A stretch of 64,000 bases of DNA from an uncultured Holophagaceae bacterium (GTDB taxonomy: Bacteria; Acidobacteriota; Holophagae; Holophagales; Holophagaceae), in assembly GCA_903857495.1 (NCBI GenBank), contig CAIOFF010000070.1:1-64000 (forward strand), in the 5' to 3' direction. The notes below the pieces were generated by a model that saw only the letters and a list, made by a program, of their open reading frames with translations, ran no database searches and was not told where the DNA came from. The position numbers were made by a program, and so were the translations under genes. Shown here piece after piece: positions 1-64,000 of this stretch. How positions within the stretch are numbered: the first letter of the stretch is position 1; each line of letters opens with the position of its first letter.

Positions 1-3000
1 GTCCACGGCCACGCCTTGAGGGAATCTGAACCGGGCGGCTGTGCCCGTGGCATCGGTGGATCCGAGAGTGCCTGCCAGACCGGCCAGGGTGGTGACCACC
101 CCCGCTGAGGTGATCTTGCGGATGGTGTGGCTGGCCTCGTCAGCCACATAGAGGTTCCCGGCGGTGTCCACGGCCACGCCAGAGGGGGTGTCGAACCGGG
201 CGGCCGAGCCCGTGCCGTCCACATTCCCGGCCCCGCTCGTATTGCCCGCGAGGAGGTCCAGGCCCTGGGCGCCGACCTTGAGGGTCTGGGTGTCGGTGTT
301 GCCGGCGGTGCCGGACAGGGTGTAGGTCTGCCGGTTTCGGGGCGTCACCAGGGCGCTGAGGTTGCCCAGCACGCTGGCGCCATCCAGGGTCAGGGCTGTG
401 GGCGCCGGGCCGCTGAGGATCCAGGACAGGGTCGCGCCGCCGCCATAGGTCACCAGCGGCCGGTTCGGGGTGAAGGCGTCGATGGCGAAGACGTCGGGCC
501 TCACCGTCACCGTCCGGGTCGCGGCGGTGCCGGCGGCATTGGTCACGGTGAGCGTGTAGATCCGGTCACCCGTCCAGTCCGTGGTGATCGCCGCCGAGGC
601 CACGCCGGAGCTCGGGCAGGTAACGCTGCCGCCCGCGGAGGTGAGGGTTCCCGTGCCACCCGTGTAGGTCGGCGTCAGGGTGAAGGTCGCTCCATAGGCC
701 GGTACCGCTGGACTTGTCACCAGGCTCGTCGCCGTCGGCGCCGCCACGATGGTGCTGCTGGAGGTCCCCGCCGTGGAAGGCGTCCCGGCGGGGTTGGTCA
801 CCACGCAGGAGATCCCCACCGTGCCCGAGGCCCCGGCCGTAAAGGTGATGGCGTTGGTCCCGGCTCCGGCGGTGATCGTGCCGTTGGTGATCGTCCAGGC
901 GTAGGTGCTGCCCGACTGGGTGGTGACGCTGGCGGTGTAGCCGACCGTCAAAGCCGTCACGCTGGCCGGGGCCGTCACCGCCGGCGTCGTCGGCACTGCC
1001 ACGATGGTGCTGGTGGCCGTCCCGGTCAAGGAGGCCAGGTTCGCCTGGTTGGTCACGACGCAGGACAGGTCCACCGTCGCCCCCACCGTGGCCCCCGCCG
1101 TGAAGGTGATGCACCGAGTCCCCTGACCCGCCGTGATGGTGCCGTTGGTGAGGCTCCAGGCGAAGCTGCTGTGACTCATGGGGACGCTGGCGGTGTAGCC
1201 GCCCTGAGAGGCCGTCACGAAGCTCGGCGCCGTGACCACAGGTGTGGTTGGGACGGGAATCACGATCACCGTGGTGGTGGCGGTCTTCGTGGGATCAGCC
1301 TGGGACGTCGCCGTGACCGTTACCAGCTCAGCAGCGGGCTCGACCAGGCGGATCTTGTTGTTATTGGTGTCGGCCACATAGACGTTCCCAGAACCGTCCA
1401 CCGCCACGCCGCTGGGATAAGTGAAGGTGGCCTGGCTGCCGGACCCGTCGTTCGACCCCGAGGAACCCGTCCCCGCCAGGATCGAGACCACACCCTCGGG
1501 GGTGATCTTTCGGATCTTGTTGTTGAAGGAGTCGGCCACATAGACGATCCCCGAACCATCCACCGCCACACTAGTGGGTTGGGCGAAGGTGGCCTGGTTG
1601 CCGGCCCCGTCCCTCGACCCCATGGAACCCGTCCCCGCCAGGGTCGAGACCACACCCTCAGGAGTGATCTTCCGGATCTTTCTGTACAAGTCGGCCACAT
1701 AGATGTTCCCGGAACCGTCCACCGCCACGCCATTGGGATAGTTGAAAGTGGCCTGGCTGCCGGCCCCGTCGTTCGACCCTTGAGAGCCCGTCCCCGCCAG
1801 GGTCGAAACCACACCGGCAGCCGTGATCTTCCGGATCCTTTCGCCCCAGGTATCGGCCACATAGACATTTCCGGAACCATCCACCGCCACGCCGGCGGGA
1901 TGTTTGAAGGTGGCCACGCTGCCGGCCCCGTCGTCCGACGCGGGGGAACCTGTCCCCGCCAGGGTCGAGACCACACCGGCAGCGCTGATCTTCCGGATCT
2001 TGTGGTTGTCGTAGTCGGCGACATAGATGTTCCCGGAACCGTCCACCGCCACACCGGTGGGAGAAGAGAAGGTGGCCTGGCCACCGGGCCCGTCGTTCGC
2101 CCCTGGGATACCCGTCCCCGCCAGGGTCGAAACCATACCGGCAGCCGTGATCTTCCGGATCTTGTGGTTAGGTGAGTCGGCGACATAGACGTTACCGGAA
2201 CCGTCCACCGCCACGCCGTTGGGATGGTTGAAGGTGGCCTGGCTGCTGGACCCGTCGTTCGACCCCAAGGAACCCGTCCCCGCCAGGGTCGAGACCAGGT
2301 GTGTCCCCGTGTTCAGATTCAGAACGCTGGGCGCGGTCCAGGCCCCCGAGGAGGGACTCATGACCCCATCCGTGGCCGACCAGGTGATGCCGGTGTTGGC
2401 CGCACCCGAAACCGAGCTGGAGAAGGTGGTGCTGCTCCCGGCCAGCACGGTCGGGTTGGCGGGTGTGATTGGGCTTACCGAAACAGCTGGCGTCACGATG
2501 ACCGCCGCAGTGGAGGTCCCTCCAGCGGCGTTGGTCACGGTCAGCGTATAGATTCGCGCACCCACCCAGTCGGCGGTGATCGCGTCCGACGCCACGGTCG
2601 TCGCCGGGCAGGTGACGCCGTGGTCGATGGTGCCTGTGCCACCGGAGAAGGTCGGCGTCAGGGTGAAGGTCGAACCTGAGACAGGGTTGGCGTTGCTGGT
2701 AACCAGACTGGTCGCCACCGGCGGGGCGACGAGCGTCACGGTGGCGCTGCCGGACTGGTTGGTATCCACCGTGGAGATCGCCCTGATCGTGTGGGATGCC
2801 GAGACGGGCATGGTGGCGGGGGCGGTGTAGAGGCCGTCCGCCGTGATGCTGCCCACGGTGTTGATATCGCCACCGGCAATATTGTCCACGGTCCAGGTGA
2901 CGGTCTTGGCCACGCTTGCTGCGCAGTTGGTGACCGTTGCTGTGAGCTGCTTTTGGGTGTTAAGCGTCACACTGGCCGAGGTCGGGGTGACCCCCACGCT

Positions 3001-3408
3001 GATCGGGGTGACGGTCACATCCACGCTGGCGGTGACGGCGTCTCCCGCGGGGTTGGCGACCGTCAGGGTGAAGGTCTTGCTCGAAGTCAGGGGGGGGGTG
3101 GTGTAGGGGGTGCTGGAGACCACGGGATCGAAGAAGGTGGTCTGGGCCTGGTCCTTGATGACGCTGGTGCTGCCGGCTGGAGCCGAGAAGACCGCCTGCA
3201 TGGACACGGTGCTGCCGTAGGGAACCGTCGTGGTGGCGGCTCCGTCCAGCAGCCGGAAGAACACGCCCCCGAAAGGGAGGCTGTGGGCCATGGAGCCCAG
3301 GGCCAGCAGCAGTCCCAGTAACAAAATGCCGACCCGCACCACAGCCTGGACTCCCCTGGTGGGGGGAGCCGCAGGACCGCGGGCGGGCAGGCACGGGATA
3401 CGGGACAT
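1..3408 (-). CDS. secreted Ig-like / NHL-repeat protein (C-terminus cut by window edge)
   Basis: The reading frame is open from an ATG at 3408 to base 1, giving at least 1136 residues. The N-terminus has a basic stretch then a hydrophobic signal (core ILLLGLLLALGSMAHS). Residues ~50-365 are Ig-like modules with recurring FTLTVTN-type strands. Residues ~369-693 are six NHL-type repeats of about 54 residues, each with GVAVDGSGN(V/I)YVAD and KIRKIT. More Ig-like sequence follows, and NHL repeats resume at ~1039 and run off the edge. NHL repeats form beta-propellers in proteins of many functions. It is probably a cell-surface or secreted binding protein; the ligand is unknown. It is the third gene of a leftward run of related proteins, and its first ~300 residues closely parallel the preceding gene. 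Confidence 0.85.
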   Translation of the reverse strand, partial: MSRIPCLPARGPAAPPTRGVQAVVRVGILLLGLLLALGSMAHSLPFGGVFFRLLDGAATTTVPYGSTVSMQAVFSAPAGSTSVIKDQAQTTFFDPVVSSTPYTTPPLTSSKTFTLTVANPAGDAVTASVDVTVTPISVGVTPTSASVTLNTQKQLTATVTNCAASVAKTVTWTVDNIAGGDINTVGSITADGLYTAPATMPVSASHTIRAISTVDTNQSGSATVTLVAPPVATSLVTSNANPVSGSTFTLTPTFSGGTGTIDHGVTCPATTVASDAITADWVGARIYTLTVTNAAGGTSTAAVIVTPAVSVSPITPANPTVLAGSSTTFSSSVSGAANTGITWSATDGVMSPSSGAWTAPSVLNLNTGTHLVSTLAGTGSLGSNDGSSSQATFNHPNGVAVDGSGNVYVADSPNHKIRKITAAGMVSTLAGTGIPGANDGPGGQATFSSPTGVAVDGSGNIYVADYDNHKIRKISAAGVVSTLAGTGSPASDDGAGSVATFKHPAGVAVDGSGNVYVADTWGERIRKITAAGVVSTLAGTGSQGSNDGAGSQATFNYPNGVAVDGSGNIYVADLYRKIRKITPEGVVSTLAGTGSMGSRDGAGNQATFAQPTSVAVDGSGIVYVADSFNNKIRKITPEGVVSILAGTGSSGSNDGSGSQATFTYPSGVAVDGSGNVYVADTNNNKIRLVEPAAELVTVTATSQADPTKTATTTVIVIPVPTTPVVTAPSFVTASQGGYTASVPMSHSSFAWSLTNGTITAGQGTRCITFTAGATVGATVDLSCVVTNQANLASLTGTATSTIVAVPTTPAVTAPASVTALTVGYTASVTTQSGSTYAWTITNGTITAGAGTNAITFTAGASGTVGISCVVTNPAGTPSTAGTSSSTIVAAPTATSLVTSPAVPAYGATFTLTPTYTGGTGTLTSAGGSVTCPSSGVASAAITTDWTGDRIYTLTVTNAAGTAATRTVTVRPDVFAIDAFTPNRPLVTYGGGATLSWILSGPAPTALTLDGASVLGNLSALVTPRNRQTYTLSGTAGNTDTQTLKVGAQGLDLLAGNTSGAGNVDGTGSAARFDTPSGVAVDTAGNLYVADEASHTIRKITSAGVVTTLAGLAGTLGSTDATGTAARFRFPQGVAVD
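1330..2300 (-). repeat. six tandem ~162-bp NHL-encoding repeats
   Basis: The segment encoding (V/I)AVDGSGN recurs with equivalent bases at 1396, 1558, 1717, 1879, 2041 and 2203. Spacings are 162, 159, 162, 162 and 162 bp; the 159-bp interval is one codon shorter. The unit is conserved at DNA level as well as protein level, which suggests recent expansion or gene conversion. Further diverged copies occur at 1-290. Confidence 0.9.
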
Positions 3409-3430
3409 GGGGTTCAAGTGCCTGGGGAAG

Positions 3431-3476
3431 GATCCCAAGCTTCAGGCTGCGTTAGCGCAGCTCGAAGCTTGGGATC
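3431..3476. terminator. bipartite GC-rich hairpin between two Ig-like genes
   Basis: Arms gatcccaagctt (3431-3442) and aagcttgggatc (3465-3476) are perfect 12-bp complements. Nested inside are gctgcg (3446-3451) and cgcagc (3456-3461) around the loop ttag. It lies 22 nt upstream of the 3408 start codon and just past the stop of the preceding gene. No T-run follows on either strand, so it could be a factor-independent pause, a processing site or an RNA-stability element rather than a classic terminator. Confidence 0.55.
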
Positions 3477-3518
3477 GTGGACAGTGCTTGGAACGTGATC
3501 ATCAACTTCGGATAGACA
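3446..3518 (-). pseudogene. duplicated remnant of an Ig-like gene 3' end
   Basis: This stretch is an imperfect direct repeat, offset by 73 bp, of the last ~20 codons of the gene that stops at 3525. Leftward it reads MITFQALSTIPSFELR then stop, against VTITLYALPTITSFELL then stop in the intact gene. No start or body is attached. It looks like the tail of a deleted paralogue, or a slipped duplication of the gene end. Confidence 0.6.
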
Positions 3519-3524
3519 GCTGCG

Positions 3525-5381
3525 TTAGAGCAGCTCGAAGCTCGTGATCGTGGGCAGGGCGTAGAGCGTGATCGTCACCTCCTTGAAGACGGCGGGATTG
3601 GCGACCGACTCGCAGCGGATGATCACGGTGCCGCCGGTGGCGGGGGCCGTGCCGGAGGGCATGACCGCAGGGGCGGAGTAGACGAGCGTGGTGGTGTTGA
3701 AAGTCCCCAGCTCGGCGTTCCCACCGGCAACTCCATTTACCTTCCAGACCACACTGGTGTCCGAAGTGCCGGACACGGCCCCACCCGCGAACTGCAGGGT
3801 CTTGGTGAGGCTGACCTTGTCCTTGGGTACGGTGACGGGGTCGACGGTCACACCGGTCACAGTCACGAGCACGGCGGTACTGGGGCCGTCGCCAGCCAGG
3901 TTGTGGACGGTCAGGGTGTAGGTGGTGCTGTTATGCAGGACCGGGCTGGTCCAGCTGACCGGGCTGGTGACCACCACGTTCGTGCCGTCCGTGCCAGTGA
4001 TGACGGCGGTGCCGTTGCTGAAGCTGGCCGTGAAGGTGGTGGTTCCACCGTAGAGTACGGACGAGGCGCTGGGGGTGAAGGCGCTCCCAACGGTGGGGAG
4101 GAGAACCACGGTCGCAGTGGCCGTCTTGAACACATCCGTCTTGGCATGGGAGGTGGCCTTGATGGTGTGCGTTCCCGTCGTGGCGGGGGCGGTGTAGACG
4201 CCGCCGGAGGTGATGGTGCCCACGGTGGCGTCGCCGCCAGGGATACCGTCCACGGACCAGTCGAGGCTGGTGTCCGCAGCGCCGGTAACGCTGGAACTGA
4301 AGGTGGTGCTGTAGCCGGCAGTCACATACTTGGTGGCTGGCGACACATCGGCCACCACCACGGTCTGGCCAGTGACGGTCACCGAGGTCTGGGCTGCATC
4401 CCCGGCGGCGTTGGTGACTGACAGGGTGAAGATGCGATCACCGACCCAGTCGGTGGACACAGCGGCCGAAGCGACGCCGCTGGCGGGGCAGGTCACGCTG
4501 TAGTTGATGCTGCCGGTGCCGGTGCTGGCGACGTAGGTCGGGGTCAGGGTAAAGGTCTCCCCGAACTTGGGGTTCGCCTTCGAGGTCACGAGACTCGTGG
4601 CCACGGGCGGGGCGACGACCGCCACGGTGGTGCTGGCGAGCTTGGTGGCGTCCTCGAAGGAGGTCGCCTTGATCGTGTGGGAGCCCGTCGCGGCCGGGGC
4701 GGTGTACAGGCCGGTCACACTGATGGTGCCCACAGTGCTATTGCCACCGGGAATATTGTCCACGGCCCAGGTGTAGGCGTTGGAAAGGCCGCCGCTGACC
4801 GTGGTCAAGAACTGCTTGGTGGTGCTGACCGTCACCGAGGATGCGGCCGGGGTGACGGCCCCCACGGTGATCTGGGTGACGGTCACGACCACGCTGGCCG
4901 TGATGGAGTCATCGGCGGGGTTGGTGACCGTCAGGGTGAAGGTCTTGCTCGCAGTCAGGCCGCCGGTGGTGTAGGTGGTGCCGGAGACCACCGGGTCGAA
5001 GATGGTGGTCAGGTTCTGGTCCTTGATGATGCTGGTGCTGCCGGTCGGAGCCGAGAAGACCCCCTTCATGGACACGGTGCTGCCGTAGGGCACCGTCACC
5101 GCGGTCACGGGGTCACCAAACGTGAGCAGGGCACTGCTCGTCCCGCTGGCCCTGGCGAGCCCTCCCATGCAGAGGAGCAGGCCCACCAGCAGGGCGAAGC
5201 CGTGCCGGCAGGTCCGCCCGAACCACTGAACCAGGCTGGCCACGGGGAGGGCCCCGTTGCCCTGCCGGTGGCTGGCCAGGGAGGTCGGGGTGGACCGCAG
5301 GGCCGCTCCGGTGCCGGAAGGCTCAGGACGCCCCGCCATGGTCGGCCGGTCGGAGGAGAAGGACATCGGGGTGGGTCGCAT
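3525..5381 (-). CDS. secreted multi-Ig-like domain protein
   Basis: About 618 residues from ATG 5381. A hydrophobic signal (FALLVGLLLCMGGLARASG) is followed by repeated Ig-like modules with VATSLVTS, FTLTPTY and IYTLTVTNAAG-type strands, ending TITSFELL. The start is uncertain. ATG 5504 overlaps the preceding stop as TGATG. ATGs at 5462 and 5381 each follow GGAG at 5-nt spacing inside an 81-bp repeat. GTG 5243 would give the most normal signal peptide but lacks a Shine-Dalgarno. ATG 5381 is the compromise. Likely secreted or surface-exposed, and paralogous to the neighbour starting at 3408. Specific function unknown. Confidence 0.75.
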   Translation of the reverse strand: MRPTPMSFSSDRPTMAGRPEPSGTGAALRSTPTSLASHRQGNGALPVASLVQWFGRTCRHGFALLVGLLLCMGGLARASGTSSALLTFGDPVTAVTVPYGSTVSMKGVFSAPTGSTSIIKDQNLTTIFDPVVSGTTYTTGGLTASKTFTLTVTNPADDSITASVVVTVTQITVGAVTPAASSVTVSTTKQFLTTVSGGLSNAYTWAVDNIPGGNSTVGTISVTGLYTAPAATGSHTIKATSFEDATKLASTTVAVVAPPVATSLVTSKANPKFGETFTLTPTYVASTGTGSINYSVTCPASGVASAAVSTDWVGDRIFTLSVTNAAGDAAQTSVTVTGQTVVVADVSPATKYVTAGYSTTFSSSVTGAADTSLDWSVDGIPGGDATVGTITSGGVYTAPATTGTHTIKATSHAKTDVFKTATATVVLLPTVGSAFTPSASSVLYGGTTTFTASFSNGTAVITGTDGTNVVVTSPVSWTSPVLHNSTTYTLTVHNLAGDGPSTAVLVTVTGVTVDPVTVPKDKVSLTKTLQFAGGAVSGTSDTSVVWKVNGVAGGNAELGTFNTTTLVYSAPAVMPSGTAPATGGTVIIRCESVANPAVFKEVTITLYALPTITSFELL

Positions 5382-5480
5382 GGGAGCTCCGGTGGCAGCA
5401 GGGTCAGGACACCCGGCCGTGGTCGGCCGGTGGGAGGAGAGGGGTGTCGGGATGGGTCGCATGGGAGCTCCGATGGAGGG
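5285..5480 (-). repeat. 81-bp tandem repeat at gene junction (about 2.5 copies)
   Basis: The motif tgggtcgcatgggagctccg recurs at 5453 and 5372, and in diverged form at 5291, an exact 81-bp period. Read leftward each unit is 27 codons (GAPMRP.P...S..RPT.AG.P) and the two better units each contain GGAGCTCCCATG, a Shine-Dalgarno plus start codon. The array lies at the 5' end of the gene ending at 3525. Confidence 0.8.
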
Positions 5481-5503
5481 AGGGAGGGGGCATGGCTGCG
5501 CCA

Positions 5504-6877
5504 TCAGCGCAGAGGAGGAAAATCGACGATCAGGAAGGACTCGATGAAGGGCAGCGGCACCAGGGTCAGGGGCAGCTCCCGGAAGACGGCCGGGTCGGCC
5601 ACGGACTGGCAGCGGATCGTGACCGCACCCCCCGGGTTGGGCAGGACCGCGGGCGCGGTGTAGAGACCCGTGGCGGTGAGGGTGCCCACGGTGGCGTTCC
5701 CGCCGGCCACGCCGTTGACGAGCCAGACCACGGCCGGGTTCTGGGCCCCGCTCACCTGCCCACCCGTGATCTGGAGGGAGCGGGTCAGGCTGAGCTTGGT
5801 TCGCGCGGCCCCGAGGGGCGTCATCTGGACCTGGGCCACGTTGATGAGGAGCGAGGTCGTCGCCGAGGTCCTGGCGGCGTTGGTCACCGTCAGGGTGAAG
5901 GTCCTGGCGGCAGTCAGGGCGCCGGAGCTGAAGGCGGTCCCCGACGTCACCGGGCCGATGCCCTGGTCCACCTCGCCCGTCCCATGGCTGAAGGTCGGCG
6001 TGAGGCTGGTCGCACCCCCATAAAGGACAGGATTCACCTCTGCCACCAGGCTGGTCGCCACCGGGGCGTCCACCACCGCCACCCGGGTGGCGCTGGTCTG
6101 GGTGGGGTCGTCCACGGCGGTGGCCAGGATGGTCACGTCCTGGGCGGTGGCGGGGGCGGTCCAGGTGGAACCAACCCAGGTGCCCGCCGTCGAGGACCAG
6201 GCCACCCGGTTCGTCGCGCCGCCCGTTGCGGTGGCGCTGAACACCGTGCTGGTGCTCACGGTCAGGGTGCCCCCGGCCGGGGTGACCGGGCCCAGCGACA
6301 CCCGCTGGGGGGTCACGGTCGCGGTGACCGTCGAGGTGGCCCCCAGGCTGTTGGTGACCGTCAGGGTGTAGATGCGGGGACCTGACCACTGGGCGAGGAT
6401 GGGCTGGGTCGCCACGCCACTGGCGGGACAGGTCAGACCCCCATCCAGGCTGGCGGTGCCGTCGGCATAGACCGGGGTCAGGGTGAAGGTGGCCCCACAT
6501 AAGGGGGTGGTGGTGGAAGCCCGCAGCTCCTGCGCCTGAGGCGCGGGCACCACCGTCACCGTCGTGGTGGCCTGAGCGGTACCCGAGGTGCTGGTCACCT
6601 TCAGGGTGTAGGTCGTGGTCGTGAGGGGGCTGACGGGGACCGGGATGCCGCTCGCCACCGTGCCCACGCCGGGTTCGATGGTGCCGGTGCCGTCGGAGAA
6701 GGTGGCCGTCAGGGATGCGCTGGTGCCTGCGGTGATGGCGGCGGGCGTGGCGCTGAAGGTGCTGATGGTCGGGGGGTAGGTGGGCGGTGGGGCGGTCGGG
6801 GCCGAGCTGGTATGCTCCCGGCAGCCCATGAGCAGGGCCAGGAAAACCGCGAAGGCTGGTAACAGTTTTTGAATCAT
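5504..6877 (-). CDS. lipoprotein with Ig-like domains
   Basis: 457 residues from ATG 6877, chosen because it gives a textbook lipoprotein signal (MIQKLLPAFAVFLALLMGC; lipobox LLMGC, Cys19). After a Pro/Thr-rich linker come about four Ig-like modules with SLTPTFS, FTLTVTNAA and YTAPA-type strands, ending FIESFLIVDFPPLR. The frame stays open upstream but that extension has no signal and looks non-coding. It is the first gene of the leftward Ig-like run. Its TGA overlaps a possible ATG of the next gene. Predicted lipid-anchored envelope protein; ligand unknown. Confidence 0.8.
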   Translation of the reverse strand: MIQKLLPAFAVFLALLMGCREHTSSAPTAPPPTYPPTISTFSATPAAITAGTSASLTATFSDGTGTIEPGVGTVASGIPVPVSPLTTTTYTLKVTSTSGTAQATTTVTVVPAPQAQELRASTTTPLCGATFTLTPVYADGTASLDGGLTCPASGVATQPILAQWSGPRIYTLTVTNSLGATSTVTATVTPQRVSLGPVTPAGGTLTVSTSTVFSATATGGATNRVAWSSTAGTWVGSTWTAPATAQDVTILATAVDDPTQTSATRVAVVDAPVATSLVAEVNPVLYGGATSLTPTFSHGTGEVDQGIGPVTSGTAFSSGALTAARTFTLTVTNAARTSATTSLLINVAQVQMTPLGAARTKLSLTRSLQITGGQVSGAQNPAVVWLVNGVAGGNATVGTLTATGLYTAPAVLPNPGGAVTIRCQSVADPAVFRELPLTLVPLPFIESFLIVDFPPLR

Positions 6878-7193
6878 CCACTCACACAGGCGCGGCCAAC
6901 CACGCCGGAATAGCCTAGGTGTTTTGTCGTAGAAATGGATGGCAAAGGCCAGTCCTGACAGGCCTTTGGGCCATTTGTCTAAATTTTTTATTATTTCCCC
7001 CGGGAGTCCTCTGACTTCGGCCGCCCTCCGGCACCCGAACCCCCGCGCGGGGGACCCCCCTGCTTGCGCCTTCGATCGGAGTCCCGGGGCAGCGCGAGAA
7101 CCGGGTTCCGAGCGTGGGTGCCGAGCGAGCCCGGGCCCCTGTCTAGACAGCAAGGACAGCTGTGGGATCATGGGTTCCCCTTCTGGAGCGCCC
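6878..7193. promoter_or_regulatory. divergent intergenic region (Ig-like lipoprotein / M20 peptidase)
   Basis: 316 bp between divergent starts that must hold both promoters. It contains a locally AT-rich block (6977-6996) and an inverted repeat aaaggcc/ggccttt (6944-6950/6961-6967). It also contains a very GC-rich palindrome cccccgcgcggggg (7040-7053). No convincing -35/-10 pair or known riboswitch was identified. Confidence 0.4.
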
Positions 7194-8570
7194 ATGAATC
7201 CGAATCTGCTAACTCGCGACGCCCTGACCCAGTTCGCCGCAGAGAACCGCGAGAGCTTTGAACAAGAGCTGAGGACCCTGGTGGAGATCCCCTCGGTCAG
7301 CGCCGATCCCGCCCATCAAGGTGATGTGCGACGCTGTGCCGAGGCGGCCCGGGCCCTCTTCGAGCGCCACGGCGGCAAGGCCGAGATCCTGGAGACCAGC
7401 GGCAATCCGTTCATTCACGGCTGGTTCGGGGAGGACCCCAGCCAGCCCACGATCACCGTCTACAACCACATGGACGTGCAGCCCGCCAACGAGCCCGAGT
7501 GGACGGCGGAGCCCTTCAACTTCGTGGTGGACGGCGACACCTACCGGGGCCGCGGCAGCACGGACGACAAGGGTCCGGCTGTCACTGCATTCTTCGGCGC
7601 CCTGGCGGCCCGCCGGGCGGGCGTGCCCCTGAACATCCATTTCCTGTGGGAGACCGAGGAGGAGATCGGCTCGCCCAGCTTCGCCAGCGGCCTCAACCTG
7701 CACCAGGCGCGCCTGAAGACCGACGCCATCGTGGTCAGCGACACGGTCTGGATCACCCGGGGCAAGCCCAGCACGCCCGCAGGTCTGCGGGGCCTGAAGG
7801 GCTTCCGCCTCACCCTGGAGACCGCGGACCACGACCTGCACAGCGGCGTGGTGGGCGGCGCCGCCCGCAACCCCCTGGCGGAGCTCATCAAGGTGGTGGC
7901 CGCCATGATGGACGGTGAGACCGGCAAGGTGAAGATCCCCGGCTTCTACGACGAAGTGGTCAAGCCCAGCAAGCAGGAGCTCGAGGAGTGGGCCAACGCC
8001 GGCTTCAGCGTCGAGACCTTCAAGCAGGACCACATGATCACCGGCATGCGCACGGAGGACCCCCTGAAGGTCATGAAGCGCGTCTGGGGCCGACCCACCA
8101 TGGAAGTCCACGGCGTCGTGGGCGGCTACACGGGCCCCGGCATCAAGAGCGCCGTCCCGCCCCGGGCCGAGGTGAAGCTGAGCTGCCGTCTGGTGCCCGC
8201 CATGGACGAGCAGAAGACCATCGCGCGCATCCGGAATTTCGTGGCGAAGCACTTCCCCGATGTCCAGTTCCACGAGGAGCACGGCCTGGCCCCCTTCAGC
8301 GGCCACGTCACCGGCCCCTACGCCGAGGCCATCAAGGATGCCTACCGCTTCGCCTTCGACGCCCCCTGCTCATTCACCCGGGAGGGCGGCAGCATCGGCG
8401 CCGTGAAGACCATGGAGGATCTCCTGGGCTGCCAGGTGTTCTTCCTGGGCCTGAGCCTACCCAGCCACGGCTACCACGCGCCCAACGAGAACTACGACTG
8501 GGAGCAGGCCAGCGGCGGCATGGCCGCCTTCGCCCACTACTTCGAGACGGTGAGCGCGATCAAGCACTAG
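7194..8570 (+). CDS. M20-family dipeptidase/peptidase
   Basis: 458 residues from ATG 7194, preceded by GGAG; the open frame upstream is non-conserved. M20 zinc-hydrolase hallmarks appear in order: metal ligand His in NHMDVQP, GRGSTDDKGP, the catalytic and bridging acidic pair in ETEEEIGSPS, SDT, and the dimerisation-domain motif HDLHSGVVGGAARNP. The final metal His lies in LPSHGYHAPNENYD. The family comprises cytoplasmic di- and aminoacyl-peptidases that cleave short peptides. It is transcribed alone and converges with the SDR gene across a hairpin. Exact substrate not deducible. Confidence 0.9.
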   Translation: MNPNLLTRDALTQFAAENRESFEQELRTLVEIPSVSADPAHQGDVRRCAEAARALFERHGGKAEILETSGNPFIHGWFGEDPSQPTITVYNHMDVQPANEPEWTAEPFNFVVDGDTYRGRGSTDDKGPAVTAFFGALAARRAGVPLNIHFLWETEEEIGSPSFASGLNLHQARLKTDAIVVSDTVWITRGKPSTPAGLRGLKGFRLTLETADHDLHSGVVGGAARNPLAELIKVVAAMMDGETGKVKIPGFYDEVVKPSKQELEEWANAGFSVETFKQDHMITGMRTEDPLKVMKRVWGRPTMEVHGVVGGYTGPGIKSAVPPRAEVKLSCRLVPAMDEQKTIARIRNFVAKHFPDVQFHEEHGLAPFSGHVTGPYAEAIKDAYRFAFDAPCSFTREGGSIGAVKTMEDLLGCQVFFLGLSLPSHGYHAPNENYDWEQASGGMAAFAHYFETVSAIKH

Positions 8571-8583
8571 TGGCCGTTACTCG

Positions 8584-8616
8584 CGAAAATCGTCGGCCTG
8601 CGGCCGGCGATTTTCG
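8584..8616. terminator. bidirectional terminator
   Basis: Perfect arms cgaaaatcg (8584-8592) and cgattttcg (8608-8616), extended by an inner GGCC/GGCC stem. It lies between the convergent M20 and SDR stops, with A- and T-rich flanks suitable for termination in both directions. Confidence 0.8.
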
Positions 8617-9405
8617 TTAGAAGGTGCCTTGGACCAGGCCGCCATCTACGAGCAGGCTCTGGCCGGTGAGGTAGGACGCGGGCTGGCCGCAGAGGAAGGC
8701 GATCACGGCGCCCACTTCCTCGGGACGACCGATGCGGCCCACGGGAATGGTCTCGGCCTGGCGGGCGAGGTGTTCCTCGGGCGTGATGCCCGTGGCCGCG
8801 GCCTTCACCTCCGCTAGGTGGAGCTGCCGGTCGGTCATGACGTGGCCGGGCAGCAGGGCGTTCACCGTGATGCCGTCCCGGGCGGTCTCCAGGGCCAGGG
8901 TGCGGGTCAGGCCGGAGAGTCCCGCGCGCAGCGTCGAGCTGATGGTCAGCAGGGGGTAGGGCTGCTTCGCGACGAGGCTCGTGATGTGGACGATGCGCCC
9001 CCACTGCTGGGCCCGCATGCCCGGCAGCACCAGGCGGGTCATGCGCACCACGTTCAGGAGGGTGGAGTCCACCCCCGCGCACCAGTCCGCATCGGTGAGG
9101 TTGGCGAACTCCGCGGCCTTGGGGCCGCCGGTGTTCGTGATGAGGATCGCCACCGGCCCCAGCTCCGCGACCGTGGCCTGGTGCCAGCGGACGAGGTCCT
9201 CCGCCGAGGTGACATCCACGGGGGTGGCCAGCACGGGCACGCCGAACGCCTCTAGCTCCGCCCGGGTGGCGGCCAGCGCCTCGGCACCCCGCCCACAGAT
9301 CGAGACCGCGCAGCCCTCCGCCGCCAGCGCATGGGCGGCAGCCCGACCCAGCCCCTTGCTGCCCGCCGCCACCATGGCCACTTTCCCTGCGATGCCCAGC
9401 TGCAT
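8617..9405 (-). CDS. atypical short-chain dehydrogenase/reductase
   Basis: 262 residues from ATG 9405. The N-terminal Rossmann motif AGSKGLGRAAAHALA binds NAD(P), NTGG corresponds to the NAG motif, and PVGRIGRPEEVGAVIAFLCG and LLVDGGL are typical of FabG-like SDRs. The catalytic Ser is present (HITSLVA), but the YxxxK dyad is replaced: the aligned segment reads LTISSTLRAGLSGL. Such Tyr/Lys-lacking FabG-like proteins exist as a subfamily, so an altered activity or a binding role is possible. Divergent from the DUF2238 gene with 76 bp between starts. Confidence 0.85.
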   Translation of the reverse strand: MQLGIAGKVAMVAAGSKGLGRAAAHALAAEGCAVSICGRGAEALAATRAELEAFGVPVLATPVDVTSAEDLVRWHQATVAELGPVAILITNTGGPKAAEFANLTDADWCAGVDSTLLNVVRMTRLVLPGMRAQQWGRIVHITSLVAKQPYPLLTISSTLRAGLSGLTRTLALETARDGITVNALLPGHVMTDRQLHLAEVKAAATGITPEEHLARQAETIPVGRIGRPEEVGAVIAFLCGQPASYLTGQSLLVDGGLVQGTF

Positions 9406-9481
9406 GGCGTCCTCCAGGACTCCAGCATAGGGCAGGCCGCTTTGTTGATGACAGCGGCCCGGACCGCCCTGACCATGAGGC

Positions 9482-10138
9482 ATGGTGCGCGCCTCTGATC
9501 GAATCCCCCTCTTCCTGCTGGCCACGGTGGGCCTCGCCTTTGTCGTGCTGGGCTGGGCGCCGAAGGCCGACCGCTTCACCTGGTTCATGGAGAACCTGCC
9601 GGTGCTCGTCGGGGTGCCGGCGCTCCTGGCCACCCACCGGCGCTTTCCCCTCTCGACCCTGCTCACCGTGCTCATCGCGCTCCACTGCCTGGTGCTCATG
9701 GTGGGCGGCTACTGGACCTACGCCGAGGTCCCGGCCGGCCACTGGGTCAAGCAATGGCTGCACCTGGCCCGCAATCCCTATGACCGATTGGGACACCTCT
9801 TCCAGGGCTTCGTGCCGGTGCTGCTCTTCCGGGAGGTGCTGCTGCGCAAGGGGGTGCTGAAGCCCGGCCCCTGGTCCGTCTTCGTCCTGATCCTGATGAC
9901 CCTCGGCCTCAGCGCCGCCTACGAGCTGCTGGAGTGGCAGACCGCGGTCTGGACCGGCAGCTCCGCGGACGCCTTCCTGGGCTCCCAGGGCGACCCCTGG
10001 GACACCCAGTGGGACATGGCCTGCGCCCTCATCGGCGCCAGCGCGGCCCTGGCCACCCTGACCAAGTTCCAGGACCGGCAGATCCAGGGACTGGCACCCG
10101 CCGGGACAGCCCTTTCCGCCGAGCCCCCCGGATGCTGA
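9482..10138 (+). CDS. DUF2238 / YjdF-type inner-membrane protein
   Basis: 218 residues with about six hydrophobic segments and a conserved core: RNPYDRLGHLFQGFVP, AYELLEWQ, and a Gly/Asp/Trp-rich segment FLGSQGDPWDTQWDM. These match the DUF2238 (YjdF) family of unknown function in the inner membrane. The start is ATG 9482. The last 7 nt overlap the start of the next gene, so the two are probably translationally coupled. Confidence 0.85.
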   Translation: MVRASDRIPLFLLATVGLAFVVLGWAPKADRFTWFMENLPVLVGVPALLATHRRFPLSTLLTVLIALHCLVLMVGGYWTYAEVPAGHWVKQWLHLARNPYDRLGHLFQGFVPVLLFREVLLRKGVLKPGPWSVFVLILMTLGLSAAYELLEWQTAVWTGSSADAFLGSQGDPWDTQWDMACALIGASAALATLTKFQDRQIQGLAPAGTALSAEPPGC

Positions 10139-10938
10139 ACCCCGAGGCCCTGCAGCTCGCGGCGGAGCTGGGCGGCACCCTGCTCCAGGCCGGTGGCGGC
10201 AGCCTGCTGCTGGTGGAGCGCCTCCGGGCCCACGGCCTGCCCCAGGTCGCGGTGCTGGGCCGGGACGCCGCAGACCTCCGCGCGCCCCTGGAGGCCGCGG
10301 CGCACGCCCAGGCCCGGGGGGTCGAGCTGAACCTGCTCGCCCTGCTGCCCCTGCCCGGCTGCGACCTCGCCGCCGCCCTGGCGTCCCACCAGCGCCGCCT
10401 AGGTGCCCTGGTGGCCGCCCTGGACGCAGGCCTGCCCTGGCTCTCGGACCAGCCGATGCTCGTCCGCAGGCTCCCGGGCCGGGTCTTCCGGACGGCGCCG
10501 GTGCCCCTCCCCAAGGCGCCCATGGGGCCCCTGGAGAAGGCGGAGCTGAAGCTGCTGCTGGCGGACTGGGGCTCGGACCGGCGCAAGCGGGTCTTCCGTC
10601 GCCCGGAGTGGCAGGAGGTGCCGACTTTGGATGGCTGCGGCTTCGAGGTGGACCTCTGGCCGGGCGTGCCCGTGCCGGAAGGAGCGCTGCTGCGGGTGGC
10701 CCCCCTGGAGCTGCCCTGCGCCACCCCCCTGACGGACGCCCTGCGGGGCGCCCTCCGGGCCGCCACCGGAAGCCCCGTGCCCTTCCTGCCCCTGCCAGCA
10801 GACCCCGCGCCCCTGCACGCCCTGCGGCTGCTCACGGCGGAGGTCGCCGCCTTCCGGGGATCGGTGCTGGCCTGGGAAAGCGCCCTGATCGGGCTGGCGG
10901 CCCTGCCCGCACCGGCCCACTTCTGCGCCCGGTGCTGA
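10132..10938 (+). CDS. hypothetical protein, unknown family
   Basis: 268 residues from ATG 10132, which overlaps the preceding stop (ATGCTGA). It is rich in Ala, Leu, Pro and Arg, without a signal peptide or membrane segment. It has a Leu-rich helical N-terminal half and a basic middle (DRRKRVFRRPEWQEV) followed by a short beta-like DGCGFEVDLWPG segment. The C-terminus ends HFCARC. I recognise no family. Coupling to the DUF2238 protein suggests a related role. Codon usage is typical of its neighbours, so it is probably a real gene. Confidence 0.65.
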   Translation: MLNPEALQLAAELGGTLLQAGGGSLLLVERLRAHGLPQVAVLGRDAADLRAPLEAAAHAQARGVELNLLALLPLPGCDLAAALASHQRRLGALVAALDAGLPWLSDQPMLVRRLPGRVFRTAPVPLPKAPMGPLEKAELKLLLADWGSDRRKRVFRRPEWQEVPTLDGCGFEVDLWPGVPVPEGALLRVAPLELPCATPLTDALRGALRAATGSPVPFLPLPADPAPLHALRLLTAEVAAFRGSVLAWESALIGLAALPAPAHFCARC

Positions 10939-11014
10939 CCCGGTGGAGCTAGGCTAGATGCCATGCATCCCGCTCCCGCCCCCCTGAGCGCCCGTCCTGG
11001 CCCGGCGGCCTGAG

Positions 11015-12118
11015 GTGGAGCTCCACGGGGATCCCCGGACCGTCCTGACCCTCGACGCCGGGGGCACCACCTTCGTGTTCGGCGCCATGCGCGGCGGCCG
11101 GGCGATCCTGCCGCCGGTCACCCGGCCCTCGCAGGGCCACGACCTGGCCCTCTGCCTGCGCGGGATCGAGGACGGCTTTCGGGAGGCCTGGGACCACTGC
11201 GGCGGCGCCGCGGCCATCAGCTTCGCCTTCCCGGGCCCCGCGGACTATCCCAACGGGGTCATCGGCGACCTGGTGAACCTGCCGGCCTTCCGGGGCGGCG
11301 TGCCCCTGGGCCCGCTGCTGGAGGACCGCTTCGGCGTGCCGGTCCTGCTCAACAATGACGGGGACCTGTTCGCCTACGGCGAGGCCCTCGGCGGCCTCCT
11401 GCCCGAGGTGAATGCCGCCCTGGCCGCGGCGGGCAGTCCGAAGCGGTTCCGCAACCTGCTGGGCGTCACCTTCGGAACCGGCTTCGGCGGGGGCCTGGTG
11501 GTCAACGGCCAGCTCTATCGCGGGGACAACGCCGCCGGCACCGAGATCTGGGCCCTTCGCAACAAGCTGAACCCCCTGGCCTCAGCCGAGGAGGGCGTGG
11601 CCATCCGCGCGGTGCGACGAACCTACGCCGAGGCTGTGGGCCTGAGCCTGGAGGGCGCCCCGGAGCCCCGGGAAATCTTCGAGATCGGCATGGGGCGGCA
11701 GCCCGGCGAGGCCGCCGCGGCCCGGGAGGCCTTCCGCCGCCTGGGCGAGGTGGCCGGAGACGCCCTGGCCAACGCCCTCACCCTCGTGGATGCCCTGGTG
11801 GTGATCGGCGGGGGCCTCAGCGGCGCGGCGCCGCTGTTCATGCCCGCCCTGGTGGCCGAGCTGAACGTCCCCACCACCAACCTGGATGGTCGGGTCCGCC
11901 CGCGTACTGAGCTGCAGGCCTTCAACCTGGAGGACCCCACCGACCGCGCGGCCTTCCTCCAGGGCGACGTCCGCCAGCTGCCGGTGCCGGGCACGGACCG
12001 CAGGGTTCCCTACGACGCGCTCAAGCGGACGGGCGTGGGACTCACCCGCCTGGGCACGAGCCAAGCCACCGCCCTGGGCGCCTACGCCTACGCCCTGAGC
12101 TGGCTCGACAGCCGCTGA
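11015..12118 (+). CDS. ROK-family sugar kinase (glucokinase-like)
   Basis: About 367 residues from GTG 11015; nearby upstream ATGs run into stops, so a GTG start is likely. The N-terminal phosphate-binding motif is TLDAGGTTFVFG; FAFPGPAD, NLPAF and LLNNDGD (catalytic Asp) follow, then GVTFGTGFGGGLVVNG and VVIGGGLSGA. This is the ROK/hexokinase fold that phosphorylates sugars with ATP. The ROK zinc signature (CxCGxxGCxE) is absent: the equivalent region reads GTEIWALRNKLNPL. It stands alone, so the substrate could be glucose or another hexose. Confidence 0.85.
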   Translation: MELHGDPRTVLTLDAGGTTFVFGAMRGGRAILPPVTRPSQGHDLALCLRGIEDGFREAWDHCGGAAAISFAFPGPADYPNGVIGDLVNLPAFRGGVPLGPLLEDRFGVPVLLNNDGDLFAYGEALGGLLPEVNAALAAAGSPKRFRNLLGVTFGTGFGGGLVVNGQLYRGDNAAGTEIWALRNKLNPLASAEEGVAIRAVRRTYAEAVGLSLEGAPEPREIFEIGMGRQPGEAAAAREAFRRLGEVAGDALANALTLVDALVVIGGGLSGAAPLFMPALVAELNVPTTNLDGRVRPRTELQAFNLEDPTDRAAFLQGDVRQLPVPGTDRRVPYDALKRTGVGLTRLGTSQATALGAYAYALSWLDSR

Positions 12119-12121
12119 GAC

Positions 12122-13525
12122 CTACATATTCAGGGCGCGGCCGTAGACAGCCCGGGCCGCCTCAGGGAAGACCTCGTTCAGCGTCGGATGCGGATACATG
12201 GTCTGGATCAGCTCATCCACCGTGAACTCGCCGCCCATGAGCGCCACGCTGGAGGCCACCAGCTCCGTGGCCTTGGGGCCCAGGATGTGGATGCCCAGGA
12301 TCTCGCCGTACTGCTTGTCGGCGACGATCTTGATGAAGCCGTGGGGCTCGCCCACGATGTTGGCCTTGGCCATGGGCGCGAAGGGGAAGGTGCCCACCTG
12401 GACGTCGTGGCCCTTGGCCCGGGCGGCCTTCTCGCTGAGGCCCACGGTGCCCACCTCGGGATCGCAGTAGGTGCAGGCGGGGAAGCGGTCGTAGCGCACC
12501 GGGTGGGGATGGACATCCTTGCCCAGGCTCTGGGCCGCGTGCTCCGCGGCCACGATGCCCTCGTCGCTGGCCACGTGGGCCAACCAGGGGGTGCGGACGA
12601 TGTCGCCGATGGCGTAGAGGCCGGGCTCGCCGGTCTGCATGAAGCGGTCGATGACCACGCAGCCGCGATCCACCTGGGCCTTGGTCTTCTCCAGGCCGAC
12701 GCCCTCGAGGCGCGGCGCGCGGCCCACGGCCACCAGCAGGTGGCTGCCCAGCACCTCGCCGGCGCTCTCGCCTTCCAGGTGGCAGAGGATGCCGTCCTCC
12801 CGGCGCTCGATGGCGGTGATCTTGGTCTTGGTGCGCACGTCGATCTTGTAGGACTTGCGGAGGATCTTGGCCAGCTCCAGGCCGATGTCCTCGTCCTCCA
12901 GGGGCAGGATGGTGTCCATGAACTCCACCAGGGTCACCTTGGACCCCAGGCGGCTGAACACCGACGCGAACTCCACACCGATGGCGCCGGCGCCGAGGAT
13001 GACCAGGTGCGCCGGCAGGTCGGTCAGGTCCAGGATGTGGTCACTGTTGAGCACGCGCTGGCCGTCGGTCTCGAGGCCAGGGATGTCCTTGGGGCCCGAG
13101 CCCGTGGCCACGATGATGCGCTTGGCCTCGTGGACCTCGCCCTCGACCTCCACCCGGCCGGAGCCCAGCAGGCGGCCGAAGCCCTTGAGCACCGCGACCT
13201 TGTTCTTCTTCATCAGGAACTCGATGCCCTTGGCGTTCTTGAAGACGATGCGGCCCTTGCGCTTGACGATGGTCGGGAGGTTCGGATGCAGGGCCTTGGC
13301 CTCCACGCCGTCAATGCCGTAGTCGCCGGCCACCTGCATCTGCTCGAAGCGGTGGGCAGTCTCCAGCCAGGTCTTGGCGGGGATGCAGCCACGGTGCAGG
13401 CAGGTGCCGCCCAGCAGGGGGTCCTTCTCCACCAGGGCCGTGGTCAGGCCCAGCTGGGCGCCGCGGATGGCGGCGATGTAGCCGCCGGGGCCGGAACCGA
13501 TGACGAGGAGGTCGAAAGCAGCCAT
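12122..13525 (-). CDS. lpdA: dihydrolipoyl dehydrogenase (E3)
   Basis: 467 residues, the usual length. It contains the FAD motif VIGSGPGGYIAAIRGAQLG, the redox disulfide in GGTCLHRGCIPAK (Cys-x4-Cys), and the NAD motif ILGAGAIGVEFASVFSRLG. The second FAD-binding motif is YAIGDI, and the dimer-interface catalytic His-Glu is YPHPTLNE. The enzyme reoxidises lipoamide of 2-oxoacid dehydrogenases or the glycine cleavage system, reducing NAD+. No E1/E2 genes are adjacent, so it may serve several complexes. It is convergent with the ROK kinase, with 3 bp between stops. Confidence 0.97.
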   Translation of the reverse strand: MAAFDLLVIGSGPGGYIAAIRGAQLGLTTALVEKDPLLGGTCLHRGCIPAKTWLETAHRFEQMQVAGDYGIDGVEAKALHPNLPTIVKRKGRIVFKNAKGIEFLMKKNKVAVLKGFGRLLGSGRVEVEGEVHEAKRIIVATGSGPKDIPGLETDGQRVLNSDHILDLTDLPAHLVILGAGAIGVEFASVFSRLGSKVTLVEFMDTILPLEDEDIGLELAKILRKSYKIDVRTKTKITAIERREDGILCHLEGESAGEVLGSHLLVAVGRAPRLEGVGLEKTKAQVDRGCVVIDRFMQTGEPGLYAIGDIVRTPWLAHVASDEGIVAAEHAAQSLGKDVHPHPVRYDRFPACTYCDPEVGTVGLSEKAARAKGHDVQVGTFPFAPMAKANIVGEPHGFIKIVADKQYGEILGIHILGPKATELVASSVALMGGEFTVDELIQTMYPHPTLNEVFPEAARAVYGRALNM

Positions 13526-13595
13526 GCAAAGCTCCGAAACACAGGGCTCTCATGATCCCACAGCCCCGGCCCAGGGAGGACCACGGAGCGTTCCC

Positions 13596-14933
13596 ATGCC
13601 AAACTGCCTCATCCTTTGCGAGGCTTCCGTGACCCCCAAGCGACCCTGGTACCGCTCCAGCACCTTCTGGATCTTCGTGGGCCTGCTCATGGGCGTGGCC
13701 CTCGGCGGCTTCCTCCCGCAGGACCAGTACCCCGGCGCCTACAACCTGTTCCGGTTCCTCTCCAAGGCCTTCATCAGCCTCATCAAGGGCCTGATCGTGC
13801 CCCTGCTGCTGTCCACCATCATCGTGGGCATCGCCCAGACCGGGGACGTGAAGGCCGTGGGGCGCATGGGCGGCAAGGCGCTGCTCTACTTCGAGGTGGT
13901 CACGACCCTGGCCCTGTTCATCGGCCTCGGCGTCGCCAACTGGCTGCAGCCCGGCGCCCACCTGCCCATGGACATGACTGCACACTCCGCGGTGGTGGCC
14001 GCCAAGGCGAAGACCGGCTGGGAGATCGCCCTCCACCTGTTCCCCTCGAACCTGATCCAGCACGCCGCCGAGGGCGACATCCTGCCGGTGGTGATCTTCG
14101 CCACGTTGTTCGGCATCGCCCTCACCAAGGTCGGCGAGCGGGGCAAGCCCGTGCTGGCCTTCTTCGATGGCGTGGCCCAGACCATGTTCAAGTACACCGA
14201 CTTCGTCATGCTCCTCACGCCCCTGGGCGTCTTCGGCGCCATGGCCTACAACGTGAGCCACATGGCCGCCGGGCACAGCATCAACGGCGCGGTCATCAAG
14301 GGCTGGCCGGCGGTGTTCCACCTGCTGAAGCAGTACAGCCTGCTGGTGGGAAGCCTCTACCTGGCCCTGGCGCTGCTGTTCGTCCTGGTCTTCGTCCCTG
14401 TGGCCTGGCTGGCGGGCATCCGCATCCTGGGCTTCATCAAGGCCATCAAGGATCCGGCCCTGACGGCCTTCAGCACCGCCAGCAGCGAGGCGGCCCTGCC
14501 CAAGCTGCTCGAGGAGGTGGTCCGCTTCGGGGTGCCCCGGCAGGTGGCCAGCTTCGTCATCCCCACGGGCTACAGCTTCAACCTGGACGGCTCCACCCTC
14601 TACCTGGTGCTGGCCAGCCTCACCATCGCCCAGGCGGCAGGCATCCACATGAGCTTCGGCCAGCAGCTGCTCATGGTTTTCACCTTCATGCTCACCAGTA
14701 AGGGCGTGGCCGGGGTGCCCCGGGCCACCCTGGTGATCATCGCGGGCACCTGCGGCAGCTTCGGCCTGCCGGGTGATGCGGGGGTCGCGATGTTGCTCGC
14801 CGTGGACGAGATCATGGACATGGCCCGCACCACCGTGAACGTCATTGGCAACGGCTTGGCCAGCGTGGTGGTCGCCAAGTGGGAGGGCGTCTTCGGCACC
14901 GACCCGGAGCCCCTTCCGGACCAAGAGTCCTAA
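13596..14933 (+). CDS. dicarboxylate/amino acid:cation symporter (DAACS family)
   Basis: 445 residues from ATG 13596, preceded by GGAG. About eight hydrophobic segments plus re-entrant hairpins carry the family signatures STASSEAALP (first Ser-rich hairpin), NLDGSTLY, AGVPRA and DMARTTVNVIGN. The last contains the substrate- and Na+-coordinating Asp, Arg and Asn. GltP/DctA-like proteins take up glutamate, aspartate or C4-dicarboxylates with H+ or Na+. Presence of the Arg in the DMARTTVN segment favours an acidic substrate. It is divergent from lpdA and apparently monocistronic. Confidence 0.93.
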   Translation: MPNCLILCEASVTPKRPWYRSSTFWIFVGLLMGVALGGFLPQDQYPGAYNLFRFLSKAFISLIKGLIVPLLLSTIIVGIAQTGDVKAVGRMGGKALLYFEVVTTLALFIGLGVANWLQPGAHLPMDMTAHSAVVAAKAKTGWEIALHLFPSNLIQHAAEGDILPVVIFATLFGIALTKVGERGKPVLAFFDGVAQTMFKYTDFVMLLTPLGVFGAMAYNVSHMAAGHSINGAVIKGWPAVFHLLKQYSLLVGSLYLALALLFVLVFVPVAWLAGIRILGFIKAIKDPALTAFSTASSEAALPKLLEEVVRFGVPRQVASFVIPTGYSFNLDGSTLYLVLASLTIAQAAGIHMSFGQQLLMVFTFMLTSKGVAGVPRATLVIIAGTCGSFGLPGDAGVAMLLAVDEIMDMARTTVNVIGNGLASVVVAKWEGVFGTDPEPLPDQES

Positions 14934-15005
14934 ACTCAGTGTGTCTAAAGTAAATTCTAGGCAAGGGGAGGCCGAAACGGGGTAGATCCACTCCAAGGAG
15001 CCCTC

Positions 15006-15458
15006 ATGCGCCGCGCCCTGTCCCTCCTCTGCCTTCCGGCCCTGTGCCTGTCGCTATCCGCCCAAGCCGTGACCACCGCCGAGACCGAGGCCCTGGTCAA
15101 GGAGGCCATCGGCTTCGCCAAGACCAATGGCAAGGATGCCGCCTTCAAGGAGATCACCAAGGTCGGTGGCCGCTTCCACAAGCACGGCGGGGAGCTCTAT
15201 GTGTTCGTCTACGACATGGACGGCAAGGTCCTGGCCCATGGTCAGGGCGCGTCGAAGGTGGGGGTCAACCAGGCTAACGCCAAGGACCCCGAGGGCCGGG
15301 AATACATCAAGGAGCGCATCGCCCTGGCCAAGGGCAAGGGCAAGGGGTGGCACGACTACATCTACATGAACCCCAAGGACAACAAGAAGGAGCCCAAGAC
15401 CAGCTACATCGAGGTCTGGGAGCACCTGATCTTCGGGGCGGGCATCTACAAGAAGTAG
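15006..15458 (+). CDS. periplasmic single-Cache domain protein
   Basis: 150 residues. A signal peptide (MRRALSLLCLPALCLSLSAQA) is followed by one single-Cache type 2 domain: ALVKEAIGFAKTNGKDAAF, ELYVFVYDMDGKVLAHG, a basic GRE..KERI stretch, and GWHDYIYMNPKDNKKEPKTSY. The C-terminal HLIFGAGIYKK is typical of the family. Such domains sense small organic ligands, usually as the sensor part of a chemoreceptor or kinase. Here the domain stands alone with no transmembrane signalling module, so it is probably a soluble binding protein. Start is ATG with AAGGAG upstream. Confidence 0.85.
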   Translation: MRRALSLLCLPALCLSLSAQAVTTAETEALVKEAIGFAKTNGKDAAFKEITKVGGRFHKHGGELYVFVYDMDGKVLAHGQGASKVGVNQANAKDPEGREYIKERIALAKGKGKGWHDYIYMNPKDNKKEPKTSYIEVWEHLIFGAGIYKK

Positions 15459-15565
15459 ACGCCCGGGGCCCGCGGCCCAGCCTTGTCCCAAAAGGCTTCC
15501 AGAGCTATGGTTGGGGATTCCCTTCCCGTGCCGCAGATCCTGCGGCCGACCGCGGAGTCCCCCCC

Positions 15566-17161
15566 ATGAAGATCATCGTGACCGATGAGGTGACCGACGA
15601 GGGTCTAGCCCTCCTGCAGGCGGACCCTCGCATCAGCCTGGATGTCCGGCTGGGCCTCTCCCGGGAGGCTCTCCACGCCTGCATCGGTGCCTACGACGCG
15701 ATCATCACCCGCAGCGGCACCACCGTGGACAAGGCCCTGCTGGATGCCGCCACCAACCTGAAGATCGTGGCCCGGGCCGGGGTGGGCATCGACAACGTGG
15801 ACGTGGACTACGCCAGCTCCAAGGGCGTGATCGTCGTGAACGCCCCCTTCGGCAACACCAACAGCGCCGCCGAGCACACCCTGGCGCTGCTGCTCTCCGT
15901 CTGCCGCCACATCCCGGACGCCAACGCCAGCCTCAAGTCCGGCGCCTGGAAGCGGGCCCCCTTCACTGGAGTCGAGCTCAAGGGCAAGATCGCCGGCGTC
16001 ATCGGCCTGGGCAAGGTGGGCGGCCGGGTGGCCACACGCCTCAAGGCCTTCGAGTGCGAGGTGCTGGGCTGCGACCCCTACATCAGCGCCAAGCGGGCCC
16101 AGGACCTGGGCGTCCGCCTCACGGACCTGGATGAGCTCTGCCGGACCTGCGACATCCTGACGGTCCACACCCCTCTCAACGAGGAAACACGGGGCCTCCT
16201 GGGACCGGACCAGTTCGCCCTCATGAAGCCCGGCGTCATCCTGCTCAACGTGGCCCGGGGCGGCATCCTCGACGAGCCGGCCCTCCTGGCGGGTCTCGAG
16301 TCCGGCCAGGTGGCCCTGGCGGCGGTGGATGTCTGGTCCGAGGAGCCCCCCAGCTCCACCGTGCTCCGCGAGCTCATCGCCCAGAAGCGTCTGGTGGTGA
16401 CGCCCCACCTGGGCGCCAACACCCAGGAGGCCCAGGTGAACGTGGCCGTGGATGTGTCCCGCGAGATCCTGAACTACCTGGATCGCGCCCCCCTGGAGAA
16501 CGCCGTGAACCTGCCGCGCTTCGACCCGGCCGTCATGGACCAGATGCGCCCCTACTTCAAGCTCATGGCCGTCCTCGCGGAGTTCGGCCTCCAGCTGCTG
16601 AAGGGCAACCTGGACCGCATCACCTTCGGCTTCAGCGGCGCCATCGCCCACCACGACTGCTCGCCCCTCACGGTGAGCGGCCTGGCGGCCCTGCTGGACC
16701 GGGCCACGGACCAGCCCGTGAACATGGTCAACGCGAGCCTGGTGGCTGAGCGCATGGGCCTGGTGGTCGAGGAGCACAAGTCCAGCCAGGGCGGTGCCTT
16801 CTCCAACCTGGTGACCCTCACCCTGGAGGGCCCCGGCGGCTCCCGCGTCCTCTCCGGCACCCTCTTCGAGGGCTCGCCCCGCATCGTCCGGCTCCGGGAC
16901 TTCGCCATGGACTTCCTGCCCGAGCCCCACATGCTGCTGCTGAGCTACACGGATCGGCCGGGCATGATCGGCCGCATCGGCACGGTGCTGGGCCAGCGCG
17001 AGATCAACATCGCCTGCATGAACCTGGGCCGCCGCGAGAAGAAGGGCGAGGCCATGGTGATCCTGTCCGTGGACTCCCCCGTGCCGCCCGCCGTGGTCGC
17101 CGAGCTGCAGGCGACCACGGAGGCCACCTTCATCCAGGCCCTGCACCTGCCCTCCGCCTGA
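15566..17161 (+). CDS. serA: D-3-phosphoglycerate dehydrogenase
   Basis: 531 residues from ATG 15566, the length of the long (type 1) SerA. It has the N-terminal catalytic domain and NAD site GVIGLGKVGGRVA. Catalytic Arg is in NVARGGILDE, Glu in DVWSEEP and His in TPHLGANT. An allosteric-substrate-binding domain and a C-terminal ACT domain (SYTDRPGMIGRIGTVLG) complete the protein. It oxidises 3-phosphoglycerate, the first step of serine synthesis; the ACT domain usually gives serine feedback. The HAD phosphatase gene follows after 13 nt, probably as one transcript. Confidence 0.97.
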   Translation: MKIIVTDEVTDEGLALLQADPRISLDVRLGLSREALHACIGAYDAIITRSGTTVDKALLDAATNLKIVARAGVGIDNVDVDYASSKGVIVVNAPFGNTNSAAEHTLALLLSVCRHIPDANASLKSGAWKRAPFTGVELKGKIAGVIGLGKVGGRVATRLKAFECEVLGCDPYISAKRAQDLGVRLTDLDELCRTCDILTVHTPLNEETRGLLGPDQFALMKPGVILLNVARGGILDEPALLAGLESGQVALAAVDVWSEEPPSSTVLRELIAQKRLVVTPHLGANTQEAQVNVAVDVSREILNYLDRAPLENAVNLPRFDPAVMDQMRPYFKLMAVLAEFGLQLLKGNLDRITFGFSGAIAHHDCSPLTVSGLAALLDRATDQPVNMVNASLVAERMGLVVEEHKSSQGGAFSNLVTLTLEGPGGSRVLSGTLFEGSPRIVRLRDFAMDFLPEPHMLLLSYTDRPGMIGRIGTVLGQREINIACMNLGRREKKGEAMVILSVDSPVPPAVVAELQATTEATFIQALHLPSA

Positions 17162-17174
17162 GCCGGGAGTCCCC

Positions 17175-17825
17175 TTGAAACTCATCGCCTGGGACTTCGA
17201 CGGCACCCTGGTGGACAGCCGCCCCCTCATCGAGGCCGGCATGGACCACACCCTGAAGGCCCTGGGTCAGCCCCGGTCCCTCATGGCCGAGTGGCTGAAG
17301 TGCGTCGGCCTGCCCCTGGAAGAGGGGATCCGCCACACCTTCGGTCACCTGGACCTGGAATACGCCGTGGTGCTCAAGGCCTACCGCAGCTACGCCCACG
17401 CCGAGGAGGAGCACCTCCTGCGGCCCTTCCCGGGCATCTCCGAGCTCCTGGTCGAGCTGCGGGACCGGGGGGTGCGCATGGCGCTGGCCACCTCCAAGCG
17501 CAGGGTCCCCGTGCTCCGGCAGCTCGCGCTGCTCGGCTGGGAGGGCACCTTCGACCCCATCATCACGCCAGACGAAGTCACTCACGGCAAGCCCCACCCG
17601 GAGAGCCTGGAGCTCATGCAGGCCCAGACGGGCCTCCCGGCGGCGGAGATCCTCATGGTGGGCGACACCTCCTTCGACCTGGACATGGCCCGGGCCGCCG
17701 GGGTGCCCAGCGTCGCCGTGGGCCACGGCTTCGCAACCCAGGAGGCCCTGGCGGCCTGCGGACCCCGGGCCTATGCCCCGGACACCGCCGCGCTGCGGGA
17801 CATCCTCCTGGCCTGGAGCACCTGA
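17175..17825 (+). CDS. HAD-superfamily phosphatase (phosphoglycolate phosphatase-like)
   Basis: 216 residues from a TTG at 17175, supported by the Shine-Dalgarno GGGAG (17165-17169) and by the HAD motif I that follows at once (WDFDGTLVDS). Motif II is ATSKRR, motif III Lys lies in HGKPHPES, and motif IV is GDTSFDLDMA. The helical cap sits between motifs I and II, as in Gph/PGP phosphatases. Its position just after serA raises the possibility of a role in phosphoserine or phosphoglycolate metabolism, but the sequence is not SerB-specific. The moaC gene follows after 12 nt. Confidence 0.88.
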   Translation: MKLIAWDFDGTLVDSRPLIEAGMDHTLKALGQPRSLMAEWLKCVGLPLEEGIRHTFGHLDLEYAVVLKAYRSYAHAEEEHLLRPFPGISELLVELRDRGVRMALATSKRRVPVLRQLALLGWEGTFDPIITPDEVTHGKPHPESLELMQAQTGLPAAEILMVGDTSFDLDMARAAGVPSVAVGHGFATQEALAACGPRAYAPDTAALRDILLAWST

Positions 17826-17837
17826 AAGGGACCCCCC

Positions 17838-18338
17838 ATGGCTGAACTCACCCACCTCGACCCCGAAGGACGCCCCCGCATGGTGGACGTCTCCGCCAAG
17901 GCCGTGACCCGGCGCACCGCCATCGCCGCCGGCTACCTGGAGCTGGACGCCCCGGCGGCGGAGGCCCTCGCCCGGGGCGGTGGCCCCAAGGGCGATCCCT
18001 GGTCCGTGGCCCGGATCGGGGCCGTCGGCGGGGTCAAGCGGGCGGCCGACCTGATCCCCCTGGCCCACCCCCTGGCCATCGAGGCCGTGGACGTGACCCA
18101 CCACTGGGACTCCGCCGGGCGGCGGGCCTGGCTCCGGGTCGCCGTGACCTGCGAGGGCCGCACGGGCATTGAGATGGAGGCCCTGGCGGGCGTGACGATC
18201 GGCCTGCTGGTGCTCTACGACATGCTCAAGGCCGTGAGCCACGGCATGGCCCTGGGCCCGGCCCGGCTGCTCCGCAAGGAGGGTGGTCGCCGGGGACAGG
18301 TGCTGCTGCCCTGGGCGGATTGCCCCTGGGAGCCCTGA
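17838..18338 (+). CDS. moaC: cyclic pyranopterin monophosphate synthase
   Basis: 166 residues, typical for MoaC. Signatures: LTHLDPEGRPRMVDVSAK, the catalytic Lys in PKGDPW, catalytic His in IPLAHPL (usually IPLCHPL; the Cys is Ala here), GIEMEALAGVT, and the Asp/Lys pair in YDMLKAV. It converts the MoaA product to cyclic pyranopterin monophosphate in molybdenum cofactor synthesis. No other moa genes are adjacent; it rides at the end of the serA/HAD transcript. Confidence 0.95.
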   Translation: MAELTHLDPEGRPRMVDVSAKAVTRRTAIAAGYLELDAPAAEALARGGGPKGDPWSVARIGAVGGVKRAADLIPLAHPLAIEAVDVTHHWDSAGRRAWLRVAVTCEGRTGIEMEALAGVTIGLLVLYDMLKAVSHGMALGPARLLRKEGGRRGQVLLPWADCPWEP

Positions 18339-18399
18339 CGGCAGAGCCAAGGGTCACCCCACGCCAGCGCCTAAGCCTCCTGGGCTTAATGGAAAACTT

Positions 18400-18411
18400 T
18401 TGCATATGCAA
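18400..18411. promoter_or_regulatory. 12-bp palindrome upstream of the M23 peptidase gene
   Basis: Perfect palindrome ttgcatatgcaa in the 191-bp gap between moaC and the LysM/M23 gene. An A/T-rich gataagat follows 14 nt downstream and could be a -10. The palindrome could be an operator overlapping the -35 region. No regulator can be named. Confidence 0.35.
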
Positions 18412-18530
18412 GCTCCCAACCTGCCGATAAGATGAACGTTCGACTGTTCCCACCAACGCTCAACCGGGGTGACCACCCCCATTTGGAGGCCTAGCGAAGC
18501 AGGCTTTTCCGTCCCAGCCGGAGTTTACCC

Positions 18531-19589
18531 ATGCGTCTTGCCATCCTGACACTCGTTATCGCGTCATTGAGTCCCGGCCTCCAGGCCGCCCCCAAGCGAA
18601 CCCACAGGAAGACGGTTTCCCGGCCTACCCCTGCCTCTGCCTCTGCGAATGTCTCGGTCCATGTCGTCAAGAAGGGTGAGACCGCCGCTGCGATCGCCCG
18701 GGCCAACGGCCTGAGCATGGGCGAGCTCGCCAAGCTGAACCCCGGCAAGTCCCTCACCAAGCTCGGCGTTGGCGCCAAGGTCAATGTGCCCCGGACGCCG
18801 GCCGTGGAGAGCGCCCTCGCCAGCGGGGATGCCCCCGCCGGCCCCCGCCTGCCCCTGGCCGCCCTGCCCGCCAGTCCTGCGGTCACCGCCACACCCATGC
18901 CCCACCTGGAGCGACTGCTGCCCTACCAGGTGCGCGCCACGCCCCCCGCCAGTGGCCCCCTGGGCACGGCGGAGCTGGACGCCCACCAGTCTCCGGCCAC
19001 GACTGCCCAGCTGCTGGCCCGCCTGCAGCCGGTGATGCCGCCCATCACCGAAGCCGAGCTCAACGCCCTGCTGCCGACCTACTCTCAGGCGGACCCGGAG
19101 CGCCTGGACCTCCTCTGGCCCGTGGAGACCCGGACCATCAGCTCGGCCTGGGGCCCCCGGATGCGCACCAAGACGGTCCGCGTGAAGGACCAGCGGAAGA
19201 AGAAGGTGCGCTACAAGGGGCGCCACAAGGGCATCGACCTGAACGCACCCACGGGCACTGCGGTCTTCGCGGCCCTCGACGGACAGGTGGTGACGGCCGG
19301 GCGCCACAAGCAGTACGGCAACTACGTCGTGGTGGAGCACGGCAACGGGGTCGTCACCCTCTATGCCCACCACAACCTGAACCTGGTGCGGGAAGGCGAC
19401 ATTGTCCGGCGCGGCCAGAAGATCGCCGAGGTCGGGCGCAGCGGCAACGCCACGGGCCCCCACCTCCACTTCGAGCTCAAGGTCGACGGCATCCAGCGCA
19501 ACCCCCTGCCCGTCCTCAATGACGAAGAGGAGATCCCCGCGGAAGTGGCCGCTCACAATGCCCTCCTGGGAACTGGCACGGCGCGCTGA
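18531..19589 (+). CDS. LysM and M23-family cell-wall peptidase
   Basis: 352 residues. A signal peptide (to about residue 20, QAA) is followed by a LysM module (VHVVKKGETAAAIARANGLSMGELAKLN), a Pro/Ala-rich linker, and a C-terminal M23 (LytM/NlpD-like) domain. Its zinc ligands lie in HKGIDLNAPTGT and HLHFEL, with VVEHGNGVVTLYAHH between; all needed His/Asp are visible, so it should be an active endopeptidase. LysM binds peptidoglycan, so the enzyme likely trims cross-links during growth or division. The start ATG 18531 has GGAG upstream. Confidence 0.93.
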   Translation: MRLAILTLVIASLSPGLQAAPKRTHRKTVSRPTPASASANVSVHVVKKGETAAAIARANGLSMGELAKLNPGKSLTKLGVGAKVNVPRTPAVESALASGDAPAGPRLPLAALPASPAVTATPMPHLERLLPYQVRATPPASGPLGTAELDAHQSPATTAQLLARLQPVMPPITEAELNALLPTYSQADPERLDLLWPVETRTISSAWGPRMRTKTVRVKDQRKKKVRYKGRHKGIDLNAPTGTAVFAALDGQVVTAGRHKQYGNYVVVEHGNGVVTLYAHHNLNLVREGDIVRRGQKIAEVGRSGNATGPHLHFELKVDGIQRNPLPVLNDEEEIPAEVAAHNALLGTGTAR

Positions 19590-19624
19590 ACTTCCCCGCC
19601 GCCGGAAGCACTGGTAGAGAGCGT

Positions 19625-19660
19625 GCCTTCTGATCCTTACGCGGGATCGCTTCAGAAGGC
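19625..19660. terminator. hairpin between M23 peptidase and lipoprotein genes
   Basis: Arms gccttctga (19625-19633) and tcagaaggc (19652-19660), with an inner gatcc/ggatc pair. It lies 36 nt after the M23 stop and upstream of the next start. It has no strong T-run, so it is a probable but not classic terminator. Confidence 0.6.
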
Positions 19661-19698
19661 CGTGTTAGACTTGGTCCTTTCGCCGTTCCGAGGTGGTC

Positions 19699-21630
19699 AT
19701 GCTGCTGTACCGAGCTTCCCTCCAGACCCTGGGGGCCGTCGTGCTTCTGGCCCTGGCCCTGGCCTGCAAGGGAAGTAGTGGTAACTCGTCCGCCTCGGAC
19801 ACCACCGCCGTCATCTCGGGAACGGTCACCTATTCCCGGGTGCCCCTCGCCAAGGATGCCAACGGGGTCCCCACGGGGCTGGCGGACTCGACGGTGGCAG
19901 CCAACCTGACGAGCCTCCCGGCCCGAGGGGTTGTCCTCCGGATCTATCAGAAGGTCGAGCAGGTCAAGCCGGATGGCACCAAGACACTGGTCTGGCAGCT
20001 CACCGGCAGCGGCTTCACAGACACCTCTGGCAACTACTCCCTGAGCGCCACCAAGGATAGGCCCACCCTGGTGGAGCTCCAGAGCTCCTTCGCGGGCGGC
20101 GGCACCAGCCTCATCAACCTGATCGCAGAACCCGGTGGCTTCAACAGCACCACCCTGAACTACAACCGCCTCCGCTACGCCATACGCAAGGCGGCTGACG
20201 GTACCGCCTCGACCAGCTCCAACAATGTGCCGGCCTCGGTGCTCAGCGCCAACTCCACCCTGAACTTCACAGTCGGACTCGACGACGCCTGGTATCTCGT
20301 GGACCCCGCCATCAACCTCGGGACCTCCGAGTCCACGACGCTGCCCCTGGCCGTGCTGGAGACCACCATTTCCGGCCACACCCAGGGCACGGGCAGCCGC
20401 GTCCTCGGGATCGGGGACACCATCGCCACCTTCGTGGCCGACTACGCCACCGCCACGCCCGGCGCCACCCTGGACCTCCACTACTGGCGCGGCAATGAGA
20501 GCCTGGGCTCTTTTGTCGAATACGCCAGGGATCTGGTGCCACTCCACGATCAGCTCTATGACCCTGCCAATGGCACCTATCACTTCCGGGGCGCGCTCCG
20601 GGCGGGCCCGGTCAATGACGACGCCTGGGACGAGGGGGTCCTCCTGCCCCTGCTGGCCCGGAACGCCCTCTATGCCGGGAACTTCGGGCGGACCTTCTCC
20701 ACCCCGCTGAACCCGCTCTACCCGGCCGGGACACCGCTCGACAGCCTCAGCCCGGACATGGCCCGGATCGAAGGCCTGGCCGAGGCCATGGCCGCCAACG
20801 TCCTCAAGTCCCCCTATCTGGCGGACACCAAGGGCACGGCACTTGCCTCCGTCAAGGACATCCGCACGGTCACGACCCAGGGACCCAATTCCGCCACCGC
20901 CCTGCGCGCCCTGGCCTGGGGCGTGGTCCTCAAGGCCAACAACATCAACGCCCCCGGGCTGGCCGCGGACTGGGCGAACATGAACCCGCTGGCCGCGGTG
21001 CGCTTCTTCCAGGCACCCACCTCCCTGACCAACGGCGCCACGGACACCACGGCCCGGGACATCGAGCCCCTGAACATCTACTCCCAGCTCACCCGGCTCA
21101 GGGAAGGCAAGGCCACCAGCGAGCCCGTCGACCTGGCGTCGGTCTTCTCGGATACCGTTTTGACCGCCCTCTCGGCCCCCTTCGGCCTCACCTGGCCACG
21201 TCCCACCACCACGGCCGGCGTCATCATCTCCCCCTTCGCCACGGACTGGGGCACCGATCCCAATGCCACCACCGCGCCCCTGACCCCCGTGGCCCTCAGC
21301 ATGGCGAAGGCGGTCCAGGTCGGCGGCGTCTATCCCAACCTCAGCCAGGGCGAAGTCTTCTACGCGGGCTTCAGCCTCACCGTGGACAAGCGCTACAGCC
21401 TCAAGGCCACCATCACACCCGCCCTGGGCACCGACGCCAGCCTGGAGGTGGACCTGCCCCTGATGGGTCGGACTTTCACCTTCAAGGGCGCGGGCTCTCA
21501 GGTGGATGGCGTTGTCGTGCCCGTCTACAACACGGCGCCCGTCTACCACCCGGTCCGGCTGCGGCTCAAGAGCGCCGCGACGGTTCAGCCCTCCGTGGCT
21601 GTGACCATCGCCTTTGTGCCTGCCTCCTGA
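19699..21630 (+). CDS. large lipoprotein of unknown function
   Basis: 643 residues from ATG 19699, chosen over GTG 19693 because GAGGTGG just upstream then serves as Shine-Dalgarno. The signal ends in the lipobox LALAC. An N-terminal ~120-residue segment (ISGTVTYSRVPL... ending FTDTSGNYSLSA) resembles carboxypeptidase-regulatory-like beta domains. The remaining ~500 residues form a globular region rich in Ala, Thr and Leu with no motif I recognise, ending in beta-rich sequence. Probably an envelope lipoprotein facing periplasm or surface. purine nucleoside phosphorylase follows after 21 nt. Confidence 0.8.
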   Translation: MLLYRASLQTLGAVVLLALALACKGSSGNSSASDTTAVISGTVTYSRVPLAKDANGVPTGLADSTVAANLTSLPARGVVLRIYQKVEQVKPDGTKTLVWQLTGSGFTDTSGNYSLSATKDRPTLVELQSSFAGGGTSLINLIAEPGGFNSTTLNYNRLRYAIRKAADGTASTSSNNVPASVLSANSTLNFTVGLDDAWYLVDPAINLGTSESTTLPLAVLETTISGHTQGTGSRVLGIGDTIATFVADYATATPGATLDLHYWRGNESLGSFVEYARDLVPLHDQLYDPANGTYHFRGALRAGPVNDDAWDEGVLLPLLARNALYAGNFGRTFSTPLNPLYPAGTPLDSLSPDMARIEGLAEAMAANVLKSPYLADTKGTALASVKDIRTVTTQGPNSATALRALAWGVVLKANNINAPGLAADWANMNPLAAVRFFQAPTSLTNGATDTTARDIEPLNIYSQLTRLREGKATSEPVDLASVFSDTVLTALSAPFGLTWPRPTTTAGVIISPFATDWGTDPNATTAPLTPVALSMAKAVQVGGVYPNLSQGEVFYAGFSLTVDKRYSLKATITPALGTDASLEVDLPLMGRTFTFKGAGSQVDGVVVPVYNTAPVYHPVRLRLKSAATVQPSVAVTIAFVPAS

Positions 21631-21651
21631 TCCCCGGCAACGGAGGCTCTC

Positions 21652-22467
21652 ATGACTGCCCTTGACGCCCTTCAGACCTTGAAGGCGCGAGCCCCTTTCG
21701 TGCCCGAGCTCGCCATCGTCCTGGGCTCCGGCCTGGGCGCCCTGGCGGATGGCCCCGAGGCGAAGGCCGGCCTCGCCATCCCCTTCACGGACCTGCCGGG
21801 CTTCCCGGCCCCCACCGTGGCAGGCCACGGCGGCAAGCTGGTCTTCTGTGAGTTCGAAGGCCGCAAGGTGGTGCTCCAGGCCGGCCGTTTCCACTTCTAC
21901 GAGGGCCATCCCATGGACCTCGTGGTCAGCCCCATGCGCCTCTACGGGCGACTCGGCATCAAGTCCGTGCTGCTGACCAACGCCGCCGGGGCCCTCAACC
22001 CTGCCTTCGGGGTCGGGGAGCTCATGGCCCTCACGGACCACATCAACTTCTTCGGCACCAACCCGCTCATCGGACCCAACGTCGAGCCGGGACCGCGCTT
22101 CCCGGACATGACCGCCATCTACGACCCGGCCTTCCGCAGCCTGCTGCAGGACTGCGCCGGGCAGCTCGGCCAGACCCTCCGCGAGGGCGTCTACCTGGGC
22201 CTCACCGGCCCCAGCTACGAGACGCCCGCCGAGATCCGCGCCTTCCGCGTGCTGGGCGCCGACGCTGTGGGCATGAGCACCGTGCCCGAAGCCATCGTGG
22301 CCCGCCAGGAGGGCCTGCGGGTGGCTGGAATCTCCTGCCTCTGCAACATGGCCGCCGGCCTCCTGCCCCAGCCCCTGACCCACAAGGAAGTCCTCGAAGC
22401 CGGCGCCGCCGCCGCCGACCGCTTCGGCGCCCTGGTCCGAGCCTTCGTCAGCAGACTGCCCCGGTAG
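21652..22467 (+). CDS. purine nucleoside phosphorylase
   Basis: 271 residues, matching trimeric PNP. Motifs: VLGSGLGALADG, GHGGKLVF, AGRFHFYEGH (phosphate and ribose site), TNAAGALNPAFGVGE, and GPSYETPAEIRAFRVLGADAVGMSTVPE, with the base-binding Glu and Met. A purine-ring Asn lies in SCLCNMAAG. It phosphorolyses inosine/guanosine-type nucleosides to the base and ribose-1-phosphate in purine salvage. It ends before a strong bidirectional terminator. Confidence 0.95.
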   Translation: MTALDALQTLKARAPFVPELAIVLGSGLGALADGPEAKAGLAIPFTDLPGFPAPTVAGHGGKLVFCEFEGRKVVLQAGRFHFYEGHPMDLVVSPMRLYGRLGIKSVLLTNAAGALNPAFGVGELMALTDHINFFGTNPLIGPNVEPGPRFPDMTAIYDPAFRSLLQDCAGQLGQTLREGVYLGLTGPSYETPAEIRAFRVLGADAVGMSTVPEAIVARQEGLRVAGISCLCNMAAGLLPQPLTHKEVLEAGAAAADRFGALVRAFVSRLPR

Positions 22468-22490
22468 TTTTTTCGGCCCCTTGGGGCCAC

Positions 22491-22527
22491 ACAGCAAGAA
22501 GCCCGGCAACGCCGGGCTTCTTGCTGT
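22491..22527. terminator. bidirectional terminator, 17-bp perfect stem
   Basis: Perfect complementary arms 22491-22507 and 22511-22527 around loop aac, with A-rich and T-rich sequence near the base. It separates the convergent PNP and acetyl-CoA synthetase genes. Confidence 0.92.
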
Positions 22528-22547
22528 TGAGCTAAATGAGCAAAGGA

Positions 22548-24500
22548 TCACCCATTGTTTTCCTGATGCTCCTCGATGAGCCGGTTGACCACATCCGGCT
22601 CGGCCAAGGTCGAGATGTCGCCCAGGCCATCGTATTCGGCCGAGGCGATCTTGCGCAGGATGCGGCGCATGATCTTGCCGCTGCGGGTCTTCGGCAGCCC
22701 CGAGGCGATGTGGATGACATCCGGGGCGGCGAAGGCGCCGATGACCTGCCGGACCTGCTCCTTGAGGGCGCCGATGAGCTGCTGGCTGCCGCTCTCCGCA
22801 TAGCCGTTGTTGAGCAGCACGTAGCAGTAGATGCCCTGGCCCTTGATCGGGTGCGGGTAGCCGACCACGGCCGCTTCGGCCACAGCCTCGTGCGCCACGA
22901 GGGCGCTCTCCACTTCGGCCGTGCCCAACCGGTGGCCGCTGACGTTGATCACGTCATCGATGCGGCCGGTGATCCAGTAGTAGCCGTCCTCGTCCCGCCG
23001 CGCCCCGTCACCGGTGAAGTAGTAGCCGGGGTACTGGGTGAAGTAGGTCTCCCGGAACCGCTGGTGGTCGCCATGAACCGTGCGGGCCTGGCCAGGCCAG
23101 GGGGCGCCCAGGCAGAGGGCCCCGGAGACCCCGTTGCCCTCGAGGGGAACCCCGGTGGCCGCGTCCACGATGACCGGCTTGATGCCGAAGAAGGGCAGCG
23201 TGGCGGAACCGGGCTTGGTGGGGGTGACGCCGGGCAGCGGGGTGATGAGGATGCCGCCCGTCTCCGTCTGCCACCAGGTGTCCACCACCGTGCAGCGACC
23301 GTCGCCGACGACGTCGTGATACCAGCGCCAGACTTCGGGGTTGATGGGCTCACCCACGGTGCCCAGGACCCGCAGCGAGGTCCGCTTGTACTTCTTGATC
23401 CAGTCGTCGCCAGCCTGGGCCAGGGCCCGGAGGGCCGTGGGCGCGGTGTAGAAGATGTTCACGCCCAGGTCGTCGATGATCTGCCAGTAGCGGCCGGCAT
23501 CCGGGTACAGCGGCGTCGACTCGAAGATCACCGAGGTGGCGCCGTTCGCCAGCGGTCCGTAGACGATGTAGCTGTGGCCGGTCACCCAGCCGATGTCCGC
23601 CGCGCAGAAGTAGATGTCGTCCGGATGGTAGTCGAAGACCAGCTTGTGGGTGTAGGCCGCGTAGGTCAGGTAGCCGCCGGTGGTGTGCAGGAGGCCCTTG
23701 GGCTTTCCGGTGCTGCCGGAGGTGTAGAGGATGAAGAGCGGGTCTTCCGCGCCCATCCACTCGTTGGTGCAGGTGGAGCGCTGCTTGGCGGTCTCCTCAT
23801 CCAGCCACAGGTCGCGACCGGGGTGCATGGGCACGTCGCTGTCGGTGCGCCGCGCCACCAGCACCGTCTCCACCAGGGACATGCCCTCGATGGCCCGGTC
23901 CACGGTGCGCTTGAGGGGCACCTTCTTGCCGCCGCGGAGACCCTCGTTGGCGGTGACCACGACCTTGCACTTGGCGTCCACGATGCGGTCGCGCAGGGAC
24001 TCCGCCGAGAATCCGCCGAACACCACCGAGTGCACGGCGCCGATGCGGGCGCAGGCCAGCATGGTGTAGACCAGCTCGGGGATCATGGTCAGGTAGAGGC
24101 AGACGCGGTCGCCCTTCTTGACCCCGTTGTGCAACAGGACATTGGCCACCCGGGCCACGTGGTGCTTGAGGTCCCGGTAGCTGATGTGGGTGTACTGGCC
24201 CGGCTCGTCCTGGGCCCAGATGAGCGCCGTCTTGTCCCCCAGGTGGGGCAGGTGCCGGTCCACGCAGTTGAAGCAGGCGTTGACGCGCCCGCCCAGGAAC
24301 CAGGAGAAGTCCACTTCCTTGTAGTCGGCGTCGAAGACCGACTGCCAGGGATGAAACCAGGTCAGGGTCTTGGCCTGCTCGCCCCAGAACCACTCGGGGT
24401 TGTCGAGGGAGAGGCGGTAGAGCCTCTGGTATTCCTCCATGGTCTTGATGTGGGCCCGCTCCCGGATGTGCGGCTTCACGGGATAGAGGTCTTGGGACAT
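22548..24500 (-). CDS. acs: acetyl-CoA synthetase (AMP-forming)
   Basis: 650 residues, the usual length. Adenylate-forming motifs: [19 protein letters not shown] (P-loop), [10 protein letters not shown] with the acetate-pocket Trp, YFTGDGA, and [19 protein letters not shown] (hinge). The C-terminal [11 protein letters not shown] carries the catalytic Lys that is the acetylation target in this family. It makes acetyl-CoA from acetate, ATP and CoA. The transporter gene lies upstream on the same strand, separated by 286 bp with a hairpin. Confidence 0.97.
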
Positions 24501-24711
24501 GGTTCAGCTCCGTGCCAGGGGTGATGCGGGAGAAAGAGGTGGTAGGCGCCGGACCCAAGAGGGGCGGGGCCGTGGGTTCACGCGTTTCCGCGGTGGCTGG
24601 GGAAGGTGGGGGGGTGGCGATCATTGTCCGGCCAGGGGATGCCCTTGTCCAGTGCGCGCCAGGCGGGTCAGGTTCCACCCGGGTGCCAGGGGGCCGCCCC
24701 GGGAAGCGGGA

Positions 24712-24746
24712 GAGCCGGGTGATGGATTCCTCCGCTCACCCGGCTC
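24712..24746. terminator. terminator downstream of the MHS transporter gene
   Basis: Arms gagccgggtga (24712-24722) and tcacccggctc (24736-24746) are perfect 11-bp complements. A second smaller stem (cttc-gcgtc/gacgc-gaag, ~24757-24779) lies closer to the transporter stop. Together they fill the gap before acs and probably end leftward transcripts. Confidence 0.7.
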
Positions 24747-24786
24747 CCCATCAGGCCTTCAGCGTCGAGGACGCCGAAGGGTCAAG

Positions 24787-26448
24787 TCAGTGCTGGTAGG
24801 TGCTGATGTCCCGGTCCTTGGTTTCCTTCAGGAACAGGAAGCCGATGACCACGGTGATGAGCGCCACGATGATCGGATACCAGAGGCCGTAGTAGATGTT
24901 GCCCTTCAGGGCCACGATGGCCGTCGCGATGAGGGGCAGCATGCCGCCGAACCAGCCGTTGCCGATGTGGTAGGGCAGCGACATGGAGGTGTAGCGGATG
25001 TTGGTGGGGAAGAGCTCCACCAGGAAGGCCGCGATGGGCCCGTAGACCATGGTCACGTAGATGAGCATGATGAACAGGATCAGCAGGGTCATGGGGTAGT
25101 TGACCCTGGACTTGTCGGCTTCCTTGGGATATCCGAGATCGACCAGCGCCTTCTTGAGAGCGGCTTCCGAGGCGGCACTCCAGCCCTCGATCGTGGTGGT
25201 CGTGACCTGGCCGGTGGTGGGGTTCTTGCCCTGGAGGGTAGCGACAACCTTCTTGCCCTCGATGGGGGCGACCTTGTTGAAGTTGAGGCCCTGCTTGCCG
25301 AAGAAGTCGTTCACGCGGTCCAGCTCGGAGAACTTGCTCCAGGGGCCCACGAAGAGGTTGAAGGTCTCGTCGGCAGGGTTTCCGGCCACGGTGATGACGG
25401 TGGTGTTCTGGAACGTCTCCAGGGCGGGGTTCACGTAGTGCGTGAGGGCCTTGAAGAGCGGGAAGAAAGTGAGGGCGGCGATGAGGCAGCCCGTCAGGAT
25501 GATCTTCAGGCGGCCGATCTTGTCCGACAGCCAGCCGAAGAAGATGAAGAAGGGCGTGCCCAAGAGCAGGGAGGTACCGATGAGGATGTAGGTGGTGGCG
25601 AAGTCCAGCTTCAGGGTGATCTGGATGAAGAACAGCGCGTAGAACTGGCCGGTATACCAGACCACACCCTGGCCTGCGGTTGCGCCCAGGAGGGCGAGCA
25701 GCGCGTACTTGTTGTTGGGGTACTTGAGGAAGCTGTCGGAGAGGGGGGCCTTGGAGGTCTTGCCCTCGGCCTTCATCTTGGTGAAGACGGGAGACTCGTG
25801 GAGCTTCAGGCGGATCCAGACAGAGACGGCCAGCAGGAAGATGGACATCCAGAAGGGGATGCGCCAGCCCCAGGAGGCGAAGGCTTCCTTGCTCATGGTG
25901 GAGCGGCAACCGAGGATGATGCCCAGGCAGAGGAAGAAGCCCACGGTGGCCGTGGTCTGGATCCAGCTGGTGTTGTAGCCGCGGCGATCATGGGCAGAGT
26001 GCTCGGCCACGTAGGTGGCGGCACCGCCGTACTCACCGCCCAGGGCCAGACCCTGGAGGAGGCGCAGGGTGACCATGATGATGGGGGCCCACCAGCCGAC
26101 GGTCGCGAAGGTCGGCAGGAGGCCGACGCCGAAGGTGGACATGCCCATGACGACGATGGTCACGAGGAAGGTGTACTTGCGGCCGATCAGATCGCCGATG
26201 CGACCGAACACCAGGGCGCCGAAGGGGCGGACCAGGAAGCCCGCAGCGTAGGCGGCGAAGGCGGACAGCAGGGCGGCCGTCTCGTTCCCCTTGGGGAAGA
26301 ACAGGGTGGCGAAGAAGGGTGCCAGGGTGGCGTAGAGGTAGAAGTCGTACCACTCGAACACCGTCCCCACGGACGATGCGATGATCACCATCCGTTCTTC
26401 CTTGGTGAGTGGCGTCCTTTCGGCGACTTGCTCAGTTGCGATGGCCAT
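24787..26448 (-). CDS. MHS-type MFS metabolite:H+ symporter
   Basis: 553 residues with 12 predicted helices. Signatures of the metabolite:H+ symporter branch: VFEWYDFYLYATLAPFFA in helix 1, RPFGALVFGRIGDLIGRKYT in loop 2-3, and LRLLQGLALGGEYGGAATYV. A soluble insert of about 110 residues (NPALETFQ... to ADKSRVNYP) lies in the second half, outside the membrane; I recall this as common in one MHS subfamily. Near the C-terminus is NIRYTSMSLPYHIGNGWFGG. Substrate probably a carboxylate or similar small acid; proximity to acs is only suggestive. Confidence 0.88.
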   Translation of the reverse strand: MAIATEQVAERTPLTKEERMVIIASSVGTVFEWYDFYLYATLAPFFATLFFPKGNETAALLSAFAAYAAGFLVRPFGALVFGRIGDLIGRKYTFLVTIVVMGMSTFGVGLLPTFATVGWWAPIIMVTLRLLQGLALGGEYGGAATYVAEHSAHDRRGYNTSWIQTTATVGFFLCLGIILGCRSTMSKEAFASWGWRIPFWMSIFLLAVSVWIRLKLHESPVFTKMKAEGKTSKAPLSDSFLKYPNNKYALLALLGATAGQGVVWYTGQFYALFFIQITLKLDFATTYILIGTSLLLGTPFFIFFGWLSDKIGRLKIILTGCLIAALTFFPLFKALTHYVNPALETFQNTTVITVAGNPADETFNLFVGPWSKFSELDRVNDFFGKQGLNFNKVAPIEGKKVVATLQGKNPTTGQVTTTTIEGWSAASEAALKKALVDLGYPKEADKSRVNYPMTLLILFIMLIYVTMVYGPIAAFLVELFPTNIRYTSMSLPYHIGNGWFGGMLPLIATAIVALKGNIYYGLWYPIIVALITVVIGFLFLKETKDRDISTYQH

Positions 26449-26795
26449 GTTGTCTTGCCTCCTTGGGGTGAAGATGGGGTTGGATCTGGACTGCTAACGC
26501 TCAGGCAGGTGATGAAGTCGGGTCGAGCCGGCCAGGCCCCGAATGTCGTGTCCTCCCTCAGAATCCCCTTTCTGGGTGCCGACTCGGCCAGGGTCGACAA
26601 AGTCTCCTGCCACCTGTCCGGATTTCACCGGAGCAGGAGGCAATGAGAGCTGAAGCGTTATGAGAACCACGACGGACGAGCCATCGTATGGATCGAGTTG
26701 GTTGGGTAAGCTGTCCCCTAGGTAACGCCTTCCTCCGGGTAAGGTCAAGAGAGATTCCGCCCCTTTGTGCAGAAAAATTTAGGTTGAGCCCAAAG
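26449..26795 (-). promoter_or_regulatory. long 5' region of the MHS transporter gene
   Basis: About 350 bp upstream of the transporter start, GC-rich and without a convincing gene. It contains a hairpin with arms ctcctgc/gcaggag (26604-26610/26633-26639) and an inner tccgg/ccgga stem. The Shine-Dalgarno AAGGAGG lies 9 nt before the ATG. No known riboswitch class could be fitted. Confidence 0.4.
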
Positions 26796-26882
26796 TCACA
26801 AAACTTGATTTAAAAGGATGTTCAGATCATCTTCGGATAATTCGTCCAACATAATTTCCTGCTTTTTCCTAATCAAATACAT
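26796..26882 (-). CDS. possible small ORF in AT-rich island (28 or 18 residues)
   Basis: A short leftward frame from ATG 26882 gives 28 residues. An internal ATG at 26852 gives 18 residues (MLDELSEDDLNILLNQVL) and is preceded by AGGAAATT, a good Shine-Dalgarno. The product is acidic and amphipathic. Base composition is far more AT-rich than the rest of the window. A possible promoter lies just upstream. It could be a leader peptide, a small regulatory protein, or chance; no homologue is recognised. Confidence 0.35.
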   Translation of the reverse strand: MYLIRKKQEIMLDELSEDDLNILLNQVL

Positions 26883-26892
26883 ACATCAGCTT

Positions 26893-26920
26893 GTAATATA
26901 CCGCCACACAATTGCCACAA
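26893..26920 (-). promoter_or_regulatory. candidate sigma70 promoter for the small ORF / transporter leader
   Basis: Read leftward: -35 TTGTGG (26920-26915), 16-bp spacer, -10 TATTAC (26898-26893). The match is moderate. It would initiate just upstream of ATG 26882. The same AT-rich block could hold the rightward promoter for the metallophosphoesterase. Confidence 0.35.
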
Positions 26921-27023
26921 GACCTTAGCTTTGGCCCCATGGTCGGCCGAGAACCGGTTGTCCAGGGTGCCGAAACCCTCCGACCCCCTATCATGTTCAA
27001 GACCCCCGCCCCCAGGACGCCCC

Positions 27024-27764
27024 ATGCGCATTGCCCTCATGGCCGACCTCCACGCCAACCGGCGCGCGCTGGAAGCCTGTCTGGACCATGCCCAGGCCCA
27101 CGCGGTCGACCGGCTGGTCTTCCTGGGGGATTACGTCGGCTATGGCCCCGAGCCCAGCGAGACCCTGGCGCGGGTCATGGCCGAGGCTGCGAAGGGCGCC
27201 ATCGCCGTCGCCGGGAACCACGACCAGGCCGTCGGCCAGGAACGCGAGACCATGACCTCCGATGCGGAATTCGCCATGGCCTGGACCCGCGGCCAGCTGG
27301 GCACCGAGGCCCGCGAGTTCCTGGCCAGCCTGCCCCTGCGTTTCGAGGACGACACTCGCCTCTACGTGCATGCCAGCCCCCAGACCTACCCCGAGTGGAT
27401 CTACGTCAACGACGGCCCCGCCGCCAAGCGGGCCCTGGAGGCCAGCCGCGCTCAGACGGTCTTCTGCGGGCACACGCACGTCGCCGCGCTGCATGGCATC
27501 ACCGCCACTGGACAGCTGGTGTCCTTTCAGCCCGTGCCCTCGGTCCCGATTCCCCTGCCCCGGCACCGCCGCTGGCTGACGGTCGTTGGCGCCGTGGGCC
27601 AGGCCCGCGACGGGGACCCGGCTGCGGCCTACGCCGTGCTGGATACGGGCCGCTCCGAGATCACCCACTTCCGGGTGCCCTACGATGTGGAGGCCGCGGC
27701 GGTGGCCATCCTCCGCGCCGGGCTGCCAGCCTCCCTCGCCGCCCGACTCCGGAAGGGATCCTGA
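27024..27764 (+). CDS. calcineurin-like metallophosphoesterase
   Basis: 246 residues from ATG 27024, preceded by AGGA and immediately starting the fold (MRIALMADLHANRRAL). The five-block dimetal motif is complete: D-x-H in ADLHAN, GDYVGYGPEP, GNHD, a His in YVHASPQ, and GHTHVA. The family includes phosphodiesterases and protein phosphatases; the GDYVGYGPEP block is typical of a COG0639-like bacterial group. The kinase/USP gene follows after only 3 nt, so the two are co-transcribed and may act as an opposing phosphatase-kinase pair (inference). Confidence 0.9.
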   Translation: MRIALMADLHANRRALEACLDHAQAHAVDRLVFLGDYVGYGPEPSETLARVMAEAAKGAIAVAGNHDQAVGQERETMTSDAEFAMAWTRGQLGTEAREFLASLPLRFEDDTRLYVHASPQTYPEWIYVNDGPAAKRALEASRAQTVFCGHTHVAALHGITATGQLVSFQPVPSVPIPLPRHRRWLTVVGAVGQARDGDPAAAYAVLDTGRSEITHFRVPYDVEAAAVAILRAGLPASLAARLRKGS

Positions 27765-27767
27765 GCC

Positions 27768-29222
27768 ATGACCGGGCCGCGCATCGAGACCGGAGGCACG
27801 CTGGATGGCTTCCTGATCGGGGAGAGGATCCACTGCGGGGGCATGGCCTCCATCTGGTCCGTGTCCCACCCGGACCACAGCTTTCCCCTCCTGATGAAGG
27901 TTCCCGTCCTGTCCGAGGGCGTGGATCCCGCGGCCATCGTGGGCTTCGAGATGGAGCAGATGATCCTGCCGCGCCTCTCGGGCCCCCATGTGCCCCGGTT
28001 TGCCGCCCAGGGGGACTTCGATGTCCAGCCCTACCTGGTCATGGAGCGCATCCCCGGACCCTCCCTGCTGCCGCTCCTGACCGAGCTCCCCCTGCCCTGG
28101 CCGGCCGTGGCCAAGCTGGGCACGCGGATCGCCCTCGCCCTGGATGACCTGCACCGCCAGCACGTGGTGCACCTGGACGTGAAGCCCTCCAACCTGCTCA
28201 CCCGGCCTACGGGCGAGATCGTGCTCGTGGACTATGGCCTCTCCCACCATGACGAGCTCCCGGACCTGATGGGCGAGGAGTTCCGGCTGCCCTACGGCAC
28301 CGCGCCCTACATGGCGCCGGAGCAGGTCCTGGGCCAGCGCCGCGATCCCCGCAGCGACCAGTTCGCCCTGGGTGTCCTCCTGTATTTCTTCCTGACCGGC
28401 GTGCGGCCCTTCGGCGACCCCCAGCGCCTGGCGGGCCTGAAGCGACGCCTCTGGCGCGACCCCGTCCCGCCCCGGCGCCTGCAGCCCGAGTGCCCGCCCT
28501 GGCTGCAGGAGGTGATTCTCCGGTGCCTGGAGGTCCACCCGGCCTGGCGCTACCCCACCGCCGCCCATCTGGCGATGGCACTCCAGCATCCGGACCAGGT
28601 CAAGCTCACGGCCCGCTCGGAGAAGCTGAAGCAGGATCCCTTCACCACGGTCCTGCGCCGCCGCTTCCGGGAGCAGCCCCAGGTCTCGGCCATGGCCAAG
28701 GCGCCTGCGCGGCATGACGGGGACGCGCCCATCCTGGCCGTCGCCATCGACCTCTCACCGGCCGCCGCCCCCATCGCCGAGACCCTGCGCACCATGGTCG
28801 CGCGCATGCTGACCACCCTGCCCGGGGCCCGGGTCGCCTGCCTGAACGTCCTCAAGCAGGGGCGCATCACCCTGGATGAGACCCTGGACGCCCAGGGGCG
28901 GAACATCCACCACCAGCGCCTGGTGGAGCTGCGGAACTGGGCGATCCCCCTTGAGCTGGACGAGGGCCGCATCAGCTTCCACGTCCTCGAGTCCACGGAC
29001 CCCGCCTCGGCGATCCTGCACTACACCAGCTCGAACCAGGTGGATCACCTGGTCCTCGGCGCCCGGGCCAGCTCGCTGCGCCGCACCCTGCTGGGAAGCG
29101 TGTCCAGCCAAGTGGCCGCCCAGGCGCCTTGCACGGTGACCGTGGTGCGCTCACGCCGGCTGCGCACCTCGGATCTGCCCGTCAGCAAGGACGAAGAGTC
29201 CGACTCCTGGACGGTCGGCTGA
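27768..29222 (+). CDS. Ser/Thr protein kinase fused to a universal-stress-protein domain
   Basis: 484 residues. Residues ~10-275 form a PknB-type kinase with Gly-rich loop GERIHCGGMASIW, ATP Lys in LLMKVPV, catalytic loop HLDVKPSN (non-RD: HLD replaces HRD), DYG for DFG, and YMAPEQ. No transmembrane segment is seen. After a basic linker, residues ~325-460 form a USP-like domain ending LGARASSLRRTLLGSVSSQV and APCTVTVVRS, close to the USP ATP-binding signature. Key kinase residues (K, D, N, D) remain, so activity is plausible. Probably a cytoplasmic kinase regulated by its nucleotide-binding USP domain. Confidence 0.88.
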   Translation: MTGPRIETGGTLDGFLIGERIHCGGMASIWSVSHPDHSFPLLMKVPVLSEGVDPAAIVGFEMEQMILPRLSGPHVPRFAAQGDFDVQPYLVMERIPGPSLLPLLTELPLPWPAVAKLGTRIALALDDLHRQHVVHLDVKPSNLLTRPTGEIVLVDYGLSHHDELPDLMGEEFRLPYGTAPYMAPEQVLGQRRDPRSDQFALGVLLYFFLTGVRPFGDPQRLAGLKRRLWRDPVPPRRLQPECPPWLQEVILRCLEVHPAWRYPTAAHLAMALQHPDQVKLTARSEKLKQDPFTTVLRRRFREQPQVSAMAKAPARHDGDAPILAVAIDLSPAAAPIAETLRTMVARMLTTLPGARVACLNVLKQGRITLDETLDAQGRNIHHQRLVELRNWAIPLELDEGRISFHVLESTDPASAILHYTSSNQVDHLVLGARASSLRRTLLGSVSSQVAAQAPCTVTVVRSRRLRTSDLPVSKDEESDSWTVG

Positions 29223-29227
29223 AAGCA

Positions 29228-29253
29228 AAACGCCCCGGCGAACCGGGGCGTTT
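29228..29253. terminator. bidirectional terminator (kinase / rplQ)
   Basis: Arms aaacgccccgg (29228-29238) and ccggggcgttt (29243-29253) around a 4-nt loop, with A and T flanks. It closes both the kinase transcript and the whole leftward ribosomal superoperon. Confidence 0.9.
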
Positions 29254-29272
29254 CAGGTGTGCTGGTGACAGC

Positions 29273-29665
29273 CTACTCGGCGTCCTCGGCCTTGGGCTCG
29301 GGGAGGGTGTAGTCCACGAACTCGATGAGGGCCATGTCGGCCGCGTCGCCGAGGCGATGGCCCATCTTGAGGATGCGAGTGTAGCCGCCGGGACGGCTCT
29401 CGAAGCGCTTGCGGAAGTCGGCGTCGAAGATCTTCTGGACGGCGACCTTGCTGCCGAGACGAGCCATCGCCAGGCGGCGATTGGCAATCGTGTCGGACTT
29501 CGCGAGGGTGATGAAGGGTTCCACGAAGCTGCGAAGCTCCTTGGCCTTCACCAGGGTGGTCTGGATGCGCTCGCTCTCGATGAGGGCGGTCGCGAGGTTC
29601 TTCATGAGGGCCTTGCGCTGGTTCGTGGTGCGGCCCAGGCGCTTGCCGGAAACGTTGTGACGCAT
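29273..29665 (-). CDS. rplQ: 50S ribosomal protein L17
   Basis: 130 residues starting [24 protein letters not shown], the conserved L17 N-terminus, with GGYTRILK and the family core ending in [10 protein letters not shown]17 binds 23S rRNA near the exit-tunnel side of the large subunit. It is the last gene of the alpha-operon segment, 9 nt after rpoA, and is followed by the shared terminator. Slightly acidic extra C-terminal tail (EPKAEDAE). Confidence 0.98.
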
Positions 29666-29674
29666 GGGGGCTCC

Positions 29675-30646
29675 TTACACTTCCTGCTCAAGCCGCATAC
29701 CGAGGGAGAGGCCGATACGAGCGAGCTCGTCCTTGATCTCCTGGAGCGACTTCTTGCCGAAGTTCTTGGTTTTCATCAGCTCGGCCTCGGTCCGCTGGAC
29801 CAGCTCGCCGATGGTGGTGATGTTGGCGTTGCGGAGGCAGTTGTTGGCCCGCACGGAAAGTTCGAGCTCTTCGACGGACTTGCCGAGCCAGGTGTTCGCA
29901 GCCTCGACACCAAGCGTGGCGGTGCCCATCTCCATCTCGGTGAAGTCCTCGTCCTGACGGGCGAACACCAGGAAGTGGTCGCGCAGGATGAGGGCCGCGT
30001 CAGAGACGGCTTCCTTGGGATTGACGGCGCCGTTGGTCCAGACCTGGAGGGTGAGCTTTTCGTAATCGGTGCTCTGGCCCACCCGGGCGGGTTCGACAAT
30101 GTAGTTCACACGGACGATGGGGCTGTGGTTGGCATCCATGGGGATGAAGCCGAGACCAAGGGTCTCGTCATGGTTGCGGTCGGCAGTCATGAAGCCGCGA
30201 CCGAGCTGCACGCGCATCTCGATCTCGAGCTCGCCCTCTTCGCCCAGGGTCGCGATGTGGATGTTGGGATCCACGACTTCGACGTTCTGGTTGCAGCGGA
30301 TGGCGGCGGAGGTCACAGCGCCCTCACCCTTGGCGGAGATGGTCACCGTCTGGGGCTCGTTGCTGTGCAGCTTGAAGGGCACTTCCTTGAGGTTCAGGAG
30401 GACGTGGGTGATGTCCTCCCAGACGCCGGGAAGGGTCGTGAACTCGTGCATGACGCCCTTGATGCGGACGTTGGTGACAGCAGCGCCCTGGATGCTGCTG
30501 AGCAGCACCCGGCGGACACTGTGCCCGACGGTCGTGGCGAAGCCACGCTCGAAGGGATAGGCCACGAACTCCCCGTAGGTGTCCGTGAGGGACCCGGGGG
30601 TCACCTCCGCGAATCGCGGCCTCTGGAAATCGCTGAGGTTCAGCAT
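29675..30646 (-). CDS. rpoA: RNA polymerase subunit alpha
   Basis: 323 residues, standard length. The N-terminal dimerisation domain (to ~230) contains [17 protein letters not shown]. After a linker the C-terminal domain holds [10 protein letters not shown] and [14 protein letters not shown], with the conserved Arg, Asn, Lys and Glu used for UP-element DNA and activator contacts. It assembles the polymerase core. It lies between rpsD and rplQ, the usual alpha-operon order. Confidence 0.99.
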
Positions 30647-30655
30647 CCTGCCCCC

Positions 30656-31288
30656 TTACTTCGAATACAGTTCAACGATCAGCTGCTCGTTGATATCAAG
30701 GGTGATGTCCTCGCGGGTCGGGGTGGCGAGCACCTGGCCCTTGAAGGCGGCGGCATCGAGCGTCAGCCACTTGGGAATGCCACGACCGGCGGAGGTTTCG
30801 ACGGAAGACTTGATCCCGTCGTTCTCCTTGGCGCGCTGGCCCAGCTCGACAACCTGGCCAGGCTTGACCTGGTAGGAAGGGATGTCCACGCGCTTGCCGT
30901 TGATCTGCACGTGGCCGTGCATGACCATCTGGCGCGCGGCAGACCGGCTGGACGCGAAGCCCAGGCGGAAGATCACGTTGTCCAGGCGGCTCTCGAGGAA
31001 GCCCAGCAGGTTGTGGCCGGTGACGCCCTTCTTGGCGTCAGCCTTCTCGAAGTAGTGGCGGAACTGCTTCTCAAGCACACCGTAGATGCGCTTCACCTTC
31101 TGCTTCTCGCGAAGCTGCAGGGCGTAGCCAGTGGGCTTCTTGATCTTCCCCGCGCCATGCTGGCCGGGGATCTTGCCTTTGCGGGTCTCGAAGGAACACT
31201 TTTCCTTGAAGCAGCGTTCGCCCTTCAAGTAGAGCTTCATGCCCTCGCGGCGGCAGAGGCGGCAAACGGCGTCTGTGTAACGTGCCAT
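30656..31288 (-). CDS. rpsD: 30S ribosomal protein S4, zinc-binding form
   Basis: 210 residues. The N-terminal region has four cysteines (AVCRLCRREG and ERCFKEKCSFE), the C+ form of S4 that binds zinc. The S4 RNA-binding domain follows (ESRLDNVIFRLGFASSRSAARQMVMHGHVQINGKRVDIPS). S4 nucleates 30S assembly on the 5' domain of 16S rRNA and in many bacteria represses its own operon. It sits between rpsK and rpoA. Confidence 0.98.
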   Translation of the reverse strand: MARYTDAVCRLCRREGMKLYLKGERCFKEKCSFETRKGKIPGQHGAGKIKKPTGYALQLREKQKVKRIYGVLEKQFRHYFEKADAKKGVTGHNLLGFLESRLDNVIFRLGFASSRSAARQMVMHGHVQINGKRVDIPSYQVKPGQVVELGQRAKENDGIKSSVETSAGRGIPKWLTLDAAAFKGQVLATPTREDITLDINEQLIVELYSK

Positions 31289-31303
31289 GTCTCTCCTCCT
31301 CTC

Positions 31304-31711
31304 TTAAACCCGGCGCCGCTTGGGCGGCCGGCAGCCGTTGTGGGGAATGGGTGTGACGTCGCGGATGCTGGTCACCTGGATGCCCGCTGCGTTGAGGGCG
31401 CGGATGGCGCTCTCGCGACCGGCTCCAGGGCCCTTGACGCGAACGTCCACCGAACGAACACCCTGCTCCTTGGCGGCCTCGGCAGCGATGCCGGCGGCGA
31501 CCTGGGCTGCGAAGGGCGTACCCTTGCGGGTGCCGCGGAAGTTCTGGTTGCCGCTGGAAGCCCAGCAGAGCATGTTCCCCATCGGATCTGAGATGGAGAT
31601 GATGGTGTTGTTGAAGGACGCCTGGACGTGTGCCACGCCGTGAGGAACGTTCTTCTTTTCCTTCTTCTTGACCACCTTCTTGCCGGCGGTCCGGGTCTGG
31701 GTCTTTGCCAT
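31304..31711 (-). CDS. rpsK: 30S ribosomal protein S11
   Basis: 135 residues with a basic, Lys-rich N-terminal tail and the conserved [39 protein letters not shown] and [15 protein letters not shown] blocks. The C-terminus [20 protein letters not shown] is diagnostic. S11 forms part of the platform near the mRNA exit and the decoding-site environment. 12 nt downstream of rpsM. Confidence 0.99.
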
Positions 31712-31723
31712 GTGCTCCTCGCC

Positions 31724-32092
31724 TTACTTCTTCTTGCCGGCTACGGTGCGCCGCTTGCCCTTGCGGGTGCGGGCGTTGGTGTGCGTGCGCTGGCCACGGA
31801 CGGGGAGGCCCTTCCGGTGACGCAGGCCGCGGTAGCAGCCGATGTCCATGAGCCGCTTGATGTCCAGGGAGATGTTCTTGCGAAGGTCGCCCTCCACGGT
31901 CTCTTCGGCGGTAATGACGCGGCGGATGCGACCGACCTCGTCCTCGGTCAGATCCCGGACCTTGGTGCCGAAGTCGACCTTCGCCCGAGTCAGGATGCTG
32001 TGCGCCTTGGAGCGCCCGATGCCGTAAATGTAGGTGAGCGCGATCTCGATGCGCTTGCCGATGGGCAGATCAATACCTGAGATGCGTGCCAT
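31724..32092 (-). CDS. rpsM: 30S ribosomal protein S13
   Basis: 122 residues beginning [26 protein letters not shown], with RSKAHSIL, the H2TH-like central helices and the C-terminal [16 protein letters not shown] tail that reaches the P-site tRNA. S13 bridges to the large subunit head region. It follows rpmJ by 9 nt, the standard arrangement. Confidence 0.99.
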
Positions 32093-32101
32093 CGTTTCTC
32101 C

Positions 32102-32218
32102 TTAACCCTGACGCTGCTTGTGCTTGGGGTTTTTCTTGCAGATGATCCGGTTGATGCCTTCGCGGCGGACCACTTTGCAGTGCTCGCACAGCTTCTTGAT
32201 GGAGGGCCGTACTTTCAT
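32102..32218 (-). CDS. rpmJ: 50S ribosomal protein L36, zinc-binding form
   Basis: 38 codons from ATG 32218 to TAA. Translation gives [19 protein letters not shown] at the N-terminus and [12 protein letters not shown] at the C-terminus. The zinc ribbon ligands are three Cys and one His (CEHC, C...H), the C+ form. L36 sits in 23S rRNA near the factor-binding stalk base. It lies between infA (13 nt upstream) and rpsM, as in most bacteria; it is short enough to be easily missed. Confidence 0.97.
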
Positions 32219-32231
32219 GGTGTCCTCTCGT

Positions 32232-32450
32232 TCACTTGAATCGGTAGATGATGCGGCCACGGGTCAGATCGTAAGGGGTCACCTCGACGAGTACCCGGTC
32301 ACCAGGGAGGATGCGAATGAAGTTCTTGCGCATCTTTCCGGAAATATGTGCCAGCACTTGATGTTTGTTTTCCAGTTCGACCCGGAACACGGCATTCGGC
32401 AAAGCCTCGACCACTGTGGCTTCGAGCTCAATGGCTTCTTCTTTGCTCAA
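32232..32450 (-). CDS. infA: translation initiation factor IF-1
   Basis: 72 residues, one OB fold: [62 protein letters not shown]-1 binds the A site of the 30S subunit during initiation and modulates IF-2 and IF-3. Its ATG overlaps the adk stop by 4 nt, so it should be translationally coupled. The methionine aminopeptidase gene (map) that often sits between adk and infA is missing here. Confidence 0.98.
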
Positions 32451-33106
32451 GCGTGATCTCCGAAGACGTGACGCAGCGTGTCAAACACCAGCTCAGGGGC
32501 GCGGTTGCCATCCACGCTCGTGAAGTTCGGCCGGTGCTTGTAGAAGCCCAGGAGCGGTTGGAAGGTCGAGTTGAACTCGCCCATCCGGCTCTTGAAGGCT
32601 TCAGAGGTGTCATCAGAGCGGTGCTTCAGGGGACTTCCGCACAGCTCGCAGACACCGGCCTGCTTGGGAGGCTTGGATTCCAGGTGGTAGATGGCGCCGC
32701 AGGCATTGTTGCTGCAGACGCGTCGGCCCACCACACGGGCTTCCAGCACTTCCTGGGGGACATCAACGAGTACCACGTGCCCGACCTTCATGCCTTTGGA
32801 GGAGAGGAAGTCTTCCAGGGCTTGAGCTTGCTGAAGGGTGCGTGGGTAGCCGTCGAACAGCACATCAGAGGTCTCGTCCAGCAGCCGCGCAAAGACAAGT
32901 CCGTTGACGGTGTCGTCGTCCACCAGTTTTCCCTCGGCCATAATGGCTTTCGCCCTAAGGCCGATCTCCGTTCCTTTCGAAACGGCATCTCTCAGAATGT
33001 CACCGGTTGACAGGTGAGTCAAAGAGAATGTTTCCACCAGGCGCTTGGCCTGGGTGCCCTTCCCGGAGCCGGGGGCCCCGAGGAGGATGTTGGCGATGAG
33101 GCTCAT
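32447..33106 (-). CDS. adk: adenylate kinase
   Basis: 219 residues. P-loop [17 protein letters not shown] site (STGDILRDA and [11 protein letters not shown]), and a long LID with four cysteines (CSNNAC and CELC) that should bind structural zinc. Catalytic Arg residues lie around the LID and in FKSRMGEF. It interconverts AMP, ADP and ATP. It overlaps secY upstream and infA downstream by 4 nt each, tying nucleotide balance to the ribosomal operon. Confidence 0.98.
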
Positions 33107-34458
33107 GCTGCACCCCCACGAGTGGAGCGACCGCGGATGCGGCCCTTCTCCAGGAAACCGTCATACCGGCGCATGACCAGCAGGCTTTCCAACTGGGCCG
33201 CGCTGTCCATGGCCACGCCCACCACGATCAGCAGGCTGGTGCCGCCGAAGTAGAAGTTGAGGCCCTGGATGTTGTTGGTGATCAGGAGTGGAACCAGGGA
33301 GACCAGGGCCAGGTAGATGGCGCCCACAAAGGTCAGCTTGGACAGGATGCTGTCCATGAAGATGCTGGTCTCCTTGCCGGGACGGATACCCGGGATGTAG
33401 CCTCCGGAGCGCTTCATGTTCTCGGCGGTCTCGTCGGGATTGAAGACGATGCTGGTGTAGAAGAAGGCGAAGAAGATCACCACGCCCACGAAGACCGGGG
33501 TATAGATCCAGAAATGGGTCTGCGGGCTGAGGTAGGAGGCCGCCTTGGCCAGCCACTCCCAGCGAGTGAACTGGGCAATGGTGGCCGGGAAGAAGATCAC
33601 GGAGCTGGCGAAGATGACAGGCATCACGCCGGCGGTGTTCACCTTCAGGGGCATATAACTGCTGCGCTGGCTTGACATGCCAGCCGAGTCGGCCCGGCGG
33701 GCGTAGTGGATGGGGATGCGCCGGTAGGCGTTCTCGACCAGGACCACGGCCAGCAGCACCACGGTCATCGCCGCGATCAGCAGGATGAAGATGCCCGGAG
33801 GGGGCACATTGGGTGCGTTCTTCAGGGACTGGGTGATCATGACGGTCATGGTGGTGAGCGCCTGGGGCAGGCCCGCCACGATGCCGGCGAAGATCAGCAG
33901 CGAGATGCCGTTGCCGATGCCCCGCTCGGTGATCTGCTCACCGATCCACATGACGAAGATGGTGCCCACGGACAGCGTGAACGCAGCCAGGAACCGGAAG
34001 GCGGTCGGGCTGATGGCGGTGGTTACCACCTCAAGGCCCGGGGCGTTCTGGCTCTGGGCCAGGGACGCGATGCCCATGCCCTGCACGAAGGCTAGGCCCA
34101 CGGTGAGATAGCGGGTCCACTGGTTGATCTTCTGGCGTCCAGCCTCGCCTTCCTTCTTCTGGAGGTTCTCCAGGTAGGGCACCACGGCTCCCATCAGCTG
34201 CAGCACGATGCTGGCGGTGATGTAGGGGGCGATACCCAGGGCAAAGACAGAGAACTTCTTGAAGGCGCCACCGGAGAAGAGATCAACGACGTCGAAGAGC
34301 CCGCCGGCCCCGCGACGAAGCGCGGCCTGCAGGTTCTCGGCGTTCACCCCGGGCACGCTGACGTGCACGCCCAGGCGATAGATCGCCAGGAGCACCAAGG
34401 TGAACAGGAGCCGCTTGCGCAGCTCCGGGTTTGCGAAGAGGTCTTTCAGGCGGTTCAT
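33103..34458 (-). CDS. secY: preprotein translocase subunit SecY
   Basis: 451 residues with ten predicted transmembrane helices. Conserved blocks include [12 protein letters not shown] near the N-terminus, the plug/pore region, [45 protein letters not shown], and [15 protein letters not shown]. It forms the protein-export channel with SecE and SecG. It lies between rplO (6 nt) and adk (4-nt overlap), the standard spc-operon place. Confidence 0.99.
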
Positions 34459-34464
34459 CGGCCG

Positions 34465-34926
34465 TTACTCGGCGGACTTCGCGCAGGGCTCCTGGATGGT
34501 GCCGCCCTTGGCCAGGATGGCTTCCCGGGCGCCCTTGGTGATGCGGTCGGCGACCACGTTCACCTTGGACGTGAGCTCACCGCTGGCCAGAACCACGATC
34601 TTCTCGACGCGGCTGTTGACGAGCTTCTTCTCGCGGAGCGCCTCGAGGCAGACCGTGTCGCCATCCTTGAAGTGGATGGAGATCAGGCTGAGCGGGACTT
34701 CCTTAGTCTCGGGAGCGAAGATGTTGGTGAAACCGCGCTTGGGCAGGCGACGGACCAGAGGCATCTGGCCGCCTTCGAAGCCGCGCTTGCTGCGATAGCC
34801 GCTGCGGGACTTCTGGCCCTTCTCACCACGGCCGGAGGTCTTGCCGAGGCCGGAGCCCTTGCCGCGACCGACGCGCTTGCGGTTCTGTGTGGCGCCCTCT
34901 GCGGGCCTGAGTTCGTTGAGTTTCAT
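34465..34926 (-). CDS. rplO: 50S ribosomal protein L15
   Basis: 153 residues. The Gly/Arg-rich N-terminal extension (MKLNELRPAEGATQNRKRVG then GKGSGLGKTSGRGEKGQKSR) threads into 23S rRNA; the globular part follows with GFEGGQMPLVRRLPKRGF. L15 helps late large-subunit assembly. It starts 3 nt after rpmD. Confidence 0.98.
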   Translation of the reverse strand: MKLNELRPAEGATQNRKRVGRGKGSGLGKTSGRGEKGQKSRSGYRSKRGFEGGQMPLVRRLPKRGFTNIFAPETKEVPLSLISIHFKDGDTVCLEALREKKLVNSRVEKIVVLASGELTSKVNVVADRITKGAREAILAKGGTIQEPCAKSAE

Positions 34927-34929
34927 GAC

Positions 34930-35127
34930 CTACCCCTTCACCTTGACGTCGAGGAGATGCGGGACAAGCTTGACCATCCCGTGGACGTTGGGGGTGTATT
35001 CGCATTCGCGGGTGTCACCAGGACGCTTGAGGCAGAGGGTCTGCATGAAGGCACGGTGCTTGGGAGTGGTGCAGATGATGGAACGCTTGAGCGTAATCAC
35101 CACCTGTTTGCCGAGGAATTGCGACAT
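34930..35127 (-). CDS. rpmD: 50S ribosomal protein L30
   Basis: 65 residues with the L30 ferredoxin-like fold: VVITLKRSIICTTPKHRAFM, LCLKRPGDTRECEYTPNVHG and MVKLVPHLLDVKV. It binds domain II of 23S rRNA. Placed between rpsE (1 nt) and rplO (3 nt), the conserved position; this gene is lost in some lineages but is intact here. Confidence 0.97.
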   Translation of the reverse strand: MSQFLGKQVVITLKRSIICTTPKHRAFMQTLCLKRPGDTRECEYTPNVHGMVKLVPHLLDVKVKG

Positions 35128-35128
35128 G

Positions 35129-35653
35129 TCAAGCCTCCGCCTGGTCGAGACCGCGGTTGGTCAGGACCGTGTAGGGATCCATGAGCTCCTTCAGCCCTTC
35201 GAACGTGGCGCGAACCACGTTGTGGGGGTTGGAAGAGCCCAGGCTCTTGGTCATCACGTTGTGGACGCCGGCGGCTTCCATGATGGCGCGGACCGCGGCC
35301 CCGGCGATGATGCCGGTGCCCTCGGGGGCGGGCTTCAGCAGCACGCTGCCGGAGCCGAAGTTGCCCAGCACCGGGTGCGGCAGGCTGCCGGTCGGGGTGA
35401 GGGGAACCCTGATCATGTTGCGCTTGGCGCTCTCGATGCCCTTCTTGATCGCGGAGGGCACTTCGAGGGCCTTGCCGAGGCCGAAGCCAACCTTGCCATT
35501 CCCGTCGCCCACAACCACCAGCGCGGAGAAGGAGAAGTTCTTGCCCCCCTTCACCACCTTGGTGACGCGGCCCACGTAGATGACCTGGTCCTTGAATTCC
35601 CCGCCTTCAGATCCGCGGGAGTCCTTGTTTTCTTTGAGCTCTGCAGTCGCCAT
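35129..35653 (-). CDS. rpsE: 30S ribosomal protein S5
   Basis: 174 residues from ATG 35653, preferred over the ATG two codons upstream (35659) because AGGGG then sits at normal spacing. It has an N-terminal charged tail, the dsRNA-binding-like domain ([39 protein letters not shown]), and [20 protein letters not shown]5 is needed for decoding accuracy and mRNA helicase action at the entry site. Between rplR and rpmD. Confidence 0.98.
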
Positions 35654-35662
35654 CGTCATCCC

Positions 35663-36025
35663 CTAGAACTGGAGCCCGGCTTCGCGGGCGCTGTCAGCCA
35701 GCGCCTTGACGCGGCCGTGATAGACGTAGCCGTTCCGGTCGAACACCACCGAGGTGATGCCCTTCTCCTTCAGGCGAGCGGCGATGCTGGCACCGACAGC
35801 CTTGGCGGCTTCGATGTTGGCGCCGTTCTTCAGAGAGGCGCGCAGGTCCTTTTCCAGGCTGCTGGCGGTGGCAAGGGTGATGCCCTTGGTGTCGTCCACG
35901 GCCTGGACATAGATGCGCTTCAGGCTCTTGTAGATGGTGAGACGGGGCCGCTCGGGCGTGCCGCTCACGCGGCCGCGGATGCGGGCCTTGGTCTTGTCGC
36001 GTCGAATGTTGATTGAGTTCGCCAT
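35663..36025 (-). CDS. rplR: 50S ribosomal protein L18
   Basis: 120 residues: basic N-terminus ([20 protein letters not shown]), [45 protein letters not shown] and [21 protein letters not shown], all L18 signatures. L18 carries 5S rRNA into the large subunit with L5. Nine nt after rplF. Confidence 0.98.
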
Positions 36026-36034
36026 GGTTTCCCC

Positions 36035-36571
36035 TTACTTCCCGGTCTTGCCGGCCTTGCGGCGGATGACTTCGCCGGTATACATGACGCCCTTGCCCTT
36101 GTAAGGCTCGGGCTTGCGGTATTTCCGGATGTCGGCGGCGACCTGGCCCACGAGCTGCCGGTCGGTGCCGGTCACCACGATGTGGGTGGTCTTCTCGACA
36201 GCCATCGTGATGCCAGCGGGGGCTTCGTAGTTGATGGGGTGGCTGTAGCCGAGCTCCAGGTGGAGCTTGGCGCCGTCCATGGAGGCCTTGTAGCCGACGC
36301 CGACGATGTCCAGTTCCTTCTTCCAGCCCTCGGTCACGCCGACGACGGCGTTGTTGAGGAGGGCGCGGGTCAGGCCGTGGTAGGCACGGGTCTGGGCTTC
36401 TTCATTGGCGCGGAGCAGGGTGACGGAGTCGGCCTGGATGTCGAGCGTGATCCCACCAAGGATCGGGCAAATGAGCTTGCCCTTGACGCCTTCGACGACG
36501 GCCTCGGACCCGGTGACGGTGACAGTCACGCCCTTGGGCAGTGTCACGGGCTTCTTTCCGATTCGAGACAT
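36035..36571 (-). CDS. rplF: 50S ribosomal protein L6
   Basis: 178 residues, two repeated L6 folds: MSRIGKKPVTLPKGVTVTV at the start, LLNNAVVGVTEGWKKELDIVGVGYKA in the middle, and the diagnostic C-terminal RKYRKPEPYKGKGVMY. L6 lies near the sarcin-ricin loop and is required for factor binding. A small hairpin lies in the 48-nt gap between rpsH and this gene. Confidence 0.99.
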   Translation of the reverse strand: MSRIGKKPVTLPKGVTVTVTGSEAVVEGVKGKLICPILGGITLDIQADSVTLLRANEEAQTRAYHGLTRALLNNAVVGVTEGWKKELDIVGVGYKASMDGAKLHLELGYSHPINYEAPAGITMAVEKTTHIVVTGTDRQLVGQVAADIRKYRKPEPYKGKGVMYTGEVIRRKAGKTGK

Positions 36572-36588
36572 GGTTTATTCCTTAGATG

Positions 36589-36607
36589 AGGGCGGGGCTC
36601 CCGCCCT
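36589..36607. other. small GC hairpin between rpsH and rplF
   Basis: Arms agggcggg (36589-36596) and cccgccct (36600-36607) with a 3-nt loop, followed on the plus side by tttt. In the leftward mRNA it falls in the only sizeable gap of this part of the operon. Possible pause, processing or regulator-binding site. Confidence 0.5.
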
Positions 36608-36619
36608 TTTCAGGATGGG

Positions 36620-37015
36620 TTACCAGACGTGGGCGAGAACTTCGCCGCCAACGTTCTGCTTCCGAGCGTCCTTGCCCGTCAGGAGTCCCTTCGGGGTGGA
36701 CAGGATGGCGATGCCGAGGCCGCCGTGCACATCAGAGATATCCTGGGCGCCCGTGTAGATGCGAAGGCCGGGACGGGACACGCGGCGGAGGCCGTGGATC
36801 ACGTTCTGCTTATCCTTCACGTACTTCAGGTTGAGGATGATGTAGGCGCGGCCCTCGTGCTCCACTTCCTTGTAGGAGTGGATGTACCCTTCCTGCTTCA
36901 GGATGACGCAGAGCTGGGCCTTGATCTTGGAGGAAGGCACCACCACAGCATCGTGGCCGGCCATGATGCCGTTACGGATGCGGGTGAGGTAGTCAGCGAT
37001 GGGATCGGTGTTCAT
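36620..37015 (-). CDS. rpsH: 30S ribosomal protein S8
   Basis: 131 residues: DPIADYLTRIRNGIMAGHDAVVVPSSKIK, then ILKQEGYIHSY and RVSRPGLRIYTGAQD, ending DVHGGLGIAILSTPKGLLTG. S8 binds the central domain of 16S rRNA and in E. coli represses the spc operon by binding mRNA near the rplX-rplE junction. That junction here has an unusual structured spacer. Stop TAG-proximal gap of 48 nt to rplF. Confidence 0.98.
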   Translation of the reverse strand: MNTDPIADYLTRIRNGIMAGHDAVVVPSSKIKAQLCVILKQEGYIHSYKEVEHEGRAYIILNLKYVKDKQNVIHGLRRVSRPGLRIYTGAQDISDVHGGLGIAILSTPKGLLTGKDARKQNVGGEVLAHVW

Positions 37016-37027
37016 GGTCCCCTCTCC

Positions 37028-37213
37028 TTACCAACTTGACTTCTGGACGCCGGGCAGTTCGCCGTTGAGGGCGAGCTTCCGGAAGCACAGACGGCAGAGT
37101 TCAAACTTGCGCAGATAGCCTCGGGGCCGACCACACACCTTGCAGCGATTGCGGTGCTGGGTCGAGAACTTCGGCTTGCGCTGATCCTTGACGATTTTGG
37201 AAATCTTGGCCAT
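37028..37213 (-). CDS. rpsN: 30S ribosomal protein S14, zinc-binding (type Z)
   Basis: 61 residues, the short C+ form. Zinc ribbon ligands are [20 protein letters not shown], the classic CxxC-x12-CxxC of rpsN1/type Z. C-terminus [15 protein letters not shown] is diagnostic. Longer zinc-free S14 forms are about 100 residues. S14 completes the 30S head near the A site. Between rplE and rpsH. Confidence 0.98.
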
Positions 37214-37230
37214 CGGTATGATCTCCTTGG

Positions 37231-37794
37231 CTACTTGCGGAAGGGCATACCGAGGTGACCCAGCAGGGCCCGCGCTTCGGCGTCATTCTTGGCGGTGGTC
37301 ACGAAGGTGATGTTCATGCCCTTCATCTTGTCCACCTTGGAATAGTCGATTTCCTGGAAGATCAGCTGATCCTTCAGGCCCAGGGTGTAGTTGCCGCGGC
37401 CGTCGAAGGACTTGGTGGGCACGCCACGGAAGTCACGGACACGGGGCAGGGACAGGGTCACCAGGCGGTCGAAGAACTCCCACATGCGGGGACCGCGCAG
37501 GGTCACCATGCAGGCGATGGGCATGCCGGCGCGCAGCTTGAACTGGGCGACACTCTTCTTGGCCTTGCGCACGATGGCCTTCTGGCCAACGATCGCGGTG
37601 AGCTCGTCAACGGCGACGTCGAGCACCTTGATGTTCTGGATGGCATCACCAACACCCATGTTGATGACGATCTTCTGCAGGCGGGGCACCTGCATGGCGG
37701 AAGAGAAGGCAAACTCCTCCGTGAGCTTCGAGACCACCTCCTGGTGGTAGCGAGCCTTGACGCGGGGCTCCGCGTGGCCTTGCGTGGCAGTCAT
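37231..37794 (-). CDS. rplE: 50S ribosomal protein L5
   Basis: 187 residues from ATG 37794, chosen because GGAGGA sits 5 nt upstream; earlier in-frame ATGs lack this and extend past the usual length. Core motifs: [61 protein letters not shown] and [11 protein letters not shown]5 binds 5S rRNA and contacts P-site tRNA. Unusually, it is separated from rplX by 367 nt. Confidence 0.98.
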
Positions 37795-38161
37795 GGATTC
37801 CTCCATTTCCGAGGGGCGGCAATGCCCCAGGGGTTCGGGAGAGCGGGGGGGCTTGGGACGGCGGTCCGGCCCGTTTCCCCCCAACCTCAGTTGTCATGGC
37901 GCAGGATGCGCCGTGGATCTCCACCCCGCGCACGGGGCAGAACGGCTATCTTCCCACAGGAAAGGCCCGGAAGGAAGCGAAAAGGTCCGAGTGTGCAAAA
38001 GCAGGAGCAATCGGAGAACGATAGGCGAGGGACGGGCTCAGCCCGACCCAAGCGCGGGAGCCCGGGGGGAGGCTCCATGTCCACGAGCCCGGCGGGCGAG
38101 TGGGAGCAACGCATGGCGTTGCGTAACATGGAGGCGCGCAGCGCGGAACCCCCGGACAGCA
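37795..38161 (-). other. unusual structured spacer between rplX and rplE
   Basis: 367 nt inside an otherwise tightly packed operon. It holds a string of small inverted repeats: ggcgca/tgcgcc (37898-37912), gtgg/ccac (37913-37924), ccccg/cgggg (37924-37937), cgggct/agcccg (38033-38045), ggagcc/ggctcc (38057-38076), gcccg/cgggc (38087-38097) and gcaacgc/gcgttgc (38106-38122). A 91-codon open frame crosses it but shows no domain or sensible composition. Could be an inserted repeat element, an mRNA processing region or an autoregulatory leader for rplE. Confidence 0.6.
38136..38154. repeat. copy 1 of a shared GGAACCCCC element next to rplX
   Basis: gcgcagcgcggaacccccg lies just past the rplX stop codon. 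A longer relative, gcgcagcg(11 nt)ggaacccccg, lies just past the fusA stop at 44100-44129. Both abut the 3' end of leftward genes, suggesting a dispersed intergenic repeat or a downstream stem structure. Confidence 0.4.
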
Positions 38162-38434
38162 CTAGGCCCGCTTGCGCGTGCCCTTGCCCGTCTTGGCGTC
38201 GAGGAGCATGACGTTGGAGGCGTGAATCGGGGCCTCCTTCTCCAGGATCCCGCCACCCTCACCGGTCTGGGGGTTGGGCTTGGTGGCCTTCTTGATCAGG
38301 TTGAGGCCGGTGACCACCACGCGGTTGTTGGAGGGGCTGACCTTGGCGATGGTCCCGGTCTTGCCCTTTTCCTTGCCGGCGATGATGACGACCTGGTCGC
38401 CCTTCTTCAGCTTCATCTTGGTCGTGGTTTCCAT
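38162..38434 (-). CDS. rplX: 50S ribosomal protein L24
   Basis: 90 residues from ATG 38434, which overlaps the rplN stop as TGATG. A TTG one codon earlier is possible but unnecessary. KOW motif: [23 protein letters not shown]; then [20 protein letters not shown] and [20 protein letters not shown]24 initiates large-subunit assembly. It is followed not by rplE but by the 367-nt spacer. Confidence 0.98.
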
Positions 38435-38802
38435 CAAAGCACCTCAGGGGCCAGGGAGACGATCTTCATGTACTTCCGCTCGCGCAGTTCACGGGCCACG
38501 GGGCCGAACACGCGGGTGCCGACGGGCTCGCCATCCTTCTTGATGATGACGGCGGCGTTCTCGTCGAAGCGGATGTACGAACCGTCCTTGCGACGGAAGG
38601 CTTTGCGCTGGCGGACGATGACGGCCTGGACAACGGCCTTCTTCTTCACAGTGCCGCCAGGAATCGCTTCCTTGACAGAGGCCGTGATGACGTCGCCGAG
38701 CTGGGCGATCCTGCCGACACCGCCGCCCAGGGGCAGGATGCAGCAGATCTTCTTGGCGCCGGAGTTATCGGCGACGGTGAGCATGGTTCCCATCTGGATC
38801 AT
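38434..38802 (-). CDS. rplN: 50S ribosomal protein L14
   Basis: 122 residues: [60 protein letters not shown] and [19 protein letters not shown] followed by [13 protein letters not shown]. Complete L14 fold; it contacts the 30S subunit at bridge B8. Nine nt after rpsQ and overlapping rplX by one nt. Confidence 0.99.
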
Positions 38803-38811
38803 GTGAGCTCC

Positions 38812-39069
38812 TTACTCGCCGGCCTTCTGGACGATCTCGAGGACCATCCAGCGCTTGCGCTTGGAAAGGGGGCGGGTCTCTACGATCTTGACCACGTCGC
38901 CAATGGAGCAGGCGTTGGTCTCGTCGTGAGCCATAAACTTGGCGGTCTGCTTGACGGTGCGGTGGTAGAGCGGGTGCTGGAACTTGCGCTCCACCTTCAC
39001 CACCACGGTCTTGTCGGCCTTGTTGGAGACCACCACGCCGTTACGAGTCATCTTGGTTTCGAGGCTCAT
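38812..39069 (-). CDS. rpsQ: 30S ribosomal protein S17
   Basis: 85 residues, OB fold: [60 protein letters not shown] and [15 protein letters not shown]17 is a primary binder of the 16S 5' domain. Eight nt after rpmC. Confidence 0.98.
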
Positions 39070-39077
39070 GGGTTCTC

Positions 39078-39278
39078 CTAGGCCAGCTTGGTGGCCAAGG
39101 CCGTCTTGACGCGGGCGAGCTCACGACGGGTCTTGCGGACCTCGGCAGTGTTCTCGACCTGGCCCACGGCGTGCTGGAAGCGGAGGGTAAAGCGCTTGGC
39201 GGCCAGTTCGGCCTCCAGCTGCGCCAGTTCCTCCACACTCTTGCCGGTCAACTCGGAAAAGGGATTCTTCTTGGACAT
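39078..39278 (-). CDS. rpmC: 50S ribosomal protein L29
   Basis: 66 residues from ATG 39278, supported by GGAGGAG 8 nt upstream; a GTG three codons earlier overlaps that site and is less likely. Two long helices: [20 protein letters not shown] and [20 protein letters not shown], ending [13 protein letters not shown]29 lies at the tunnel exit next to L23, where chaperones dock. Confidence 0.97.
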
Positions 39279-39283
39279 GGCTC

Positions 39284-39703
39284 TCACTCCTCCGGCGGCG
39301 TGCGGGTGATGAACTCAGACGCCACAGACAGCTTCATCTGGGCCAGGCGCAGCGCCTCGCGTGCGGTTTCCTCGGTCACACCTTCCATCTCGAAGAGGAT
39401 GCGTCCGGGACGGATCACCGCCACCCAGCCGTCCGGAGCTCCCTTGCCAGAGCCCATGCGGGTTTCCGCGGGCTTGGAAGTGGTTGGACGATCGGGGAAG
39501 ATGCGGATCCAGATCTTGCCGCCGCGCTTGATGTGGCGGGTCATGGCGATACGGGCAGCTTCGATCTCACGGTTGGTGAGCCAGCAGTGCTCCATCGCCT
39601 TGAGGCCGAAATCGCCAAAGGCGAGCTCGTTGCCACGGGTGGCGACGCCGCGGGTGCGGCCCTTCATGGTTTTGCGGTTCTTGACCTTCTTGGGCATCAG
39701 CAT
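39284..39703 (-). CDS. rplP: 50S ribosomal protein L16
   Basis: About 139 residues; ATG 39697 (MPKKVKNRK) is an equally good start two codons later. Motifs: [80 protein letters not shown]16 supports the A-site tRNA and peptidyl-transferase centre. Between rpsC and rpmC. Confidence 0.98.
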
Positions 39704-39712
39704 GGATTCACC

Positions 39713-40360
39713 TCAGCGCTTCACGGTCTCGGCAACCTGGTCGCCCAGATTCACCCAGACCTTGATGCCGATGATCCCGTAGGTCGTGCGGGCCTCGGCG
39801 AAACCGTAGTCAACACCCGCGCGAATGGTCTGCAGGGGCATCTGGCCGGAGAGGTAGTCCTCGGTCCGGGCGATCTCGGCGCCGTTCAGGCGGCCGGAGA
39901 CCTTGATCTTGAAACCCTTGGCGCCGAAGCGGATCGCAGCTTCCTCCGCCTTGCGCATGGCGCGGCGGAAGGCGATGCGGCGCTCGAGCTGCTGGGCAAC
40001 ACCCTCGGCCACGAGCTGGGCGTCCACTTCAGGCTTCTTGATCTCCTGGATGTCGACGGACACGGGGCGGTTCAGGCGCTTCTGGAGGTCTTCGCGGAGC
40101 TTGTCGATCTCAGCACCCTTGCGGCCGATGACGATGCCGGGGCGGGCGGTGTAGATGCGCACGGTGACCTTGTCGGCAGCGCGCTCGATGTCGATCTTCG
40201 AGACCATCGCGTTCAGGCTGTGCAGTTGCTTCTTGAGTTCGCGGCGGAGCTTGATGTCCTCGTGGAGCAGCAGCGCGTAGTCGCGCTTCGAGAACCACTT
40301 GCTGTGCCAGTTCTTCTGGTAGACAAGGCGGAACCCGTACGGGTGAACTTTCTGACCCAT
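39713..40360 (-). CDS. rpsC: 30S ribosomal protein S3
   Basis: 215 residues: [20 protein letters not shown], a KH domain with the [20 protein letters not shown] loop, and a C-terminal domain with [13 protein letters not shown]-like core ([20 protein letters not shown]) and [10 protein letters not shown]-like end. S3 lines the mRNA entry tunnel. Follows rplV by 2 nt. Confidence 0.98.
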
Positions 40361-40362
40361 GA

Positions 40363-40719
40363 CTACTCCTCCCCGGCCGCGGATGCGAGCTGGATGGTGA
40401 TGTGGCAGGTGCGCTTCTGAACCCGGTAGGCACGGCCCATGGGTGCAGGGCGGACGCGCTTCATGCGGAAGCCCTCGTCCACGAATGCGGTCTTCACCAG
40501 CAGCTCATCGGGATTGACAGAGGGATTCTTGTCGATGGCGTTGGCCACGGCGGAATCCAGCAGTTTGCGGATGGGGGCAGCGGCATACTTCTTGGCCTGC
40601 GTGAGGACCCACTGGGCCTCGCCGACATGCTTGCCGCGGATGAGGTCCACCACGAGGCGGGCCTTCTGGGCCGAGCCGCGCAGGTGGCGAACGGTGGCGG
40701 TAGAAACGATCTGTGCCAT
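40363..40719 (-). CDS. rplV: 50S ribosomal protein L22
   Basis: 118 residues: [53 protein letters not shown], and the long beta-hairpin ([20 protein letters not shown]) that lines the exit tunnel, where macrolide-resistance changes occur in other species. Two nt separate it from both neighbours' coding ends. Confidence 0.98.
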
Positions 40720-40721
40720 CG

Positions 40722-41006
40722 CTATTTCCCCTTCGCCTTGGTATCTGCCTTGCCGGCATGACCCTTGAACGTGCGGGTCATGGAGAACTCGCCCAGCTTG
40801 TGGCCGATCATGTTCTCAGTGACATAGACAGGAATGAACTTGTTGCCGTTGTGGACGGCGAGGGTAAGACCGATCATCTGCGGAACGACGGTGGAGCGGC
40901 GGGACCAGGTCTTGATCACGCGCTTGTCGTTCGCCGCCTGGGCGACTTCCACCTTCTTCTGGAGGTGGGCGTCAATGAACGGGCCTTTTTTCAGGGAACG
41001 TGCCAT
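40722..41006 (-). CDS. rpsS: 30S ribosomal protein S19
   Basis: 94 residues: [60 protein letters not shown] and [15 protein letters not shown], all diagnostic. S19 sits in the 30S head with S13. Between rplB and rplV. Confidence 0.99.
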
Positions 41007-41017
41007 TGTCGGGCCTC

Positions 41018-41839
41018 CTAGTTGATCCGCTTGACGATGAACTTATCCGTGCGACGGTTGCCACGGGTCTTGTAGCCGCGGGTCGGCTGGCCCCAGGGCG
41101 TCACAGGGTGACGACCACCGGAAGTCCTGCCCTCGCCGCCACCATGGGGGTGGTCGACGGGGTTCATGACCACGCCGCGGACGGTGGGACGAACCCCCAT
41201 CCAACGGGTGCGGCCGGCCTTGCCGATCTGGATGTTCTCGTGCTGCAGGTTGCCGACCGTGCCGATCGTCGCATAGCAGTCCAGGTGAATCTTGCGGATC
41301 TCACCGGAGGGCATGCGGAGCTGGGCGTAGTCGTCCTCCTTCGCCACGAGCTGGGCGAAGGTGCCGGCGGCGCGGGCGATCTGGCCACCCTTGCCGGGCT
41401 TCATCTCGATGTTGTGCACCGTGTTGCCGACCGGGATGTTCCGGAGGGGAAGCGCGTTGCCCACCAGGATGTCGGCGGTCTTGCCAGCCACCACGACGCG
41501 GCCCACTTCCAGGCCGTCGGGGGCCAGGATGTAGCGCTTCTCGCCGTCGGAGTAGACCAGCAGGGCGATGCGGGCGGTGCGGTTGGGGTCGTACTCGATC
41601 GTGGCCACCTTGGCGGGCACTTCGAGCTTGTTGCGCTTGAAGTCGATGATCCGGTACTGGCGCTTGTGGCCACCGCCGATGTGGCGGGTGGTGATCCGGC
41701 CGGTGTTGGAGCGGCCTCCAGTGCGGTTTCGCTTGGAAATCAGGGAACGCTCAGGCGTGTCCGTGGTGATTTCCTCGAAGCCGAACTTGGACATGCCGCG
41801 CTGACCAGGGGTCGTTGGCTTGAGCTGTTTGATGCTCAT
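41018..41839 (-). CDS. rplB: 50S ribosomal protein L2
   Basis: 273 residues, standard length. [20 protein letters not shown] in the N-terminal half, two SH3-like/OB domains, and the C-terminal [20 protein letters not shown] that holds the conserved His near the peptidyl-transferase centre. L2 is a primary 23S binder and forms bridge B7b. Between rplW and rpsS. Confidence 0.99.
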
Positions 41840-41913
41840 GGTTGTCCTCTTGCCTCAGGGTTGAAAGGGGCGGGCGATAATGGGCAAAGCTTGTCCGTCC
41901 GCCATGGAATCGC

Positions 41914-42189
41914 CTACTCGGACGCGGGTGCGCCCTCGGCGAGCTCGACATAGGCCTTCTTGCGGGGGCTGGAAGTCCCCACGAAACGGCCCAGCCGCTT
42001 GGTCCGGCTCGGAATCCGCACGGTGCGGATGTTCTTCACCTTGGACTGGAGAAGCAGTTCGACTGCTTCCCGGATCTGGTGCTTGGTGGCCCAAGTGGCC
42101 ACTTCGAACACCTGGATGTTCTTCTCCCGGAGGAGCTGGCCCTTCTCCGTGAGGAGGGGCTTGCGGATCACGTCAAAGATCTTGGTCAT
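41914..42189 (-). CDS. rplW: 50S ribosomal protein L23
   Basis: 91 residues: FDVIRKPLLTEKGQLLREKN, FEVATWATKHQIREAVELLL, KVKNIRTVRIPSRTKRLGRF. L23 docks trigger factor and SRP at the tunnel exit. The stop overlaps rplD's region by 4 nt at the start side; the gap to rplB (74 nt) is the largest in the S10 segment and shows no strong structure. Confidence 0.97.
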   Translation of the reverse strand: MTKIFDVIRKPLLTEKGQLLREKNIQVFEVATWATKHQIREAVELLLQSKVKNIRTVRIPSRTKRLGRFVGTSSPRKKAYVELAEGAPASE

Positions 42190-42821
42190 GGCTTCACAAC
42201 CTCCTGAAGGGCCAGGACGGCTTCCTTGGAGAAGATCACCTGGTCGTACTTGAGGAGCTCATAGACGTTCACGCCCAGGCTCTCGACGGTCTGCAGCTTC
42301 GGGTTGTTGCCGGCGGCCATGGTGAGCTTTTCGCTGGCTTCGGTGCCGACCAGGAGGGCCGAACCGGTGACGCCGAGCTTGCCGAGGGTCTGGACCAGGG
42401 TCTTGGTCTTGTGGGACACGACGTCCCAGTTCTCGACCACCATGATCTGGCCGCTCGCCAGCTTGGCGGACAGCGCGTTGCGCAGTGCGGCGCGACGGGC
42501 CTTCTTGGGGAAGGCGTAATCGTAGGAACGGGGGTGCGGACCGTGGGTGGTGCCGCCGCCCTTCCAGAGCGGGCTGCGGATGGAGCCCACACGGGCGCGG
42601 CCGGTGCCCTTCTGCTTCCAGAGCTTCTTGCCGGAGCCGCTGACTTCCCACTTGTCCTTGGTCTTCGCGGTGCCTGCGCGCCGCTTGGCCAGGAAGTGGC
42701 GGACCGCTTCCCAGATCAGGTGCTGGTTCACGTCTTCGAGCTTGAACACTTCAGGCAGGAGCTCGACGGTGTCGACCTGCTTGTTCTCGAGACTGAGTAC
42801 GGGGTGCTGGAAGGCTGCCAT
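42186..42821 (-). CDS. rplD: 50S ribosomal protein L4
   Basis: 211 residues from ATG 42821, supported by GGAGG within the rplC end. Conserved loop that reaches the exit tunnel: KKLWKQKGTGRARVGSIRSP, LWKGGGTTHGPHPRSYDYAF and PKKARRAALRNALSAKLASG. In E. coli L4 represses the S10 operon; no such leader was recognised here. Overlaps rplW by 4 nt. Confidence 0.98.
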   Translation of the reverse strand: MAAFQHPVLSLENKQVDTVELLPEVFKLEDVNQHLIWEAVRHFLAKRRAGTAKTKDKWEVSGSGKKLWKQKGTGRARVGSIRSPLWKGGGTTHGPHPRSYDYAFPKKARRAALRNALSAKLASGQIMVVENWDVVSHKTKTLVQTLGKLGVTGSALLVGTEASEKLTMAAGNNPKLQTVESLGVNVYELLKYDQVIFSKEAVLALQEVVKP

Positions 42822-42822
42822 C

Positions 42823-43449
42823 TTAGGCCTCCTGCTTGATGACGATGTACCCACCCTTGGGGCCGGGGACGGCACCCTTGATGAGGAGCAGGTTGTTCTC
42901 GACGTCCACCTTGGCGATCTCCAGGTTGCGGACGGTCACCTGGGCGTCGCCCATGTGGCCGGGCATCCGGACGCCAGGAAAGACGCGGCTGGGATAGCTG
43001 GACTGGCCGATGGAGCCGGGAGCACGGTGGAACATGGAGCCGTGGGTCGCGCGGCCGCCGGAGAAGTGGTGCCGCTTGATGACGCCGGCGAACCCCTTGC
43101 CCTTGCTGATGCCGGTGACGTTCACCTTGGTCTTCGCCTCGAAGGCGCTGGCCAGGACACTGTCGCCGGGCTTGGATTCGTCCGTGGCATCCACCTTGAT
43201 CTCGCGCAGCACGCGGACCGGAGCGACGCCCTGCTTCTCGCAGTGGCCCTTCTCAGCCTTGGTGGCGCGTTTGCCGCCGTTGGGATCCACGAAGCCGATC
43301 TGCACCGCCTCGTAGCCATCCTTGGCGGAGGTCTTGCGCATCACGACGACGCAGGGGCCAGCCTGGATGACAGTCACGGGGACGACCTGTCCCTGCTCAT
43401 TGAAGATCTGGGTCATGCCCAGCTTCTTGCCGATGATTCCTTTTGACAT
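42823..43449 (-). CDS. rplC: 50S ribosomal protein L3
   Basis: 208 residues: [36 protein letters not shown], and the extended loop [20 protein letters not shown] that approaches the peptidyl-transferase centre, then [21 protein letters not shown]3 starts 23S 3'-domain assembly. 14 nt after rpsJ; rplD begins 1 nt past its stop. Confidence 0.98.
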
Positions 43450-43463
43450 GATCTCTCCCCCCT

Positions 43464-43790
43464 CTACCGGTTGCCCTGGCGACTGAAGACCTTGATCTCC
43501 ACGTCGACGCCAGCAGGCAGGTCGAGACGCATCAGCGTGTCCACGGTGTTCTGAGTGGGGTTCAGGATGTCCAGCAGGCGCTTGTGCGTGCGGATCTCGA
43601 ACTGGTCCCGGCTCTTCTTGTCGACGTGGGGGCTGCGGTTGACGGTGTACTTGTTCGTGCGGGTGGGGAGGGGGATGGGCCCTGCCACCTGGGCGCCCGT
43701 GCGCTTGGCGGTGTCCACGATCTCACGGGTGCTCTGGTCGAGCAGACGGTGGTCGAAGGCACGCAGGCGGATGCGGATGTTGTCTTTCAT
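43464..43790 (-). CDS. rpsJ: 30S ribosomal protein S10
   Basis: 108 residues from ATG 43790, preceded by GGAG. Motifs: [40 protein letters not shown], and [20 protein letters not shown] then DILNPTQ. S10 also acts as NusE in antitermination. First gene of the S10 segment with its own promoter; no tuf gene precedes it. Confidence 0.98.
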
Positions 43791-43879
43791 GTTCACTCCA
43801 TTGGGACGGAGACCGTCCATAGACGTGGGGCGCTGACCGCCCATGTGGATCCGTCCCGGAAACAGGGACAGGGCTGATC

Positions 43880-43907
43880 AGCATAACAAAAGCCGCTGTA
43901 AAATCAA
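43880..43907 (-). promoter_or_regulatory. sigma70-type promoter of the S10 operon
   Basis: Read leftward: -35 TTGATT (43907-43902), 16-bp spacer, -10 TATGCT (43885-43880). Good match to consensus. It is placed about 90 nt before the rpsJ start and lies inside the hairpin described at 43888-43917. Confidence 0.7.
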
Positions 43908-43917
43908 CGGCTTTTTT
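43888..43917. terminator. terminator-like hairpin downstream of fusA, overlapping the rpsJ promoter
   Basis: Arms aaaagccg (43888-43895) and cggctttt (43908-43915) with a 12-nt loop; T-runs lie on both sides (tttttt rightward, TTTTGTT leftward). It could stop read-through from fusA while the -35/spacer of the S10 promoter lie in the same bases. Confidence 0.65.
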
Positions 43918-44133
43918 GGAAGAACGCACGACCTCCCGTGGGAGGAAGCGGTGGATCAGGAGGCCCGGCAACCTTGCGGTTCGGGAAACGGCCTCACCCC
44001 GAGAGGGGCTTAGACTGCAGGTAATACAAGCGGTTGTTCGTGTTGATTGCGATGAGGGCCGGCTTTGCTGGACCGAATCGCAGGGGTGCGGGGGTGTGCG
44101 CGCAGCGAATGCGGAGCGTGGAACCCCCGCAGA
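43918..44133 (-). other. fusA-rpsJ gap, no gene
   Basis: Together with 43791-43917 this is a 343-nt gap where tuf would usually lie. The part next to fusA contains gggggt/accccc arms (44090-44128 area) around a cgcagcgaatgcgg core and resembles the element near rplX. No credible ORF is present. Confidence 0.5.
44100..44129. repeat. copy 2 of the shared GGAACCCCC element next to fusA
   Basis: gcgcagcg, an 11-nt interruption, then ggaacccccg, five bases beyond the fusA stop. Related to 38136-38154 beside rplX. Part of a larger imperfect hairpin with the gggggtg at 44090. Confidence 0.4.
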
Positions 44134-46242
<2,109 letters not shown>

Positions 46243-46304
46243 TGCGGCCTCCTGAAAGGATCAAATCGGAATCGGATTCGAGGGTGCTTCAAAGACCTTC
46301 GCGA

Positions 46305-46331
46305 GAGGAGCCGCCAAGCCGGCGGCTCCTC
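46305..46331. other. hairpin between rpsG and fusA
   Basis: Arms gaggagccgcc (46305-46315) and ggcggctcctc (46321-46331), 11-bp perfect stem with a 5-nt loop, in the 105-nt rpsG-fusA gap. No T-run on the leftward strand. Possible attenuator, processing site or repressor-binding site for the str operon. Confidence 0.6.
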
Positions 46332-46347
46332 CCGGTCTTGGGTGCTG

Positions 46348-46821
<474 letters not shown>

Positions 46822-46830
46822 TCACCTCAC

Positions 46831-47229
46831 CTACTTCTTCTTGGCCGGAGCGGCACCGGCCTTGGGCCGCTTCGCACCGTACTTGGAACGGGACTGGTTG
46901 CGGCCTGCGACGCCAGTGGCGTCCAGGGTGCCGCGCACCACGTGATAGCGAACGCCCGGCAGATCCTTCACGCGGCCGCCGCGGATGAGCACGATGCTGT
47001 GCTCCTGCAGGTTGTGGCCAACGCCTGGGATGTAGGTCGTGCACTCGATGCCGTTGGTGAGACGCACACGGGCCACCTTGCGGAGGGCCGAGTTCGGCTT
47101 CTTCGGCGTGGTGGTGAACACGCGGGTGCACACGCCACGCTTCTGCGGGCAGGCGTCGAGCGCGGGGCTCTTCGTCTTGTTCTGGAACGTTTTCCGCCCA
47201 ATGCGGATCAGCTGATTGATGGTAGGCAC
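46831..47229 (-). CDS. rpsL: 30S ribosomal protein S12
   Basis: 132 residues from GTG 47229, chosen because S12 proteins begin (M/V)PTINQLIR and GGAGG lies 5 nt upstream; ATGs at 47241 and 47250 would add non-conserved residues. Contains [20 protein letters not shown] and [16 protein letters not shown], with both Lys residues associated with streptomycin sensitivity in their usual forms. S12 monitors decoding. First gene of the superoperon. Confidence 0.97.
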
Positions 47230-47340
47230 ACCATCCTCCATGGAGGGCACCGGTGGATCCGGGCCTGGGCCCGAGAGGTTCCGCGGGGGGAACGTCGGAC
47301 GGATGAAAACCTGCGCCGACCCACGGGGCCGGAACCATCT

Positions 47341-47368
47341 AGGCTATCGGAAAAAGCCCAGAAGTCAA
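47341..47368 (-). promoter_or_regulatory. candidate promoter of the str operon
   Basis: Read leftward: -35 TTGACT (47368-47363), 16-bp spacer, -10 TAGCCT (47346-47341). The -35 matches 5 of 6 consensus bases; the -10 is weaker. It is placed about 112 nt before the rpsL start, in the gap after the zinc-ribbon gene. Confidence 0.55.
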
Positions 47369-47394
47369 TGCAACAACAATGAAAGTGGCAGACG

Positions 47395-47676
47395 TCACCC
47401 GGCCAGGGGGCAGCCGCAGCCACCCGCAGCGCAGCCGTGACCGCTCTTGGGGGCCTCCGCGGCCGCGGGCGAAGGCGAGGCTGAGGCCGCTGGCTCCGAG
47501 GCCGCGCCCTTGTACCAGCCCCCACCGGAGAGCGAGAACGCGGCGACGGACAGCTGGCGCTTCATGCCCTCCGCTGCCCCGCAGGCTCCGCAGGCGTGGA
47601 CGACGGGCGCGGACAAGCTCTCCAGCTTCTCTTCGGGCTGGCCGCAAGCTTCGCAACGGTATTCGTAGAGGGGCAT
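47395..47676 (-). CDS. FmdB-type zinc-ribbon protein
   Basis: 93 residues. [20 protein letters not shown] and a second CxxC ([17 protein letters not shown]) form the FmdB/CxxC_CXXC_SSSS zinc ribbon. The rest is an Ala/Pro/Ser-rich tail ending in a Cys-rich [14 protein letters not shown], which might bind a second metal. The family is small and of unsettled role, often called a regulatory protein. Leftward, upstream of rpsL, with read-through into the ribosomal operon conceivable. Confidence 0.88.
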
Positions 47677-47732
47677 GGCAGACTTCTCCTGGGAATGGTC
47701 CCCGAACCGATGATCTTACTTCCGAACCTACG

Positions 47733-48221
47733 ATGCCGTCACCGACCCTTTTCTTCCAGACCCCTGCAGCCTTCCTCGCGGCCATCCCCCGCCCGGGAAC
47801 GCTGTGCTTCACCAACGGGTGCTTCGACCTCATCCACCCCGGCCACGTGCAGTATCTGGCGGACGCCCGCACCCAGGGCGACTTCCTGGTGGTGGGACTG
47901 AACAGCGATGCCTCCGTGGCGCGCCTGAAGGGACCAGGACGCCCGCTGCAGGACGAGGCTGCCCGGGCAGCCGTGCTGCTGGGACTGCGCAGCGTGGACG
48001 CCGTGGTGCGCTTTGACGAGGACACCCCCCTCGAGCTGATCCAGGCCCTCCGGCCCGATGTCCTGGTGAAGGGCGGGGACTACACCCCGGAGACCGTGGT
48101 GGGCCGGGACTTCGTCGAAGCCCAGGGCGGGCGCCTCATCCTCATCCCCTTCCTGCCGGGACACAGCACCTCCAGGATCGAAGCGCGGATCCTCAGCGGG
48201 CGCGGCGTCACCCTGGAATAG
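47733..48221 (+). CDS. rfaE2: D-glycero-beta-D-manno-heptose 1-phosphate adenylyltransferase
   Basis: 162 residues from ATG 47733. The nucleotidyltransferase signature is [20 protein letters not shown] (with HxGH), followed by [20 protein letters not shown] and [13 protein letters not shown], ending STSRIEARI. This matches the stand-alone C-terminal half of HldE. It adenylates heptose-1-phosphate for ADP-heptose, needed for LPS core. The kinase half (rfaE1/hldA) is not in this window. Supports a Gram-negative envelope. Confidence 0.93.
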
Positions 48222-48334
48222 GGCCGGCCTGGGCGGGGACACCCATCGGTAGTCCCTTCGGTTGACGCGGGACGGCGCCGGCCTCGCTAGGCTGAGACTC
48301 CCCCTTCAAGGGGTGTCTCAACCCAGGAGTACCT

Positions 48335-48925
48335 ATGCGCAAGATTCTCTTCCTTGCCTGTTTTTTCGCAGGCGCAGCCCTCTCGGCCCAGAGCATCACC
48401 GGCGGCCTCTACACGGGCCTCTCCCTGCCCGTGGGCGACCTGAAGGACAAATCGGACCTGGGCACCAACCAGCTCTTCGGCTCCCACGTCGGGGGTCATC
48501 TCGACTTCCAGGTGGCCCCCCGCCATGAGGTCCGGGCCCACCTGACCTTCCAGGACTTCCCGGGGTCCGGCTGGGGCGGCTTCTCCGCCTCAAAAAACGA
48601 CTACAAGGCCTTCCAGGCCGGCGCCGACTGGATCTACCGCTTCGAGGGCCTGAACCGCGGCTGGTACAGCATCGCCGGAGCGAACCTGAACCAGATCAAG
48701 AACGACTGGGAGTTCATCAACGGGGCCGGCCGGTGGACCAGCGGCAGTGACTCCCAGAGCGGCAAGCTCGGCGTGCGCGGCGGGGCCGGCTACATCTTCA
48801 ACCGCACCTTCGCCCTGGAAGGGACCCTGAACCAGATCTTCGTCGACAAGAGCGGCCCCGATGGCTTCGGCTACGACACAGCCACCTGGCTCCAGGTCAG
48901 CGCTGTCTTCCGGTTCGGCAAGTAG
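48335..48925 (+). CDS. outer-membrane beta-barrel protein
   Basis: 196 residues. Signal peptide MRKILFLACFFAGAALSAQS, then alternating amphipathic strands (GGLYTGLSLPVGD, GGHLDFQVAPRHEVRAHLTF, GADWIYRF, GWYSIAGANLN, FALEGTLNQIF) ending in TWLQVSAVFRFGK, a typical C-terminal strand with an aromatic near the end. Resembles small 8-strand OmpW/OmpX-like barrels; function unknown. AGGAG precedes the ATG. Confidence 0.85.
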   Translation: MRKILFLACFFAGAALSAQSITGGLYTGLSLPVGDLKDKSDLGTNQLFGSHVGGHLDFQVAPRHEVRAHLTFQDFPGSGWGGFSASKNDYKAFQAGADWIYRFEGLNRGWYSIAGANLNQIKNDWEFINGAGRWTSGSDSQSGKLGVRGGAGYIFNRTFALEGTLNQIFVDKSGPDGFGYDTATWLQVSAVFRFGK

Positions 48926-48933
48926 CTTCAAGT

Positions 48934-48977
48934 CCTCCATGAAAACGGGCCGCAGCTGCGGCCCGTTTTCATGGAGG
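48934..48977. terminator. bidirectional terminator, 44-nt perfect palindrome
   Basis: The whole stretch is self-complementary (cctccatgaaaacgggccgc and its reverse complement around agctg centre), with gaaaac/gttttc inside. It separates the convergent barrel and glutamine synthetase genes. No unpaired loop is encoded beyond the central bases. Confidence 0.85.
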
Positions 48978-48989
48978 TTATTGCAGCTG

Positions 48990-51149
48990 CTAGACGAGGG
49001 GAGCCAGCATCTCCCAGTACTTCGGCAGGGGCCAGAGGTCGGCGTCGCAGGCCTCTTCCAGCTGGTCGAGGACTTCGCGGAGGGCGTGCTTGGACTGGTT
49101 GACCGAGTTCCCGAAGGCCTCGGTGCGGGCGTGGAGATCCTCGAGGGCCTCAGCCGCATTCAGGGCGGCCTTCATGGCACTGAGGCGGGCCTGGGCCTCG
49201 CCAGCGAGGGTGACCTGGGCCTGTAGGGCCTGCTTCAGGGTCTCCGGCACGGTGATGCCGACGACGGCCAGCTTGGCGAGGCTCTCGGCGCGAGCGCCGA
49301 GGTCGGCCGAGATGGAGGGCAGGATCTGGGTCTCCGCCATCTCCTTCAGGACCTGGGTCTCGATGGCAATGACCTTCTGGTACTGCTCGTGCCGGATGTG
49401 GAGGCGGGACTCAAGCTCGCCCTCGGACAGGATGCCCGGCTTCGAGAAGACGGCCTTCACTGCGGGCTCCTCCCAGATGTGCAGGGCGGCCACAGTGTCC
49501 TTGGCGTGGGGCAGGCCCCGGCGCTCAGCCTCGACCTTCCACTCGTCCGAGTAGCCATTGCCCTCGAAGCGGATGGCCTTGGTCTCGATGATGGCCTGGC
49601 GCACCACGGTCAGCACGGCCGCCTTGTGCTCCTTGCCAGCCTTGAGCTCGGCCGCCAGCTTGGTGTTGAGGTCCTCGAGGGCCTCGGCCACGGCGGCATT
49701 GATGACCGTCAGGGGTAGGGCGATGGGCTGGCTGGAGCCCACGGCGCGGAACTCGAACTTGTTGCCCGTGAAGGCGAAGGGGCTGGTGCGGTTGCGGTCC
49801 GTGGCGTCCTTCTCGATGCGGGGCAGGTTGCCGATGCCCAGATCGATGATTCCCTGGATGGAGACGTTGGCCACGTCACCCTTCTCGATGGAGTCCAGGA
49901 TGTGGTTCAGCTGGGCGCCCAGGAAGGCGGACATGATGGCCGGGGGCGCTTCGTTGGCGCCGAGGCGGTGGTCGTTCCCGGCGCTGGCGATGGCCGCTCG
50001 GAGCAGGCCGCCGTGGGTGTGGATGGCCTTCAGGGTGGCGCTGAGGAAGTAGAGGAACTGCAGGTTCTCCTCAGGCGTCTGGCCGGGCTCCATCAGGTTC
50101 TGGCCCTCCTCCGTAGCGATGCTCCAGTTCACGTGCTTGCCGCTGCCGTTGACGCCGGCGAAGGGCTTCTCGTGGAGCAGGATGGCCAGGCCGTGGCGCT
50201 CGCCGACGGACTTCAGGAGCTCCATCAGCAGCTGGTTGTGATCGCTGGCGAGGTTGGCGGCTTCATAGATGGGGGCGATCTCGAACTGGTTGGGGGCCAC
50301 CTCGTTGTGGCGGGTCTTGGCGGGAATGCCGAGCTTGAAGCACTCCAGCTCAACCTCCTGCATGAAGCCCAGGACGCGCTCCTTGATGCTGCCGAAGTAG
50401 TGGTCCTCGAGCTCCTGGCCCTTGGGGGGCTTGGCGCCCTGGAGGGTGCGGTTGGCGAAGAGGAGGTCAGGCCGCTGCTGGGCCAGCTCCAGGTCCACCG
50501 CGAAGTATTCCTGCTCGGGTCCGCACTGGGCGACCACCGACTCCGCGCTCACGCCGAAGAACTTCAGCGCGGCCTTGGCCTGCTCGGAGACCACGGCCAT
50601 GGAGCGCAGGAGGGGCACCTTGTGATCCAGCGCCTCGCCGTGGTAGCCGATGAAGGCCGTGGGGATGCAGAGGGTCTTGCCCAGGGGCCCTTCCATGAGG
50701 AAGGCCGGACTGGCGGGATCCCAGGCTGTGTAGCCCCGGGCCTCGAAGGTGGCGCGGAGACCGCCGCTCGGGAAGGAACTGGCGTCCGGCTCGCCCTGGG
50801 TGAGCATGCCGCCGCTGAAGCGCTCGGTGACCTGGCCGGGCTCGTCCCACATGATGAAGGCGTCATGCTTCTCGGCAGTGGCGCCGGTCATGGGGAGGAA
50901 CCAGTGGGTGAAGTGCGTGCAACCCTGCTCGATGGCCCATTCCTTCATGGCGAGTGCCACGCTCTTGGCCACGTCGGGGGAAAGGGGCTCGCTGCGCTTC
51001 AGAGACTGGCGGTAGGACTTGTAGACATCCTTCTGCAGCCGCTCGCGCATGGTGCGCTCGCTGAAGGTGTTGCAGCCGAAATACTGGCTGACCTTTACCT
51101 GGTCCAACCGTGTGATGCTGGACGTATCCGGAGCCTGGGTCTTGGACAT
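48990..51149 (-). CDS. glnN: glutamine synthetase type III
   Basis: 719 residues from ATG 51149, preceded by AGGGGG; this long form is GSIII, not GSI (about 470). Signatures: SQYFGCNTFSERTMRERL, CGPEQEYFAVD, ETRHNEVAPNQFEIAP-like (KTRHNEVAPNQFEIAPIYE), GVNGSGKHVNWSI and GNDHRLGANEAPPAI. It makes glutamine from glutamate, ammonia and ATP and is the dodecameric double-ring type. Monocistronic, leftward. Confidence 0.95.
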   Translation of the reverse strand: MSKTQAPDTSSITRLDQVKVSQYFGCNTFSERTMRERLQKDVYKSYRQSLKRSEPLSPDVAKSVALAMKEWAIEQGCTHFTHWFLPMTGATAEKHDAFIMWDEPGQVTERFSGGMLTQGEPDASSFPSGGLRATFEARGYTAWDPASPAFLMEGPLGKTLCIPTAFIGYHGEALDHKVPLLRSMAVVSEQAKAALKFFGVSAESVVAQCGPEQEYFAVDLELAQQRPDLLFANRTLQGAKPPKGQELEDHYFGSIKERVLGFMQEVELECFKLGIPAKTRHNEVAPNQFEIAPIYEAANLASDHNQLLMELLKSVGERHGLAILLHEKPFAGVNGSGKHVNWSIATEEGQNLMEPGQTPEENLQFLYFLSATLKAIHTHGGLLRAAIASAGNDHRLGANEAPPAIMSAFLGAQLNHILDSIEKGDVANVSIQGIIDLGIGNLPRIEKDATDRNRTSPFAFTGNKFEFRAVGSSQPIALPLTVINAAVAEALEDLNTKLAAELKAGKEHKAAVLTVVRQAIIETKAIRFEGNGYSDEWKVEAERRGLPHAKDTVAALHIWEEPAVKAVFSKPGILSEGELESRLHIRHEQYQKVIAIETQVLKEMAETQILPSISADLGARAESLAKLAVVGITVPETLKQALQAQVTLAGEAQARLSAMKAALNAAEALEDLHARTEAFGNSVNQSKHALREVLDQLEEACDADLWPLPKYWEMLAPLV

Positions 51150-51518
51150 GTTTCCCCCTTGGATGAATAAGCATGAATACAACTAGACGTGGACCGATAG
51201 CCGCCCCTGGGGGGCATGCATCGGATTCCCACATCCACTTGGACCCTGTGATCCTCGACCAGGGTAGCACAGACCCGCGTGTGGCAACAGCCTTTTTGGC
51301 CTGTGACCGGGCCCTCCTCCTGCTGGAGAAGCTGCGCCAGAACCAGGCCGGATTGCCACGCCCTGCGGCCCTTGCCTGGGAAAGAGCCGCCTTCTCCGAG
51401 GTTTTTGACCACCCAGAGCCCAGTCGGCGCATCCGAAGTTTCCTGGCGAAGGGTTGACAACTTGTCGGGGAAACAACCCGGGCCTCCCTCCAAGCCCCAG
51501 GACCTCTAGAATGATCCC
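51150..51518. promoter_or_regulatory. divergent region between glnN and nadA
   Basis: 369 bp holding the leftward glnN promoter region and the rightward nadA upstream. The middle carries a possible decayed coding segment. A perfect -35-like TTGACA lies at 51454-51459, within a gggttg/caaccc hairpin (51451-51479), but no good -10 follows. No NtrC or sigma54 site was convincing. Confidence 0.4.
51173..51457 (+). pseudogene. possible crotonase C-terminal remnant or small hypothetical ORF
   Basis: An open frame of 94 codons. Its second half (ACDRALLLLEKLRQNQAG and ALAWERAAFSEVFDHPEPSR, ending RIRSFLAKG) has the spacing of the C-terminal helices of enoyl-CoA hydratases (A..AK.., LA.E...F..LF...D..EGI.AFL.K). 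The first ~35 codons are low in GC at third positions and look non-coding. No enzyme body is upstream. Either a decayed fragment or a small gene of unknown role. Confidence 0.3.
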
Positions 51519-52487
51519 ATGGACCTGACCGCCCCCTACCTCCCCGACCTCGAGAGCATCCCCGCCGGCCTGGACCTGCCCGCCGAGATCCGGCGCCTCA
51601 AGGCCGAGCGCAAGGCCGTCATCCTGGGCCACTACTACCAGGAACCCGAGATCCAGGACCTGGCCGACTTTGTGGGCGACAGCCTGCAGCTCAGCCAGCA
51701 GGCCGCCAAGACCGCTGCTGACGTGATCGCCTTCTGCGGCGTCCACTTCATGGCCGAGACCGCCAAGATCCTCAACCCCACCAAGACCGTGGTCATCCCG
51801 GACATGGATGCGGGCTGCAGCCTGGCGGACCGCTGTCCCGCAGATCACTTCGCCGAGTGGCTGAAGCAGTACCCAGATCACGATGTCGTCAGCTACATCA
51901 ACTGCTCCGCGGGCGTGAAGGCCCTCAGCACCGTCATCTGCACCAGCAGCAACGCCGAGCGGGTGGTGAACAGCCTGCCGAAAGACCGCAAGCTGGTCTT
52001 CGCCCCGGACCGCCACCTGGGCAAGTGGGTCATGAAGCAGACGGGTCGGGACATGGTGCTGTTCCCGGGCTTCTGCATCGTGCACGAGCAGTTCACCGCC
52101 AAGCGCCTGGCCGCCCTCAAAGCCCAGCACCCCGAGGCCAAGCTCATCGCCCACCCTGAGTGCGACGCCACCGTCAGCCAGCTGGCGGACTTCGTGGGCT
52201 CCACCGCGGCCCTGCTGAACTACGTCGAGAAGGACCGCGCCAAGGCCTTCATCGTCGCCACCGAGGCGGGCATCCTCCACCAGATGCGCCTGCGGCGGCC
52301 CGAGGCAGAGCTGATCCCCGCCCCCGCCGACAGTGGCTGCAACTGCAGCCTATGCCCCTACATGAAGCTCAACAGCCTGGAGAAGCTCTACCTCTGCCTC
52401 CGGGACCTCAAGCCCGAGATCCACCTGGAGGAGTCCCTCCGGGTGCAGGCCCTGAAGCCCCTCGAGCGGATGCTGGCCCTCGGTTGA
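51519..52487 (+). CDS. nadA: quinolinate synthase
   Basis: 322 residues. VILGHYYQEPEIQDLADFVG, SLQLSQQAAKTAADVIAFCG, then 4Fe-4S ligands in MDAGCSLADRCP and the C-terminal GCNCSLCPYMKLN; SYINCSAGVKALS and FAPDRHLGKWV are substrate-site blocks. It condenses iminoaspartate with DHAP to quinolinate in NAD synthesis. nadB/nadC are not adjacent. It overlaps the next gene by 4 nt (TTGA). Confidence 0.96.
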   Translation: MDLTAPYLPDLESIPAGLDLPAEIRRLKAERKAVILGHYYQEPEIQDLADFVGDSLQLSQQAAKTAADVIAFCGVHFMAETAKILNPTKTVVIPDMDAGCSLADRCPADHFAEWLKQYPDHDVVSYINCSAGVKALSTVICTSSNAERVVNSLPKDRKLVFAPDRHLGKWVMKQTGRDMVLFPGFCIVHEQFTAKRLAALKAQHPEAKLIAHPECDATVSQLADFVGSTAALLNYVEKDRAKAFIVATEAGILHQMRLRRPEAELIPAPADSGCNCSLCPYMKLNSLEKLYLCLRDLKPEIHLEESLRVQALKPLERMLALG

Positions 52488-53830
52488 GCGCCCCCCCCAT
52501 CTCTGCACCCTGGAATCCCCACAGCTGGCAGCGCTGCCCGGCCGCGCAGCAGCCTGCCTATGACCAGCCTTCCGAGGTCGAGGGCGTGCTGGCGCGCCTG
52601 CGCCGGCTGCCACCCCTGGTGGTGCCCGGCGAGATCACGCGCCTGCGCGGGCTGCTGGCGGAGGCCGCCGCCGGTCGGCGCTTCCTGCTCCAGGGCGGTG
52701 ACTGCGCCGAGCGCTTCCAGGACTGCACGCCGGAGGCCATCGAGGGCAAGCTCCGGGTCTTGCTTCAGATGTCCGTGGCCCTCACCCACGGCGGCCGCAA
52801 GCCCGTGGTGCGCGTGGGGCGCATCGCCGGCCAGTTCGCCAAGCCCCGCAGCAAGCCCACGGAGCTGGTCCAGGGCCGGGAGCTGCCCAGCTACCGGGGC
52901 GACCTCATCAACGGCCTGGAGCCCGATCCCGACCGCCGCCGGCCCGATCCCGGCCGCATGCTGGAGGCCTACTACCACTCGGCCGCCACCCTCAACCACC
53001 TGCGGGCCCTCACCGCCAGCGGCTTCGCGGACCTGCACCATCCCGAGCGCTGGGAGCTGCCCGGCGGGTCCGGCGAGGTGCCCGCCTACCGGCGGACCCT
53101 GGATCAGGTGCGGGAGTCCCTGGACTTCCTGGAGGCCCTCGGCGGCGTCCAACGGGACGTGCTGGAGCGCATCGACTTCTTCACCAGCCACGAGGCCCTG
53201 CTGCTGCCCTACGAAGAGGCCCTGACCCGCTGGGTCGGCGAGGACCGGGGCTACTGCAACCTGGGGGCCCACACCCTCTGGGTGGGGGAGCGCACCCGCC
53301 AGCTGGACGGCGCCCATCTCGAGTACCTCCGCGGCCTCCGGAACCCCCTCGGCGTGAAGGTGGGCCCCAGCGCCACCCCAGACCACCTGGTCGCCCTGCT
53401 CGACCTGCTCGATCCCGACCGCGAGCCCGGCCGCATCACCCTGATCTCCCGCTTCGGCGCCACGCGGATCCAGGCGGCCCTGCCCCCCCTGCTGGCGGCG
53501 GTCCAGGCCACGGACCACCCGGTGCTCTGGAGCTGCGATCCCATGCACGGGAACGGCGTCGAGAGCGCTTCCGGGTTCAAGACCCGGGACTTCGCCGCCA
53601 TCCTCGCGGAGCTCCGCCTGGCCTTCGAGCTCCACCGGGCCCAGGGCTCGCACCTGGGCGGCGTCCACATTGAGCTCACGGGCGAGGCCGTCACCGAGTG
53701 CACCGGCGGCACCGAGCGCCTGTCCGAGGCCGACCTCGCCAAGGCCTACGAGACCGGCTGCGATCCCCGGCTGAACGGCACCCAGAGCCTGGAGATGGCC
53801 TTCCTCATCGCCGAGATGATCCGGGGCTGA
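52484..53830 (+). CDS. class II 3-deoxy-7-phosphoheptulonate synthase
   Basis: 448 residues from TTG 52484, which overlaps the nadA stop; this start gives the expected N-terminus (PWNPHSWQRCPAAQQPAY) seen in class II (plant/AroH-type) DAHP synthases. Motifs: LLQGGDCAERFQDC, RVGRIAGQFAKPRS, LGAHTLWVGERTRQ, NPLGVKVGPSATPDHL, WSCDPMHGNG and GGVHIELTGEAVTECTGG. It starts the shikimate pathway from PEP and erythrose-4-phosphate. Coupling to nadA is unusual. Confidence 0.94.
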   Translation: MSAPPISAPWNPHSWQRCPAAQQPAYDQPSEVEGVLARLRRLPPLVVPGEITRLRGLLAEAAAGRRFLLQGGDCAERFQDCTPEAIEGKLRVLLQMSVALTHGGRKPVVRVGRIAGQFAKPRSKPTELVQGRELPSYRGDLINGLEPDPDRRRPDPGRMLEAYYHSAATLNHLRALTASGFADLHHPERWELPGGSGEVPAYRRTLDQVRESLDFLEALGGVQRDVLERIDFFTSHEALLLPYEEALTRWVGEDRGYCNLGAHTLWVGERTRQLDGAHLEYLRGLRNPLGVKVGPSATPDHLVALLDLLDPDREPGRITLISRFGATRIQAALPPLLAAVQATDHPVLWSCDPMHGNGVESASGFKTRDFAAILAELRLAFELHRAQGSHLGGVHIELTGEAVTECTGGTERLSEADLAKAYETGCDPRLNGTQSLEMAFLIAEMIRG

Positions 53831-53833
53831 GCC

Positions 53834-54583
53834 TCACTGCACCGTGGGGTGGACGCTCTCGGGGCCGAGGCGCAGGACCAGCTGCTCGAAACCCGCACTA
53901 AGGCAGACCTCCGCGCCGGCTACCAGGCCGTGCAGCGGTTTCAGCTTCGGGGGCGTCAGGAGCAGCACCTCGCCAGCACGGAGCGGGGGCAGATCCAGGC
54001 CCTCCCAGGCCTTGAGGGGCGCGCTCCGACGGGTGCTCCCCAGCCGCAGCTCCAGGCTGCCCGCGGGCCAGGCCTCCGTCAGCCAGGCCCCCAGCACCAG
54101 ACTGCCAGCCTCCTCCAGAGCAAGGCAGAAGCCCCCGATGGCGCCGCCAGCCAGCCCCACGGCAGCCATGGCGGGCTGGGGCGGGGCCGCGAGCTCCGCC
54201 CCCGGTCCCCGGACGCCAAGGCGGTCCAGCTGGGAGCCATCCATCCGACGCAGCCCCGCGGGGCGGGGCAGGCAGGGGCCCAGGGCCACCGCCGAGGCGG
54301 TCGGCGCCAGGAACTCGGGGAGGGTCCCCCGCCGGTCCCACTTCTCGGCATAGGCCACGGTCTGGCGCGCCCGGGCCAGGGCCCGGGGCCCCCCGTCCAG
54401 CAGGCGGCGCAAGCTGGCAGGCACCAGCACCTCGGCCAGCCGCTCGGGATCCCCCTCGCCCAGCTTCCGCAGGCGGAGGGCCTCGATGCGGCTCAGGTCC
54501 GCCAGGCGACCGGAGTCCAGCCGGGCCACCAGGGCCCGCCGGACGGCCGGACCCTCGTCCCAGGTGGCGGTGCCCAGCAGCAT
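53834..54583 (-). CDS. hypothetical protein coupled to thioesterase
   Basis: 249 residues. The ATG at 54583 overlaps the thioesterase stop (TGATG), so it is translationally coupled. N-terminal half is Arg/Leu-rich (RLRKLGEGDPERLAEVLVPA, SLRRLLDGGPRALARARQTV, then AYAEKWDRRG). The C-terminal half is Leu/Gly-rich with beta-like LRAGEVLLLTPPKLKPLHGL. No signal, no membrane helix, no motif recognised. It may be an accessory to the thioesterase or to lipid turnover, but this is only context. Confidence 0.6.
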   Translation of the reverse strand: MLLGTATWDEGPAVRRALVARLDSGRLADLSRIEALRLRKLGEGDPERLAEVLVPASLRRLLDGGPRALARARQTVAYAEKWDRRGTLPEFLAPTASAVALGPCLPRPAGLRRMDGSQLDRLGVRGPGAELAAPPQPAMAAVGLAGGAIGGFCLALEEAGSLVLGAWLTEAWPAGSLELRLGSTRRSAPLKAWEGLDLPPLRAGEVLLLTPPKLKPLHGLVAGAEVCLSAGFEQLVLRLGPESVHPTVQ

Positions 54584-54978
54584 CAGGCTTGGGCTTCAAC
54601 CCACTCCCGCGTGGCGGCGGAGAGGGCCTTGGGGCGGTTGGTGGTGAAGTCCAGCATGACCTGGACCGACTTGCCCTCGGCGAAGAGCTCGCCGGCAAGG
54701 CCCTTGGTGACGCGGTAGGTGAGCTCGAAGGAGCTGTTGCCCACCCGGCTGCAGTGCAGCTCCACCCGGACGTCGTCCCCCAGCAGGATGGGCATGCGGT
54801 AGTCCACCTCCACCCGGGCCAGCAGGAATCCTTCTTCCTGGAACTTGCGGCCCCCCAGGTAGCTGCGCCACCACTGGAACCGGGCCTGCTCGATGTAGGT
54901 CACGATCATGGCATTGTTCACGTGTCCCATGGCGTCCAGATCGCCGAACCTGACCTCGATGGGGTGGGAGAATGGCAT
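54583..54978 (-). CDS. acyl-CoA thioesterase, YbgC/4-HBT type
   Basis: 131 residues, hotdog fold. VRFGDLDAMGHVNNAMIVTY contains the catalytic Asp region of the 4-hydroxybenzoyl-CoA thioesterase family; RVEVDYRMPILLGDDVRVEL and ELTYRVTK follow. It hydrolyses short- or medium-chain acyl-CoA thioesters; substrate unknown. First gene of a two-gene leftward unit. Confidence 0.9.
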   Translation of the reverse strand: MPFSHPIEVRFGDLDAMGHVNNAMIVTYIEQARFQWWRSYLGGRKFQEEGFLLARVEVDYRMPILLGDDVRVELHCSRVGNSSFELTYRVTKGLAGELFAEGKSVQVMLDFTTNRPKALSAATREWVEAQA

Positions 54979-55023
54979 GGTGCCTCCAATGCAACTACCT
55001 TAACGCCAACCCTGGAATCGACG

Positions 55024-55389
55024 ATGCCCGCGCCGCTGCTCCTCGCCTACGACCCCGCCTGCACCCTCTGCTGCCGCATGGCCCTCTGGCTGGCCCAGAG
55101 AGACCGGAGGGGGCTGCTCCTGGTGGTCTCCCTGCGCGACCCCGAGCTGCTGCGCCTGGGCCCGGAGCTGGCCGGGAAGCCGCTCGAACGGGAGATCCAC
55201 GGCCTCGACCTGACCACCCGCGAGGTCCGCGCCGGGGCCGACCTGCTGCGCCCCATCGCCCGCCGCCTGCCGGGCTGGCGCTGGCTGGCCCCCCTGCTGG
55301 CCCTGCCCGGCTGCCCCGGGCTGGTCAACCGCATCTACCTCCGCTGGTCTGTCTGGCGGTTCCGACGCACGGGCCGGCAGCCGTTCTAG
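55024..55389 (+). CDS. DCC (DUF393) thiol-disulfide oxidoreductase-like protein
   Basis: 121 residues. LLAYDPACTLCCRMALWLAQ carries the D-x2-C-x2-C signature of the DCC family near the N-terminus. LLVVSLRDPELLRLGPEL, GADLLRPIARRLPGWRWLAP and IYLRWSVWRFRR are also typical. Members are thioredoxin-like and small; roles are poorly known. Start ATG 55024. The CPBP protease follows after 38 nt. Confidence 0.85.
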   Translation: MPAPLLLAYDPACTLCCRMALWLAQRDRRGLLLVVSLRDPELLRLGPELAGKPLEREIHGLDLTTREVRAGADLLRPIARRLPGWRWLAPLLALPGCPGLVNRIYLRWSVWRFRRTGRQPF

Positions 55390-55427
55390 GAATCCCCGTC
55401 CCCGCCGCTCTCGCGTAGCCTGGAGCC

Positions 55428-56768
55428 ATGTCCACCCTGCCCCGCCAGCCCTGGCACCCCGACCGCCGCTGGGCTGACTCCCTCATCGCCCTGCTGGCCC
55501 TGTTGGCCCTGCTGGTGGCGGGGCTGACCCTCTCGGCCCGCCAGCGCGGCGCCCGGCGCCCCTCGGAGCGGGCCAGCCTCCAGGGCCGCCTGCTGGAGGT
55601 GGCCCTGGGGGGACCGAGCCTGGTCCTGCAGCGGGGCGGGCCATCGCGGGACTGGGCCCGGACCGAGCGCCAGGCCAAGGAGCCCTGGGACCGGGCCCTG
55701 CTGGCCGTCCTGAGGGCCGAGCTCGGCGAGCAGCAGGAGCCAGCCGAGCGCTGGCTGGCCGCGACCACGCCGGCTGGAGCGGGGGGTCCGGGCTTCCAGC
55801 GCGTCTGCCTGGCCGCCTACGCCGGAGCACCCCTCCCCAGCCGCGCGGAGCGGACTGAGGTCCATCGCCGCCTCGGGGATGGCTATGCCGCCGACCTGCT
55901 GGAAGCCCGCCTCCGGGACCGCGAGTCCGGTGGCGAGGCGCTCCGCGCCCAGGCCCGGCGCGCCCTGGCGTCCCGCCTGGCCGGACTCGCGGCCATGGGG
56001 TTGCTGGTGGTGGGTGCCGCAGCGGGCGGCCTGGTCCTGCTCATCTTCCTCCTGACGACCAGGGGCCAGCCCCTGCCCCAGCCCCTACCGACCTGGTCCC
56101 TGTCCGGCCGGGCCGCCGCCCTGGTCCTCCTGACCTGGTTCCTGGGCTTCTTCCTGGCCAGCAACCTCGCGGGGCTGCTGCTCTCGCCCTGGCCCGGGCT
56201 CCGGTGGCTGGCCATTCCCCTGGGCTACGCTCTCCACGCGGCTCTGGGGGTCCGCCTGCTCTGCTGGGCGGAAGGACTCAGCCTGCGGGAGCTCTGGCAG
56301 CGGGTGGCGCCGGGTCGCCCGGGCCGGGATCTCGCCTGGGGCGTCGCCTTCCTGGGGCTGGCGGTGCTGCTGGTGCTGGCCGTGGCCCTGGTGACGGGAC
56401 CGCTGCTGAACCCCGACCAGAGCCCCCAGCGGGACCTGCAGGAGCTGCTACGCAGCCTGCGCGGCTGGCTCCCGAACCTGGCCCTGTTCCTGACGGTCAG
56501 CCTGCTGGCGCCCTGCTTCGAGGAGCTGCTCTTCCGCGGCTTCCTGCTGCCCGTGCTGGCCCAGCGGCAGCGGCTGGCCCTGGCCCTGGTGCTGTCCGCG
56601 CTACTCTTTGGGGCAATCCACCTCCAGCCCGCCGGGCTGCCCACCCTCAGCACCCTCGGCCTGGTCCTGGGGCTGGCCCTGCGCCACACCGGCAGCCTCC
56701 GCACCCCCATCCTCATCCATGCCTGCTGGAACGGCGCCCAGTTCCTGCTGCTGCGGGCCTTCGCCTGA
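55428..56768 (+). CDS. CPBP-family intramembrane protease
   Basis: 446 residues. N-terminal helix, a ~120-residue soluble segment, then about seven membrane helices. CPBP motifs are in the last third: CFEELLFRGFLLPVLAQR (EExxxR), FGAIHL (FxxxH) and ILIHACWN (HxxxN/B). These form the Glu/His site of Rce1-like glutamic endopeptidases. In bacteria they act in bacteriocin maturation/immunity or lipoprotein and signalling cleavage; the substrate is unknown. Its stop abuts the kinase stop (TGATCA). Confidence 0.88.
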   Translation: MSTLPRQPWHPDRRWADSLIALLALLALLVAGLTLSARQRGARRPSERASLQGRLLEVALGGPSLVLQRGGPSRDWARTERQAKEPWDRALLAVLRAELGEQQEPAERWLAATTPAGAGGPGFQRVCLAAYAGAPLPSRAERTEVHRRLGDGYAADLLEARLRDRESGGEALRAQARRALASRLAGLAAMGLLVVGAAAGGLVLLIFLLTTRGQPLPQPLPTWSLSGRAAALVLLTWFLGFFLASNLAGLLLSPWPGLRWLAIPLGYALHAALGVRLLCWAEGLSLRELWQRVAPGRPGRDLAWGVAFLGLAVLLVLAVALVTGPLLNPDQSPQRDLQELLRSLRGWLPNLALFLTVSLLAPCFEELLFRGFLLPVLAQRQRLALALVLSALLFGAIHLQPAGLPTLSTLGLVLGLALRHTGSLRTPILIHACWNGAQFLLLRAFA

Positions 56769-57989
56769 TCAGGGCTTCAGCCTGAACCGGGAGATCGCGG
56801 GCGCCAGCCACCAGAAGAGCTGGAGGACCACGAAGGTGAAGACAGCCCACTTGAGGATCCGGACCCAATCGATCTGGCCGGGGCTGGACCCCGCCGGGGC
56901 CTTCCGGGACGCCAGGTAGCTCTCGACGGGGTCCTCCGCCAGATCAATCTTCAGCGCCCGCCCCGACCGGGACCGGGTGACCGTGGGGGCCGGACCGCTG
57001 TCCTCCAGGCCCAGCTCCGCGGTGCGGAACCGGGCGGTGGACACGCTGCTGCCATCCTCCTCCTGGCCCAGGGCCGCGAAGAGTCGGGCCCGCATGCTGG
57101 CCGGGCCAGGCAGGGCGTCGATGAGCTCCTCCATGAACTCCGGCAGGGTGGTGTAGCGGTCATCGGGATCGACGGCGAGCGCCCGCTTAAACACCCCGGC
57201 CAGCCTCGGCGGGAGGTCCGACGGCAGGGTCACCGGCTCCCGCAGGATGTGGACGATGATCTCCGTAATGCCGCTGCCGGGGTGGGGCAGCTGGCCCGTC
57301 AGCAGCTCGAAGGCGGTGGCGGCAAAGCTGTAGCGGTCTGAGGCGGGCGTGCCGTCGCCTCCCCGGAGGACCTCCGGCGGAGCGTAGGCGGGGGAGCCGA
57401 GGAAGTCCCCGGTCATGGTCAGCCGCAGGGCGATGGTCTGGGCATAGCTCTCCGTGCCTTCGGCCCCGGGCGCAGGCGGCTCCAAGGCGTCCTCGGCATC
57501 CATGCCGCTGTGACCCATGCTCCGGGCGATGCCGAAGTCCATGAGCTTGGCCCGGCCCTCCTCGCTGAGCAGGATGTTCTCCGGCTTCACGTCGCGGTGG
57601 AGGATGGCCTGCCGGTGGGCCGCCCGCAGGGCCCGCATGGCCTGGATCAGCACCCGCACCGCGGTCTCCTGGTCGAGGCTCTTCTCCTTGATGTGCTTGT
57701 CGAGGCTCTTCCCTTCGACGTATTCCATGGCCAGGAAGGGGCCCAGCTCCTCCTCCACGCCCACGTCGAAGATGGTCACCAGGTTGGGGTGGTTCAGCTG
57801 GGCGCTGATCTCGGCCTCGCGGCGGAACCTCAGCATGGCCTGGCGCCGGGCTGCCCCGGTGACGCGGATCACCTTGATGGCCACCCGCCGCTTGAGCAGG
57901 GGATCCTCCGCCAGGTAGACCGTCCCCATGCCCCCCTGACCGATGGGGCGCAGGACCTGATACCTGCCGATGGTCTTGGGGTCCGCCAT
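56769..57989 (-). CDS. Ser/Thr protein kinase, PknB type, membrane-anchored
   Basis: 406 residues. Kinase domain ~10-270: IGQGGMGTVYLAED, VAIKV, HRDVKPENILL, DFG, and PAYAPPEVL in the activation/APE region. An acidic insert (MDAEDALEPPAPGAEGTESY) lies between DFG and APE. A linker (~275-375) leads to one C-terminal membrane helix (ILKWAVFTFVVLQLFWWLAP), so the kinase faces the cytoplasm. All catalytic residues are present. Probably phosphorylates regulatory Thr residues on unknown proteins. Confidence 0.92.
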   Translation of the reverse strand: MADPKTIGRYQVLRPIGQGGMGTVYLAEDPLLKRRVAIKVIRVTGAARRQAMLRFRREAEISAQLNHPNLVTIFDVGVEEELGPFLAMEYVEGKSLDKHIKEKSLDQETAVRVLIQAMRALRAAHRQAILHRDVKPENILLSEEGRAKLMDFGIARSMGHSGMDAEDALEPPAPGAEGTESYAQTIALRLTMTGDFLGSPAYAPPEVLRGGDGTPASDRYSFAATAFELLTGQLPHPGSGITEIIVHILREPVTLPSDLPPRLAGVFKRALAVDPDDRYTTLPEFMEELIDALPGPASMRARLFAALGQEEDGSSVSTARFRTAELGLEDSGPAPTVTRSRSGRALKIDLAEDPVESYLASRKAPAGSSPGQIDWVRILKWAVFTFVVLQLFWWLAPAISRFRLKP

Positions 57990-58064
57990 GGAACTGAGAT
58001 TCTAACCGCGAGACCGCCTTCCGGAGTCGCGGTAGAATCGAGGATTCGACCCACTGGAGTTCCC

Positions 58065-58640
58065 ATGGCCGCCCTGCTCGAAGCCATCGAGATCAAGCGC
58101 AAGATGTTCTTCCAACTCGAGGACACCCCCTATCACTGCCTGGACGTGGAGATTTCGACCCCCACGGCCCGGGGCGGGCAGACCCTGGTGCGCATCAAGA
58201 TGCGGAACCTGCTGACCCGGGCGGTCTTCGACAAGACCTTTAAGGCCGGCGACAAGTTCAAGGAGCCGGACCTGGTCCTCCAGGACTCCAGCTACCTCTA
58301 CAGCGATGGCGAGGGCTCCCACTTCATGGACCAGGAGACCTACGAGACCCACACCCTCGGTCCGGACCTCCTCGGCGATGCCCTGGACTACCTCACCGAG
58401 GGCCTCATGGTGCAGATCCAGAAGTTCAACGGCAACCCCATCGGCCTGCAGATGCCCACCCAGGTCGAGCTCACCATCACCTACACCGAACCCGGCGCCC
58501 GCGGCGACACGGCCAGCGGCAACGTCACCAAGCCCGCTAAGCTGGAGACCGGCATCGAGATCAAGGTGCCCCTCTTCATCAAGGAGGGCGAGAAGGTGAA
58601 GGTCAGCACCGAGACTGGCGAGTTCGCGGGCCGGGCCTGA
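58065..58640 (+). CDS. efpL: EfpL/YeiP-type elongation factor P paralogue
   Basis: 191 residues from ATG 58065. Three-domain EF-P fold: KRKMFFQLEDTPYHCLDVEI, FKAGDKFKEPDLVLQDSSYL, NGNPIGLQMPTQVELTITYT and the C-terminal LETGIEIKVPLFIKEGEKVK. The loop that is PGKG in canonical EF-P reads TPTARGGQT here, matching E. coli YeiP/EfpL (SPTARGAAT). That loop reaches the P-site tRNA; EfpL relieves stalling at some proline-containing motifs. rsgA follows after 16 nt. Canonical EF-P is the alternative label. Confidence 0.88.
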   Translation: MAALLEAIEIKRKMFFQLEDTPYHCLDVEISTPTARGGQTLVRIKMRNLLTRAVFDKTFKAGDKFKEPDLVLQDSSYLYSDGEGSHFMDQETYETHTLGPDLLGDALDYLTEGLMVQIQKFNGNPIGLQMPTQVELTITYTEPGARGDTASGNVTKPAKLETGIEIKVPLFIKEGEKVKVSTETGEFAGRA

Positions 58641-58656
58641 TGCTCCTGGCCGCCTG

Positions 58657-59775
58657 ATGTCCCGCAAGTTCCGCCTGGGTCAGAGCCGGGAGGCTCAGGA
58701 TCTGGACCACCGGGAGGTCTACTCCGGCGAGCGGGCCACGGACAGCAAGCGGCGCCAGCGCCGGGCGGAGCGCCTGGAGACCGGCATCGAGGCCCACGAC
58801 GCCCAGGCCCTGCTGCGCCTGCCGGACCCCACACCCTGGCTGCACCTCCCCGAGGCCACGCTGATCCAGCGCCACAGCCAGTGGGTGGACCTGGAGCTCG
58901 CCGATCACTCGGTCCTCTGCGCCACCCTGGGGGGCAAGCTCAAGGGGGTCCACCTGGTCTGCGGAGACCGTGTGCGCTACGCCCCCATGCCCGTGGAGGC
59001 CACGGATGCCAAGCGGCCCCAGGGCCAGGTGGTGGCCGTGATGCCGCGGAAGTCGCTGCTCAAGCGGGGCGGCAGCGATGACCGCGAGCCCTGGCAGCTC
59101 ATCTGCGCCAACGCCGACGAGCTCTGGATCTGCGCCGCCGTGGTGGACCCACCCTTGCGGCCGGGCCTGCTGGAGCGGGCCCAGCTGCTGGCCCTGGACG
59201 CCGGCCTCACCTTCCGCATCTTGATCACCAAGCGGGACCGGGCCGCCAAGAAGGACACCCTGCCCGAGCTGGATCCCCTCCGGGAGCAGGGCGTCGCCAT
59301 CCATGAGACCTCGGCCCTGAAGGGCGAGGGCATCGAGCCTCTGCGCGCGCTCCTGCGGGACCGCGTGGTCGTGCTGCTGGGCCACAGCGGGGTCGGCAAG
59401 AGCACCCTGGTGAACGCCCTGCGCCCCGACTCGGTCCTGAAGACCGGCACCCTCACCAAGTTCGGCACCGGCAAACAGACCACCACCGCGGCCCGCTGGC
59501 TGCCCCTGGCCCAGGCGGAGGGCGCCGACGGCGGGATCCTTGTGGACACGCCAGGCATCCGCACCCTCAGCGTGCGGGGCTTCGACCGGGCCCTGCTAGC
59601 CCAGGTCTTCCCTGAGTTCCCCGCCGAAGTGCTGGAAGAGCCCTGCGCCTTCGATCCCGAGGACGACGAGACCCTGGACCGCCTTGACCTGGCCTACCCG
59701 GAGCGCCTGCAGAGCCTCCAGCGGCTCTGGCTGGAGATGGATACCCGCAACCCCAACCAGAACGTGTGGCGCTGA
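58657..59775 (+). CDS. rsgA: ribosome biogenesis GTPase RsgA
   Basis: 372 residues. N-terminal OB domain (~80-150), then a circularly permuted GTPase: G4 TKRD, G5 ETSALKGEG, G1 LGHSGVGKSTLVN, G2 around TGKQTTT, G3 DTPGIRTLS. It removes factors from maturing 30S subunits. The usual C-terminal zinc site (CX7CXHX5C) is nearly absent: only one Cys appears (EEPCAFDPEDDETLDRLDLA). The stop overlaps the acyltransferase ATG as TGATG. Confidence 0.9.
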   Translation: MSRKFRLGQSREAQDLDHREVYSGERATDSKRRQRRAERLETGIEAHDAQALLRLPDPTPWLHLPEATLIQRHSQWVDLELADHSVLCATLGGKLKGVHLVCGDRVRYAPMPVEATDAKRPQGQVVAVMPRKSLLKRGGSDDREPWQLICANADELWICAAVVDPPLRPGLLERAQLLALDAGLTFRILITKRDRAAKKDTLPELDPLREQGVAIHETSALKGEGIEPLRALLRDRVVVLLGHSGVGKSTLVNALRPDSVLKTGTLTKFGTGKQTTTAARWLPLAQAEGADGGILVDTPGIRTLSVRGFDRALLAQVFPEFPAEVLEEPCAFDPEDDETLDRLDLAYPERLQSLQRLWLEMDTRNPNQNVWR

Positions 59776-60722
59776 TGCAGGACCGCATGCAGTCAGAGTC
59801 CAGGGTCCTGGGCCTGCTCTACCAGGCAGTCTTCGGTTCCCTGTTCCCGCTGTTCCATGTCGCGGCCCGCACCTTCGCCCGGCGGGAGCGCGCCCACGAT
59901 GTCGCCGACCAGATCGCCAACGCGTTCCTGACGCTACGGCCCAAGTACCTGGACGCCATCCTGGGCAACACCGCCCGGGTGCTGGGGCGACGTCCCAGCC
60001 ATCCAGAAGTGGACCGGGTTTCCCGGGAGATGGTGCGCCAGCATGCCCGGGCCTGGGTGGACTTCTTTTATTACGGCCAGCGCCCCGTCGAGGAAGCCCT
60101 GGCCCAGTTCGCCAGCATCGAGGGCCTGGAGCGCCTGGACGCGGCCATCGCCCAGGGCCGGGGGGTCATCCTGCTCACGGCCCACGCTGGCAACTTCGAG
60201 CTGGGGGGCATCCTGCTCCGCTCCCGGGACCTGAAGGTCCATGCCGTCTACAAGCCCGACCGCTTCGAGGCCGTGGAGCGGCTGCGGGAGCAGCTGCGCG
60301 CCCAGGGCGGCGTGGTGGGGATCCCCGTGGACGGCGTCGGGTTCTCCACGCTGCCTCTGGTGAAGCTGCTGCGGGAAGGTGCCATGGTGGGCATGCAGGG
60401 GGACCGGGACTTCAGCCTGAATGGCCTGCCCATGCCCTTCTTCGGGCGGGAGGTCCCCTTCCCCCGGGGTCCCTGGGAGCTCTCCGCCATGACCGGCGCA
60501 GCCATCGTCACCACCTTCCTCTATACGGATGAGGAGCGCCGGTTCCATGCCAGCTTCGGGGAACCCCTCACCATCCAGGGCGGCCGGGGCGAGCGCGTGG
60601 CGGCCATCGAAGCCGGCATGCGGAGCTACGTGGCCGACCTGGAGGCCCTGCTCCGGCGGCACCCCAGCCAGTGGTACTGCTTCTATCCCTTCTGGGACGA
60701 CCCGGCCCGCAGCGGGACTTGA
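59775..60722 (+). CDS. LpxL/HtrB-type lipid acyltransferase
   Basis: 315 residues from ATG 59775, coupled to rsgA by a TGATG overlap. The acyltransferase HX4E motif is TAHAGNFELGG; VGMQGDRDF and PMPFFGREVPFPRGP are the second and third family blocks, with ending WYCFYPFWDDP. A hydrophobic N-terminal helix anchors it at the inner membrane. The family adds late acyl chains to lipid A or related lipids. In a Gram-negative Acidobacterium this suits lipid A or ornithine lipid modification; substrate unproven. Confidence 0.87.
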   Translation: MQDRMQSESRVLGLLYQAVFGSLFPLFHVAARTFARRERAHDVADQIANAFLTLRPKYLDAILGNTARVLGRRPSHPEVDRVSREMVRQHARAWVDFFYYGQRPVEEALAQFASIEGLERLDAAIAQGRGVILLTAHAGNFELGGILLRSRDLKVHAVYKPDRFEAVERLREQLRAQGGVVGIPVDGVGFSTLPLVKLLREGAMVGMQGDRDFSLNGLPMPFFGREVPFPRGPWELSAMTGAAIVTTFLYTDEERRFHASFGEPLTIQGGRGERVAAIEAGMRSYVADLEALLRRHPSQWYCFYPFWDDPARSGT

Positions 60723-60828
60723 TCACGCCTGAGCCCTGCCCCCTGCGCCTTTGCGCTCCGATATGGGATGATTGATCTGAGCTCAGGGCCGACCGATCTG
60801 TCCCCTGTTCCTTCTAGGAGTTAGACCC

Positions 60829-61608
60829 ATGCGCGTTTTCGTTCCAGTACTGCTCGCAGCGGCGGCCATCCTCGGCCTCCAGTCCTGCAAATCCAAGGGC
60901 TCTGAGGCCGTCGTGGCCGCCCCCACCCAGCCCGGCACGGGGGCCCCAGCGGCTCCCGCGGGCGGCGAAGCCATCAGCGGCAAGGTGCTCGAGCGCATCG
61001 ACGCCTCCCCCTACTGCTACCTGCGCCTCAAGACCGCCAAGGGTGAGGTCTGGGTCGCGGTGCCCGAGGCCCAGATCGAGAAGGGCGCCGAGGTCACCCT
61101 CGCCTCCGCCATGCTCATGAACAACTTCGAGTCCAAGACCCTGAAGCGCACCTTCCCCGAGATCTACTTCGGCAACCTGGCCCCTGCGGGTGGTGCGCCT
61201 GCGGCTCCCGCCCCGGCGGCTGCGGCCCCCGGCGCCAACCCCCACGCCCAGGTGGGCAACACCACGGCGACCATCGAGGTGGGCAAGGTCGACAAGGCCA
61301 GCGGCTCGGATGCGCGCACGGTGGCCGAGATCTGGGCCCAGAAGGCCAGCCTCAAGGGCAAGACCGTCACCGTCCGCGGCAAGGTCGTGCGCTACAGCGC
61401 AGGCGTCATGGGCAAGAACTGGATGCACCTCCAGGACGGCAGCGGCGATGCCGGCAAGAGCACGAACGACATCACCGTGACCAGCATGGACGGGGCCGCC
61501 AAGGGTGATGTGGTGACCGCCAAGGGCACCGTGACCACGGACAAGGACTTCGGTGCGGGCTACACCTACTCGATGATCATCGAGGATGCCAAGGTCCAGA
61601 AGAAGTAG
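60829..61608 (+). CDS. lipoprotein with OB-fold (NrfJ-like) domains
   Basis: 259 residues. Lipobox LQSC after MRVFVPVLLAAAAILG. Two similar beta domains: ~50-115 (GKVLERIDASPYCYLRLKTA, GEVWVAVPEAQIEKG) and ~165-258 (VTVRGKVVRYSAGVMGKNWM, HLQDGSG), separated by an Ala/Pro linker. The MGKNWMHLQDGSG block is typical of a periplasmic OB-fold family seen in Geobacter-like bacteria. Role unknown. Ends before a strong terminator. Confidence 0.8.
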   Translation: MRVFVPVLLAAAAILGLQSCKSKGSEAVVAAPTQPGTGAPAAPAGGEAISGKVLERIDASPYCYLRLKTAKGEVWVAVPEAQIEKGAEVTLASAMLMNNFESKTLKRTFPEIYFGNLAPAGGAPAAPAPAAAAPGANPHAQVGNTTATIEVGKVDKASGSDARTVAEIWAQKASLKGKTVTVRGKVVRYSAGVMGKNWMHLQDGSGDAGKSTNDITVTSMDGAAKGDVVTAKGTVTTDKDFGAGYTYSMIIEDAKVQKK

Positions 61609-61631
61609 GCCCAAACCGCCATTCAGGGATG

Positions 61632-61660
61632 AAAAGCGGGCGCCCCTGGCGCCCGCTTTT
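61632..61660. terminator. bidirectional terminator (lipoprotein / nuoG)
   Basis: Arms aaaagcgggcgcc (61632-61644) and ggcgcccgctttt (61648-61660) with a 3-nt loop and A/T flanks on both sides. Separates convergent genes. Confidence 0.92.
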
Positions 61661-61677
61661 TCTTGCCTGAATCGGTT

Positions 61678-63126
61678 CTAGGCCAAGGCGGGAACCGCCG
61701 CGAGTTCCTTGACCCAGGCGCTGACTGTGCGGATGCCTTTGGGTGCCTGCAGGGCCTTCTGGTAGCGGCGGAGCTCGCCATCGTGGTTGACGATGAAGTC
61801 GCTCTCCTCGGCGTGGTTGGTGATGGGGAGCCAGGCGCTGGCCTGGAGGCCCAGGTTCGAGGGCGCCACTTCCAGGGCCAGGCTGAACGGCGCGGCCTGG
61901 AGGATCTGGCCCAGCAGCGCGGTCTCGGCGGCGCTGGTGAAGGCGGCATCGTGCAGCAGCACCACAGCCTTGACCTCGCCCTGCTGCACCTTGCCCAGCA
62001 GCTCTTCGAGGGCCCCGAAGCGGAAGCCCCGCTCCGTGAAGCCACGGCGGTTCAGGATGCCGTCGGCGCTGGTCTGGAAGCGGGGCAGCAGGATGGGAAG
62101 GGTCCGGTCGCCGCTGCCATAGCGCAGGTCGGGCGCGGAGGCCAGCTCACCCAGACGCTGGGCCGTGTCACAGCCGAAGGTGCCCTGGCCGATCACCGCC
62201 ACGGGCCCTGCGGCCTGCAGAGCCTCGCGGATGGCCTCGGCCGAGGCCGGGGCGCCCTGGAGCCGGGGGGCCGGGGCAGCGCCGGAGCGGTTGAGGAATT
62301 CGTAGGCGTAGCGCTCCGCATCCGTGATGAAGAGGGTGGTCTCCTTGCCCTCGGTGGGGCGGGGGCGGAGGCGGTAGGCCTGGTTGCCCTCGTGGTCGAT
62401 CCAGATGGGATTGCCCAGGGCCGAGCAGCGGCTGATGGACGGCGCGCTCTTGAGATACCAGACCCGCTTGCGGAACCGGAAGTCGCGGCTGGTGAGGGCG
62501 CCCACGGGACAGAGGTCCACCACGTTCCCCGCGAAGGGGTTCTGGTCCAGGGACAGCCCGGAGAAGGTGGTGACCTCCAGCCGGGAGCCGCGGTTGGCCA
62601 CGGTCAGCTCGCCGCCGCCGCTGATCTCGCGGGTGAAGCGGACGCAGCGGGTGCAGTGGATGCAGCGGTTCTTGTCGATGACGATCTTGGCGCCCAGGTC
62701 CTCGTAGCGGTAGTGGCGCTTGGCTTCGACCATGCGGGAGTCGCCGCTGCCGTAGTTGTAGGAGTAGTCCTGCAGCTTGCACTCGCCCGCCTGGTCGCAG
62801 ATGGGGCAGTCGAGGGGGTGGTTGATGAGCAGGAACTCCATCACGCCAGCCCTCGCATCGGCCACGGCGGGCGTGTTGGTGAAGACCTCCATCACTACGG
62901 CATCGGGTTTGTCCTTGGGCGCCGGCGGCACGGTGGTGGTGCAGCTCGTGGCGAGCTTGGGCTGACCCTTGATGTCCACCAGGCACATGCGGCAGGTGGC
63001 CACCGGCGTGAGCGCGGGGTGATAGCAGTAATGAGGGATGTCGATGCCCACCTGTCGGCAGGCATCCAGCACCAGCGTGCCGGGGTTCACGCTGAGTTCA
63101 ACGTCGTTGATCTTGATCGTCGGCAT
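61678..63126 (-). CDS. nuoG: short NADH-quinone oxidoreductase subunit G
   Basis: 482 residues from ATG 63126 with GGAG upstream. N-terminal 2Fe-2S ligands HYCYHPALTPVATCRMCLV and a later Cys; the His-Cys3 N5 site LINHPLDCPICDQAGECKLQ; and the 4Fe-4S motif CIHCTRCVRF with a distant Cys (VVDLCPVGAL). The C-terminal molybdopterin-fold part is cut short compared with most NuoG (680-900 residues). It carries electrons in Complex I. No other nuo gene is adjacent. Confidence 0.9.
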   Translation of the reverse strand: MPTIKINDVELSVNPGTLVLDACRQVGIDIPHYCYHPALTPVATCRMCLVDIKGQPKLATSCTTTVPPAPKDKPDAVVMEVFTNTPAVADARAGVMEFLLINHPLDCPICDQAGECKLQDYSYNYGSGDSRMVEAKRHYRYEDLGAKIVIDKNRCIHCTRCVRFTREISGGGELTVANRGSRLEVTTFSGLSLDQNPFAGNVVDLCPVGALTSRDFRFRKRVWYLKSAPSISRCSALGNPIWIDHEGNQAYRLRPRPTEGKETTLFITDAERYAYEFLNRSGAAPAPRLQGAPASAEAIREALQAAGPVAVIGQGTFGCDTAQRLGELASAPDLRYGSGDRTLPILLPRFQTSADGILNRRGFTERGFRFGALEELLGKVQQGEVKAVVLLHDAAFTSAAETALLGQILQAAPFSLALEVAPSNLGLQASAWLPITNHAEESDFIVNHDGELRRYQKALQAPKGIRTVSAWVKELAAVPALA

Positions 63127-63228
63127 GGGCCCACTCCAGGGCTTCCAGAATGGGGCTTGATGCCTCGCAGGTAAAGATCGGTTCCTCGGGGGAGCCAACG
63201 ATGGCAACGGTTATTCCGTTGCAGCCCC

Positions 63229-63567
63229 TCAGCCCCTTCCGACGGCGCCCACCATGCACTGCCGGCAGAAATCCAGGAAATCCTCCAGATCCGGGATATC
63301 CAAGTTCACTGTGGCGGGAGTCACATTCGGGATGACCACCCTCTTGCGCAGCTCTCCGGTGGCCTCCAGGGAGAAGATAAACCAGGCCGAGCGGTCCTTT
63401 TCGGAGGAAAGCGTGAGGCTCACCAGTCGGGTCTCGAAGAACAGGTCCGGGGCCCCGCCATCCTCTGGGGTCTTCCAGTCCGGGATGTGGCCCCGCTTGA
63501 TGAACTCAGCCTTCAGTTGCTCCAGCGTGTGCTGGACCGTGAACTGGACCTCGACCTGGACATCCAT
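63229..63567 (-). CDS. hypothetical protein upstream of nuoG
   Basis: 112 residues from ATG 63567, chosen because GGGAGGGG lies just upstream; the open extension to 63654 is Gly/Ser-rich and non-conserved. Composition is soluble and acidic with alternating beta-like stretches (VQVEVQFTVQHTLEQLKAEF, FFETRLVSLTLSSEKDRSAW, FIFSLEATGELRKRVVIPNV). No signal or membrane helix. I recognise no family. It could be transcribed with nuoG (102 nt apart). Confidence 0.65.
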   Translation of the reverse strand: MDVQVEVQFTVQHTLEQLKAEFIKRGHIPDWKTPEDGGAPDLFFETRLVSLTLSSEKDRSAWFIFSLEATGELRKRVVIPNVTPATVNLDIPDLEDFLDFCRQCMVGAVGRG

Positions 63568-63682
63568 CAGCCCCTCCCATCCCTTCTCTATTCGGTCAAA
63601 TCCCCCCGAACCCAAGCTTGGACAACCAGCCCTATCCAGAAGCCCCGAAAGCATGGAAAAATAAAGGGTTCAGGGGGCAGCC

Positions 63683-64000
63683 ATGCCAACGGCATTGATC
63701 TCGGTCTACGACAAGACGGGGCTTCTTCCCCTGGCCGAGGGCCTGCTGGCCCAGGGCTGGCGGATCCTGGCCACGGGCGGCACCCTGCGCACCCTCCAGG
63801 AAGCCCGGCTCGAAGCCATCGAAGTCGCCAGCTACACCGGCGCTCCCGAGTGCTTCGACGGCCGCGTGAAGACGCTGCATCCCCGCATCCACGGCGGTCT
63901 GCTGTTCCGCCGCGATCTGGCCGACCATGTCGCCGACGCCAAGGCCCAGGGCATCGAGCCCATCGACCTGGTGATCATCAACCTCTATCCCTTCGAGGCC
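63683..64000 (+). CDS. purH: AICAR transformylase/IMP cyclohydrolase, N-terminal part
   Basis: 106 codons to the window edge, beginning [60 protein letters not shown] and [16 protein letters not shown] belong to the MGS-like IMP-cyclohydrolase half of PurH. It catalyses the last two steps of IMP synthesis. Only the start is visible; the transformylase half lies outside. Confidence 0.95.

What the first reader, a model, noticed from the sequence alone, without database searches (positions are those of the whole stretch)
27024..29222. Phosphatase beside a kinase fused to a universal-stress-protein domain
Seen: a complete calcineurin-type phosphoesterase 3 nt ahead of a PknB-like kinase (non-RD, DYG) with a C-terminal USP domain retaining the ATP-loop signature. 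Known: USP domains bind nucleotides; kinase-USP fusions are not among the well-studied arrangements. Inference: a compact nucleotide-sensing phosphorylation switch. This is my best candidate for an undescribed system in the window.
Basis: partly seen in the sequence, partly recalled or inferred. Interest (0 to 1): 0.6.

Follow-up and report, generated by a model that had tools for sequence, protein, structure and literature searches.

The report
Kinase–phosphatase pair beside acetate uptake genes
Two neighbouring bacterial genes, a phosphatase-like enzyme and a protein kinase fused to a stress-protein domain, are inherited together as a fixed pair in two phyla and tend to lie beside acetate-type uptake and activation genes, so they probably form an undescribed on/off switch for carbon uptake, although no activity has been tested.

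Summary
A 246-aa metallophosphoesterase (MPE, 27024-27764) lies 3 nt ahead of a 484-aa Hanks-type kinase with a C-terminal USP domain (27768-29222). Catalytic residues are present, the kinase is non-RD, and both genes are under purifying selection. One detail is wrong: the USP loop is a shortened variant (G-x-x-A-8x-GS), not the canonical G-2x-G-9x-G(S/T).

The fusion is not new. It was described in 2005 and NCBI names it [quoted passage not shown]. What I found no record of, in the literature I could search, is the system around it:
- The MPE sits directly upstream in 78 of 80 loci; one exception is a contig edge, the other a degenerate gene.
- In Rhizobiales the pair often has an FNR/FixK box about 57 nt upstream (11/81, against 9/1107 other genes).
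- It travels with a Deh4p-like (haloacid/acetate-type) permease and, in the window's genus, acetyl-CoA synthetase.
- In one genus clade, permease and pair are replaced at the same site by ActP/DUF485 plus a DUF294 nucleotidyltransferase and an exonuclease.

Best reading: a nucleotide-sensing phosphorylation switch gating monocarboxylate uptake or activation. The pairing is secure; target, sensing and phosphatase activity are inferred.

The parts
27024..27764 (+). calcineurin-like metallophosphoesterase (MPE), 246 aa, with complete di-metal site motifs DxH...GDYVGYG...GNHD...H...GHxH
   Evidence: ORF and Pfam; closest solved structure 3rqz by sequence (E 1.9e-35) and by fold (TM 0.87); AF2 pLDDT 95
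27768..29222 (+). Hanks-type Ser/Thr kinase (about residues 10-285), about 35-residue linker, USP domain (about 321-465); non-RD (HLD), DYG
   Evidence: ORF and Pfam; AF2 pLDDT 84, pLDDT below 50 only in linker 307-318, loop 436-442 and C-tail 469-484; kinase half matches PknA/PknB
29052..29099 (+). USP nucleotide-loop region (residues 429-444, ..GARASSLRRTLLGS), shortened variant
   Evidence: alignment of 47 relatives; UspF-like alignment without gaps in the loop
26989..26994 (+). TATCAT, conserved -10-like hexamer about 30 nt upstream of the MPE start in most genus members (putative promoter of the pair)
   Evidence: footprint alignment of 12 intergenic regions; the strict sigma-70 scan found no full promoter
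24787..26448 (-). Deh4p-like MHS-family MFS permease, 553 aa, with a long hydrophilic loop at about 340-447; divergently transcribed from the pair
   Evidence: NCBIfam TIGR00883 5e-105 (below its cut-off), hydropathy, Deh4p topology paper PMC2777183
22548..24500 (-). acetyl-CoA synthetase (acetate--CoA ligase), 650 aa
   Evidence: TIGR02188 974 bits against cut-off 725
26449..27023 (.). divergent intergenic region between permease and MPE, with a conserved block at 26700-26729 on the permease side

Best explanation
MPE and kinase-USP are a two-gene writer/eraser cassette. The kinase phosphorylates a target protein, the USP domain tunes kinase activity by binding an adenine nucleotide (ATP/AMP-type ligand or a signalling nucleotide), and the co-translated MPE reverses or limits the signal. 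The most likely target is short-chain monocarboxylate (acetate) uptake and activation: the Deh4p-like permease and/or the AMP-forming acetyl-CoA synthetase. This would let the cell throttle acetate entry when low oxygen or low energy makes ATP-consuming activation costly. Shown here by computation: the pair as a conserved unit, intact active sites, purifying selection, FNR/FixK-type boxes in Rhizobiales, co-occurrence with the permease, and exchange for another acetate-permease module. Inferred: kinase activity, nucleotide binding by the USP, the protein-phosphatase role of the MPE, the target, and the direction of control.
For: (1) Pairing: MPE directly upstream, same strand, gap usually -4 to +6 nt, in 78/80 loci, plus the 6 additional K-USP genomes of an Alphaproteobacteria sample and 2 Acidobacteriota outside the genus. 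(2) Catalytic residues invariant in both. (3) Purifying selection in MPE, kinase and USP. (4) FNR/FixK boxes at -53 to -79 in 11/81 MPE promoters against 9/1107 other genes in the same loci. (5) Permease link: present in exactly the 38 of 47 genus genomes that carry the pair and absent from the 9 that lack it; in Alphaproteobacteria 6/7 K-USP genomes carry it against 31/282 without (Fisher p=1.9e-5); adjacent in unrelated lineages in different orders (L047, L059, L098, L104, L115, L120). (6) Acetyl-CoA synthetase or a related AMP-forming ligase divergent from the pair in the window's genus, Rhodobacter CZR27 and an unrelated Acidobacteriota family. (7) In clade G001 the same ACS-rplQ site holds DUF485/ActP-type symporter plus CNBD-CBS-DUF294 and exonuclease; that set recurs as acs-DUF485-ActP-DUF294-exonuclease in Paracoccus. 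(8) Precedents from papers: Deh4p carries haloacetate and recognises acetate (PMC3552994); short KdpD couples a USP domain binding c-di-AMP to serine phosphorylation that shuts a transporter (PMC11018627).
Against: No activity, ligand or phosphosite is shown. Most Alphaproteobacterial pairs have neither permease nor ACS within 10 kb. The pair-less genus genomes with usable rpoA form one clade, so the 38/9 concordance is essentially one evolutionary event. The USP loop is non-canonical. The MPE lacks PPP protein-phosphatase signatures and resembles an Ap4A hydrolase fold. The Fisher test ignores phylogeny. FNR boxes were not found in the window's genus.
Confidence: 0.4

Rival explanations
1. 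The MPE is not a protein phosphatase but a nucleotide hydrolase (Ap4A/dinucleoside polyphosphate or cyclic/linear nucleotide). It removes the ligand that the USP domain senses, so the pair is a signalling-nucleotide sensor plus its own clean-up enzyme. AMP-forming acyl-CoA synthetases are known (own knowledge) to make Ap4A as a by-product, which would connect ACS to the signal.
For: Nearest biochemically named structural relative is Streptococcus SapH, asymmetric Ap4A hydrolase and phosphodiesterase (TM 0.73-0.75, 20% identity), ranking above PP1/PP2A-type phosphatases; motifs are GDYVGYG and GNHD rather than GDxxDRG and GNHE; Rhodobacter CZR27 places an adenylate kinase between permease and acs beside the pair; the USP domain is nearest to solved USPs of which one is labelled ATP-binding.
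Against: The closest relative by sequence and fold, 3rqz (37%), has no known substrate; invariant one-to-one pairing with a kinase rather than with nucleotide synthases favours protein phosphate; fold similarity at 20% identity does not fix the substrate.
Confidence: 0.25
2. A general low-oxygen or energy-stress phosphorylation switch with unrelated or many targets; the permease and ACS are only frequent neighbours.
For: FNR/FixK boxes in Rhizobiales; USP genes are predicted FNR and DNR regulon members in Alphaproteobacteria (PMC2908626); only 17 of 84 loci have the permease nearby and the other neighbours are lineage-specific.
Against: Permease co-occurrence 6/7 against 31/282, repeated adjacency in different gene orders, and exchange as a unit with another acetate-permease module.
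Confidence: 0.28
3. An anti-phage defence kinase of the PD-T4-6 or MADS type.
For: PADLOC PD-T4-6 (3.6e-49) and mad6 (8.2e-41) models match the kinase domain.
Against: These are kinase-domain matches only; NCBIfam MAD6 scores 104 bits against a cut-off of 460; the locus is a stable site between ACS and the rplQ-rpoA ribosomal operon in the genus, with no defence genes seen; FNR-type boxes in relatives; MPE has no PADLOC hit.
Confidence: 0.03
4. Chance neighbours with no shared function.
For: Two-gene overlaps are common in compact genomes.
Against: Linkage persists across Alphaproteobacteria and Acidobacteriota at 42-63% protein identity.
Confidence: 0.01

Closest known systems
[quoted passage not shown] (NCBI product name; STYK-USPA fusions of PMC1262709, 2005)
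   Same: Same architecture and full-length homology: 51-63% identity over 93-94% in Rhodobacter, Pseudoroseomonas and Shinella; 44% in Bosea
   Different: Described only as a domain architecture; no function, no phosphoesterase partner, no permease link or regulation reported in what I could search
KdpD with Usp domain (short KdpD of Deinococcus geothermalis; S. aureus KdpD)
   Same: USP domain reads a nucleotide and controls a serine kinase that acts on a transporter (PMC11018627); c-di-AMP binding by the USP domain (PMC4686210)
   Different: KdpD uses a Walker-type atypical serine kinase with or without a histidine kinase, and a K+ pump; here it is a Hanks-type kinase with a phosphoesterase partner and probably a carboxylate permease
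PknB/PrkC-type kinase with PP2C phosphatase operons (PstP, PrpC; own knowledge)
   Same: Co-encoded kinase and phosphatase
   Different: Those kinases are membrane-anchored RD kinases with PASTA sensors and a PP2C partner; here a non-RD kinase with USP and a calcineurin-like partner
3rqz (Sphaerobacter metallophosphoesterase) and SapH/Spr1479 asymmetric Ap4A hydrolase
   Same: Same MPE subfold (TM 0.87 and 0.73-0.75)
   Different: 3rqz has no known function; SapH is only 20% identical and its activity cannot be transferred
Deh4p/Dehp2 haloacid permeases (MHS family)
   Same: Neighbouring permease has the same length (553 against 552 aa) and the same long loop at about 340-450
   Different: Substrate of the window protein untested; Deh4p sits with a dehalogenase, not with ACS and a kinase pair

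Membership tests
Hanks-type (eukaryotic-like) Ser/Thr protein kinase | Pkinase domain above curated cut-off | tested here: met
   90.1 bits against 31.7
Hanks-type (eukaryotic-like) Ser/Thr protein kinase | Catalytic Lys, Glu, HxD Asp, Asn, DxG Asp and APE | tested here: met
   All present in the window protein; K44, E61, H135, D137, K139, D155, G157 and E185 invariant in 47 relatives; N142 is Ser in 5
PknB/PASTA kinase family | HRD arginine and PASTA repeats | tested here: not met
   HLD/HHD/HFD, never HRD; NCBIfam PknB_PASTA 139.6 bits against cut-off 450; USP instead of PASTA
Bifunctional Ser/Thr kinase/USP (NCBI-named fusion) | Pkinase followed by USP with homology along the full length | tested here: met
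   51-63% identity over 93-94% of the protein; alignment A1
Universal stress protein (UspA) superfamily | Pfam Usp above cut-off | tested here: met
   59.4 bits against 24
ATP-binding USP subgroup | G-2X-G-9X-G(S/T) loop | tested here: not met
   G-x-x-A-8x-GS; second Gly absent and loop one residue short in nearly all relatives. The ungapped match to the solved UspF loop leaves nucleotide binding open
Calcineurin-like metallophosphoesterase superfamily | D-x-H, GD, GNH(D/E), H, GHxH metal ligands | tested here: met
   D8, H10, D36, N65, H66, H116, H150 and H152 invariant in 44 sequences
PPP-type Ser/Thr protein phosphatase | GDxxDRG and GNHE signatures | tested here: not met
   GDYVGYG and GNHD; PP1/PP2A rank below 3rqz and SapH in the fold search
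Asymmetric Ap4A hydrolase (SapH-like) | Ap4A hydrolysis | not testable with these tools
   Only fold similarity at 20% identity
Deh4p-like MHS permease (neighbour) | MHS homology with an unusually long periplasmic loop at about 337-454 | tested here: met
   TIGR00883 5e-105, below its full-length cut-off; hydrophilic stretch 340-446 between hydrophobic segments; literature values. No direct alignment to Deh4p was made
PD-T4-6/MADS defence kinases | Full-length match above curated cut-off and defence context | tested here: not met
   Kinase-domain matches only; MAD6 104 bits against 460

The most novel reading that the evidence does not exclude
A portable, undescribed control cassette in which a USP-gated Hanks kinase and its dedicated metallophosphoesterase reversibly gate a Deh4p-type acetate/monocarboxylate permease or acetyl-CoA synthetase. 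It would be functionally interchangeable at the same chromosomal site with a second control cassette (CBS/cNMP-DUF294 nucleotidyltransferase plus exonuclease) that serves ActP-type permeases: two unrelated adenylate-sensing writer/eraser pairs for one metabolic step.
Probability: 0.25. Interest if true: 0.75.

Novelty: new variant of a known kind. Interest (0 to 1): 0.5.

Why it matters
Bacterial kinase-USP fusions have been known for 20 years as an architecture without a function. This work gives them an obligate partner (the MPE), a regulatory setting in one order (FNR/FixK, low oxygen) and a candidate target (acetate-type uptake/activation), each of which can be tested. If correct, it would extend USP-controlled transporter phosphorylation, now known for KdpD and K+ uptake, to carbon uptake by a Hanks kinase. 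It would also point to a parallel, non-homologous control module (DUF294 plus exonuclease) at ActP loci.

Tried and rejected
Sigma-54 promoter upstream of the pair: none found. FNR/FixK box in the window's own genus: none found. ACS as obligate partner: rejected, because the ACS orthologue is present in seven pair-less genus genomes and absent from most Alphaproteobacterial loci. Treating the 38/9 genus concordance as independent evidence: rejected after the rpoA tree put the five pair-less genomes with a usable rpoA in one clade. Defence-system membership: rejected. PASTA-kinase membership: rejected. Paper searches for the named fusion plus a phosphoesterase partner, and for SapH, returned nothing relevant. 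A direct alignment to Deh4p was not made because I had no record of it in the collections.

Full report
Observation. The two ORFs are exactly as described: MPE 27024-27764 and kinase-USP 27768-29222, plus strand, 3 nt apart. Pfam places Metallophos_2 on the first and Pkinase plus Usp on the second, all above cut-off. Catalytic residues of both enzymes are intact in the window proteins and nearly all are invariant across 44-47 relatives. The kinase is non-RD throughout its family (HLD, HHD or HFD). The USP loop is G-x-x-A-8x-GS, one residue shorter than the canonical ATP loop and lacking the second glycine. The solved UspF sequence aligns through the loop without a gap, so nucleotide binding remains possible but the canonical signature is not retained. 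dN/dS is about 0.06-0.11 between close genus members for MPE and kinase, with the kinase and USP halves equally constrained.

The fusion itself is known. [quoted passage not shown] Proteins with the NCBI name [quoted passage not shown] are up to 62% identical to the window protein over 94% of its length, and an unannotated Shinella copy is 63% identical. So "undescribed" does not apply to the fusion.

The pair is a unit. A scan of 84,980 bacterial and archaeal species genomes returned at least 567 candidate relatives (not all checked to be fusions); the best 80 come mainly from Alphaproteobacteria and Acidobacteriota. In 78 of 80 an MPE orthologue (42-98% identity, two of them cut by a contig edge) lies directly upstream on the same strand, with a gap that is mostly between -4 and +6 nt. 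Of the exceptions, L075 has only 125 nt before the contig edge and L127 has a degenerate kinase N-terminus. In a sample of 289 Alphaproteobacteria, 7 genomes carry the fusion: six were checked afresh and one is L098; all have the MPE. Two Acidobacteriota outside the window's genus also have it, one of them the same genome as L058. In the genus, genomes without the fusion also lack the MPE orthologue and keep only a 35-39% paralogue. The genus includes Geothrix paludis: locus L054 has the same coordinates as G025.

Regulation. A strict FNR/FixK-type box (TTGAY-N4-RTCAA) lies 53-79 nt upstream of the MPE start in 11 of 81 loci, Rhizobiales or unclassified proteobacterial, against 0.04 expected from shuffles and 9 of 1107 other genes in the same loci. 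The spacer sequences differ between lineages while the position is kept. No such box was seen in the window's genus, where a conserved TATCAT lies at 26989-26994.

Neighbours suggest a target. In the window the pair is divergent from a 553-aa MFS permease and an acetyl-CoA synthetase (974 bits against a cut-off of 725). The permease belongs to the MHS family and has a long hydrophilic loop at about 340-447. Deh4p, a haloacid permease that also recognises acetate, is 552 aa with a unique loop at 337-454 (PMC2777183, PMC3552994). Of all neighbour families, this permease is the main one besides the MPE that recurs across distant lineages (17 of 84 loci), in operon-like, divergent and convergent arrangements. 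In 47 genus genomes the permease is present in exactly the 38 that carry the pair and absent from the 9 that do not. The ACS orthologue is present in seven of those nine. In the Alphaproteobacteria sample the permease occurs in 6 of 7 genomes with the fusion and 31 of 282 without it (p=1.9e-5, uncorrected for phylogeny). Of 42 genomes known to carry the pair, 38 carry the permease at E<=1e-90, and one more has a divergent copy beside the pair. Around the permease in Alphaproteobacteria, ACS-related ligases (38-60% identical) lay in the fetched region in 6 of 40 cases, directly after the permease in L181 and L207, and ActP or DUF294 relatives in 3. A ligase 40% identical to ACS is also divergent from the pair in an unrelated Acidobacteriota family (G644).

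A natural exchange. In pair-less G001 the same interval, between ACS and rplQ, holds a DUF485 protein, an SSS-family (ActP-type) symporter, an RNase_T-type exonuclease and a cNMP-CBS-DUF294 nucleotidyltransferase. The same set occurs as acs-DUF485-cation acetate symporter-DUF294-(response regulator)-3'-5' exonuclease in Paracoccus, and as DUF4212-symporter-DUF294-exonuclease in Ruegeria. So the permease plus kinase/MPE unit and the ActP plus DUF294/exonuclease unit occupy equivalent places beside ACS. The five pair-less genomes with usable rpoA form one clade, so this counts as a single exchange. It is nevertheless the most informative clue that the kinase/MPE pair is the control part of a carboxylate-uptake module.

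How it probably works. I propose that the USP domain reads an adenine nucleotide and sets the kinase, that the kinase acts on the permease or ACS, and that the MPE undoes or limits this. The direct precedent is short KdpD: binding of c-di-AMP to its USP domain activates a serine kinase that shuts the K+ pump (PMC11018627). The main rival is that the MPE is a nucleotide hydrolase. Its best structural match, 3rqz, has no known function, the next, SapH, is an asymmetric Ap4A hydrolase, and PPP phosphatases rank lower. Its motifs are not those of PPP phosphatases. I cannot separate these with sequence data. A second rival is a general low-oxygen switch with other targets.

Structure. The kinase-USP model (pLDDT 84, pTM 0.68) gives confident kinase and USP domains joined by a poorly predicted linker (307-318). 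The USP nucleotide loop (436-442) is also of low confidence. The MPE model is of high confidence (pLDDT 95, pTM 0.92).

Limits. No activity has been measured. The 80 loci are the closest relatives, so more distant fusions without an MPE may exist. Co-occurrence tests are not corrected for phylogeny. Literature searching covered open-licence PMC papers only, so "not found described" is weaker than "undescribed".

Noticed in passing
L168 3699-8526 (genome G001, between ACS and rplQ): In the pair-less clade the site holds DUF485, an ActP-type symporter, an exonuclease and a cNMP-CBS-DUF294 nucleotidyltransferase. The NTase/exonuclease pair looks like a second, unrelated writer/eraser cassette for acetate permeases and recurs with acs and ActP in Paracoccus (L237).
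   Followed up: partly
L169, L170, L171 and L172 (G019, G027, G065, G011): Other members of the pair-less clade have a second acetyl-CoA synthetase-like gene (44-48% identical) near the first ACS at this site.
   Followed up: no
26700-26729: Block GGTTGGGTAAGCTGTCCCCTAGGTAACGCC on the permease side of the divergent intergenic region is conserved in most genus members; a likely promoter or operator of the permease-ACS side.
   Followed up: no
G000:C61:55336-56061 (own genome): A 36% identical MPE paralogue of about 252 aa; relatives of it are found in nearly every genus genome searched, including the six pair-less ones in that search. Its neighbours were not examined.
   Followed up: no
L047 1978-2631: In Rhodobacter CZR27 an adenylate kinase gene lies between permease and acs next to the pair, as expected if AMP from acetate activation has to be recycled.
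   Followed up: partly
L235 8300-13100: In Acidobacteriota genome G644 the pair is followed by what look like formate dehydrogenase subunit genes and preceded by an AMP-forming ligase.
   Followed up: no
G000:C59:79603-79947 (own genome): A fourth USP domain of the genome lies in an open frame of 896 codons, possibly another multidomain USP protein.
   Followed up: no
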